Positions 1-64,000 of a stretch of DNA of 64,000 nucleotides are shown here, one piece after another; within the stretch, counting starts at the first letter, position 1; every line of letters starts with the position of its first letter. Position numbers and translations under genes: made by a program. The stretch lies in the NCBI RefSeq assembly GCF_964355755.1, contig NC_092670.1, positions 4,551,001 to 4,615,000 on the forward strand, read 5' to 3'. The notes beneath the pieces are model-generated. The model had not been told where the DNA came from. It saw only the letters and a list, made by a program, of their open reading frames with translations, and ran no database searches. This stretch comes from Antedon mediterranea. Lineage: Eukaryota > Echinodermata > Crinoidea > Comatulida > Antedonidae.

Positions 1-1084
1 AATATGCCAACTGAATAAAATAGTTAATAAAATATACACACAAACAAAAAACAATCATAGAATTATTTTTAATTTGTTTTATCCACTTCTTTAGATTGTT
101 GCCAACTCGAACAAAAACAAAATATTGATAAATTACATGGTTTTCACTTAAACTCAAACATAATCAATCAATCATCAACATTTTTATTATTCCATACTGA
201 AAAATAAAAACATATACAAGTACAATAAAAATAATATGATAATGGAATGGGATACAAAATAAGCACAAGTGCTTTAAACATGTAACCCAAACAAAAAAGA
301 ACAAACATTTGTACAAACAACAACAAAAACAAATCAGGCATCCTATAAAGTGAGGTTGTTGAAGAGATATTTTACACTTATTGAGCATTTGAGTATTCAA
401 AATTAATTTGCGTATGAATTAATCACTCAACCTAATGAGTAACATCAAAACATCATTCTGACTGTGTAACAGTTTATTCAAAAATTTAATCACGCACGAA
501 GTTCTAAAATAGAAAATTTGTAAACATTATTTGTTTTGCTCAAAGCGTTTATGAAAATCTGTAATCACATAATTTCATTATGCAAATTGTTGCATCTCAA
601 ACTTAAATCTAAAACACTGATCAACCATTCACCTGGAATTGGATATTATGCATGTAAAACACATTTTGGTGAATTGCTCCAGTATGGGCGTGTCCGATTT
701 AGTTTATCCCCAATTTTCCTTCTTGGACAAATCATCGCTAACTTTAGTGGTAGTAACCAACTTAGCCAGGTAAATTACTAAGCGTGAACGCACTTTAGAT
801 ATTGAATTGATATATTTTAATTTTAGGTTAAAAGTAATTAATCTAGTAATTATATGACAGTCTGACAGACAGAGAGAGTGAGAGAGGGGGATTATTACTT
901 GTTGACGAATAAGAGATTATCTATTTAGAAATGTCATTGATATAATTTGTAGTTGTTATGTACTGGACAGTTATTAACATTGCTATTCAACCTTTTGCAT
1001 GGTTTTAATCATTTTAAAGACATTTTTAAAACATCTGTAAAACTTGAATCATAATAAAACTTTTAATTGATGATATTGTTACTT

Positions 1085-1376
1085 TTAATTTGGGAAAAAA
1101 CTATTATTCTTTACACCTTGTATACGACCTTTACACCTTGATAAACGCAATAAGTATCGTGGCTGTATCTTTAACTCAATTTGTATTTGTTATGCCCTCT
1201 TTTAACTTTTTATACGACATCTTGTTTTTCATGCGATTTTATTCTTTTTTACTGTTTGTGCGACAATGTTTTTAGACAATTTTAATGTGTGTACTTTCAG
1301 CCAAAGTTTCAAGCCATTCATGAGTTTGACAATAAAGTTTATTGAATTGAATTGAAAAAATTGAATTGAATTGTAC
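1085..1376 (+). repeat. Probable non-LTR retrotransposon 3' tail
   Basis: The segment ends in short tandem copies of gaattgaattg immediately after an 'aataaagttta' stretch. This arrangement is typical of the 3' ends of CR1-like LINEs, which finish in short microsatellite-like repeats. No reverse transcriptase motif remains. The assignment rests on the tail structure only. Confidence 0.3.
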
Positions 1377-3544
1377 AATAAAAACACAAATGGTGAATTA
1401 ATAACATTGTACTGTAAGTATAGGATATCAACGATCAATTAAAAATATTTAATGAATGAAAATAAATTATCTTTGGAAAGTATCAGACAGATTAATATAA
1501 TATACAAAATTATTAATAAAATAAAATAATAATTATTAAAAACAAACAACAAAACAGTAACTCTTGTATGGTGCACCAAAGTTAAACAATGTGAATTGAT
1601 TAATGTATAGTAACTTAGAAAAATTTAATGACAATCTCTACAAAACCTCAAACACACACTATTTTGTCATGCTAAGGTATAAATATAGAAAAAAATCTTA
1701 TCAAATCTAACTTTCACAGAATATTTGAGACACAAGATAAGTATGAAATGAAAAGTTAATTTTGCAGCAGTTTTTTTTTGCATTTTTTATACAGTATAGC
1801 TAATAAATGATATTTTGATTGATTGAATAGATAATTGGATGTCTATAAATGAACCACCAAAAACCCCCTTTCTCCACACATCTAATACAAATCTGTGAGA
1901 TCTGTCCGCATAAGACGGTCAAACTGGCGATGTGGTGGCATCGAGCATCACAGATACCTCAAAACATATACTGTGCTGAACCTTTGGCATTCTCTGAAGC
2001 AGGCATTACTACTTTCCCAATCTTCCCTTGATCAAACATTATTTGAAAAGATCCAAAACAGGTGCAATTGCCATACTATGCCATCAAATTTCCAAGGATT
2101 AGTAATTACGAATCATAATAAAAGATATCACATGCTAAAAAATGTCTTTACATAGGTCATAAAGAAAAGGCAAGCTTTCAGAACAAAACAGATACTACAA
2201 TCTTTTTAAGTATGATATTTTGTTTTGTAGATGTTAGCACTGTAAATTTTAATACCCGGAGGAAAAACCATAAAATTCTACAAAATGCAATCTATGTTGG
2301 TCATAAATTGTCTAACATCGTGATATCTTTGCATTGTAAATTCCAAGTGCTTTAATTTCAATACAAAAAATATTTGTTAGTGCTTTTTCTTTTTCAAATT
2401 TGAATCTTCAGGACTTGCAGAAAAACGGTGAAATTTGTTTACACAATCTTGCATAACTTCATTTGGAATTTGCAATTAATTAAACAGTTAATATTTTTTC
2501 TTGTTAATGATTTTGTTTTTAACGTTTGTTTTTGCCTTTGCAACCCATAGGCTCGTGGGCTCTTGGGTTTAGTCAGTGAGCACTCATAGCCTTTACGCCA
2601 CTGTCCATTGACTATGGGTTTACCAACATCGTTTATTGATCAACACTTAAAGATGTATTTTCCTTTTGAAAAAATAATTCTTAAACAAATTTTTGTTGAA
2701 TATTCCATTTTAATGTAACATAATAGTTATCCACTTTGACCAAAAATTGGATCGAAAACAAATGTATTTACCTGAAAAAATGTAATTTAAAGCAAAAAAT
2801 GGTCTAATTGGCTGCCAGCCAATGGATTTTTGGTTGAATTTAACCATTTATTTTGTCATTTTATAAGTGAAAACATTATTTTTTTCGCTTTTTTCTATGG
2901 AAGTGATTAACTTTATTAAAACTACAAAATGACATATTCAAAGTCTGATTTAATTAATCTTCATTTTTCATTTTGGGGGACAATACATCTTTAAACAACT
3001 TTGGGAGTCCAATCCATCAAAGTTTGTATCATAACAGCTACCAGTCCCAGGGTCCTTTGTCTAAATCTTATTGATGTATTATCTTAGAAATTACATGAAT
3101 GAAGTTGCATAGAAGAAAATGAAAAAGAAGTAAAGATGTTGACCAGATTATCAAATCATATTTAATATTCAAAGCAACCTAGGCAACCTAGTTGTAGACA
3201 ATTAAGATTCACATTCAGCCTACGTACAGATGTACTCTAGTGCACATAATTTTTCATTACAGATACTATATCTAAAAGCAGCTAAAACGCTTTGCAATTG
3301 AACAATTGAAGTGATGTTACTGCCTCATCGTACTATGCAAACCTGGTTTAAAATTCAAGTCAGGCATTTTAATTTAGACTGTTCAACATTATTTTGCCTT
3401 ATCTTGTATGCGACTCACAGTCATGTGATAGTCACACCAACGGCAGAAAAAATCTCATTTTCATAGTAATCAAAGAATATTATAAGAGCCAGGCTCCTCA
3501 GGCAAAAAGATTTCTGTTTTACAAACCGATATGGAAATTTGTAT

Positions 3545-3735
3545 TGTAGAATTATTTATCTATAAATATCTTAAATTTATTTTAAACTTTCAATGTTTTA
3601 CATCTTGTGTATATGTTTTTCTATGCGATTATTTAATGGGGAGTCTACTTTATTAACAAGTAGCCTTAACAACTACTGGCCTCTCCAGAAAACTTCCAAA
3701 CTGTCATAAATAAAATAAAAAAAATAAAAAAAAGC
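3545..3735 (+). repeat. Probable LINE 3' tail with A-rich end
   Basis: A T-rich and then mixed stretch ends 'actgtcataaataaaataa' followed by AAAATAAA repeats. This looks like the terminus of a truncated non-LTR element. No target-site duplication was identified and no coding motif survives. Confidence 0.3.
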
Positions 3736-4901
3736 AAGACATTTATTTTTCTGTCATGGAAGTTTATCGAGCCGTGAAATACTAAATTCAAATGCATTTT
3801 TTATACCATTATTATTTATTTACTATTTCAGTTTTACTATTTTCGATCATAAGTGTCAATTTTAAGCACCATTGGAATTATTAGTATTTTTTTCTTTTAA
3901 TTATTTATTATAATGTGATTATAAATATTTATTAGGGATGATTAAAATCACCAGCATAAGGAAAATCAATTTAAACAGTGCTAATGTCTAATAAGACAGT
4001 TGTTTATGACGGTATAATGGTATATGTTTGTTTGCTATATTTTACAGTACATACTCTAATTAACAAGCTGTCTCTATTGTTACAGGTTATACCAGGACAA
4101 ACTAGTAACAGATTGTTCACAGATTCTATAAATAGATAAATGAACCGAATCTGGGCATTTTAACAATTTACTAATGCTTTTGTTATTGATATAAATCAGG
4201 TAAATGACCAATGTATCCATCTACTTTAATTCAATAGTGCATTGGCCGGCCAATCGCATCCTTTATAGGTTCACTATAGCTATCATAGTATATTGGTCCC
4301 ATGGTCAATATACAATTGCATATTGTCATATTAGGGATCACCTACTGTATTACTGCATTAATTGATTACTGAAGTAATATGTAAAGATATTATCAATGGC
4401 AGATGTTCCAACCCCAAGGTAACAATTTTGGGAGGTTTACATCGAATAAGACGCATTTTAATGGATTTGACGCGCGTTTTAAACTCATCACAAAATACTT
4501 TGCGCAATCAGCATTACCACAGGTGTACCGCGCATTCTAGCAACTAATCGGATGTATAATTAAATATTAAATTCTAAGTAACCTTTAAACCAGTAAAAGT
4601 GACTTATGTAAGCAAATTTAGCAGCGATTGTTGAAATTTACAATCAGTAGAAAATTACTATATTCAATATGACACACAGCACACAATTTTACAAAATCCA
4701 TAAAAACAATGAACAATTATTGATGTATAAACAAAATTAGACTATCAATTTATAAAATACCTAATATTATTTTCATAAATAATATTGTAAATCAAATAAA
4801 ATACAGAGTATTATTAGTAGATATATTATTGTTTTTGCTTTTAAATGTTATTGAAGACATTATGCGACTATTAAAATATCAATAAAATACTTTATCACTA
4901 T

Positions 4902-5715
4902 GGTCCTGTTTCTGCTGCCAACTAAATACCATATATTATACGGTATTTTTTTAATACCGTATATATACGGTATATTTTTGGCAGCAGAAACTGCGCTCAT
5001 AAAAAATATACCGTATTTTGTATACCGTATTTTCCCCACAAAATTTGTGGATAAAATACGGTATTTACAAATTTATACCATATTTTTTGTACCCGTTTCT
5101 GCTGCCTATAAAAAATACCGTATTTTTTTTTTACATGACAAAAGGTCAACATTCGTGTTTTTATTTTCTGTCGCTGTACACACGTGTATAGATATATTCG
5201 GCGAAAATGTGGAGCGAAGACGTCACAGTTTTACTAAATAAATGTGTGTGGGGAAGCTAAAATGTCTGGCCAACTAAAAGGTAATAAAAGGGACAACCAC
5301 ATTTATAAAGACATTTCTAAAAAAATAAAGCAGGAGTATGGAATAGACTTGTCTCCAAAGCAAGTAAACTCAAAGCTGAAGAGCCTGCGAAAGCAGTACA
5401 ACATTGCAAAATACAATAACTCGGGGAGGGAATGAATTAATTGTCCCCATTACGAGGTTTTCTGTACTCTCACAACATCTCTATCACAAGGGCTAGGCTG
5501 TTGAAAGTGAGACGTAAAACTTCCTTTATTGCGACTTTTAATTATCGATCAAATAAATGAATGGCAATTTGGGTAAAAAAAGATGAAATTTAACACGACC
5601 ACCCAAGAAGTATTGTTAGCAGAAACGGGGTACTAAAAAATACGGTATAAAAAATACCGTATTTTATACCGTATTTTTATACCGTATTTTGAGCAGTTGC
5701 AGCAGAAACAGGCCC
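4902..5715 (+). mobile_element. 814-bp DNA transposon with decayed Myb/SANT-like ORF (copy 1)
   Basis: Terminal inverted repeats GGTCCTGTTTCTGCTGC (left) and GCAGCAGAAACAGGCCC (right) bound the element. The left end also folds on itself: the TIR recurs inverted at about 4973-4987, giving a hairpin whose stem is built from taccgtattt palindromes, and a third TIR-like copy lies near 5094-5107. The middle encodes pieces of a Myb/SANT-like DNA-binding domain of the kind found in Harbinger-type transposon partner proteins. A short frame from ATG 5207 (W-S-E-D...LLNKC) ends at a stop, and the frame containing ATG 5262 ([12 protein letters not shown]... to 5435) carries the rest, so the ORF is frameshifted. 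Flanking trinucleotides TAT/TCT could be a decayed 3-bp duplication. A second copy lies at 30832-31629. Confidence 0.75.
5262..5435 (+). pseudogene. Myb/SANT-like DNA-binding domain fragment inside transposon
   Basis: The open frame encodes about 57 residues with the pattern of the second half of a Myb/SANT-like (MADF-like) helix-turn-helix: basic Lys/Arg run, '[15 protein letters not shown]', then '[13 protein letters not shown]'. The first helix (WSEDVTVLLNKC) is in a different frame from ATG 5207, so the protein is broken. The same peptide recurs almost unchanged at 31172-31309 in copy 2. I infer it descends from the DNA-binding protein of an autonomous parent; no transposase catalytic domain is present. 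Confidence 0.55.
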
Positions 5716-7876
5716 TCTGAATACTATGTCCTTACGAACTTTCTACAGCAAAAGCTGTTTTAGAAATTAAGATAATTATAATTTATAAATCTATTTGTTG
5801 ATCCTCAATGCAATAACAAGAATATTCTATAGTAATTTACACTGCAATATGAAGATACAAGTTTGATTTGATGCCTTTATATTAAAAAGTACAGGGGTGG
5901 ATTGCTTTAAAAAGTACAGGGGTGGATTGCTTTAAAAAGTACAGGGGTGGATTGCTTTAAAAAGTACAGGGGTGGATTGCTTTAAAAAGTACAGGGGTGG
6001 ATTGCTTTAAAAAGTACAGGGGTGGATTGCTTTAAAAAGTACAGGGGTGGATTGCTTTAAAAAGTACAGGGGTGGATTGCTTTAAAAAGTACAGGGGTGG
6101 ATTGCTTTAAAAAGTACCGGGGTGGATTGCTTTAAAAAGTACAGGGGTGGATTGCTTTAAAAGCATCAGTAAAAACTGTTAGTAATCCGTTCCTGATTGT
6201 ATTTTTTAAATTCATAATACAATAGGATACATAAAATGTTTATATTTGATCAATGTATAAATCCATCTCGATTTATGTATAACAAAAACGTCTTTTGTAT
6301 TTTGTATCTTCTTTTTATCACACATGCTATACTGTCACCCACAAGATTTTTAGAAATGTACACAGATTTTAAAAGAAACCTATTGTTGTTTACTTAAATT
6401 CACAAGCAAACTTCACAACACCTAAAGTAATGACTACAATGCAAATATGTGCATTGCCAAGTGGCACAAAACAAATAACGTATCTTTTATCTTGTCATGT
6501 AATTTATCATTGGACATGATGAATTTAGAAAATGCGATAAGCTTCGACGTACCAAGGTTTTGTCGTTTGTAAATTAGCTTTGAATTCGTGCCCCTCAGCA
6601 CAATAGTAAATAATTATTCAAATTTTAGATAAAAAATATTGTTTTAATAAAGATGTAATCAATTATAGAGTATATAGTTTGAACATACAACGCGTTCAGT
6701 GAAAGAGCGCATTGCATACTATACGTTCAAATAAGGTTTGGTGGAATGTTAAATGGAATGTTAACGGCCGGACACCAAATTATTAAGTCCGTTTCTAGAG
6801 CAAGAGAATACGGATTGGATACCGTATTTTGAAAGAACGGTAACAGAACGGTAACAGAAAAAAAAAACAAATTAAAAATAATTAAGGTCTTTAAAATCGT
6901 CACATACCGGTTTTAAAAACTGATTTTGATAGAGGAATTTAATTTAGATTAAATTATCAACAAGCAACAATTAGCAACTGTCAGCAGTAATTAATGTATT
7001 AAATACATAGATAGCCTAAACGACAGAATTTGTGAGTTTGAAAAATGTTTCTCTATTGAACAAAAATTGAGAATTTTTTAATATTCAGGAGATCCGATAA
7101 AAATTTGGAATGCTCCCGGATAAATCAGAAAGGTTGGAAAGTCTGCTTTTTAGTACTTTTATTGCAAGTTTATTTCATTATACAGGTTTGTTGAAAATTG
7201 TAACAAATAGCTTAAATCTAATTGATGTCACCATAGTAATCAACACAGATATATTCAAATGAAATGCAAGCTGCAAGTAATTGTATAGAGTAACTTGAGA
7301 GAGCAATAAAGTCATTATTGTCATTATTAATTTTTGATTCGAGGAATACAAAAATTATAAATTATCAGTATGATATCAGACAACAATAGCAAATAAATGC
7401 ATTCATATTTCCATGTACAATAGAATACAATAACTGATATAGTTACATACATCAATCAAGAAAATTGTAATAATAGAGAAAAAATTAAAAGATTTGTTTA
7501 TAAAAAAACACCCCAAAACAGTGCTAATAATTTATTAGAAATATTCGGGAAAACAAAAAGAATTGTACAAAGATAATTACAAAGAAATGGAATGTTTTTC
7601 CCAATTTCTAAAATTGTAAATAATCCTTGAATTAGTTTCCATAGCATCTTTTTTTTGATGTAGGTCCTTGGAAACCCAAATTGAACTACTCATCGCAAGC
7701 CATGTAACTGTACAAGTCTTGATCCGCTCCAGAGAGTTTAATACTGACATGAGAGAGAGTGGTTTTACAAATTAAATTGATGATGCATTATGAATGAATT
7801 CAAAGATGATATTCACGTATCATCATCATCAATCCAATATCAGTAATTAATATTTTAAAGGATAAAAAATACTTAC
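5716..7876. other. Non-coding (probable intron of the adenylyl cyclase gene)
   Basis: Apart from the 25-bp tandem array at 5884-6158, this stretch shows no coding exon. It lies directly downstream (minus sense) of the adenylyl cyclase exon's splice donor at 7876-7875, so it is most likely intronic. The sequence is AT-rich and has no recognised RNA gene. Confidence 0.5.
5884..6158. repeat. Tandem array, 11 x 25 bp
   Basis: Eleven head-to-tail copies of a 25-bp unit (core gtacaggggtggattgcttt preceded by A5) occupy exactly 275 bp. The only difference I see is a single A-to-C change in the tenth unit (gtaccgggg). The near-perfect homogeneity implies recent expansion. Confidence 0.95.
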
Positions 7877-8752
7877 CTGTCGCCATAGAAACGAATCATC
7901 CTTATTAACAATTGCAACACATATGATTTGTACAAGTCCTAGTACGATACTGCCGAATACTGCAAGTCGCATACGCAACGGTAACAGCGCGTACGTCATG
8001 TATACAATAAATAAAGTCGTCCAAACACCTGTTGACGCATCTTGTGGCTCTGTATTAAATACATCAATACTAATCACAATGCACATTATCGTTAGTACAG
8101 AATAACAGCTTATTTTTAATTGTTTTTGCGTAAATGAATTCCTATTGCACACAACAGCTATTGCAATGAACACAAGAACAAAGAGACCTAAGCAAACTCC
8201 TGTGTAAATGTTGAAATGCCCTGACACGTAGTGACAGAGGATTAGGACGAGACATAATAAGCTAACCATTAATAAGTAACTCGACAAATTGCTACGGTTT
8301 AAACCAAAAAAGTACCTCTGATAAAGTTGTTCGAGTTTCACCGATTTAAATTTTTTGGAGCGAAAAACCTTAGAAACAGTTGCCATGATTTCCGTACAAG
8401 AGTAACCTCTAGTTTCATCATGACATTCCAAAATCTGAACCTTCGCATGCCCGTTTTTTTCGTGTAATTCGACAGAATTAAAACTGATGTCCATTCCGCT
8501 ATTGCTAGCTTTCTCAACATCGTTCGGCTCATCCCACGCCTTTTTCGATGTTGTGCTCGGAGGTCGAGGCAACTCGCTTTTTCTTCTGTCTTTGTGATAG
8601 CGTACATTTTTATTTGTTCGATTGTTTTGTTGATTATATCCGTTTTCGGCATCTTCTTGTTTTTTGCTGGAATCCCACGCCTTTTTGTGTTTTCCTATCA
8701 AACTTGACGAAGAAGACGGTCGTGAATTCTTAACGGCATCATTTGTTTCCAT
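7877..8752 (-). CDS. ADCY5/6: Adenylyl cyclase type 5/6-like, N-terminal coding exon (partial gene)
   Basis: The exon encodes 292 aa from ATG 8752-8750 and ends in phase 0 at a CAG|GTAAGT donor (last base 7877). Adenylyl cyclases convert ATP to cAMP at the plasma membrane downstream of G proteins. Visible: a charged cytosolic N-terminus (about 1-165) with two 'KKAWD' motifs, then 'KLEQLYQRYFFGLN' just before the first membrane domain, the signature of vertebrate types 5 and 6, followed by five or so hydrophobic helices (about 178-290) and 'SFLWRQ' at the exon end, equivalent to the same point in type 6. The catalytic C1 and C2 domains are absent here and must lie in exons beyond the left edge. 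A polypyrimidine-CAG acceptor ends at 8763, 10 bases before the ATG, so there is an untranslated first exon further right that I did not locate. Confidence 0.88.
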
Positions 8753-9523
8753 GACTTTCGTTCTGAAAGATAAAGAAAAATATAATTTTTTAGTAAATAA
8801 CATAATCATATTTTGAACCTAATATCCAGAACCATGAATCAATCTCGACAAGAGTTTAAATGCCAAAATAAAACAGGTGAATAATAAATGAAGTGTATTT
8901 TCTCAATCCGCATCAGTATGTTTTTTAAAATCCAGGGCTGTAGCCAGCATGAGGAAGACTAGACGCTCGGCTCATCTGAAATGTTCTATTTCATCAGATT
9001 TTCAATTTTCACCAACCACCCCCAATACCACAGCTCATCGTATTTTATATTAATAATTATATTTAAAGCATCTTTGCCTCATCTGTTGTTGTTGTTCATC
9101 TGTTTGCTACGGCCTCGAAAACTAAATGCCTGAAAATAATTTGTCTTTTGTCAAAATTATTATTACCATTGTAACATACTTAAATTGTGGGGTAATAAGC
9201 ATATTTATAAGCATGTTTGTTTCCTCCTAATTTTTTCCCTGCCTTATTTAATGTATTTTGCTGTTAACTTGTTTTTGTCTGCACCAGAAGGAGAGTACTT
9301 ACATAGTGACTTAGTCACTTTTCTACAATCCGCCAGACTGGTGTCAGTTTTCTTGTGTTTGCTATTGTATTACCTATATGTCTTGTTTTGCCGATTGGTT
9401 TGCGTAAGATGGCAATATTCAATTGGAATGCATAAGATCTACAGCTAATTGCGTAAGATAAGGTACAGTACGTACATGAGTGCATTTTATGGACCACAAC
9501 TTAGAATCTTTCAGTGTGGAGTC

Positions 9524-9631
9524 GAATGATGTGAGACATATAAAAAACTTAGATATGTATGTGCTGTTGTCTGTTCATGCTACTCATGGAATGATGTGAG
9601 ACATATAAAAAACGTAGATATGTATGTGCCT
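9524..9631. repeat. Two-copy direct repeat, about 42 bp, 65 bp apart
   Basis: gaatgatgtgagacatat... begins at 9524 and again at 9589, with the two copies running in parallel for about 40 bases with one clear mismatch (aaaactt versus aaaacgt). Confidence 0.85.
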
Positions 9632-11384
9632 TAATGCAGTAATAGAACTGATATTACCAAAAGGTCAAATTGATAAGATATCACAACAATCAAAGAAAAA
9701 ACATGATTTTGATGCTATAACCACCATTATAATATATGTATTTGGTCACTAAAAAACAAAACTATAATATACAGTAGTACAGTATAACTGTAGGTAATTT
9801 TAAGATTATAAGTATAATTTAAGATTCCTGTTTTTTTTTGTTTTTTTTATTTCTAAAAAATTATACACCTTTACAGACCAATAAAAAAAATACTGATTCC
9901 CAAATTATACACATACATTTACATAATTTACCACCTACTGTCTGTAGGCTACTTCCAAAAGTAATGTACATTTTAAACACTTATGCTGGACACCCTTGAG
10001 CACGTATTCATTTAAAAAGCATGTATCCTTTTCTTTTATATGATGGTCTGTTTACAAAACACGTATGTCCTTTTGTCATACGTACCGATAGTAGGCCCAC
10101 ACACAACATTCCCCATCCATTCACCTCCGACAGACAACACAAACAGGCCGCCGTCCAAGGCCTTTGGGTACTTTAATTTAAGCATATACTTACTTACTTT
10201 TTTCGTAATTCGTCGTTCTACATGTCAAATAGTTCGAAAATTATATTTTTAGCCGGATATAGATGTTGACATTGTCCACCCCACCAAACATTGCACGATG
10301 ATAAAGAAAGAAACACACCACACCGCACGGACTTATTTACACAGAATGATGGTGGAGCATACAATTTCACAACGTTGCTAAGGAAATCAGTGATTTACGC
10401 CAAAGAACGCCCTCTTTTATCTTTAAAGTTTCTTCATTTTTATAACTTTCAAAAATCGATTGCCCGATCGATTGATTCGTTAATAATTTAATAACGTGTA
10501 TATATTTAATAATGTTGATCGATATTAGTTTTTCGTTGAGACTTTCTAAATTTTTAATTAGGCCAGATAATAAATCTATATCATGCACGTATCCACGAGT
10601 TGATTTCTTTCTATATTTCGAATGTTTTTGTATTGTGTTTATATTAGATATTTTAATTTCTAGAGATTGTATGCAATTTTGCCTTTTAGCCTCGAAGTGT
10701 AATATTTTGTAGGCCTAAATGAAAGGTTTGAGAATAATAAAAGGAAATGTGAAAATTTCATTATTCCGATCCTAAATTACATACTTGCTTAGTTCAGCTG
10801 TGGGCCTGCATTTGTGAGAAGCTTTAATTTGTTTCTTAAAATGAAAGATTGAGGAACTAAGTACCCATTAGTACATTCCTAGTAAAAAGGTTATAAATGT
10901 ACAGATGCAACTGCGCTGTAGAACATTTTAGCATCCGTTTGTTTTTCAGCAACTGTCCTATATTAAAAGTTCATCAACAAACTTCTACAAAGTGCAGTTG
11001 TACCTGAACATATAAAAACACAATGGCCAAAAAGGCAAACTTTGCAAATTGGCGCAGTGTACAGACATTTTTTTTTATTGGATGGATTGATTACCGTACT
11101 GACAAATTGAAACCAGCACACAAATATTTTAGTAGCTTTAATAGTTTTTTTTAATTTCCCCATATTCATAATCATTGGTAAACAGTTACATTGTTTAATG
11201 TCATTTTCACATAAATAAAAAAGGTTTTATAATTATTGGAATACCATGAATTAGATACAACAGTGAAATAATCATTCATTAGGTATAAAGTGTGACATTT
11301 TAACAATACAAGGCGTGCAAACATCCTTATTGGTTCAATAATACATGTGTATTGTGATTACTAGATGAGTTCATTCATTGAGTT

Positions 11385-11390
11385 TTTATT
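11385..11390 (-). terminator. Candidate HSPD1 polyadenylation signal (AATAAA on minus)
   Basis: TTTATT on the plus strand reads AATAAA on the gene strand, about 550 bases past the HSPD1 stop. It is the first canonical hexamer I found. A weaker ATTAAA-type match lies only about 20 bases after the stop. The placement is tentative. Confidence 0.3.
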
Positions 11391-11938
11391 TTTATCACCT
11401 TATACAATCTAGTCATTTTGTGTAAACAACTTTTAACAGACACATCTGTCTATTAATAACTAATTATATTTTTACACATAACATGTTGGACAAATAGCAT
11501 TCATAGAACTCACCATCTCAGACAATGACAGGGCTAAAAATAGATACAATAAGTGGGTTTAAAGCTAAATTTAAATCAAAACTTATTAACACATTTTCAA
11601 TCATATACTAAACATTGTTGACAGCGTTTACAATCTGTATTCTATGCTGGGACATACCTATGTTATTGTCCTGTTGTTGCATCAAATAAGGAAGATAGGG
11701 CAGAGTTTTTTTTCTTGTGGAAATTCCTTTAGGAATAGGGAGGTATTCTATAAAATAATTTGCCTACAAAGTATCATCTGTCATACAGATGTTACTCAAC
11801 AAGCCTCTTGATGTTCATGTTTTGTTCACATGTCTCTGAAGTGTTACCGCGTTGGTCCACTTTTAAACAGCACCGTGTTTACCATTCACCGTTCCTCTTC
11901 ATAAAAATTTAATATTTAATAAAATTGATATTTTGGCT

Positions 11939-18837
<6,899 letters not shown>

Positions 18838-19258
18838 TTTTAAATTTTCTGTAAAAATAAACTCATCAATTATACATTCATTATCATACTTCATTTGACC
18901 ATTTTTAAAACAATAATTATTAATACATTTTTAGTTCCTATTTTAATTAGGCCTACCATTTAACTAAAACAAAAAATATCTAGGTTGAGTAGGCCTAGTG
19001 TCTATTTATTTCATATACATATCAATATTAATGCAAAAGATATTAGTCTGGTAGTCTAGGTCTAGCCCTATTCTCGTTCTATCTTTGCACACTCTGATCA
19101 CGGACGAGTACGGCTGAAGCCCGGTTAAACACACGTGTGTGCGTGTGGTGGATTGCTATAATGCTAGTAGAAGTCTTTAAAATAGTCGCCAGTCGAACAC
19201 GTATTTAACAAACGAAAAACGGCTTATAATGTTTGTAGAAAATGAATATAATACTTAC

Positions 19259-19370
19259 ATATTTATTTCAATGTGTAAATTTAATAGATATTTGTAAAAC
19301 GTGGTGAATTTTATGGAGATTTGTACGGGAACCTTTCCCTGGATGATTTGAGCCTACAACAACCGATCAG
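19259..19370 (-). other. Probable HSPD1 5' UTR exon 1 (3' boundary at 19259)
   Basis: A strong donor AT|GTAAGTAT on the minus strand places the exon end at 19259. The ATG exon begins after an acceptor at 18849, so this is the expected upstream non-coding exon. Its 5' end (transcription start) is a guess. Confidence 0.45.
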
Positions 19371-19900
19371 TGATACAAGAAAACATGTGCGCAAACACCG
19401 GCCTTTAATTGTTGAGGCCCTACTTGCGCATTCTGAGGTCGTGCAAAGGTCATCCGCATATTATGAAACCTAAATTTATAATAAAATCAATTTCGCATAA
19501 GCGCATCATTTATAATACCAACTATTATAATAATATAGTTAAATTGATAGTTACTAAACCCTTATTGTAGGGAATAATATCGTTACTAAAATTATGGATT
19601 TCTTTATACAGCTTCAGGGCACATCTTTTCAAAGAACATTCTGGATCAAGCGTGGTGAAACCGCACTCTAATATTGCGTGTTATTTTCTTTACGTTCGTA
19701 AATGTTAATGAAAAGTCGACACAATTAAAGAAAGAATTGTTTAACATTACATGCAATAATGCACATTTTTAGAGCGTTTTCTAAGTTGCATGAAATCGCA
19801 GTTAATGCAGCAAATTACCATTGAATTACGCATGCGTATTGAGAACACCGACCGGCCGACACCATGTGTGATTTCGTATCGTGAAAGGAGTTGAGGGTAG
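19370..19900. promoter_or_regulatory. Divergent HSPD1-HSPE1 promoter region
   Basis: About 0.6 kb separates the 5' ends of the two oppositely transcribed chaperonin genes, an arrangement known from other animals. Heat-shock factor sites consist of inverted nGAAn units; AGAACATTCT at 19633-19642 is a perfect GAA-TTC pair, with another TTC three bases upstream. GGGAACCTTTCCC near 19327-19339 is a weaker candidate. Co-regulation of the two genes follows from family knowledge; the core promoter and start sites are inferred. Confidence 0.65.
19633..19642. promoter_or_regulatory. Heat-shock element core
   Basis: AGAACATTCT matches nGAAnnTTCn exactly and lies between HSPD1 and HSPE1. TTC at 19628-19630 gives a third, slightly mis-spaced unit (3 bases instead of 2). 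Confidence 0.55.
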
Positions 19901-19959
19901 AGTAAAGTTGTGTGCTCTTTGAATTAGAATAATTGCATAAATTGTCAGAATTTATAAAA

Positions 19960-21050
19960 ATGGTGAGTAAATTTTTATTGCATGTTTTATAGTGAATATA
20001 AAAATAGCTTAAACCGAGCGTTTTGTTTTCTGTGTCAGTCAAAAACATGAATTAATGTTATAGCTAGGCCGCTAAGCAGGCCTACTAGAGAGTACTAGGC
20101 CTAGGCCAGACTGGGAATAGATCATCAGTTGAGTAGGCCGCCCTGGCTAACAACTTCAATCATGCAAAAATCAAATGATGACGGTACTTGACTTGTGGAT
20201 GCGTGCCTCTTTGTAGTAATACGTAGGCTAGGTGCGGACTACTGTAATCCAATGTACATGTATGTATCTAATTTGGTTGGTATTAACTATTGTGTACAAG
20301 GAATTTTATTGTATGTAAACATATTTTCTTTTTGTCTTATATAGGCAGCATTAAAGAATTTCCGTCCCCTGTTTGATCGCGTACTGGTAGAACGATTCCT
20401 GCCGGAGCTGAAAACGAAGAGCGGAATTATGATTCCCCAGAAAGGACAAGCTAAAGTACTTGATGCAACAGTAGTGGCTACAGGACCAGGAGCAAGGATG
20501 GATGTAATTTCATTACTTAATTTTCCCTACAGATTTACAATATACCCTTTTTGGTTACATACCATTTCACCATAAATTACAATTGCCCCAGCATTAAGAG
20601 ATCTGGCACTAATATAATAAATGTGATATTGATTTGTCAAAAAAAAAATGCACATTTTCACAGTACAGAGAGCGATAGCCTAAAAAAATCAGTAATAACT
20701 TTGAATTATTTTCTGTTTCTATAGGATGGTAAAAATCAACAAATATCTGTTACTGTTGGCGACCGAGTACTACTTCCAGAGTATGGAGGCACTAAGATTA
20801 CACTTGATGAAAAGGTGAGGAAGATGAGCTGCTGTATTTAATTCACAAAATTAGTAATAATTGATGAGATAGGGGAAGAGGAAGAAATGGACTAGATAAA
20901 TCCTAATGCACTTGACAATTGCATAACTACTATAAAGATTATCACCCTAAAAATCTGTTCCAGATTGTAATAATGTGGCCTTATTTTTTTTTTTTTCAGG
21001 AATACCATTTGTTCAGAGAGGGAGACATTCTAGCCAAGTATGAATCATGA
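19960..21050 (+). CDS. HSPE1: 10 kDa heat shock protein, mitochondrial (co-chaperonin HSP10)
   Basis: Four exons: 19960-19962 (the ATG alone, then GTGAGT), 20345-20503, 20725-20814, 21000-21050; 303 nt, 100 aa plus TGA. HSP10 forms the heptameric lid of the HSP60 chamber in the mitochondrial matrix. Seen: 'NFRPLFDRVLVERF' at the N-terminus, mobile loop 'KSGIMIPQKGQAKVL' that contacts HSP60, 'GDRVLLPEYGGTKITLDEKEY', and 'REGDILAKYES' at the end; the length matches the roughly 100-residue family. The first intron directly after the start codon matches the vertebrate gene. Polyadenylation signals AATAAA lie at 21314 and 21324. It is divergently transcribed from HSPD1. Confidence 0.96.
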
Positions 21051-21313
21051 AGATAACATTACCTGTAGAAACAAAGATTTATTTATACAAAAGATAATCC
21101 TGGCTAAAGATCTTCTAAAGGCTGAAGTGAAACCAATGACTTAGCATTACTAATTCTGTGACTGTTTGATTATTATAGTAAATACAGTACATAGTTGTGA
21201 CCAACATGGAAAACAATTTAAATTTGTTACTGGTGAAATTAGCAACAAGGAATAATAGAATTGTTAAATAATGTCAAATTGTATTGGTTAAATATGCATT
21301 TAACTGCCTTTTT

Positions 21314-21329
21314 AATAAACATAAATAAA
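21314..21329 (+). terminator. HSPE1 polyadenylation signals
   Basis: Two AATAAA hexamers (21314-21319 and 21324-21329) lie about 265 bases after the HSPE1 stop codon, giving a 3' UTR of ordinary length. Confidence 0.6.
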
Positions 21330-22776
21330 AGGTTCTTATTATGTAGATGGTCTATTTTGGTTTGTCTCCAAGTGTTGAATTACAGACTGGCATTTCATTA
21401 AACCTTTTGCTCTTTAAAGCACAAAGATGTTGGAAAAATTTGACCGACAGACACTTGCCATCAGTACAGTACTGTATTTGTAACCATTGACTGCACACTC
21501 ATTCCAAAAAACTGCAATCACGGTGCCTGATATTAAACATGTTAGCTGTGTACATACCAGGGTTAACGAACTGTTCTATAAATGGACCTTTACTTTACAT
21601 TGCGCAAGTTTTGCAAAGGCAGCAATTTTCTTGTCTTTTTTAGAGGTCAGTTTGATACGAAGCTACGGGCCCCCATTGGAGACATGCGTAAACAAATATT
21701 GCAGGCACAGGGTCTGTAGGCAGGAACGTGCGGTCTGTGTGAATTGGCCTTTAAGCTGACTCATATCATCCATGTGGCAAGTGCAACAGCAACTCTCCTA
21801 GACCTCAATGTTGTTAACACTAATGTACCTCTAATGTCAATTCTATATGTTTCTGAGATATATCAGATGGTCGGGTTAAAGGGGAGATTTATAACATGTT
21901 TACCAGTTTTTTTTTTTGCTTTTAATCTCGGACCAAGCCAAACTACAATAAAGAGAGGGAGCATAAATGTTAAACATAGCTATAGTCTGATAGGCATGAT
22001 GATGCCGTTTTCTTGATAGAATGGCAATATATAATTTATTCATTACAGGTTAAGCCATTTACATGCAATAATAACCAAAATGCAAAATCAATACTTATAA
22101 TAGTTTATCCTCTTGCACAAATCAATCTCTTTATTGCATATGATGAAAACACATTTTATATTCAGTTTGAACAATACACATGAAATAACTCAAAACACTA
22201 TTCAATCTATTATGATGTATGTCAACCTCTACTGAACAAATCTTTACCAGACTTTCAACTGCAAACAAGACCATTTAGGATTACTCAATCAACACATAAA
22301 ACAATCAACCTATTCAATTGAATTTCACTTTGTAATTATTATTAATTATGTTATATAATTTTAATGTTTTATCACAGGTATGTTTGTGATACTAATTGAT
22401 GTGGCATTGTTGTGTCTGGTTAACACACATCAGCAATGCCACATTCCTTTCCAATCTCTTTTGCTTGTACCACATAGTTAGTGTACTAAACAAATTGGTT
22501 AAATTATCATATTCAATGGGATAAGACCCTACTACAGTAGTGGAATATTGTTAGTTATATATACATTATGAGGTAAGGTGACATATGACTACTGTACACT
22601 AATGTTTGGAACTATACAGACATCTAAATAATGTGTTGTCATACCAGGAAATGGTGTCGGGTGATAGTAATGCATATTCTAGATGGACACCTGCATTTAG
22701 ACAATCCCAGATATTAATAACTCTGCGACTTTCCCACATTATTTTGTTGTCACTCAGATAGCATTGCAGTATCTTA

Positions 22777-22841
22777 AAGCTCTGTCTACACTAACAAACT
22801 TCATGCGACAAAAAAAAAGTTTGATAGTGTAGACAGAGCTT
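22777..22841. mobile_element. 65-bp remnant of a TA-insertion MITE (copy A)
   Basis: Inverted termini AAGCTCTGTCTACACTA and TAGTGTAGACAGAGCTT are nearly joined, flanked by TA on both sides (22775-22776 and 22842-22843). It is an internally deleted relative of copies B (23584) and C (26427). The TA duplication suggests the Tc1/mariner superfamily. Confidence 0.8.
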
Positions 22842-23033
22842 TACACATGCTCAGTTGAAGTCTGTAAAAAACAGACCGCATTTGAACAGATATTTTATCA
22901 TTGAAGATTGGTATGCATGTAAATTAAGCACACAGTAACGAAACAAAATTATCCATTATTATTATTATTATCCATCCATTACTTAATGTAATACAATTAC
23001 GTAAACAAACAAGTTCCATGTTTTCGGTTGATG

Positions 23034-23039
23034 TTTATT
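23034..23039 (-). terminator. Candidate citrate synthase polyadenylation signal
   Basis: TTTATT on the plus strand reads AATAAA on the gene strand, about 180 bases beyond the CS stop codon. Confidence 0.45.
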
Positions 23040-23215
23040 AAAGTTAAATTTGTTGAAGATGGTTTAACCCTGTCATATTCTACCTACTTTGCGGCTGAAA
23101 TACAAAATTATTAAGACTGATAGTTAGTTTCAGATATAATTATTTACTATATAATTTAATTTTTTTTGGATGTGTATTTCATTTATGCATTAACATATTC
23201 TTTTGTAAAAAACTA

Positions 23216-26200
23216 CTATAAACCAACAAGTTTCTTGAGTCCGCTTGTGCTCATTGATTTTGGTCGTTCAAGGGGCAGACCTAGAGCACGATCCCAGATG
23301 AGTGATGAGAGTACACCAAGAGCTCTGGAGACGCCAAACAGGACTGTGTAGTAGTTCATTTCAGTCATGCCAAAGTGCTACAAAAAGACAAACATTGTTT
23401 GAAATATAATGAAATATACATTAGAGTTTGTACATTTTTGTTACTGCACGCATCATCCATACACATGGAGTATCAAAATGACTGAGAAGGTTACAATACA
23501 ACTTTTAAAATTATCCATCATCTTGGATCCAATCTAAATTTTCCAAATTTCCCCACTTTATACTGGCATTTAAAGCAAATCTAAAGCTTTGTCTACACTA
23601 CCAAACTTTATGTGACAACAAAATGTGATGTGCCCATAATGGACATGATGATGTCATAATTGGACACTTTTTTTGTCAAACTAGTTTGATAGTGTAGAGA
23701 ACTTTAGTGAGGTGAGACTAATTAGTTTGGTGGGACATTCATATTATATTCTCTCCAGTAGTTTTTTTTAAACTTTTAAATTCATAAAAATGAAATATGC
23801 CTTGGCAAATTAATCTACACTCCAAAAGAACCTACTGACACTGAGGGATGTTCCTGGAGGTGTGCTTACCTAGGAAAATGAGGCTAAACTATTGATTATT
23901 AGCATCAATTCTTACCTGAAGCAGTACTCCACTGTGTGCATCAACATTAGGCCATGGGTTCTTAGCCTTGCCATGCTCAAGGAGGACATCTGGAACCACA
24001 TCATATAATTGGGCTACCAGCCTAAAGAGAGGATCACCTGGGAGGTGTTTGAACGCAAATTCACGTTGACACATGTAGCGTGGGTCAGTCTTTCGTAGTA
24101 CAGCATGTCCATACCCTGGTACAACCTAAAAATAATTCAAACACTATATTAAGCCATGATAAGAAACGTTTATATTAAGTCCTCTAATTCAAAGGTGAAG
24201 GTGTATATTGTTGCATTTGATCAAAGTGTTAAGATTCTATAGCATAATGAACAGGGAATGAATGATTATATATATATTTCAACAAATGTATAGACCTGTC
24301 CTGATTTCAGCGTATTCCAAATAAATTCTTTTAATTGGTCGTCTGACACATCACCGCCAAGTTTTTCACGAAGCTTTGTAATCCATACTAATACTTCCTA
24401 TTTGAAAAAAATATATAAAAATGTAAGAAACCGAAACAACATAATACATTAGAAGAGGAAATTGGCAAAGAAGTGGGAGGATTAGAAAATGCAAACTGGC
24501 ATCTGATTGGCTGATTTGCAACAGCCATATCCAAAGAGAAGGTTCCTGCTTTATGTTCATGAGGTTGGGAGTTTGAATTTTGAGCTCAATCGCTTCCCTT
24601 ATTGCTCAATCGCTCTCTGCTCTATACAACACCCCACATGATATTTCCAAACAGTCTCCCATCCAAGAACACAAGCCGGCACAACATTGCTTAACTAGAA
24701 TAAAAGCTCAATAACGATGTTCCCACACACTATGGCTGCGGCAGATTGAAATACCGTATACTGTATCCTAAAATAATCCTTGTGACTACTAATACAAGAC
24801 AACAAAAAAGATGTCATGTTTTAACTACCTGATTAGCTAATCCATGCAGTGGGCCAGCCAATCCATTCATACCAGCTGCAAATGACAGGTAAGGGTCTGA
24901 TAGAGCACTTCCAACAAGATGGACACTATGGGCACTGACATTGCCACCCTCATGGTCACTAAAAGAAAGTTAAAATGTATAAGTGATAGGGCTCTGATAG
25001 AGCACATACAATATGAACAGTATGGCCACTGAAATTGCCACCTTTGTGGTAACTAAAAGAAATTTTAAATGTATAAAAAGTGATAGGGGATAGAGAGGGA
25101 TACAGCGCATCCACTTCATGGGTAATAGGTATGGGAGGTATGTATAAATAAATTAATCCATGGCAGGACAATTTCCCCTTTTTAGCACACATTTATTTAT
25201 TTAAATACATATTTATACAGGATATAAACCATTTCAGGTATAGATATTGCACATTTTACATATGATCCTGTTTTTTTCAGAGCAATAGATTAACAAATAA
25301 TCATAAAAACTTACAATAAAACTTCACAATACAAAGACAGACAATATATACAATGTTTTAATAAAAGGAGTGACAAATTAAAGGGAACATAAAATGTAAT
25401 TGTTCAATATAGTCTAAAAAGAAGAAAACAAATAATAGACAAAGCAATGAACTCCAAAATGTACCTGTGTATTGTGAGGTAAAGACGCATTAGCTCTGTG
25501 AAGGTTGGATCATCATAGCCAAGCATTGTGGTGAAATTTTGAGACCAGTCTTTATCAGCATCAATGACGCCAATTTTGCCATCACGATAAAGGTTGCGGT
25601 AGATGATAGCAGCTATGGTGGGCAATTTAGCAATAAGGTCCATTGTATCTTCGTATGTGTACTATAAAACATAAGAAAGAACAATTCATTTTCAAATCTC
25701 TTGCTAGTGATAGGCATATTTATTTATACATGGAAATAACATTGTAAAACAATGAAACATTAACTTTTTATTAACTTTTTACTATTATGAAAAACTTAGC
25801 CAAGCTGCTGCAAGCATGAAACACAATGATCGCTAGTTAAAGACTTTTTTCTAATAGATGAATTGCGCAAATTCCCATAGAAGAAAATGTCGCACTACCC
25901 TTTTCACTGCAAGAATGATCAGCTGCGATTTTCATGTTCATCGCATGTCTGCTAAGCTTTTCGATTCACATGAGTGCTCATGAATGAGTCATAGCTCATT
26001 TCAAGAGCTCTGATTGGTTGTGCAATATATATATATATGTATGTAAGTGTATAAGCTGATTCGCATAATATAAGAAATTCGTCTAGTGGAAAAAAAACAG
26101 GTATCCATTCTCATAACAATTTGATCAACAATAACTTTTTTTAAATTACCTCCCAGTAGAGTGCTTTGTTCACTCCTTCTGAGTATGCCTTGGCAAATTT

Positions 26201-29200
26201 ACTCTCGCTGTTCATGGCAGTGATGGCAGCACTGAACTGTGACATCGGATGGAGAGTGTTGGGAAAGTTGTTAAGCATTTGTACAACGTGAGGTGGTACA
26301 TCGGCACGAAGGGCCCAGTCCTTGGATATCGCATCAGTCTAAATAAGTACAAAACATATAATAAACAAGCATAAATCTACATACAAATCAGTAATGAGAT
26401 GATACAAGTATAACAATTGACATTTAAGCTCTAAACTTTCAAGCTACGTGACAAAAAAATGTGATGTGCCCATATATGAACGTGATGACATCTTATCACT
26501 GCCAATTTGGGCATATAACTACCGTATTTGGACACATCACACTTTTTTTGTCGAAATAGTTTGATAGTGTAGACAGAGCTTTAGACACATATTCCTAGGC
26601 ATGTCTCATCATTTAAATATACTTCTGATGGAATGATAGCCAATGATCTGATGTTATTTCTAGTATATACAGGTTAGTACAGCCGCTGAAGGCTCACCTG
26701 CCAAATTACTAGGACTACCAATGTTAGTGTTCAGCCTAATGTGTTAAACGTATGAATACCAATGTTTAGCCAGCCTTACCTGTTGTTGTGTTGGGACGTC
26801 ACCAGTACAAAGTAACCAGAACAGACCTTCAGGTAATGGTTCCTCACCACCGGGGGCCTTTGGTAGGAGCTTCTGACATTGTGGGATGGAATAACCTCTG
26901 AACTCTATACCTTCATCAGGATCTAATACAGATGTCTCGGTTACTAAGCCTTTTATACCTCGCATACCACCATACAGCTATAAGAACAACAAATTTATAT
27001 ATTAATTAAATTGGAATATCATTAGCAGTAAACATATCCTACAGTAAAAACACTTCTAAAACAAATATTTTTCCCTGAGATTTGGCAACAATTGTTTAGC
27101 AACATTTATTTAACCAAATTTCACCGATAAAATTGAAGAGATAAATAAAAGCAAATATCATTCATTTCAATGGAGAAAAAAAACAATGGTGGTCCCTGTC
27201 ATGTGACATGATATAACAATGCCAAAACAATGACAACAAAAAACGGGAACAAAAAGATAATGACAGTAAATAGGAAAAAAAAAAAATTTTGTTGATATAA
27301 AGTTTGCGGTATACCACATATATTAGTTCTGAAAAGAACCGTCGAGTTCCTCGACGTTTCGACCCATATGCTTTGATCGTTCTCAGGAGTGAGAAATACA
27401 TTTTGTATATATACCGTAGGATACTGTAGTACTTTGGTAGAATAAACAGGCCTAAATTATAAACTATTGCATCTTACCTGGTCCACTACAATTTCACCTA
27501 TCACTTTATTTCCATGGCTCTGTCTAAACTCTTTTACCTCTTGTTGTTGTTTTGGAATGAGATTTGCTAACACCTCTTTCAAATTCTGAAATAACAATAA
27601 ATAATATTTAGATTTATTAATTATTATCATTATATAAGTGAGGGATGACATAAGAAACAATTACTTTTATTATTTCAAACAATGTTTTCTGCGCATATTC
27701 TAGGTGCCGTTTATTCAAAGTGGGGCATTTATTTGAATAAATATGGTTCAACACTCAACGTACAAACAAACATACAACTTGCACATACAATCTATGATGA
27801 GAGGAGGCAGCATATTTGAGTAATTACTCTTACATTTATTTCACTTAAGGTAAGTATCACTTAAGGCAAGCACTTCAGGGTAATTCGGTGTCCCAGCACA
27901 AAGGAGCAAGCAAGCAAGTGTCAGGCCCAATGGGTTAACTAAGAGGAAATATAGTACAAATGGTTTGCCACTACTGTATGGAGCTTCCGACTACCTAACT
28001 AGGTTAGGTCAATCGATGTGTTGTCGGCCGTCCCCTGGAAAAATAAACCATCAAAACTGCGTCGAGGTAGGGAGCGAGGAATCGCGTCCCAATATCCCCA
28101 CATGCGCACAATGAACTAACATGAAATAGTTTGGTTATCGGTCAACGCAAATAACACTAACAGGCTTCCTATTATTATATTGATGAGTCGTAAAGTACAG
28201 TCAAGCATACTATAGCACTGACCAATAGACACTGTGCTCGCATGGCATGAATAATTCATAACTATTCTAATACTAAAATCAATAAACTACTTACTGTTGA
28301 ATCTGAAACATTGCGTACACTTGAAATTGCAGGGAGGAAATTCTACAAAAAAAGATACAATAATAGAATTCAACTGTGAATAAATTGTACAGTATACAGT
28401 AGCATTATACAGCATTCATGCAATTGATGGTACATATAATTTTATTTACAATGATGCCATTTTATACAATATTCGTATTCATGTATTGCATGATTACCAT
28501 AGTGTATGCGGCAAGCCATATGATTCTATAAAAAAGGGAATTATAGACAAGGTAGAAAATGTATTGGTATTTCGGTGTTATACCTATTCTACAACCGAGT
28601 AATGCTACTATATGCAAATATGGGAGTGATGTATTCTTAACTAATACTGTAGTTCGAACATCACTAGACAAATATACTATATCACTTATCAGTAATTGAT
28701 AGTTATATATTTGCTGTTTTTTAGAATAATTACTGTAAATTACAACACTTGAAACCTTTACATATTTGCAGATTTAGCAAACTTCACCACTAGACAATAC
28801 AGTAATCTAGGTACAATAGGATTCTTTACTATAGTCAACCAAAAGGTGTCCAGTATTGGGAGAGTTGACTGTATGTATTAGTAATAACAATAGTACAGGT
28901 ATAAAAACCTTAAGACCAGGAAGAACATTATGAATGACAAAATGTTGATACATAACAATAAACAACCTTAAATTGTTACATAAACAAGTGGATTATCAGT
29001 AAAAACATTAGGCTGGTAAAATATTACATTAAAACCTTCAATTCAATAAATAATTTTATTAAAGATATTAAATTATTTAATTTTTCGCTATAATTAAAAC
29101 AAGATAAATACAATATTTCAACAGTAATATTTTTCAATAAATAATAACAATATACTGTTAATAATATACAAAATAAAAACAGATCAAACAACCGTCACTG

Positions 29201-32200
29201 TATAAAATCAAGTATCTATACTATTTATCAAAAATACATAGTTTTCTAATTGTTACTGTGATTACATTACTCTGAACGTCACATAAACACGCCCATTGTA
29301 TAGTAGTCTTAAAAAAAAGTCTGCACAAAAATAAAGAATGAACTTTGAACTTTACAGAAATGTCATTATCTTGACTGGAGTTCATCAGTACAGTAGTGAG
29401 CACTCGTTGGTAGCATCTCCTATCCTCCGCACAGCGGTAATGTTATGTGTAAATTACACAATGAATTAACATAATACGATGCACACTATGAAAGCCTGAC
29501 AATTGCTGCTTCACTCTCACAATCCGTACAGTTCAGGAAATCTTGATATAAATTATTAAAGGGATTTTGAGAGCAAGGTCATGTGATCCATGGGATATTA
29601 TGTCACTGACTTTGACCTTTTAAGAGATCAGATACTATGACATAGGGTCATTGATTTAGTTTTAGCGTCAACAATCTTTGCGATTTGATTGGTTATTTAA
29701 ATATTAATTATAACATGTAGCAAGTGTAGCATGTTACATGTAGTCACGCATGTGATACTGTACTGTATTCCAGAACATCATCAGATCAATTAACAATTTT
29801 AAATGATTTTTTTTAACTAGGGTAAAAGATTTAATGTTCTATTATTAAGGAATTTGCTAATTAATAATAATTACATCATTACTAGACAATTTACGTTGGA
29901 AACCATAAAATACTGTAACTAGAAATGGCGAGATTAAAGAGTTTGAGATTTTAAAGCAATCGCCACTACAGTAAGCTACGCTAACCTAATAATATAATCC
30001 CTTAATTTTTTTTTAATGACATTGAGTGCATCCATGAGTCAAATCTGCAGGAATACTGTACCACTGTAACATCTAGTTACCGTAGGATCTGAATCATAAT
30101 ATCCTTTCCTTTTTATAAATTCCATGAAATCTCTATCTGACAATTTATCAAAAAATGTACAGTTTTCGTCCCAAGAAAGCTAACTTAGAGCATTTTATTC
30201 TGTTAAAGTTGTGATTAAAATAAACTTTTAAAGTTTTGAGGAGGTTTGGACAGAATTTGTTTAGATTTGAAAAAAAAGGGGTGAGGAGGGGAGGTAAAGA
30301 TACATCAATTTGAAAAAACGTTGAAGAAACAAAAGCTTGGACTTAGAGTGACAACATAATTGATAAACATACTGCAGCATACTAAATTTCTAGATTATTT
30401 AGTAGTAATAGTTATAAAATAAACTGCATGGGTTTCGAAAGGAACAGTAATATAAAGGTGGACTGGTCATCCTGTGTGGACAGTATGGTTCTGGTACCAT
30501 ACAGTACAACATCTTAACCAACAACATACAGTACAATACTGTACCCTCAATAACATGCTAAATTCCTATCAAATATGCACAGAGTCAACACATTTACCAA
30601 TTGAAAATGAATATCATTAACCTATATAAAATGCTTAATTTTTTAATTAAAAAAATGGTACCAGCATAATTGCCATTTTCTATTGTTATCAACATAAATT
30701 GCACGTTGTACTGTACATCAATTAGGTATTTATTAACTCTCATTGACATGGTAATTGAGCCTACAACAACAATAAAAAATTTATAATATGACTTTCCCAA
30801 TACAGTTAAAATTTAGAATGTTTATAAATAAGGCCCTGTTTCTGCTGCCAAGAAAATAGAAAATACTGTATGTGATACGGTATTTTTTGAATACCGTATT
30901 TTTTTGGCAGCAGAAACTGCGCTCATAAAAAAAAACACTGATTTGTATACATATGGTATTTACAAATTTATACCGTATTTTTTGTACCCATTTCTGCTGC
31001 CAATAAACAATACAGTATTTTTTTTGACCTGTGACATGAGGTCAACATTGTGATTTTATTTTCTGTCGCTGTCAGCTGTTTTACACACGTGTATAGATAT
31101 ATTCGGCGAAAATGTGAAGCGAAGACGTCACAGTATTTACTATATAAATCTGTGTGGGGAGGGGAAGCTAAAATGTCCGGCCAACTAAAAGGTAATAAAA
31201 GGGACAACCACATTTATAAAGCCATTTCTAAAAAAATAAAGCAGGAGTACGGAATAGACTTGTCTCCAAAGCAAGTAAATTCAAAGCTGAAGAGCCTGCG
31301 AAAGCAGTAACATTGCAAAAGACAATAACTCAGGGAGGAATTAAATTACTTGTCCCCATTACGATGTTTTCTGTGCTCTCACAACATCGCTATTACTAGG
31401 GCGAGGCTGTTGAAAGTGAGGCGTAAAACTTCTTTTATTGCGACTTTTAATTATCGACCAAATAAATGAATGGCAATTTGGGTAAAAATGATGAAATTTA
31501 AAATGACCACCCAAGAAGTATTGTTAGCAGAAACAGGGTACTAAAAAATACAGTATAAAAATTACCGTATTTTATACAGTATTTTTATACTGTCAGTGTA
31601 TTTTGAGTAGTTGCAGCAGAAGCAGGCCCTACAATGGTAGAAATATTTTTGTTAGGTAAAAGATGAAATGTTTTATTTTGATTAGGAATAAAAACATGAA
31701 TTGATTATTTGCAGGGAAACACACTCTTGATTATGCATGTGATTAGTGAAGTATGTATTATTAAATATCATGCCACTCACAATCCTAAAAATGACAAGGA
31801 TCTACCATGACAAGGATCTACCATGACAAGGATCTACCATGACAAGGATCTACCATGACAAGGATCTACCAAGTGTATGTAAGTAGCCTACTGTAGTACT
31901 ACCGGTAGCTAGAACAGTACAACATGAAATACCGGCACATTTATATTGACTATTTTGCCTAACCATACCGTTACGAATGAGTGAAAAGTTAAGGTGCTGT
32001 GCATAAAATGACTTGCGCTGGTACTGTTGCAACTAATAATTAGTGAAAAATGAATTGTTTCACATGGTTCCTCGTATCGTATGGTTACAATTACATGGCA
32101 AAATATTGCATTTCACAGCATTTTCCCGATACAGGATAAATAATTGTATTTAAATAAATACAATTTTGATTAATAATTGGTATTACTATTATTGTACAGG

Positions 32201-32916
32201 CTCCAACAAGTTGTATTTGACAGATATGACCATTTAGATTAAGGAGTGAATATGTAAGTTGACAGGCCAGTGAGTGTATATAATGACCATAATATCTATA
32301 TAGCCTAGGAGCGCTCGTCCGTCGAGCTATTTCACCGTGCTGGGCCAGTGAAAATACACAGGCTTAGGCCTAGCCGACCGAACGAAGGCTGGCATCCTTC
32401 CTAGTGATAAGACCCAGGCTATAACCTGTATTATTAAAACCTGTATTAAAATAACCAATAAAACAATAAATACAATTTACAATACTAATACAAATCACTA
32501 ATTTAATTAAGTTTGTTGCAAATATAATTTGACTAAAATTAACTTTTCTACAAAAGCCAATACAGTGGCCTGTAGCAGGACTAAACTATTATATATGGTT
32601 ACCAGAGCCTAGAAGATATGCATGGATGGGAGACTTCGACCCAAAGGTAGGCTAGGCCCCACCTAGTGGACAGCCTGAGTCCAGCAGAGCCTTGTATCCT
32701 AGACTAAATATAGGTCGGAGCACCCCGGAGCACTACCTTTCTACCATTCAGCGGGGTGCGGTGGCCTGGTAGGCTGATCCGCCGGCTGGCTAGGCGATCT
32801 GAAATGCATGATATTTAATTCAATTATTTAAACCAACCGTAACAAAATGAGTAAGTTTCACATACCGTTGTGTTTACACGCAAAACGCTTTTTGAGAAAA
32901 TTCTAATAAACGACAT
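23216..32916 (-). CDS. CS: Citrate synthase, mitochondrial
   Basis: Ten exons (minus, 5' to 3'): 32916-32866, 28342-28295, 27585-27478, 26977-26780, 26338-26150, 25661-25465, 24958-24829, 24397-24296, 24125-23916, 23377-23216; 1395 nt, 464 aa plus TAG, the usual animal length, with phases that close. It condenses oxaloacetate and acetyl-CoA to citrate in the matrix, opening the TCA cycle. Seen: Arg/Ser-rich presequence ([17 protein letters not shown] in exon 1), '[10 protein letters not shown]' and '[14 protein letters not shown]', '[10 protein letters not shown]', '[11 protein letters not shown]', 'GPLHGLANQ' (catalytic His), '[17 protein letters not shown]' (second catalytic His) and '[12 protein letters not shown]' (catalytic Asp). 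Intron 1 is 4.5 kb and holds a DNA transposon. One exon has a decayed neighbouring partial copy at 24992-25089. Confidence 0.97.
23584..23704. mobile_element. TA-insertion MITE in CS intron (copy B)
   Basis: 121 bp with imperfect inverted termini (AAGCTTTGTCTACACTA ... TAGTGTAGAGAACTT) flanked by TA. The internal 'atgtgatgtgcccata' is shared with copy C. No coding capacity. Confidence 0.8.
24896..25089. repeat. Tandem partial duplication covering the 5' part of a CS exon
   Basis: The sequence from about 24896 to 24990 (acceptor side of the exon encoding [11 protein letters not shown] plus adjacent intron) is repeated, with many substitutions, at about 24992-25089. On the minus strand the second copy still reads '[15 protein letters not shown]' against '[15 protein letters not shown]' in the real exon, keeps a splice-acceptor-like end, but lacks the downstream half of the exon. 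Confidence 0.75.
26427..26581. mobile_element. TA-insertion MITE in CS intron (copy C)
   Basis: 155 bp; the right terminus TAGTGTAGACAGAGCTT is intact, the left is degraded (AGCTCTAAAC...). TA flanks both sides (26425-26426 and 26582-26583). It shares the internal 'atgtgatgtgcccata' with copy B and has an additional internal stem. Confidence 0.78.
27290..27405 (-). repeat. Penelope-like or related retroelement fragment (tentative)
   Basis: On the minus strand the segment reads CTCCTGAGAACGATC, a spacer, GGGTCGAAACGTCGAG, then GAA and CTCGACG, a perfect 7-bp hairpin right after GAAA. 'CTGA...GTCGAAACGTCG' patterns are recurrent near the ends of Penelope-like elements. No protein-coding part is seen. 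The assignment is by motif only. Confidence 0.3.
30832..31629 (+). mobile_element. 798-bp DNA transposon with decayed Myb/SANT-like ORF (copy 2)
   Basis: Same family as 4902-5715: ends GGCCCTGTTTCTGCTGC and GCAGCAGAAGCAGGCCC, the same taccgtattt palindromes and internal TIR-like copies, and the same Myb/SANT-like fragment (31172-31309, ending in a premature stop after LRKQ). The first-helix start codon is followed at once by TGA here. Flanking bases TAA/TAC could be a decayed 3-bp duplication. Confidence 0.75.
31791..31870. repeat. Tandem array, 5 x 16 bp
   Basis: Five perfect copies of ATGACAAGGATCTACC fill 80 bp within CS intron 1. Confidence 0.95.
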
Positions 32917-34579
32917 GTTTAAAAATGTTACTGCTTAAAAAATAACTTTTAATTAGACGCAGATACTAGGCCTAGAGAGATCTGGTGAAAAAACCACACA
33001 CACTATAAAAAAGGAAAGTCATTAGAGGGCGCTACAAATGTTTAATTCAATTATTTAGAGAGGCGGTAAGCGATTTTTTTTTCCGTACGAGAGTTCCTCC
33101 ATCGGTTCGTTTCGGACTCAATCGACTCTCTTCGGTATTCGGTAAAGTCAGCTCACTGATGCGTGACAACATAATACAATTTACATTTACAAACCGCGTC
33201 CGCGAGCTAATACTTTCACAGGCTCTCATAATAGTAAAATGAATCTACACTAATACGAGTTTTGATGACATTAATTAATAAATACTAGGCCTACTTAGTA
33301 ATTACATTAAGAACCCAATAGCATATTGAAGATATTTAGGTCTACGACCCAATAATAGGTCGTATCAGATATTATTTGTTGAAGTTGAACGACCTTTTGT
33401 CACGAACGAGAGGCTCTTTTCTTATCGTTTATGGTATTGTAGCTAGCCCATGGCTAGCCTATAGCCAAGCTTGTGTAAGCCTATGCAAGGTATTACTTTT
33501 GAATTTAAAATGATTATGTACAGTAGGAATTCCTATGCACAGTGTATGTTTTTTATACCTTTTAAAATAATATTATTAAATTAATATTTATATTGTAAGG
33601 TAATGGAAATTTTACGTTAAAGGTGTACGTATTAATTATCCCCAATCTTGAAAAATAAAGATTTCAGACTTTTAATATAGGCAATTTTGGAGTTTTAATT
33701 AAGTTATAGGCCTACAACTAATATTATTGTTTATTATGTGTATATGTAATTTGGAAAATCATAAAAAATACATGCAAAGTAAAAAACATTCAATTACGGT
33801 ACTGACACGACTGCAATAGTACAAATACATTTAATAATAACACATTTTCCAGGAAGCTTATAATTATATGTGATACTATCATCTTGTCATGAAGATCGGT
33901 TTTCTGTATTCCATATTCTTGATTTTATTTTTTTTATTATGGTTTCTGAAATAAATTTAAAAAAAAATTGTTCATTTTAATTCAAAATTTCCACTGGCCA
34001 AGATATCAATAATGATTAAATTAACACAATATTAAACGCTTTATAAGCAAGCATGTTTCTATACATACAACTTACATGTTACTAGGCCTATATGTATACA
34101 ATTTTTCAAATGTTACACTTAAAACCCTGAAGAAAATTGTAATTTTCTTGATAAAAACATCTGTTAGTGTTACTTCTGTAAATATAATTTCTAACCTACT
34201 ACTTGATCATTTTATTAAAATAAAAAATAGTACTGTAGATGGAAATGTACTACATTGAAGCACACGTACCATGGAGTAACTCCATGCACGTACGTAACGT
34301 AGGGCTAGGCTAGATAGGCCTTGCTTGTGACGACCAACAAACAAAGTGCTGCTGCTGTGTGTTACTGTTTGTGAATCTGATGGTACATACATTGGTTTGT
34401 GGCTGCCTATACAGTATTATATTATTAAAATTCTAGGCCTATTATTATTATCACAATGACGTTCAGTACTATACTACTATTAATATTTATTATTATATTT
34501 ACAGTGAGTATAGTATTAGGCCTCTAGTATGTATAAATCTGTCACTCGTGCAAAAAAGCTGCTCACGTTTTGTCTTGTG
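32917..34579. other. CS upstream region and intergenic DNA
   Basis: The CS promoter and transcription start should lie immediately right of 32916; the sequence gives no clear TATA or initiator. The stretch contains the left arm of an inverted repeat (33072-33170) and AT-rich filler. No gene is recognised. Confidence 0.45.
33072..33170 (-). repeat. Left arm of inverted repeat, carries conserved peptide frame
   Basis: About 100 bp here match the complement of 34580-34690 closely, including ggttcgtttcggactcaatc and the complement of a run of A after cgtacgg. On the minus strand the arm reads SRLSPKRTDGGTLVRKKKS, and the right arm reads the identical 19 residues on the plus strand. I do not recognise the protein. 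Confidence 0.75.
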
Positions 34580-34690
34580 GTTGCTGTCACGCATCAGTGA
34601 GCATCGGTGGCTTACCGAAGAGTCGATTGAGTCCGAAACGAACCGATGGAGGAACTCTCGTACGGAAAAAAAAATCGCAGGCGGTAATGG
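34580..34690 (+). repeat. Right arm of inverted repeat, carries conserved peptide frame
   Basis: Inverted partner of 33072-33170. The plus-strand frame from 34570 reads SRLSPKRTDGGTLVRKKKS and then continues into an acidic stretch (MEEVDDDLEHSLLLYG) that is absent from the left arm and overlaps the left terminal repeat of the next element. It may be a fragment of an unknown mobile-element protein or a duplicated exon. Confidence 0.65.
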
Positions 34691-34894
34691 AGGAGGTGGA
34701 TGACGATCTGGAGCATTCTCTACTTCTCTACGGAGCGCAATTTATGCCTTTATTAACTTCAATAATAGAAATAGTACTAGGGTAACTGCTCAAGTGGACC
34801 CAATTTAGCACCAGGGTAGCACAGTGATATAAAATAGAAATAAAAGTCTACTTTTAATATCGTTTCGTATATACCCACCATATCACAAACTGAC

Positions 34895-35640
34895 AAACAG
34901 AAACATCTTGGCATTCACATTGATTCTAATTTATTTTTTTCTTTTCATGTAAATAAACTCCGTTCCAAACTGGGCTTGTCCATCTCCATCTTATCGCGTG
35001 CTCGGTCATCATTTCATTACTAAACACACATCCATACTCCTCTATAACACTAATCCTCCCACGCATTGACTATTGATGTAGTGTTTGGGGAATCAGATCG
35101 AATATTGACCGAATACAGACCATTCAAAATAGAGCACTTCGCATTATCATTAAAGCTCATCCTCTCACACCACGAACTAACATTTACAACACCTTAAACC
35201 TTCATACAGTCCAAGATCACATGCATCTACAACTGGGCTGCCTTGCCTACAGGTCTTCAAATGGTCTTGCTCCGGAATACTTTGCCCTGCGTCTTGCCAG
35301 AATCCAAATCATCGATGTACCCGAAGTGTCAGTGAGAGGAAAACTAAAACTTTTAAGAACAGCTTCATCTATAGAGCACCAACATACCTCCAAACTAAGA
35401 AATGCGGTAACAATAAATAATTTTGAGTCTGCTCTAAAAAAATATTTAATCCCAAAAGAAAAAAAATCAACGTTTTGTATAGTATTGTAGGCTATATTTT
35501 TGTATTTAAGTACATATATATTATATATTTTTATATTTTTTTAACATAGTTCATCCGTTTTTTCATATATATTTTTGATTGTCTGCATACTATGCTGTTT
35601 AGGGTCACCCTCACAAAATAAGGTTTAATAAAAAAATAAA
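34895..35640 (+). pseudogene. Non-LTR retrotransposon reverse transcriptase, C-terminal remnant (CR1/Rex1-like)
   Basis: A degraded frame reads 'KHLGIHIDSN' and then 'NKLRSKLGLSISILSRARS', the usual post-catalytic segment of CR1-like RTs. After a frame change come 'ILPRIDY', 'VWG', 'RIQTIQNRALRIIIKAHPL' and the tail open frame 35221-35490. Stops at the end of the first part and after RIDY and the frame change make it dead. The 3' end is 'aataaaaaaataaaat'. The YxDD catalytic centre is not present, so this is a 5'-truncated copy. Confidence 0.75.
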
Positions 35641-36126
35641 ATAGAAATAAAGTCACTAAATTTTAATATCTTTTCGTATATTAATACAATGTGCTCAAGT
35701 GGACCCAATTTGGCCCCAGTGGATCACAGTGATATAAAATAGAAATAAAGTCACTAAATTGTAATACCTTTTCGTATAAAACATTGTGCTTAAGGGGACA
35801 CAATTTGTAACAGGGGAGCAGTGATATAAAATAGAAATAAAGTCAATCAAGCTTCAATCTTTTCTTATGTTAATACACTGTGCTCAAGTGGACCCACTCA
35901 GAAACAAAGTTGCATGGAATTATTTATTATTACACCATAAAACCCCCAAAAGAGCCCATGTGTTCCACATTTTTTAGTACTCTTGGGTACGGTGGGCTTC
36001 TTTTCAACGGGTAAGCTTCTTTTCCGCATGGGGTTCTTTTCAAGATTACTTTTGCAAACTAAAGGAGGGGAGCTTCTAGGTTCCCGCCCGGAAAATTGTA
36101 TCTTTTGTTGTAACTTTTAAATTTAA

Positions 36127-36990
36127 TTTTGTGGCGTGTTTACCGCGAATGACTAACAATGCCATCTTCCCCATTACACCTGCACACACTCATTTGCATA
36201 ACAACGCACGTCATATCAAACTGTTTAAAATAACTACAAGGTCCCCAGAAATGAAACCTATAGTATTTTGAAACATGACCTATAAGAGTCTTCACTACCC
36301 TACCGTGATTTGGGCTGAGCAAAGACAATTATGAAAAAATATTTATTGAAATATGAAATTAAATATTAAGTCTCCAGTTAAGCTCACCATGGTTGGGGCA
36401 GAGCTAAGAATGAAAGTTTATTCCCCGGAAATTATGAAACGAAATATAAAAGTCTTCAGGACCAGCAATGGTGATTGTTTCCCAAGTGTGAGACATGAAA
36501 TGCACGCGGCCGTGATTCAACAAAACAAAATTATGAAATACAAACAGAGCTAGCACACAAAAGCCTACTTACTAATTTTAATATTTCTATAATTTAGAAA
36601 ACAATTAGAATTATCATATCACCTTTGATAATTATAATGTTAAATTTCAACTATCCAGATGCGAATTTTAGGTTGGGTTTAAAAAAACTCGACTTAATAA
36701 TTATGCTTCAATTTCCAAGATCTGCTTAAAACATATTTATTTATTTATTTTACCATAAACTTTTATTCACAACAAATTAGTAGGCCTACAATGCAATATC
36801 TCGCATGAAACGGATATTTAAAAGTACACTATAATGTGTAACGGTAGAATTACAATTCTAATGTAAAAGATTAACAAAATTAAAATTGAACAGTGTTGTG
36901 TGTTGATCGCGAATGACTAACAATACCATCTTTCCCACAGCACATGTGCACACTCATTTGCATAACAAACGCACGGCATACCAAACTACG
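36127..36990. repeat. Diverged direct duplication (two copies of about 97 bp)
   Basis: gcgaatgactaacaatgcc...catttgcataacaacgcac at 36127-36222 recurs at 36892-36990 with about 10-15% change. The 670 bp between copies hold a 66-aa open frame of no recognised family (36353-36553). Confidence 0.75.
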
Positions 36991-37104
36991 ATGAGATAAA
37001 ATTAATTCTCTTCTTTTACATTAAAATAAATTGAGGGCGCTAAACATAAAATTTAAACCACCAAAGCAGTTTGCGAGAGCCAAAAAAAAAAAGATGGTAA
37101 ATGT

Positions 37105-37343
37105 GCTCTCCCTGCCTCAGCACTAAGGCCCTGCCACAGCCTTTTGGGGTCGTTTCCACCACATCACCAGGTGCATTGATGTTGTCGCCTCATGATGTGT
37201 GGTGGAAAGGGGGACGTATGATCTGTGAACCCCAAACACAGTGGCTCGCATAGCCTTAACTCTATTCCACCGACCAGCGTGGGAATCGAACCCACGACAT
37301 ACGTGTTGTTAACACGACGCTCAGACGACTGAGCTAACTGATC
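37105..37343 (-). repeat. SINE with a tRNA-Val(AAC)-like head
   Basis: The minus strand 37343-37271 folds as a 73-nt cloverleaf: acceptor GATCAGT/GCTGGTC (7 pairs, two of them G-U), D arm GCTC/GAGC, anticodon loop TTAACAA (anticodon AAC, valine), T arm GTGGG-TTCGATT-CCCAC. It continues without a terminator into a body of about 165 bp (containing tggtgatgtggtggaaacg), so it reads as a SINE rather than a free tRNA gene. The tail boundary is uncertain. Confidence 0.65.
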
Positions 37344-37432
37344 ATTTTGGTTTTAGCAAGGTTAATAGGATATTTATGACGTAATGATGAATTACGTAAT
37401 ACACGTATAAATAGACTATTATCAGCTTTTCA

Positions 37433-37530
37433 GTCATGTACTTGGTGGCGTAACGGGTAATGCTCAGTTTTGAGTGCTATCGGCTGGGGTTCGAACCTCG
37501 TCGGATATTTTTTTTTTTTTAATATTGGTT
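37433..37530 (+). repeat. tRNA-like Pol III unit / SINE head
   Basis: A box 'tggcgtaacgggtaatgctc' and B box 'ggggttcgaacctcg' stand at tRNA spacing, followed within 10 bases by a run of T that would terminate RNA polymerase III. The arms do not pair as a full cloverleaf, so it is likely a SINE head. Confidence 0.5.
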
Positions 37531-38814
37531 TTTTTTTTAATAGAGAGATGTGATATTATCAACCTGCAGGTTGTAGGTGGCCTAGGCTATAGTAAATTTG
37601 GTATTGGATATCCCAGATGATGTACGCTCGAGATTTTTTGTATAACTTAATATTAGCTTAAATAGCGCCCTCTATATAATTTTTTATTATTATAGGACGC
37701 CCTCTATTGTTTACCCGAAATGTTGTTTTTTTCAACTTGGGACCTCTGTAAAATCACTGTGCTCCACTGGTGCTAAATTTGGTCCACTGAACCAGTTACC
37801 GTAGTACTATTTCTATTTCGGAAGTAAATAAAGGCATAAATGGCGCTCCGTAGAAGTAGAGAATGCTCGATCGTCGAAATGACGCTCTGAATATACCTCC
37901 GGTATGATATGACGAAAATCGTCGGGGTTAATCACCTGCATTTTATGCAAATTATGTGGTAGAAACAAGAGAACAACCGTTGAACACTGTACATTTAAAT
38001 GTATTATAATGCATGACAGTTTCTAACATACATAACCTACATTTGTATACATCTTGTATTTTTTTAAACATCGCGTTTTATTTGTTGTGTAGGCCTATTC
38101 GGTAGTTGGAAAATTCATAGTTTGGAACTAAAAAAACATAAATGTTTTAGCTTGTTAAAATAAGAAAACGCGATACTTAGGAAAAAACAAGAACACATCA
38201 TATTGCATTTTGCGATGAAGAGAGAAAGTTATATCATAATGAGTTTATAATGTAGCCTAATAAATGTGGTGATATTGGATAGGTAGGCCAATGTTTATAG
38301 GTTTGTATGGGTGTTAGAAGACCATGTCATGATGATGCCTGGCAGAGGTTATTAATCAGTTTAAATGATGAAGTGTCAACTCAAGAATGTAAACATTATA
38401 ATACAACCTAACAATCACTCTTTGAGAAAAAACCCTATTCTGATTCTGAGCTATTACGTTCCCCAAACCATGTTAAAATTTGATACAAATAATAATAAAG
38501 TGTAATCAAAGTACTGTATATAAGCTATTCAGTTTAATTTTGCACAGGCTTCAGTGTAGGTTTCAGTTCCAACTAACTTAACAGAAACACTTTCTTTATT
38601 AATATTTTTAGTAAAATTATCTTGGATATTATTAGGCCTATGTGTTTAAACTTTGAAAAATTAGGTAACGATAGTTTTTTTTTCTGAGTGAAAGTACATC
38701 AAAATGTAAATATTCAGATCCAAAAAATTATAGAGGCATATCTTTAAACCCTACCTTAGGAAAGGTATTCATTTATTATTAATAAACTGTTAAAATAATG
38801 CGAAGACGATTATA

Positions 38815-39100
38815 ATAATTATACACCAAGAACAAGCTAGATTTAGAAAAAGTATGGATGGAACCAAGGATAAGCACAGTCACATCTAAATATTTTTGGT
38901 ATATTTTGTTTACCTTTATTGATTTAAAATGTGCATTGAATATTCGATTCCAAATTAATACCAAACTTACAATATGGATCACAGATCTGAGGTTTTAAAG
39001 ACATCTCGAATATTGAACAGATTCATAATCAGTTGTGTAGATGTTCTAGGAATTGCGTTCGATCCAACAACTTAACTCTTTGCGAGATGAGACGGTTTCT
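38815..39100 (+). pseudogene. LINE reverse transcriptase fragment (motif A region) upstream of TRIM-like gene 1
   Basis: Plus-strand frames read 'EQARFRKSMDGTKD' and then, shifted, 'LFTFIDLKCALN', matching the RT pattern EQAGFRKG...FIDFKKAFD of non-LTR elements. Catalytic context is broken by stops. The homologous stretch upstream of the third TRIM-like gene (48590 onward) shows the same fragment. Confidence 0.6.
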
Positions 39101-40023
39101 TTATCTCATTTTATTTCTTTAACAACAATTACTTAATATTATTTGATATTGGTTATTATATTATTTTAGACCGAAAGTACAATAGTAGATCATTTCAAAG
39201 TCCTTTTCAAATAGTAAGAGATTAGATTAGAGATTTTAATTAAAACTCTAGTTAAAACAGGAAGAACAGAAATTGGTCGATAAATTAAGTTAATTATGTT
39301 TCACCTTTTTCTTTGAGGATTGAATGAGTGTTTTTGTGCGACTCTACTTTATCTTTTTCAATTGTAATAAAAACTGTACAATTTAATTTACATTCTAGTT
39401 TGTGGTTTATTTCACAATTGTATTGCACAACAACTAGCAAAAGTGAAGGCAAAAGTTGAAAGTTGAAATACAAAGCAGATAAAAAATACAATCAATAGAC
39501 CTTTGTACTTCCTAAAGTATTGAACAGATTCATAATCAGTTGTGTAGATGTTCTAGGAATTGCGTTCGATCCAACAACTTAACTCTTTGCGAGATGAGAC
39601 GGTTTCTTTATCTCATTTTATTTCTTTAACAACAATTACTTAATATTATTTGATATTGGTTATTATATTATTTTAGACCGAAAGTACAATAGTAGATCAT
39701 TTCAAAGTCCTTTTCAAATAGTAAGAGATTAGATTAGAGATTTTAATTAAAACTCTAGTTAAAACAGGAAGAACAGAAATTGGTCGATAAATTAAGTTAA
39801 TTATGTTTCACCTTTTTCTTTGAGGATTGAATGAGTGTTTTTGTGCGACTCTACTTTATCTTTTTCAATTGTAATAAAAACTGTACAATTTAATTTACAT
39901 TCTAGTTTGTGGTTTATTTCACAATTGTATTGCACAACAACTAGCAAAAGTGAAGGCAAAAGTTGAAAGTTGAAATACAAAGCAGATAAAAAATACAATC
40001 AATAGACCTTTGTACTTCCTAAA
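39011..40023. repeat. 507-bp tandem direct duplication
   Basis: 39011-39517 is repeated head to tail at 39518-40023; I saw no internal difference on reading, and the two copies give the same 65-aa minus-strand open frame. The second copy ends about 106 bases before the start codon of TRIM-like gene 1. A related single copy precedes TRIM-like gene 3. Confidence 0.92.
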
Positions 40024-40129
40024 TAATTATGATATTGTAAAAGTATTTCCTGTCTCTACAATAAATTTACACCGACGTCGCTTGGTAGTCAGCTTGGTAG
40101 TAAAACTATCCGAGAATTTTAAGCAAAAA

Positions 40130-41962
40130 ATGGCAAAACGAGAAGATAAAGACCCCGTAAGAAAGTTTGTGGAAAATCTTACAGAATGTTCATTGTGCTT
40201 TGAAGAAGAAATGGACCAGCCTAAATTTCTTACGTGTGGACATTCTTTTTGCTTAAAATGTCTACAGAAGCAATGTGATTCAATTGCAACGAATCAACGT
40301 CAACAGACTGTTTCTGATATTGTGTGTGCTTTGTGTAGAAAGTCAACCCAACTTCCTAGCACTGGTCTAAAAACACTCCCTTCGTCTTTTCTGGTCGAAG
40401 ACGCAAAGGGATGTTTGAAAACTGCTGATAGTTTAGGTCTAACTAAGGTTAGGCTGCCGATGTGTGAGAATTCTGATCATAACCAAGTTTTAAACATATG
40501 GTGTGAAACTTGCTTGGAACTTATTTGTATTCGTTGTCGTAATCAACAATTACATCGTCGACACAATGTGAGTCACATGACTTTTATTGAAGCATTCCAG
40601 AAATATCGTACAAAAAAATACAAATTTGAAAAGAAACTTTCAGCAATGGAAAAAGCTTTTACTGATTCGCGATTGGTACAATCTCAATGCCAAAAGGACT
40701 ATGAATCGTCGGTGAGTGAGATTAACAAATTAAAAAAGGAAAAAAAGAACATAACAAAACGTGCAAACAGGGAACAACAAATGCATAAAAAGATCATTGA
40801 AAAACATCATCAAGAAATTGAATCAATGGTTGATAAGATTAAGAGTATTGAAATACAAAATAGTAAAATTTCAGAATGTGCACAAACCGATTTGGAAAAA
40901 CATAAAATGATTCTAGAGTCATACCAAAAACAGATGGAGAAGATACAGTCTGAAAAACAAGAATTACAGCGTAGACTCGAAATTCAAAATGAAATGATTA
41001 AGAGGTCAGCTATTGCAGAGGGTGCTGGAAGAGAAGAGTTATGTAAATTCAAAACACGCAAAGAGACTTTCGTCCATGATACCGAGAATACAGAAAGAGA
41101 AATAAGAACAATTTGGAAAAGTAGGCCTACAAAGAAGGAAATTGAAGAACTGCTGGAGTCATATAAAAAAACGCTTAAAAATGTACAATCCGAAAATCAC
41201 GAGTTACAGCAAAAAATCAAAACACAAATTGGGTTATTGGTTGATGAGATTGATCGTACAACAGAAAGAAATGCAATTTCAGAACGTGCAGAAAGAGATA
41301 CGACAGGACATAAAATGACTCTGGAGGGATGCAAAAATAAGCTTCAAAATGTGCAATCTGAAAATATAAAGCTACAATTTCAATTAAAAATAGAAATCGA
41401 ATCAATGATTGACGAGATCGAAAGTACAGAGAAAGAAAGATGCAAAATTGCAGAACGCGCAGAGAAAGATATGGAAGAACTTAAACTGATTCTGGATCTA
41501 TATCAGAACGAGCTTGACAAAGTACGGTTTGAACTTTGTAAGATAAAAGATAGGTGCCATTCTTTAGTAACTGAGAATGACATCTTAAAAGTGAAAGTAA
41601 GTAAAACTGCTCAAAGTGCACAGAGAGATAGAACGATTGTAGAAACACAGAATACATTGGTAAAAAAATTAAAATCTGAAAAACATACATTTCAAACGAA
41701 TATGGAAAGCGTAATAATGCAAAGGAATGAACTGGTAGAACAAAATCAAGTGTTCACAATTGTTCTACATCAGCACCACATACACATTAGAGCATTGGAA
41801 ATAGAACAAAATAAAAGCAGACAACGTGAAAGGATACTGACAAGTAATCAAGGGACATTGTTAATCATCTTTATAATCTTCTGTCTTTACTGTTTATATG
41901 AATGGGCGCTATGGACATTGTTGGTTATGATTATTCTATTTTTTTGTTTATGGAGGGTGTAA
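40130..41962 (+). CDS. TRIM-like RING / B-box / long coiled-coil protein with C-terminal membrane segments (gene 1)
   Basis: Intronless, 610 aa from ATG 40130; an upstream in-frame extension exists, but this ATG is the one shared by all three paralogues. RING finger C20-C23-C36-H38-C41-C44-C66-C69 (C3HC4, E3 ubiquitin ligase type); B-box2 C112-H117-C125-C128-C133-C136-H142-H145; then a Lys/Glu-rich coiled coil (about 155-570) built from about four repeats of some 60 residues with the theme 'HKMILESYQ...IQSE..ELQ'; finally two hydrophobic stretches in the last 36 residues, predicting a tail anchor. No SPRY, NHL or COS-type end. TRIM13 and TRIM59 share the RING/B-box/coil/TM plan, so an ER-membrane ubiquitin ligase is plausible by analogy only. 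Confidence 0.88.
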   Translation: MAKREDKDPVRKFVENLTECSLCFEEEMDQPKFLTCGHSFCLKCLQKQCDSIATNQRQQTVSDIVCALCRKSTQLPSTGLKTLPSSFLVEDAKGCLKTADSLGLTKVRLPMCENSDHNQVLNIWCETCLELICIRCRNQQLHRRHNVSHMTFIEAFQKYRTKKYKFEKKLSAMEKAFTDSRLVQSQCQKDYESSVSEINKLKKEKKNITKRANREQQMHKKIIEKHHQEIESMVDKIKSIEIQNSKISECAQTDLEKHKMILESYQKQMEKIQSEKQELQRRLEIQNEMIKRSAIAEGAGREELCKFKTRKETFVHDTENTEREIRTIWKSRPTKKEIEELLESYKKTLKNVQSENHELQQKIKTQIGLLVDEIDRTTERNAISERAERDTTGHKMTLEGCKNKLQNVQSENIKLQFQLKIEIESMIDEIESTEKERCKIAERAEKDMEELKLILDLYQNELDKVRFELCKIKDRCHSLVTENDILKVKVSKTAQSAQRDRTIVETQNTLVKKLKSEKHTFQTNMESVIMQRNELVEQNQVFTIVLHQHHIHIRALEIEQNKSRQRERILTSNQGTLLIIFIIFCLYCLYEWALWTLLVMIILFFCLWRV

Positions 41963-42009
41963 TGCCTCTTGTCTTAGTTCCCGATTTTCAGTGCTGTATC
42001 CCTACATAC

Positions 42010-42624
42010 TATAATATTCGTTCAGTATCATAGCCTAGCTCAACCATATACCGTACTATAGTATTCGTCCAGCATCATAGCCTAGCTCAACCATATACAA
42101 TAGTCATAACGTTTAAGACCATGTAGTTTTTATAACAATAGCCCAACCATATACTATAGTCATAAAGTATATGACCGTGTAGTACGTTTATATAACAATA
42201 GCTCAACCATTATACTATAGTCATAAAGTATATGACCGTGTAGTACGTTTATATAACAGTAGCTCAACCAGATACTATATAGTCATAAAGTTTATGGCCG
42301 TGTAGTTTATATAACAGTAGCTCAACCATATACTATAGTCATAAAGTTTATGGCCGTGTAGTTTATATAACAATAGCTCAACCATATACTAAAGTCATAA
42401 TGTTTATAACCGTGTAGTTTATATAACAGTAGCTCAACCATATACTATAGTCATAAAGTTTATAACCGTGTAGTTTATATAACAATAGCTCAACCATATA
42501 CTATAGTCATAAAGTATATGACCGTGTAGTTTATATAACAGTAGCTCAACCATATACAATAGTCATAAAGTTTATAACCGTGTAGTTTATATATCAGTAG
42601 CTCAACCATATACTATAGTCATAA
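42010..42624. repeat. 56-bp satellite array, left part
   Basis: About 10-11 units of 56 bp with core 'gtagctcaaccatatactat' and 'gtcataaagtttat' run up to the foldback element. The same array resumes at 45497, so it was one array before the insertion. The first units (near 42010-42110) are more diverged. Confidence 0.9.
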
Positions 42625-45496
42625 TAGTAGAGCAGTTAACGCCATAAAAATAGCCAAATTGTGCACTTTATTACCAAAGAATGAAACTTTCCACAAAGTT
42701 TCTTTGATGTATATAGATTCAAAATATCGGGGGGTGCCAAGTGTCCAACGTCCGGTATGGCGGCCATCTTGATTTCAAAATGGCCACCATAAAAACAAAA
42801 AATGTTCATATCTTGGAAACATATAAACAGTAGATTCTGGTGTTAAATTGTTCACAAACCACATATTTCTATTTATTCTAATGAAAAGTTTCGTCCAAAA
42901 ATGACCGGAAATGGCGTTTCTTCCAGTTTGACTTTTGACCTCTTATCTGTATATCTCAGTAACTACTGATCATTTTCAATCGATTTTGGTGTCATTTTGT
43001 TCAGAATAGAGACATTTATATTTGTAGTAATGAAACATTTTCACATAAAATGACTGGAAATACAATTTATAACCTTTGACATATATAATTATGTGAACAT
43101 ACTGTATGTGGTTTAATTGGTATAAATGCACCTAATTTTTTTACCGAAATAAATGACACGGAATTATTATTCTGAATTTTTAACTTTTGATGTGATAGGA
43201 TAGGCATAAAGTATGACAGATCACTGAGTTCATCTATGCCGACTTGTTTGCTAAACTGTGATGTGTCAATTGTTTTTTCGTTGCATCTATAAAAATGTAC
43301 TTCATTTTTATGGTAATGGGCATTTGCTGTAAACCTTTCATCTGAATCCTTTTCCTCGATTTTCTCTTGTCATTGATTTTTTAACAAAATCCGAACTAAA
43401 TCAATTCGTAAAAGACATCTCAATATAATTATTCAAGTAATCCTCAAATTAGTGACATGGACCTACAATATACTGTTCTGTACAAGACCTGTTTAGGCAT
43501 CCACCTGTGGACTTTCACTTTAAAGGTCTTGGTTTCCTAATCATACAAGAAACAATGTCTAATTTAATCAATCAAAGTAGTGGGTCCAAGACCATCCACA
43601 GACAAAGAAGGGGATATAAGACCATCCACAGACAAAGAAGGAGGTATAAGACCATCCACCGACAAAGAAATAAGACCATCCACAGACAAATAAGGGGGTG
43701 TAAGACCATCCACAGACAAATTAAAGGAGTGCAAGACCATCCACACACAAAGAAAGGGGTGTAAGACCATCCACATACAAAAAAGGGGTGTAATACCATC
43801 AACGGACAAAGAAAAGGGTGTAATACCATCAACAGACAAAGAAGGGGGTATAAGATCATCCACAGGCACAGAAGGGGGGTATAAGACCGTCCACAGAAAA
43901 AGAAAGGGGTGTAAGACCATCCACAGACAAAGAAGGGGATGTAGAACCGTCCACAGACAAAGAAGGGGGTGTAAGACCATCCACCACTGACAAAGAAAGG
44001 GGTATAGGACCACTTACAGACAAAGAAGGGGTATAAGACCATCCACAGATAAAAAAAAAGGAGGTGTAGGACCATCCACAGACAAAGAAGGGGTGTCGGA
44101 CCATCCACAGACAAAGAAGGGGATGTAAGACCACCCACAGACAAAGAAGGGGTGTAAGACCATCCACATACAAAGAAGGGATTATAAGACCATCTACAGA
44201 CAAAGAAGTGTGCATAAGACTATTCACAGACAAAGAAGGGGGTGTAGGACCATCCACAGACAAAAAAAGGGGTATAAGACCATCCACAGACAAAGAAAGG
44301 GGTATAAGACCGTCCACAGACAAAGAAAGGGGTGTAAGACCATCCACAGACAAAGAAGTGTGCATAAGACTATTCACAGACAAAGAAGGGGGTGTAGGAC
44401 CATCCACAGAAAAAGAAGGGGGTGTTAGACCATCTACAGACAAAGAAATGGGTGTAAGACCATCCACACATAAAGAAAGGGGTGTAATCAACAGACACAG
44501 AAGTGGGTATAAGACCATCCACAGACAAAGAATGGGGTATAAGACCATCTACAGACAAAGAAGGAGGGTTAGGACCATATTAACCGAGGAAGCATACAAA
44601 ATAAGATGCAATCAAAATAGGCCTACCACTTGGAAAACAATAAATTGTAGAATAACTGTGGCTTAATTGTTGAAATAGAAAGGGTTCTTTGTAAGGTCAT
44701 TAATAATATATTGATATAAACACGATCATCATACTATTCATTTGACAATCAAATACAGTCTGTCTCGAAAAAAAAGCTCATACTATCACCTTTTCGAGGT
44801 TTTACGGTATTCAATAACATGTATGTTATTTCCTCTGTCAAACTATTAAAACTTTTAGCGAATCAGAAGGTGCCAACATCATTGAACTAATGGTACCACC
44901 AAGCACAATGTTTACCAATTTTATGTACTATAATTTAAGTCCATTAATCATTTAATATAATTACGCCTATCAGGTCAAAGTTCAAAATTAGGTGCACTTT
45001 AGACCAACAAAAACCACATACAGTATATCACATAATTAAAAATCAATAAATTAATGTCAAATGTCATAAATTGTATTTCCGGTCATTTTATGTGAAAATG
45101 TTTCATTACTAAAAATATAAATGTATTTATTCTGAACAAAATGACACCAAAATCGATTGAAAATGACCAGTAGTTACAGAGATATACAAATACGAGGTCA
45201 AAGGTTAAACTGTAAGAAACGTCATTTCCGATCATTTTTGGACGAAACTTTTCATTAGAGCAAATAGAAATGTATAGTTTGAGACCAGAATTAAGTCTCT
45301 AATGTGTATAGTTGCCAAGATATTAACATTTTTTGTTTTTATGGTGGCCATTTTGAAATCAAGATGGCCGCCATACCGGACGTTGGACACTTGGCACCCC
45401 CCGATATTTTGAATCTATATACATCAAAGAAACTTTGTGCCAAGTTTCATGCTTTGGTAATAAAATGCACAGCTCATGTCATTAACTGCTCTACTA
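42625..45496. mobile_element. 2.87-kb foldback transposon inserted in the satellite array
   Basis: Exact inverted ends TAGTAGAGCAGTTAA / TTAACTGCTCTACTA are flanked by TAA (42622-42624 and 45497-45499), and removal restores the satellite unit 'gtcaTAAagttt'. The arms are about 550-590 bp (42625-43215 and 44960-45496), roughly 85-90% alike on reading. No transposase is visible. The core holds a 30-bp minisatellite. The 3-bp TAA duplication would fit the Harbinger superfamily, but that is inference. Confidence 0.9.
43585..44578. repeat. Minisatellite, about 33 x 29-32 bp, core of the foldback element
   Basis: Variable units of the form 'agaccatccacagacaaaga' plus 'aggggtgta' run for about 1 kb. 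All long open frames here, on both strands, are translations of the repeat (for example PSTDKERGIR on plus, SLSVDGLTP on minus) and should not be called genes. Confidence 0.93.
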
Positions 45497-45716
45497 TAAA
45501 GTTTATGGCCGTGTAGTTTATATAACAGTAGCTCAACCTATACTATAGTCATAAAGTATATGACCGTGTAGTTTATATAACAGTAGCTCAACCATATACT
45601 ATAGTCATAAAGTTTATAACCGTGTAGTTTATATAACAATAGCTCAACCATATACTATAGTCATAAAGTTTGTGACCATGTAGTTTATATAACAGTAGCT
45701 CAACCATATACTATAA
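45497..45716. repeat. 56-bp satellite array, right part
   Basis: About four further units of the array interrupted at 42624, same 'gtagctcaaccatatactat' core and same phase once the foldback element and TAA duplication are removed. Confidence 0.88.
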
Positions 45717-45984
45717 TTATTGTATTGTCAAGGGCCCTAATGATCAGCTTTGCAGGAAACATGTTTATAATAAAAGCTGTGGTGAAAACAAATATTCCAT
45801 CAAGTCGTCCTTTTGGTTATTCTATTTAAAATTTGCTATTTAACGTCGATATCTGGTTGATGAGTAAAGTTGTTATGATGCCATCTACGAATTAACCCTA
45901 AAGACGACGATGTCATTTGAATTTGGAACTTATTTGTATTCGTTGTCGTACTCATGTATATGCATGATAATAATCATAACCAAA

Positions 45985-46690
45985 TTCTTATTCTTATTCT
46001 TTTATTGCCAAATATAAAATACATGAAGAACACGACATACAAAAAAACAATAGAACCAACTGAGTGAGCTGGCATGGGACACAAAAGCGATCCTAATCAC
46101 TGTGACTTAAAGCCTGAGTTCCCCACTCACCCAGTTTCACAAGCAATGAATATACCATCTTAAAATATAATATACCAAAATTCCAAAGCTAAGTTTAAAT
46201 CATATAAAGAAAATATATATATATATAAAAAGTATATTAAATTACATACATAGGCCTAATCATTATCGGAGAACAAATTTATTTTAAGTTTAGCAAGGAA
46301 TGTAGGGAAATAATCCAATAGCAGGGAATCTTTCACTTCATCATGAATGTCTTCCCACAGTTGCGGGAAGACATGGATAACTGAGCGATGCAAACAGTTA
46401 GTCCGTGCATACAAATGCTTGACGTCGAGTATTGACGCATACATTTTCGCGGATACTTTTTACAATCAATAGAAGTGTTTTACATACAAATGATGTTAAA
46501 AGATAGCTTCTTCGGCTCGATAGACGGGGCCAATTGAGTTGTTTTAATCTAATATCATACTCCATATCTGTTTCAATGCTAGCCGTGTGGCTCTACGTTG
46601 AACAGATTCGATCTTATCAATCAATTTTACAGTCTGGGGAATTGCCATGCGGGAATCGCATATTCGAGTATGGGAATGATAAGAGCTCGG
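45985..46690 (-). pseudogene. LINE reverse transcriptase C-terminal remnant upstream of TRIM-like gene 2
   Basis: On the minus strand, from right to left, the broken frame reads 'RALIIPILEYAIPAWQ', 'KLIDKIESVQRRATRLALKQ' and the tail frame 46444-46256 ('LYARTNCLHRSVIHVFPQLW ... FLAKLKINLFSDND'), the standard C-terminal layout of CR1-like RTs. Stops interrupt it. The 3' end (45985-46020 on plus) is AT-rich with repeated 'attctt'. Transcription would point away from the TRIM-like gene. Confidence 0.65.
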
Positions 46691-46865
46691 TATAATGCAA
46701 ATACAGCTGCTGACAAATTACAAAGCAAGCAGACAAATTAAACAAAAAAAAATCAATAGACCTATAATACTTCTGGAAATATTAGTAAGCTATAAACCTA
46801 TTTCTAGATTTACACGTCGTCGACGGCGCTTGGTAGTAAAACTATCCGAGAATTTAAAGCAGAAA

Positions 46866-47927
46866 ATGGCAAAGCGAGAAGATAAAGATCCCATAAGAAC
46901 GTTTGTGGAAAATCTTACGGAATGTTCATTGTGCTTTGAAGAAATGGACCAGCCTAAATTTCTTACGTGTGGACATTCTTTTTGCCTAAACTGTCTACAG
47001 AAGCAATGTGATTCAATTGCAACAAATCAACGTCATCGGACTGTTTCTAATATTGTGTGTGCTTTGTGTAGAAAGTCAACCCAACTTCCTAGCACTGGTC
47101 TAAAAACACTCCCTTCGTCTTTTCTGGTCGAAGACGCAAAGGGATGTTTGAAAACTGCTGATAGCTTGGGTCTAACTAAGGTTAGGCTGCCGATGTGTGA
47201 GAATTCTGATCATAACCAAGTTTTAAACATATGGTGTGAAACTTGCTTGGAACTTATTTGTATTCGTTGTCATAACCAACAATTACATCGTCGACACAAT
47301 GTGAGTCATGTGACTTTTATTGAAGCATTCCATAAATATCGTACAAAAAAATACAAATTTGAAAATAAACATTCAGAAATGGAAAAAGCTTTTACTGATT
47401 TGCGATTGGTACAGTCTCAATGCCAAAAGGACTATGAATCATCTGTGAGTGAGATTGACAAACTAAAAAAGGAAAAAAAAGACATAACAAAACGTGCAAA
47501 CAGGGAACAAAAAATCCATAAAAACATCATTGAAAAACATCGAAAAGAAATTGAATCAATGGTTGAAAAGATTAAGGATATTGAAATACAAAAGAGTACA
47601 ATTGCAGAATGTGCACAAAATGATATGGAAAAACACAAAATGATTTTAGAGTCATACCAAAAAGATATGGAGAAGATACAGTCTGAAAAACAAGAAATAC
47701 AAAAAGAGTCAAATGTATTTCATGATTTCATTACATTCATCTATATTGTCCTATATCTTTACTATTTATATCAATGGCCGTTATACACTATTCTATTAAA
47801 TATTATTACCAGCTGTACATACATAGGTAATAGCGCCAGGATTTCTCCTTCGGGGAGGAGACGAGAGCAATATGTCCCGAGGTGGAGTCCATACGTGCCA
47901 CCCCAAAAAAAGAAGAAAAAGAAGTAA
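46866..47927 (+). CDS. TRIM-like RING / B-box / coiled-coil protein with membrane tail (gene 2)
   Basis: Intronless, 353 aa from ATG 46866, nearly the same as gene 1 over the RING and B-box (one residue shorter: FEEMDQ instead of FEEEMDQ). All eight RING ligands and all B-box2 ligands are kept. The coiled coil is much shorter, with only about one 60-residue repeat ('HKMILESYQKDMEKIQSEKQE'), then a hydrophobic tail segment (about 290-320), then a polar cytosolic end 'SGRRREQYVPRWSPYVPPQ' and a short Lys run. The end sequence differs from gene 1 but matches gene 3. A decayed minus-strand LINE ends about 175 bases upstream. Function inferred as in gene 1: membrane-anchored ubiquitin ligase. Confidence 0.87.
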   Translation: MAKREDKDPIRTFVENLTECSLCFEEMDQPKFLTCGHSFCLNCLQKQCDSIATNQRHRTVSNIVCALCRKSTQLPSTGLKTLPSSFLVEDAKGCLKTADSLGLTKVRLPMCENSDHNQVLNIWCETCLELICIRCHNQQLHRRHNVSHVTFIEAFHKYRTKKYKFENKHSEMEKAFTDLRLVQSQCQKDYESSVSEIDKLKKEKKDITKRANREQKIHKNIIEKHRKEIESMVEKIKDIEIQKSTIAECAQNDMEKHKMILESYQKDMEKIQSEKQEIQKESNVFHDFITFIYIVLYLYYLYQWPLYTILLNIITSCTYIGNSARISPSGRRREQYVPRWSPYVPPQKKKKKK

Positions 47928-48560
47928 AACAACCTGTATGCTGCAGCATCAATAGCCCGATAAGCCAACAGTAGGCCTGCACTATTTACGTTCATGGTAC
48001 AGTACTAAAATACTATATATGCTTGTAATCTCAACATTTTTAATCGACAAACGTGGCAAAGTATTCCAACGAAGAAAGTGATTCAATGGTCAAAATTATT
48101 TTTATTTACATGACTATAAAGATTCATATCAAACGAAATCAATTCAAAGCTACGGTAAATGTTACAGGCCTTAAACATGCCATGGACATGCGCACATGAA
48201 TGAATCCCTGTTCCAGAGATGTAGGCCTAGAAAAATTATTTCGACTACACCAAGTCTTTCTTTTCTACTTTACGATTTGTGAAATTTTAAGCAAAGTAGC
48301 ATTTGAAACAGATATAAATCCAAAAGCAAACTACTGAAAAAATGGCAATGATTTATTTATTCTTACAACCAACAGTGAAAGGCACCAATTACATGTTGTT
48401 GTTGTTGCGGGTAGCAGTGGCTGGATCTCAATGGATAAAGAAAATAAAATAGAGCAAAAAGCTAAATCAAAACGATAATTAAGTAAAACAGCCAGAAAAA
48501 TTAGCAGAGCTTTCGGGTAACACTAGCCCTTCATCAGTGCAAATGAGAGTACTTGGACAT
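47928..48560. repeat. 3' flank of gene 2, duplicated downstream of gene 3
   Basis: Sequence after the stop (gtaaaacaacc, catcaatagcc, ggtacagtact, gattcatat, cctgttccagagatgtaggc ...) runs parallel to 51302-51935 for about 630 bp with scattered differences. This shows that genes 2 and 3 arose by duplication of a unit including the 3' flank. The flank ends in the hammerhead-like core at 48502-48537. Confidence 0.85.
48502..48537 (-). ncRNA. Hammerhead-ribozyme-like core (copy 1)
   Basis: On the minus strand: CTGATGA, 16 bases with GGG...CCC pairing, GAAA, then GC-TCT-GC, then TA. The GC-TCT-GC closes a 2-bp stem plus the A-U pair expected for the very short stem III of hammerheads found in Penelope-like elements, and the following A fits the cleavage-site position. 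Against it: an extra A after CTGATGA and no clear stem I. It is best read as a retroelement-derived, possibly inactive motif. Confidence 0.35.
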
Positions 48561-48589
48561 ATTAATTATATAAGAATAATTATAAACCA

Positions 48590-49735
48590 AGAACAATCAT
48601 GATTTAGGAAAAGTATGGAACCATGGATAATCACATTTGAATATTTATGGGAGAGTTTTTGTTACCTTTATTGATTTAAAATGTGCATTGAATATTCGAT
48701 TCCAAATTAATACCAAACTTACAATATGGATCAGAGATCTGAGGTTTTAAAGAAATCTGGAATATTGAACAGATTCATAACCAGTTGTGTCGAGATATAT
48801 GTTCTAGGAATTGCGCCAACATCTTAACCCTTTGGACGATTTCTTTATCTTATCTTATTTCTTTAACAACAATTACTTAATATTATTTGATATTGGTTAT
48901 TATATTATTTAGACCGACATACAATAGTACATTTATTTCAAAGTCTTTTCAAATAGTAAGAGATTAATCTTTTTTCTTTAAAACTCTATTTAAAACATGG
49001 AGAACAGAAATTGGTCGATAAATTAAGTAATTATGTTTTCCCTCTCTTCAAATGCATGTATGCATTTGCAACTATTGCAACTATTCATTTAATATTAAAA
49101 GAAAAGTCCTCGATGCTGCTTTATTGTCCAGTATATTATATAGTTGTGAATCATGGATGTCAAATTCATTTAAATCTATTCAGGTATTATATATGTCAGC
49201 GATAAAAGCACTCTTAAGAGTTAGATCATCCACAGCTAATGATATTTGTCTGATCGAACTGGGTTACCCGTCAATTGACGCCATGGTAAAGCAGGTTCAA
49301 TATAAGTTTTTTAATAAAACATTAAATGAAAGGGAGAATATGAATGACGACCCGTTTATGATGGCATGGTCAATATGTCGACTTGCTCAAACTCCATTTT
49401 ATCGTTGTTTGTAGTATTTTAGAGATTCTTGATCACCGTAATAATGATATAACTAGATTTCGTAACCGTGTGTTAGAATCCACGCGTACTAAAATTTGTA
49501 CATATTGTCTCACTTTGAATCCTTCTCTCGATATTCATCCGATGTATTTTGATCATAATGTACCTGAGCATGAAAGGTTAGCTTTCTCACGTTTACGACT
49601 TATATCGTTATAACCTTGGAATAGAAACCGGGCGGTGGTCTTGCACTCCACCCGATGAACGTCTTTGTAAATGCGGCAAAGTGCAGACCGAGCTTCACGC
49701 ATTATGTGGACACTGTTATCCTCAGTTGTCAATAA
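48590..49735 (+). pseudogene. LINE remnant upstream of TRIM-like gene 3
   Basis: 48590-49030 is homologous to 38815-39300 (RT motif A region). It is followed, uniquely here, by about 700 bp encoding the RT C-terminus: 'KRKVLDAALLSSILYSCESW', 'LYMSAIKALLRVRSS', then after frame changes 'RFRNRVLESTRTKICTYC', 'HERLAFSRLRL', 'ETGRWSCTPPDERLCKCGKVQTELHALCGHC', the usual end of one non-LTR clade. The flank of gene 1 seems to lack this 700-bp part by deletion. Frameshifts make the element dead. Confidence 0.72.
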
Positions 49736-49753
49736 AAGATAATAATAATATGT

Positions 49754-50064
49754 GTATTTCTTTGAGGATCGAATTAGTGTTTTTATGCGACTCTACTGTA
49801 TCTTTTTCAATTGTTAAAAGAACTGTACAATTTAATTTACATTCTAGTTTGTGGTTTATTTCACAATTGTATTGCACAACAACTAGCAAAAGTGAAGGCA
49901 AAAGTTGAAAGTTGAAATACAAAGCAGATAAAAAATACAATCAATAGACCTTTGTACTTCATTAAATTATGATTTGTAAAAGTATTTCCTGTCCCTCGAT
50001 AAATTTACACCGACGTCGCTTGGTAACAAGATTGGTAGTGAAATATTCGAGAAATTAGCAGAAA
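49754..50064 (+). repeat. 5' flank of TRIM-like gene 3, homologous to the flank of gene 1
   Basis: This segment parallels 39815-40129 base for base with few changes (tttgaggat, gtttgtggtttatttcac, gcacaacaactagcaaaagtg, agacctttgtacttc), ending at the start codon. It therefore probably contains the promoter carried along with the gene copies, or the 3' UTR of the adjoining LINE. Confidence 0.8.
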
Positions 50065-51301
50065 ATGGCAAAACGAGAAGATAAAGACCCCGTAAGAACG
50101 TTTGTGGAAAATCTTACGGAATGTTCATTGTGCTTTGAAGAAATGGACCAGCCTAAATTTCTTACGTGTGGACATTCTTTTTGCCTAAACAGAAGCAATG
50201 TGATTCAATTGCAACAAATCAACGTCATCGGACTGTTTCTAATATTGTGTGTGCTTTGTGTAGAAAGTCAACCCAACTTCCTAGCACTGGCCTAAAAACA
50301 CTCCCTTCGTCCTTTCTGGTAGAAGACGCAAAAGGATGTTTGAAAACTGCTGATAATTTGGGTCTAACTAAGGTATTAGGCTGCCAATGTGTGAGAATTC
50401 TGATCATAACCAAGTTTTAAACATATGGTGTGAAACTTGCTTGGAACTTATTTGCATTCGTTGTCGTAAAAAACGATTACATCGTCGACACAATGTGAGT
50501 AACGTGACTTTTACTGAAGCATTCCAGAAATATCGTACAAAAAAATACAAATTTGAAAATAAACTTTCAGAAATGGAAAAAGCTTATACTGATTTGCGAT
50601 TGGTACAATCTCAATGCCAAAAGGACTACGAATCATCGGTGAGTGAGATTGAGAAATTAAAAAAGGAAAAAAAGAATATAACAAAACGTGCAAACAGGGA
50701 ACAACAAATACATAAAAACATAATTGTAAAACATCATCAAGAAATTAAATCAATGGTTGATAAGATCAAGAGTGTTGAAATACAAAATAGTAAAGCAGAA
50801 TGTGCGCAACCCGATTTGGAGAAACATAAAATGATTCTAGAGTCATATCAAAAACAGATGGAGAAAATACAGTCTGAAAAACAAGAATTACAACATAGAC
50901 TCGAAATTCAAAATGAAATGATTAAGAGCGGGCTAGCTATTGCAGAGGGTGCTGGAAGAGAACATAAATTCAAAACACACACCGAGTCATTCGTTGATGA
51001 GGAAATAAGAAAAATTGGAAGGGACAGTGACGTCTTGAATCTGGAGACAGAGCCAAATGTATTTGATCTTTTCATGTCAATCATCTTTTTTATCCTATTT
51101 CTTTACTGTTTATATCAATGGCCGTTATACACAGTTATTATACTTATTGTTGCCTGCTGTTGTTGTATTCCCATCATTCACGCAAACAACATATCCAATG
51201 GCGCCATGATTTCTCCATCTGGAAGGAGGAGAGAGCAATATGTCCCGACGTTGGGTTCATACGTGCTACTCCACAAAAAAAAAAAGAAAAAAAAGAAGTA
51301 A
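50065..51301 (+). pseudogene. TRIM-like gene 3, RING disrupted by two frameshifts
   Basis: The start and first half of the RING (C20, C23, C-x-H) match gene 2, but a 7-bp deletion at 50190/50191 removes the codons around the second Cys pair and shifts the frame; a 2-bp insertion near 50374 shifts it again. The net change is -5, so the frames never rejoin. From an internal ATG at 50387 an intact 304-aa frame keeps the whole B-box, a coiled coil with about two of the 60-residue repeats, a hydrophobic tail and 'SGRRREQYVP' plus poly-Lys. It is either a pseudogene or a RING-less B-box protein made from the internal start; I favour pseudogene. Confidence 0.85.
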
Positions 51302-51935
51302 AACAACCTTTACGTTGCATCAATAGCCGGATATTCCAACAGTAGGCTTGCACTATTTACGGTCATGGTACAGTACTCTAATACTAGATATGTTTGTAAT
51401 CTCAACATTTTTTACTCGACATAAACGTGGCAAAGTATTCCAAAGAAGAAAGCGCTGCAACGGTCAAATTTATTTTATTTACATGACTATAAAGATTCAT
51501 ATTAAACGAAATCAATTCAAACTACGGTAAATGTGACAGGCCTTAAACATGGACATGCGCACATGAATGAATTCCTGTTCCAGAGATGTAGGCCTAAAAT
51601 AATTATTTCGACTACACCAACTTAAGTCTTTCTTTTCTACTTTACGATTAGTGAAATTTTAAGCCTAATAGCATTTGAAACAGATATAAATCCAAAAGAA
51701 AACTACTGAAAAATGCCAATGTTTTATTTAATCTTACAACAGACAGTGCAAGGCACCAATTACATGATGTTGTTGTTAAGGGTAGCAGTGGCTGGCTCTC
51801 AATAGATTTATACCAAATAAAATAAGCAAAAAGCTAAATCAAAATGATAAAGTAAAACAGCCAGAAAAATTAGCAGAGCTTTCGGCCAACACTAGCCCTT
51901 CATCAGTGCAAGTGAGAGTACTTGGATATATTATA
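51302..51935. repeat. 3' flank of gene 3, duplicate of the gene 2 flank
   Basis: Parallel to 47928-48560, ending with the second hammerhead-like core at 51871-51906 and followed by unrelated AT-rich sequence. Confidence 0.85.
51871..51906 (-). ncRNA. Hammerhead-ribozyme-like core (copy 2)
   Basis: Same layout as 48502-48537, with the spacer changed at its 3' side (GGCC instead of ACCC before GAAA). CTGATGA, GAAA and the GC-TCT-GC-TA part are unchanged. The change weakens the GGG/CCC pairing but allows GGC/GCC instead. Confidence 0.35.
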
Positions 51936-52241
51936 TATATAAAACAAGTAATAATTAAAAAAAGAACTTTAAATATAAATTATGCTTTAGTTAAAGACAC
52001 ACTAGGAATCAGATGAGAAAGTCCTAGCTGGCACAACAACCTGCTGCATTTGCAAGTATTTTTAAAAGGGTTTTTGTTTTTTTTATTAAGATAAAATAAA
52101 TTGAATTAAAAAAGTTCAGAATGTTGATTGATGTTTAGCTTTACATCCAACAAAACTCATAAACTACAGTTTAAGTTAAAACATTACAATATTACAAAAA
52201 TGAAACCCAATTTTTGTCCATGAATCTCTAAAACTCCATTA

Positions 52242-52302
52242 TTTATTGCGCTAAAAAGTTAAACAACTAAACTTGGATACTATCTATTACACCATATTTA
52301 TT
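52242..52302 (-). terminator. Candidate ASNS polyadenylation signals
   Basis: AATAAA on the gene strand appears at 52302-52297 and 52247-52242, 23 and about 78 bases after the stop; the second gives a more usual 3' UTR length. Confidence 0.45.
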
Positions 52303-52324
52303 CAATATAAGGTTAGAGGGCGGT

Positions 52325-55300
52325 CTAAGCATTGATCTTGCTACTACTTTCTACGTCTGATTCTTTATAGTGCTTTAACGTCCTGGCAGAAGGATCGTCT
52401 GTGTTAACCCACTTTGGCATCCAGAAGTATGGTATCCAAGATGAACGGTTTGGGTAGAACCGTTCAAATATCTGACGATAATAATACGCTTCTTTAGACT
52501 TTGGTGGATTGAATGGATACATTTTAGGCGCATCTTCAAACATACTATCTGTCACCTGAAATGGTTAAAAAAAGATTGAACATAACTAAAAATATTTAAA
52601 ATAATAATACACATTTATGAAAAGAGTTTTCTATAAACAGGTAGAAGTTACATGATAGACTAGAGACTGTAGGGTTTAGTTCTTGTTGGAAGTCCACAAG
52701 TGAGTCACTGGGTTGAGCATAAAAGGTGTATTTCAAACAAAATATGATAAAGATGACTAAATTATGATTAAAATTACTTTATAAGTAAACGCTCAATTGG
52801 TATAACATGAGTTGAGCATAAAAGGTGTACTTACAACAAAATATGATGAAGATGATTAAATTATGATTAAAATTACTTTATAAGTCAACATTAATAAAAT
52901 GACAAGAATCTTGTGTTGTAATTGGTAATATATGACTATTAAACAATCAGATGGCATGACTTTAAATGCAATACCAATGTTACACTAACTAATCACATGA
53001 TACATACTTTAGTTTCAATAAACTCTTGTAGAACTTGGTACCAAGACTTTTCTGTAGATGACACTCCATCACTAAAGGCTTCTTTTGGTCTCCATAAGAT
53101 CTCTTCTGGTAAAAGACCTGATCCATCAAATGCTTTTCGCAAGATATACTTCTCTACTCCATGCCTTGGCGTACGTAGTTTGGCCGGTATAGATAAGAAG
53201 TTGGATACAAAATGGTGATCTAAAAATGGCACTCGAATTTCTAATCTGAAAAGGAGGGAAATGGATGAATTAATACCCTTTTCACACCTGCAAAAATTAA
53301 CATGTTGTAACCAGGTTTGCATAGTGTGAAGACAATTTTGTCCCCACTGATGAGAAGCTTATTTTTGTTCCGAGATGTCCCGAGTGTATTAAACTGACCA
53401 ATCATAGTAATCAAATAGCACTATGCTTTCTCCAGAGATTTTTCACGGTTCACATATGCGTGTATGAAAACGTGTAATAAATTGGGAGAACAAACCTGGT
53501 TACTAACTTGTTACAAGTTGTAACAATTTATTCAGATGTGGAAAGAGTATAAGATTCAAATAAAATGTTATTTGCTACTAAATTTCTAAAGGTGATTTGA
53601 TATTGGTTGTTGTGATTTCCTATGCTCTGATTTGCTGACCAATTTTCACTTCATAAAAATTAGAAACTCTTCGAATTACTAATTTCGCTAAAGATAAAAC
53701 TCAAGGAAAACAAAAACTCTATAATTCATGACAGATAGGGATTTGGGAGATGGAAATATGAATATGCTTATATGCTAACAATTGTTGCGAATTTGCCAAG
53801 TGGAAAACAGGCTTTAGGCCAAATCAACCTTTCTGAATATAATAATTAAAATATCCTATTGTAATTATGTCTAGTGTAACAACCATCACACATATATGTT
53901 TTACCCAAAAGCAGACGTTGTCCTATCCCCTCTAAGGACATCATACAGGTAAAGGTCATCCAACAGCCGCCGGCTTTCTTTATCTGCGTCCTCTGCACTA
54001 GGTGACATGTGAAAGTAGATGTACCCTTGACAGAGTTCATCAGCTCCCTCTCCAGACAATACTACAACTGTGTCTGTTTCCTTTTTAACATATTTTGATA
54101 CAAGGTACATACCTGGAAAAATGGAATTAACTTTCATTAATGAAGAATAGTTTTGGAGAGTGCTACTAACAATGAAACTACAACTACCATGGTTAGGGTT
54201 ACGGCGTACACTTTTATGTTATAAAAGAAGTGAAATAGAAACGGTACTCTAACGAGACTGGTCAAACTCAATTGGTGAAAATGTTCATCTTCACTCGGAT
54301 GACCTTATTCAAAAAAGTGTTGACAGCGGTGAGATTTTCTTCTTAAGATTTTAAAATCAGTGTGAACGAAGTTTTAGGCATCATGTTGCTGGCATTACAT
54401 GTTACAAGTAGAAATGTGATTTCAATGCAATTCCAATTTAAAAAAAATGATCATGAAAGTCTTCTTTGCGACCTACCAACAGAAGCTCGTATAGTTGTGA
54501 TATCATAACTCTCCAAGGAGTAGATAACATCTTCAACTGCCTCAATACCTTCTTCTGGTGTGAATCCTATTTCATGGTGTTCACTGCCAATGTGTGCCGC
54601 TACTTTTCGAGCGGCGGCCACGTCAGGACTTCCTTTCATGCCGATGGAGAATGTTTGTATCGGATAGCTTACACCTTCTTCTGTTGCTAACTTAGCAACC
54701 AGTGCGGAGACTAGACTGGAATCTAAACCGCCTAGAAAAAGAAATATTGTAATATAACGATATACTTTTATATTTAAGAAATTGACCTTTGTATCAGAAT
54801 AGGTTCACAAACTTGACCCAGAAAGTCCAAAGGAGAGTTTGTCCAGATGTTTTAATGACCATTTAGTTTATAATAGAATCCCTAAAGAAAACACTTAGCT
54901 TAATTTTGCGACTGTTCCCATCGTAAAACAATTAGATATTGACAGTTTTAAGCAGAGATTCGACAGGGCCAATTCATCATTGTAACCTCCCCAGATAAGA
55001 TCAATCACTCCCACTTAAACACCCCTGGATCAACTTAGGACCAATCATTAGCTCCATAAATGATGTAATGACATTATGCAAATGAACTGAGCCAATATAC
55101 CCCCAAGTTTCAGAGGAGCCCAGACACATCTCACAGCCACTTCTTCAGAAGAACATCTACACCTCACAGCCACTTCTTCAGAAGAACATCTACACCTTAC
55201 AGCCACTTCTCCAGAAGCAGACCTACACAATTCACACCTCACCGACAGCATCACTGATCCTCTGTATCCTTATCCTAATAGTATATTGTACCGAATCATT

Positions 55301-58082
55301 ATTGTACTGAAGTATTATACTGAATAAACAATATATGTGTTACGACAGTTAAGCGAGTAAGAGTCTTTCATTAGTACCTCAACAACGCAACACTATATTA
55401 CAATATCTTTATCACAGTAGTTCTTATAGAAGTTGTGTATTGCATGGATTCGCTTACATGTTTGTTTTTAATTTTTCAATCTCAATATTTATGTTACCTG
55501 ATAAAAAGCAACCTATCCTTCTGTTGGCCATGAATCTTTTTCTTACAGCTTCAGTCAACAAGAGACGAATGTTAGCAAGATGCTCATCCACTGAAAGTAG
55601 ATTGAAACAAGTAGTTAGTTGTAATGTTACTGTAATAATTAAAAAGATGTAGTTGTGCTGAGCTAAAGGGCTGTGTATAGCCTACAGACATAATAATAAT
55701 AATGCACAACATTACTAAATTAAATGCAATGTTGTATACAACTTAATTACTAAAACTAATAGGGCTTTGCCTATAAAACCCCTTGGAGCTGGAATCTGCC
55801 CCTGATATCTTGAAGATTTGTGTAAAATTTCATTAATGGATTATTACATTGTTATCTCAAAGAACGAATCCATCAACCTACAGTACCTTCTGGTTTGGGT
55901 GTTTGGGTCTCCAACGCCCATTTTGGTGTCTCATCATATAAATGAAATTTGTGTCGACTAACAAACATAGCTTTCCCATTCATTAACAAGTCATACTCTT
56001 CATAGTGAGCAGGAGGAAACGGCTCAATGTTTGCACAGTCGTGTGTGTTGCTAAGACCCACAATGCCTTTGGCTTCTGAGCAGATTGCAAGTATGCCATC
56101 ATCTTCCAAGTACAGACGAAACATTGGACGAATACCAATGGTATCACGACCGATAAATACCTGAAATGAAACAGCAAATATGTTCATTATTTTTATTTTT
56201 ATTTTCTATTGTGCTGTAAAAGTCATTAAGTAGTACTGTAAATATGACAGTTAAATAATTACTCTAATAACTACATACTAGTACTTGTTTTTGGACAGTC
56301 ATTTGCATGGGTCAAGACATAATAATTCTAATATGGAATACAAATTAAATTGAAAACTAACTTAAAAGGTAACTCAACAGTACAGCAGGCCTACTACAGT
56401 AGCTGTACTTTGGGTGCCTACTGTTGTAGCAGTAAGTGTCTACACAGCAGGCCTACTAGCTGTACTTTGGGTGCCTACTGTTGTAGCAGTAAGTGTCTAC
56501 ACAGTAGGCCTACTAGCTGTACTTTGGGTGCCTACTGTTGTAGCAGTAAGTGTCTACACAGTAGGCCTACTAGCTGTACTTTGGGTGCCTACTGTTGTAG
56601 CAGTAAGTGTGTAGGCCTACTAGCTGTACTTTGGGTGCCTACTGTTGTAGCAGTAAGTGTCTACAGTAGGCCTACTAACTGTACTTTGGGTGCCTACTGT
56701 TGTAGCAGTAAGTGTCTACAGAGTAGGCCTACTAGCTGTACTTTGGGTGCCTACTGTTGTAGCAGTAAGTGTGTAGGCCTACTAGCTGTACTTTGGGTGC
56801 CTACTGTTGTAGCAGTAAGTGTCTACAGAGTAGGCCTACTAACTGTACTTTGGGTGCCTACTGTTGTAGCAGTAAGTGTCTACAGTAGGCCTACTAACTG
56901 TACTCTGAGTGTCTACTGTTGTAGCAGTAAGTGTCTACACAGTAGGCCTACTAGCTGTACTTTGGGTGCCTACTGTTGTAGCAGTAAGTGTCTACACAGT
57001 AGGCCTACTAGCTGTACTTTGGGTGCCTACTGTTGTAGCAGTAAGTGTCTACAGTAGGCCTACTAACTGTACTCTGAGTGTCTACTGTTGTAGCAGTAAG
57101 TGTCTACAGTAGGCCTACTAGCTGTACTTTGGGTGCCTACTGTTGTAGCAGTAAGTGTCTACAGTAGGCCTACTAGCTGTACTTTGGGTGCCTACTGTTG
57201 TAGCAGTAAGTGTCTACACAGTAGGCCTACTAGCTGTACTTTGGGTGCCTACTGTTGTAGCAGTAAGTGTCTACAGTAGGCCTACTAGCTGTACTTTGGG
57301 TGCCTACTGTTGTAGCAGTAAGTGTCTACAGTAGGCCTACTAGCTGTACTTTGGGTGCCTACTGTTGTAGCAGTAAGTGTCTACAGTAGGCCTACTAACT
57401 GTACTCTGAGTGTCTACTGTTGTAACAGTAGGTGGCTTATACAGTACCTTCTTGGTTTGTGTATCTAGCAGGCAGAATGCAAAGACACCATCCAGCATCT
57501 TAGCCATGAAGTCAATGCCACCATGTGCATACAAGTGGATGAGAACTTCACCATCACAGTTACTGGTAAAATCAAACTTGTATTGTTCACGTAACTAGAA
57601 CAAAAAAAATTGCAATGTTTGTAAAGATCTTGATGTTTTAATCTACAGTATGTAGCCAGCTAGGTCTAACCGATGTTACTCAATTACATTTAGTATATAT
57701 CTATAATTATTGTATCATCTAGTTATAAAAAAAAACAGCATGCCTAGGTGCAGATATGTTTCAATATTAAAATGCTATTACAGTATTTAAATGAAACTTC
57801 ATTTTAAACATATGCTGACTATATTTTGCTCACCTTTTTGAAGTTGTATATTTCTCCATTGTACATCATCCATATGTGAGGATACGCCTTCAATCTCATT
57901 GGCTGCATACCAAAAACATCATCCACGATAGCCAATCGGTGGAACCCAAACAAGCAGTTGGCTAGATGATTGACATTTTCTAGACAGAAGGCGTCCGGGC
58001 CCCGATGCGCGATCTTACAGGCACTCTCGCAGTACTTGTGTACATCTTCGTTGCTACCGAATATTGCCCAAATTCCACACAT
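52325..58082 (-). CDS. ASNS: Asparagine synthetase (glutamine-hydrolysing)
   Basis: Eight coding exons (minus, 5' to 3'): 58082-57834, 57594-57448, 56160-55887, 55590-55498, 54731-54477, 54112-53905, 53245-53008, 52555-52325; 1695 nt, 564 aa plus stop, near the human length, phases closing. It makes asparagine from aspartate, glutamine and ATP in the cytosol. Seen: N-terminal nucleophile Cys in '[10 protein letters not shown]', 'HRGPDA' and 'YNGEIYN' (glutaminase domain), '[11 protein letters not shown]', 'SEAKGIVGL', the ATP-pyrophosphatase loop SGGLDSS (split by an intron after its first Gly codon base), '[15 protein letters not shown]', '[12 protein letters not shown]', '[12 protein letters not shown]' and 'YYYRQIFE'. 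The ATG follows an acceptor at 58109, so a non-coding first exon lies further right. Intron 2 is largely a minisatellite. Confidence 0.97.
54800..55375 (+). repeat. Retroelement 3' fragment in ASNS intron
   Basis: A short plus frame reads '[28 protein letters not shown]' piecewise (about 54903-54986), resembling the C-terminal tail of LINE RTs (…SLPxxVVxAxSVxxFKxRLD). Downstream come three 33-bp tandem units (55132-55230, core cagccacttcttcagaagaa), then 'ctgaataaacaat'. No terminal duplication was identified. An LTR fragment is an alternative reading. Confidence 0.4.
56384..57432. repeat. Minisatellite in ASNS intron 2, about 19 units of 46-59 bp
   Basis: Units contain 'gtactttgggtgcctactgt', 'tgtagcagtaagtgtctaca' and 'gtaggcctacta'. 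The array ends about 16 bases from the donor of the exon 57594-57448. The 235-aa Cys-rich plus frame at 56350-57057 is only the repeat translated. Length variants come from loss or gain of a 2-4 base 'ca' or a roughly 9-base piece between units. Confidence 0.95.
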
Positions 58083-61059
58083 GGTCTCTGCTACAAATTT
58101 GATTTAATCTGAAAATAAAGAAACATAAAACATGTGTGATATTTTTATCTCTGTTAGTTTGTTTTTAAATTTTGCTACAGATTTAATCTGAATTAGGTCA
58201 AAGGTGATTTAAGCTTATTGGATTAGAGATTCATGGAAAGGGTGTGTTTTACTTTCATATCAATATCATCAGTAAAATAAAAAATACATCCTAAAATTGT
58301 TTTGATAGTCATACTGAAGCACAGAAAAAAACAAAAAGAAATATGGTAATGATAAATACAAATAAATAGCAAAAACACAATAAATTAATTAAATAATTAA
58401 ATTAAAACACAATACAGTGCATTATAATAGAATTGCTATCAAATAGATGCAGCGTGATAACAGCATGATTCGGCCCAGGAAAAGTTATCGAAATAATAAT
58501 TGCATATAATTATGTTTTAATACTTGCTGTGTACAGTAATACAGGAACAATTTTATACTAAGCTTTTGAATGAATAAAAATACTTACTGAATGAAAAACT
58601 ATAATAAATCAATCCTGACTTTTGTAAAATTCAAAATAATAAAAATACTAGTGAGACTTAGTATAATAAGTATTCATTTTGTCAATAGGTCATTGGAAAA
58701 AACAAAGCATATGTTAACAATGAACAGGTTTAAGTATATCCTTGTTTGTGGTATTTGAGTAGGTCTTACTTTGGTAGGACAATGTATTGGATCTGTTAAA
58801 GCTCAGGTACAGGCATGAATTTGAAATATAATATTTTGTTAATTGTACATAAATCAAATATTTGTAACAGAAATCGAGACAAAAAAACATGACTTTCCCT
58901 TAATATGGTCAAATACAAAATTTAGCAAAATTCTTCCATAAAAACCAGGAAGACTTTTTTTCAGTAGTTAGGTAGTTAACCTAATGTAATAACATGTCTG
59001 TTGACTCCCTCGACGGTGAAAAAAGATGGTGGATATACGGTGGATAATTTTTGTTATAGCATGAAAACAAAAATCTGAAGTTGGATAAAAATATCAGAAA
59101 TGTAATATTCAAGTTATATTACCTATATTTAGTCATCTGATAACATTTTTTACCACACCATTTATTTTCATAGCTTTTTAAAATGCCTCTCTATTTACAA
59201 AATTTGTGTACAAAAGAATAGAAATTTTACTGTGTAATTTGAACTATCCCCCCACTGATAAGAAAGGGCCTATTTTCAACAAGCTCGTGTAACACAAATA
59301 AAATCCCAAAAATTATGAAACATAGGGGAAACTATATAGATCGATAATTATTGAAATGTATGATCAATAGAAATTTTTTGCCCGTACCTGGCCTTTAAAC
59401 CATGTTTAAATTGTTCTTAATAACAAAATATGTTATCATGAACTTTGGACCACTTAAGTAGATAATCTTTGTTGCCATTTAAATAATCGCAGACATTGTT
59501 TTTATTTGTATTTAAAGTAGCCTATTTTCTATAAATAAAAAAAAATTAAGTTTTTAAGTTTTAAATTTTCAGACTCATCATAGTGACTTGACCTGAACTT
59601 TAAATGTTGCATCTGTGAAAAAAGATAACTAATTACTTTTTAAAATGTAAATAAACCAAAAAATAAATAAAAATCAAAGCGTTTCAATTCTTAATTAGCT
59701 TTAAAAAAACCTCGTATTATTAGAGCGGCCGATTATAAATTACTACTGCTAATGATGATTGTCAAACATTAGACAGAAATTAAATTACGTATTTAAAATA
59801 AAATTACATTCAAATTAACAAAATAGAGTTAGGCCTATAGAGTACACTGTAGACTGAAAAAAAACATAATGTAATAATAATTAAATAATCTGAAATATTT
59901 TTGAAGGTCACGTTGACCTCCTCTTGGCGCTTACTGTTCAGTATGGAATTTAACTTCATCAAACAAAACTGTACATTCTCTCCAGCCAATTTTGATTATG
60001 GATTTCCCTCCAACTGTGTGGGTGCCAAGCAGCAGGCAGTGAGGTTGATTCTCTATCTATCTCTAGATAGGCCTATTTTATGCCTCTACTCTACACCTGA
60101 AAATAAACTAGGCCTAGGCCTAGCAATTAACTCTAGTTATTATCTAAACAAATTAAAACATACATTATACGATAAAATAGAAGCATATGCTTACTTTCTG
60201 GCGAAGAACCGGTATCTGATGCAAACGGCGTGGTGTGTTGATCAGTGAGTGTTTGTTTTCTATTGTAAATTTGACCTTTCAGTTCGGTCAAGCATAGAGT
60301 TGCATCATCACTTTGCTATAGGGATACACTAAAAAACTCTATATATTAAAATAAAAGGAACGTAATAAAATAATTTAGATAGTTAATCCACTTTATTAAC
60401 AGATAGATACAACGTAGTTTAAATATAAATAAAACCTTGAAACATACATAAGATGCCAATATCCAGGAAACAAGAAAACAATTTCCTAAACAAAATGACT
60501 TTCAGTTTCAGTGTTCTAGTTATATTTCAAGTACATCCCTAAAAATACTTTAAAGAGCACTCTCAACGGTGGCAAAGTTGTTACCCAATAAGAAACTTTT
60601 TTCAGCGAACTAAACTCCCCTCCCCCCACCCCCACCCCAACCCGAAAACAAACTTTTTTTGGTCGATACTAATGGACAACTATTTTAATTGCTTTATTCA
60701 GCTAAAGGTAGAACAACTTTTTGGTAGGTTCCAGGCATAAAATGTATTTTATTTAAAACTGGAAAAATATTCCAAAATAAAGAAAATGAATAATATAATG
60801 TATAGGGATATGTACATATTAGTTTTATATTATATATTATACCTGATTACTAAATATAGATAGTGTTAATTTTTTCTTTAAACTGGTTTATTAAAAAGTC
60901 TTTATTCTGTGTTTTATATCTTTTATGCGTGTATGCAGATACCTAGATGGCGTTGAGGGAATTCTGAAAAACAGAGAATCAATCCCCATTGGTTGCCTCA
61001 TTCACTTTCCAAAAATGGCAATTCAGTGGTAAAATTACAGATGAATTTGTTTAGGTTGC

Positions 61060-61625
61060 GAGTCAGAAAAACTCCCTAACTTTTTATTTGTTGTATTCAC
61101 CTCGTTGTTGTTGAAAAAACATTTTAACATGTTTTGCCAACAACTTCCAAAATTGTTGCGAGAGAAGAATATTGTCATTCATTGAAATTAACTTGTATAG
61201 TATTCACCTTGTCATGTTTTCCCCAAAAACCTCTCTAAATCGTTGAATTGAGAGTAAAATAGTTTTATTTGTTGAAACTAACTATCTATTTTTGTTGTAT
61301 TCTACTTGTATCATTGCTGAATTGAACAGTTTGACATGTTTGCCAAAAACTTCCAAAATCGTTAAATGGTGAGAGGATAAAATTCTCTTTCATTGAAACT
61401 AACTTTTATTGTACACACCTTGTCTTGTTGAATAGAACAGTTTTACATGTTTTGACCTCTCAAGATCGAATGTATAGGAAAATAGTTTTATTTGTTGAAA
61501 CTAACTTGTTTCGTTGAAATAAACAGTTTTATATGTTTGCTGAAAACTCCCTAAATCGTAGAAAGGAGAGGAGAATACAGTATTTTCATTCTTTGAAACT
61601 AATTTTCTATTTGTTGTATTTACGT
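61060..61625. repeat. Degenerate tandem repeat, about five units of about 110 bp
   Basis: The themes 'gttgaaactaact', 'ttgttgtattc', 'aacagttttacatgttt', 'gccaaaaactt' and 'aaatcgt' recur in the same order every 100-120 bases with heavy divergence, indicating an old tandem array. Confidence 0.7.
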
Positions 61626-62139
61626 ATATTGACAAAAAAACAATACAAACATATCGATCTTCTTACAAATTGACTGAATTTATTATAGACACAAGTCGTT
61701 GTTATATGTAGTCTCATTTTTCTACATACAGTTACAACTTCCCATTTACAACTTTTCAAATAGCCAAGTTGTTCACTTTATTTTTTTATATAGATTTTCC
61801 ATTTTTTAGACTTGTACAACAAACAGTTATAAGTCATCATAAGTAAACCATAGAAAAACACATTATAACTTAAAATTCAGGTGAATATTGGATAAAACGC
61901 GTTGTAAAATTAAACATATATTATTGTTATTGATGTCATAAACTGTGAACATAAAATAAACAACGTAACCATTAAATGATAGCAAAATACTTAAATATAA
62001 ACCAAACAAATAAATGTGATGTTTCAATAGCATATAGAATTGTGATTGGTCAATGTGCCAATCTGGTATCTGACACTAGGGAGTTTGAGATTAATAATAA
62101 TAGTAATATTTAAACATTACAGGAACTAGTAGTTGTCTA

Positions 62140-62410
62140 CTCATACATAGCCCAGTATACAATAGCATACACTGTACATCAGCAGCCTATAGCATGTACT
62201 ATACATGGAAAACTAGCATATGCTGTACAAGGGTAGCCTATAGCATACACTATGCACAGACAGCCTAGAGAATACGCTATGCACAGACAGTCTATAGCAT
62301 ACACTATGCACAGACAGCACATAGCATGATACAAAAAATAGCATCCTCTACAAGGGTAGCCCATAGCATACACACTATGCACAAACAGCTCATAGCGTAT
62401 GCTAAAGTCA
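62140..62410. repeat. Degenerate tandem repeat of 'catagcatacactatgcaca' type
   Basis: Imperfect units of about 27-32 bp (agcctatagcatacac, tatgcacagacag) recur roughly eight times. The minus-strand 78-aa frame over it (CLCIVYAIG repeats) is the repeat translated. Confidence 0.75.
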
Positions 62411-64000
62411 AACATTCTAAAATGTAATCAATTTATAAATCGGTAAATGAAACAAGCAAATGTATTTCAAGTTTTATAGTGTTTGACAATGGGTTTTATT
62501 TACTAGAAACATAGAAACAATTGTTTACATGTATGGCATATTTCAAGATTTCTGTAACATACACTCTTGCACTTTAACTATACAGTATGCATGCGAGTAA
62601 AACACGGATGTACATAAAAAAAAAATACTATACCACATCAGAGCATAAAGTTTACACTGTAAAAGAAATATCACAGTATAACAGATTACATAATAGAAAA
62701 CTTAAAACAAAAATATGTAATGGTATGAAAATGTTAATTTTGCACTACTGTATATGAAATATGTCAAACATACTGAAGCAACAAACTGTATACAAATGTA
62801 ACTGTTTTAGTTAAAAATTATGCAATTGAAATATTCAATTTCACAAATTCTGCAAATTTGCTGGCTTGAATGAATAAAAATGTTAGAATTAATGATGAAT
62901 TAGTATTTACTTTCAAGTTGTTTAAACAATTCTCCAACCTACCTGTATCAATGCTAGGTTTATTCAGAAGGTTTAATCGAAAGAATTCTCAAGGTGAATA
63001 GACAAAGGCACTGAAAACGTACCATTATTCAAAGTGTTCTTTGGAAATATTTAAAGGTGTATTAGTAATTATTAAAAATATAATGGAAACTAGATCTTGT
63101 TTTTATAGAAACTAATTTAATGTGTACTAACTAACAACTTTAATAATAAATGGACGTTAAGGTATTCAAGAATGTAATTATTATACATTATTAAGCTTTT
63201 TAGGAATGTATATCTACAACTTTTAATAATTAATTATTTAAAAAGTATTTCCAGGGACGATAAGATTTAAACTATAGGTCATATTGTTCTACTTTTAAAT
63301 CTCGCCGATTTTGTGGTGTTTTGTAAAAAGTGTATCCATCAGAACTACAGTAATATTATCAGATCTGCCAAATCTTTCATATCTTCAAACAAAACTACTT
63401 GAGCTCAAGATTTGATCAAAATGTTATATTAGTTCACATGATAATATCTATATTATTAATTTCTTTTTTTTACAACAACACAACTATTATTAATTTAAAT
63501 AATTCAAGAATTCTATCAAGTTATTAAAATGTTATTTACATTATCAAAGGTATTTCTGAGTAGTATTTAAACTGTATTTTAAACTAAAAACTGTTTGTTA
63601 TATATGGTTCAAATTTCATGTACTGTACTTCGTACATGTTTCTATTGCACACTGTGAATCACAAAACTACAAAATCAATCAAGCGTAACCAACATCATTT
63701 TTTACAAACATTATGAGAACATGTGATATTTTCCACAACTATGGCAAAATAAAAATAGTAATCAAAAATATCATTAATGTAGTCGTTAATGTTTGTGATG
63801 AAAATTACGCATGTTACGCTCTACTGGTTTCCAAGTCTTGGTGTCACGTCGTGCAATCTATGGTTCATGGTTTCTTCAAATTTGTAAAAACAACATAATC
63901 ATTTTAGTTAAGGAGAAAATAACATACTAGATGTATTCATATTTAAATGTATGCAAATTAAATTATACAACAAAACAATAAAAATAATTAGAATTGGATA

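Follow-up and report, generated by a model that had tools for sequence, protein, structure and literature searches.

What do three closely spaced TRIM-like genes with coiled coils of very unequal length encode, and has the length of the coil been expanded and contracted under selection, as a sequence-only reading of this DNA had proposed? The genes lie within a 64,000-nucleotide stretch (the window) of the crinoid Antedon mediterranea (positions 4,551,001 to 4,615,000 of contig NC_092670.1), on chromosome C1 of an animal assembly of 354 Mb with 11 large chromosomes. The explanation favoured here, which we hold to be probable, is that the locus carries tandem copies of a lineage-specific, intronless protein of the TRIM type (RING, B-box and coiled coil) with a C-terminal membrane anchor, in which the length of the coil varies by duplication and deletion of its repeats. 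The features are listed in Table 1.

Table 1. Genes, flanks and repeats of the locus (positions are those of the window).
Feature	Position	Strand	Description
5' flank of gene 1	38814..40129	+	Common to gene 3 (self-blastn, identity)
Gene 1	40130..41962	+	Intact single-exon ORF, 610 aa; RING (aa 20-69), B-box (112-145), coil (~150-570, about 5 modules), stalk, hydrophobic hairpin (572-610)
Repeat block, genes 1-2 interval	42083..45715	.	56-nt arrays at both ends
Gene 2	46866..47927	+	Intact single-exon ORF, 353 aa, counted from MAKRED start; RING, B-box, short coil (about 2 modules), hydrophobic tail, basic extension ending KKKKKK
3' flank common to genes 2 and 3	47928..48594	+	90.6% identity
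5' flank of gene 3	48575..50062	+	Homologous to that of gene 1
Gene 3	50063..51301	+	RING broken; rest open in frame
Internal ORF of gene 3	50387..51301		304 aa; B-box, short coil, hairpin, lysine tail

Anatomy and family of the copies

The proposal of a tandem, intronless family of tail-anchored TRIM-like genes was confirmed: two intact open reading frames (ORFs) and a third copy with a frameshifted RING were recovered, at the sizes first read (the third from its internal start), and the coding sequences are uninterrupted by introns. The MAKRED start of gene 2 is conserved across all paralogues. With the curated gathering scores of Pfam as cut-offs, the RING was called in genes 1 and 2 (PF13445, 25.7 and 30.6 bits, cut-off 25.2; PF00097 is also above its curated cut-off in gene 2) and the B-box in genes 1, 2 and 3 (PF00643, 25.7, 24.7 and 27.8 bits, cut-off 24.1). 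The order RING, B-box, coiled coil that defines a TRIM (RBCC) protein is present, and fails at the RING in gene 3, where the reading frame is shifted twice, by the loss of 7 nt within the RING (~50190) and by 2 nt inserted upstream of the B-box (~50375), so that no intact RING is left. The zinc-ligand positions of the RING (C3HC4 type) and of the B-box are kept across the aligned family, apart from a single substitution in the B-box of the C9 paralogue; under PF00643 the paralogues L004 and L008 score below the cut-off and L012 gives no match. By phmmer, the closest PDB sequences to the RING-B-box are those of TRIM2, TRIM3, TRIM32 and TRIM72, while the Pfam search of genes 1-3 returned no NHL match and no further domain above its cut-off. 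The intact RING suggests ubiquitin ligase activity for genes 1 and 2. The AlphaFold models of these two are poor (mean pLDDT 54), and this low confidence leaves the arrangement of the coil, which in TRIM proteins is typically an antiparallel dimer, and the hairpin without structural support.

A search of the animal's own genome located intact tail-bearing paralogues on chromosomes C7 (523, 311 and 290 aa), C9 (445 aa) and C4 (450 aa), together with a RING-coil-hairpin form without a B-box on C7 (L012), a dead tail-bearing paralogue (L063, C2:26722000-26725200) and related soluble forms within the C7 cluster. Intronless genes that are more distantly related lie on C7, C3 and C11; their C-terminal half, judged by eye from its repeat motifs, is like an NHL-type propeller. 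In a tree of the RING-B-box, tail-bearing and NHL-type genes split with 100/100 support; the split of tail-bearing from soluble genes is not resolved. No relative was found in a scan of viral contigs. Within the limits of this one genome, the family appears to be lineage-specific. Downstream of the dead paralogue, similar hydrophobic tail sequences recur in other frames and are followed by a short tandem array.

At the locus, the duplicated unit is about 3.4 kb (48575-51967). The 5' flanks of genes 1 and 3 are 91% identical in the 300 bp next to the gene, and that of gene 3 is interrupted (~49039-49756) by extra sequence that resembles a reverse-transcriptase fragment, without a Pfam match. 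In the repeat block, inverted arms (42660-43082 and 45054-45471) enclose a 30-nt satellite with about 34 units. The arm is itself interspersed at high copy number, with over 1200 candidates, and identity is 95-97% in the 40 copies that were scored. Upstream of gene 1 lies an exact 506-bp tandem duplication (39011-39516 and 39518-40023), which is either very recent or an assembly artefact. This duplication and the dense repeats could be taken as signs that the three copies are themselves artefacts of assembly (unmerged alleles or misjoined repeats), a very unlikely explanation given that the 5' halves differ by 4-11%, that coils, lesions and flanks are distinct, that a high-copy repeat separates genes 1 and 2, that all copies are on one contiguous contig and that the family is also found on three other chromosomes. 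Two further repeats were seen in the window: a dispersed repeat of ~150 bp in the 3' flank of gene 2 (48403-48556), with tens of copies genome-wide at 83-90% identity, and a 55-nt tandem array of about 19 copies at 56400-57434, containing AGTAGGCCTAC.

Age and turnover of the coil modules

In the coil of gene 1, hydrophobic residues recur with a period of 3.52 over 415 residues, a heptad signal. Compared with block-shuffled controls, the best lag self-similarity was 119 in gene 1 (shuffled maximum 61) and 78 in gene 2 (42). At lags of 32-193 residues gene 1, gene 2, L004, L006 and L008 exceeded such controls, and the short paralogues L005 and L007 did not. The coil module of the sequence-only reading is thus a real repeat, although its size is about 54-57 residues and not 60. 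With a 54-residue profile, and with partial units merged by eye, ~5 units were counted in gene 1, 6 in L004, 4-5 in L008, 3-4 in L006 and ~2 in each of genes 2 and 3. The counts of four, one and two first given for genes 1 to 3 are accordingly revised to about 5, 2 and 2, with a similar ranking if the first conserved coil unit is omitted. Over the family, the coil is from about 120 to 420 residues long.

Where dS could be measured between the modules of gene 1 it is 1.4-1.6, which makes these modules old. In L004 two modules are 88% identical in DNA (dS 0.11), and in L006 a stretch of 82 residues is repeated at 96% (dS 0.045). These ages place the recent gain of modules in L004 (C7) and L006 (C9), not in the window, and such near-identical intragenic duplications show that remodelling of the coil recurs. 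A pre-membrane stalk is common to gene 1, L004, L006 and L008, the last three being the only paralogues that the C-terminal half of gene 1 matches in a whole-genome search; genes 2 and 3 are without the stalk stretch present in gene 1. The simplest history would be a long ancestor and subsequent contraction in genes 2 and 3. The young expansion and contraction of the coil first proposed is therefore upheld in part: coil length is variable and there are recent gains elsewhere in the family, but the window points to contraction, and recent expansion there is unsupported, given the age of the gene 1 modules and the apparently contracted, derived state of genes 2 and 3.

Between genes 1 and 2, dN/dS is 0.23 in the RING-B-box and 0.50 in the coil, which is not a significant difference (p=0.18), and coil values of 0.27-0.50 are all below 1. 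The young modules have few changes (3 synonymous and 17 nonsynonymous in L004, 2 and 8 in L006), in line with near-neutral evolution. Considering these ratios, the near-neutral young modules and the lack of a significant difference between regions, the selection on the coil that had been suggested is not supported. It is consequently unlikely that coil length acts as a selected molecular ruler, with the number of modules setting how far the RING extends from the membrane in an arms-race-like manner, even though length differs about three- to fourfold over paralogues despite the conserved RING-B-box and L004 and L006 have duplicated modules recently and independently. According to the favoured explanation, the variation in length would result from duplication and deletion (slippage) in the repetitive coil DNA and would be largely tolerated rather than selected.

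Probable exchange between copies, and the membrane tail

Divergence among the copies is regional, DNA identity being 95.5-96.2% in the RING-B-box, 89-94% in the first part of the coil and 63-80% in the hairpin. The RING/B-box regions are nearly identical, as had been noted, but identity along the 5' halves is uneven and looks mosaic. The pair of copies that shares bases shifts by region (p=0.0004 in a region-by-pattern permutation test with boundaries picked by the analyst), whereas the same sites gave no significant mosaicism by a runs test (p=0.15). Exchange of segments between the copies is likely in view of this shift.

By hydropathy, a C-terminal hydrophobic segment is found in every intact family member and is absent from L010 and L015, the two soluble relatives that were compared. 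It is single and at the extreme C-terminus in L004, L005, L007 and L008. There are two segments in genes 1 and 3, as in L006, and a less clear number in gene 2 and L012, the segment of gene 2 having a borderline apparent dG of +2.3 on the scale applied. A protein with two membrane segments would have its N- and C-termini both on the cytosolic side. The 'two different membrane tails' first described proved to be one homologous hydrophobic region, beyond which genes 2 and 3 encode a further basic stretch with lysines at its end. No donor for the tail DNA of these two genes was found elsewhere in the assembly, except for the dispersed repeat. The terminal lysines bear what we take to be a resemblance to a dilysine ER-retrieval signal, and are encoded by a purine-rich tract, which may be fortuitous. 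Between genes 2 and 3, the core of this extension, ISPSGRRREQYVP, differs by 5 synonymous changes and by no nonsynonymous one, a small sign of constraint.

The same core could be seen as support for a gene 3 that is still alive, encoding a RING-less B-box-coil-membrane protein that serves as a dominant-negative partner. The 304 codons open from an internal ATG, the changes assigned to its branch (9 synonymous, 10 nonsynonymous) and tail indels that preserve the frame relative to gene 2 agree with this. However, so young an ORF can remain open by chance, a ribosome would reach the upstream ATG first, and the constraint perhaps acts on gene 2 only or predates the loss of the RING, which makes a living gene 3 quite doubtful.

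An excess of replacements is seen only in the hairpin of genes 2 and 3, with 20 nonsynonymous and 2 synonymous changes, and is a weak lead; dN is 0.28 against a divergence near 0.10 in the 3' flank (Fisher p=0.0004, one of several comparisons). The membrane hairpin, and not the coil, might then be what diversifies, directing the copies to different membranes or partners, and the family does have both single-segment and two-segment tails. Nevertheless, zero lies just inside the bootstrap interval of dN-dS (-0.013 to 0.367), more than one region and pair entered the analysis, gene 3 has a dead RING, hydrophobic residues swap easily and the comparison is confounded by partial mosaicism, so that diversification of the hairpin is improbable.

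Proposed mechanism and relation to known TRIM proteins

The sequences show the anatomy, family, polarity, module ages and regional divergence of the copies, and the ligase activity, topology, organelle and biological role are inferred. In the favoured explanation, the RING would transfer ubiquitin, the coil would dimerise the protein and space the RING off the membrane, and the hydrophobic hairpin would anchor it to an organelle, probably the ER, on the cytosolic side. The ~3.4-kb unit would have been duplicated in tandem, after which genes 2 and 3 would have shed most of their coil modules and the stalk, the copies would have traded segments and gene 3 would have lost its RING.

The likeness to the SPRY-less TRIM13 and TRIM59, drawn earlier in plan only, is supported by the C-terminal hydrophobic segment and the lack of a further Pfam domain above cut-off. 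These proteins share with the crinoid family a RING, a single B-box, a coil and a C-terminal hydrophobic anchor, with neither SPRY nor another domain, and are likened to it by plan, not by descent. TRIM13 and TRIM59 (class XI or subfamily H) are vertebrate-only in the list of PMC3503706 and have about 403-407 aa and one transmembrane segment (PMC4971459), and RFP2 (TRIM13) is an ER ligase in ERAD (PMC4021871). In contrast, the present family is multi-copy and intronless with a repeat coil of up to ~420 residues, and its hairpin has two segments in genes 1 and 3 (marginal in gene 2). The family may be a sign that the membrane-anchored TRIM plan arose twice independently. The arrangement is real and fairly new, and its component parts are already known. 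That this animal lineage has independently evolved class-XI-like membrane ligases, combining a variable, repeat-built coil as spacer with a diversifying hairpin to give graded reach and different addresses, is a scenario to which we attach a low probability.

The TRIM-NHL proteins TRIM2, TRIM3 and TRIM32 provide the best PDB matches to the RING-B-box, and intronless clusters of NHL-type TRIM genes occur in the same genome; genes 1-3, however, are without the NHL propeller and form a separate branch of the RING-B-box tree. The vertebrate group 2 TRIMs (SPRY type) are likewise young, clustered and dynamic in copy number, but these are not found in invertebrates and mostly have 6 or 7 coding exons (PMC2533329), unlike the intronless family described here, which is without SPRY. 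Human TRIM coils are reported to extend no further than 120 residues from the B-box (PMC2533329), and a length of about 18 nm is reported for the TRIM rod (PMC6599887). With its constant RING-B-box and its range of coil lengths, the family offers a natural experiment on the effect of coil length in a ligase.

Two other arrangements were observed on C7. Dynein-light-chain-like ORFs (25232655-25233296, 25240394-25240855 and 25244373-25245026; L031, L032) alternate there with TRIM-like genes, two of them matching PF01221 when scanned (E about 2e-13) and the third being recognised by eye. At 25516000-25608000, two other TRIM-like ORFs (403 and 303 aa) form a divergent pair that is present in five near-identical copies with ~15-kb spacing.
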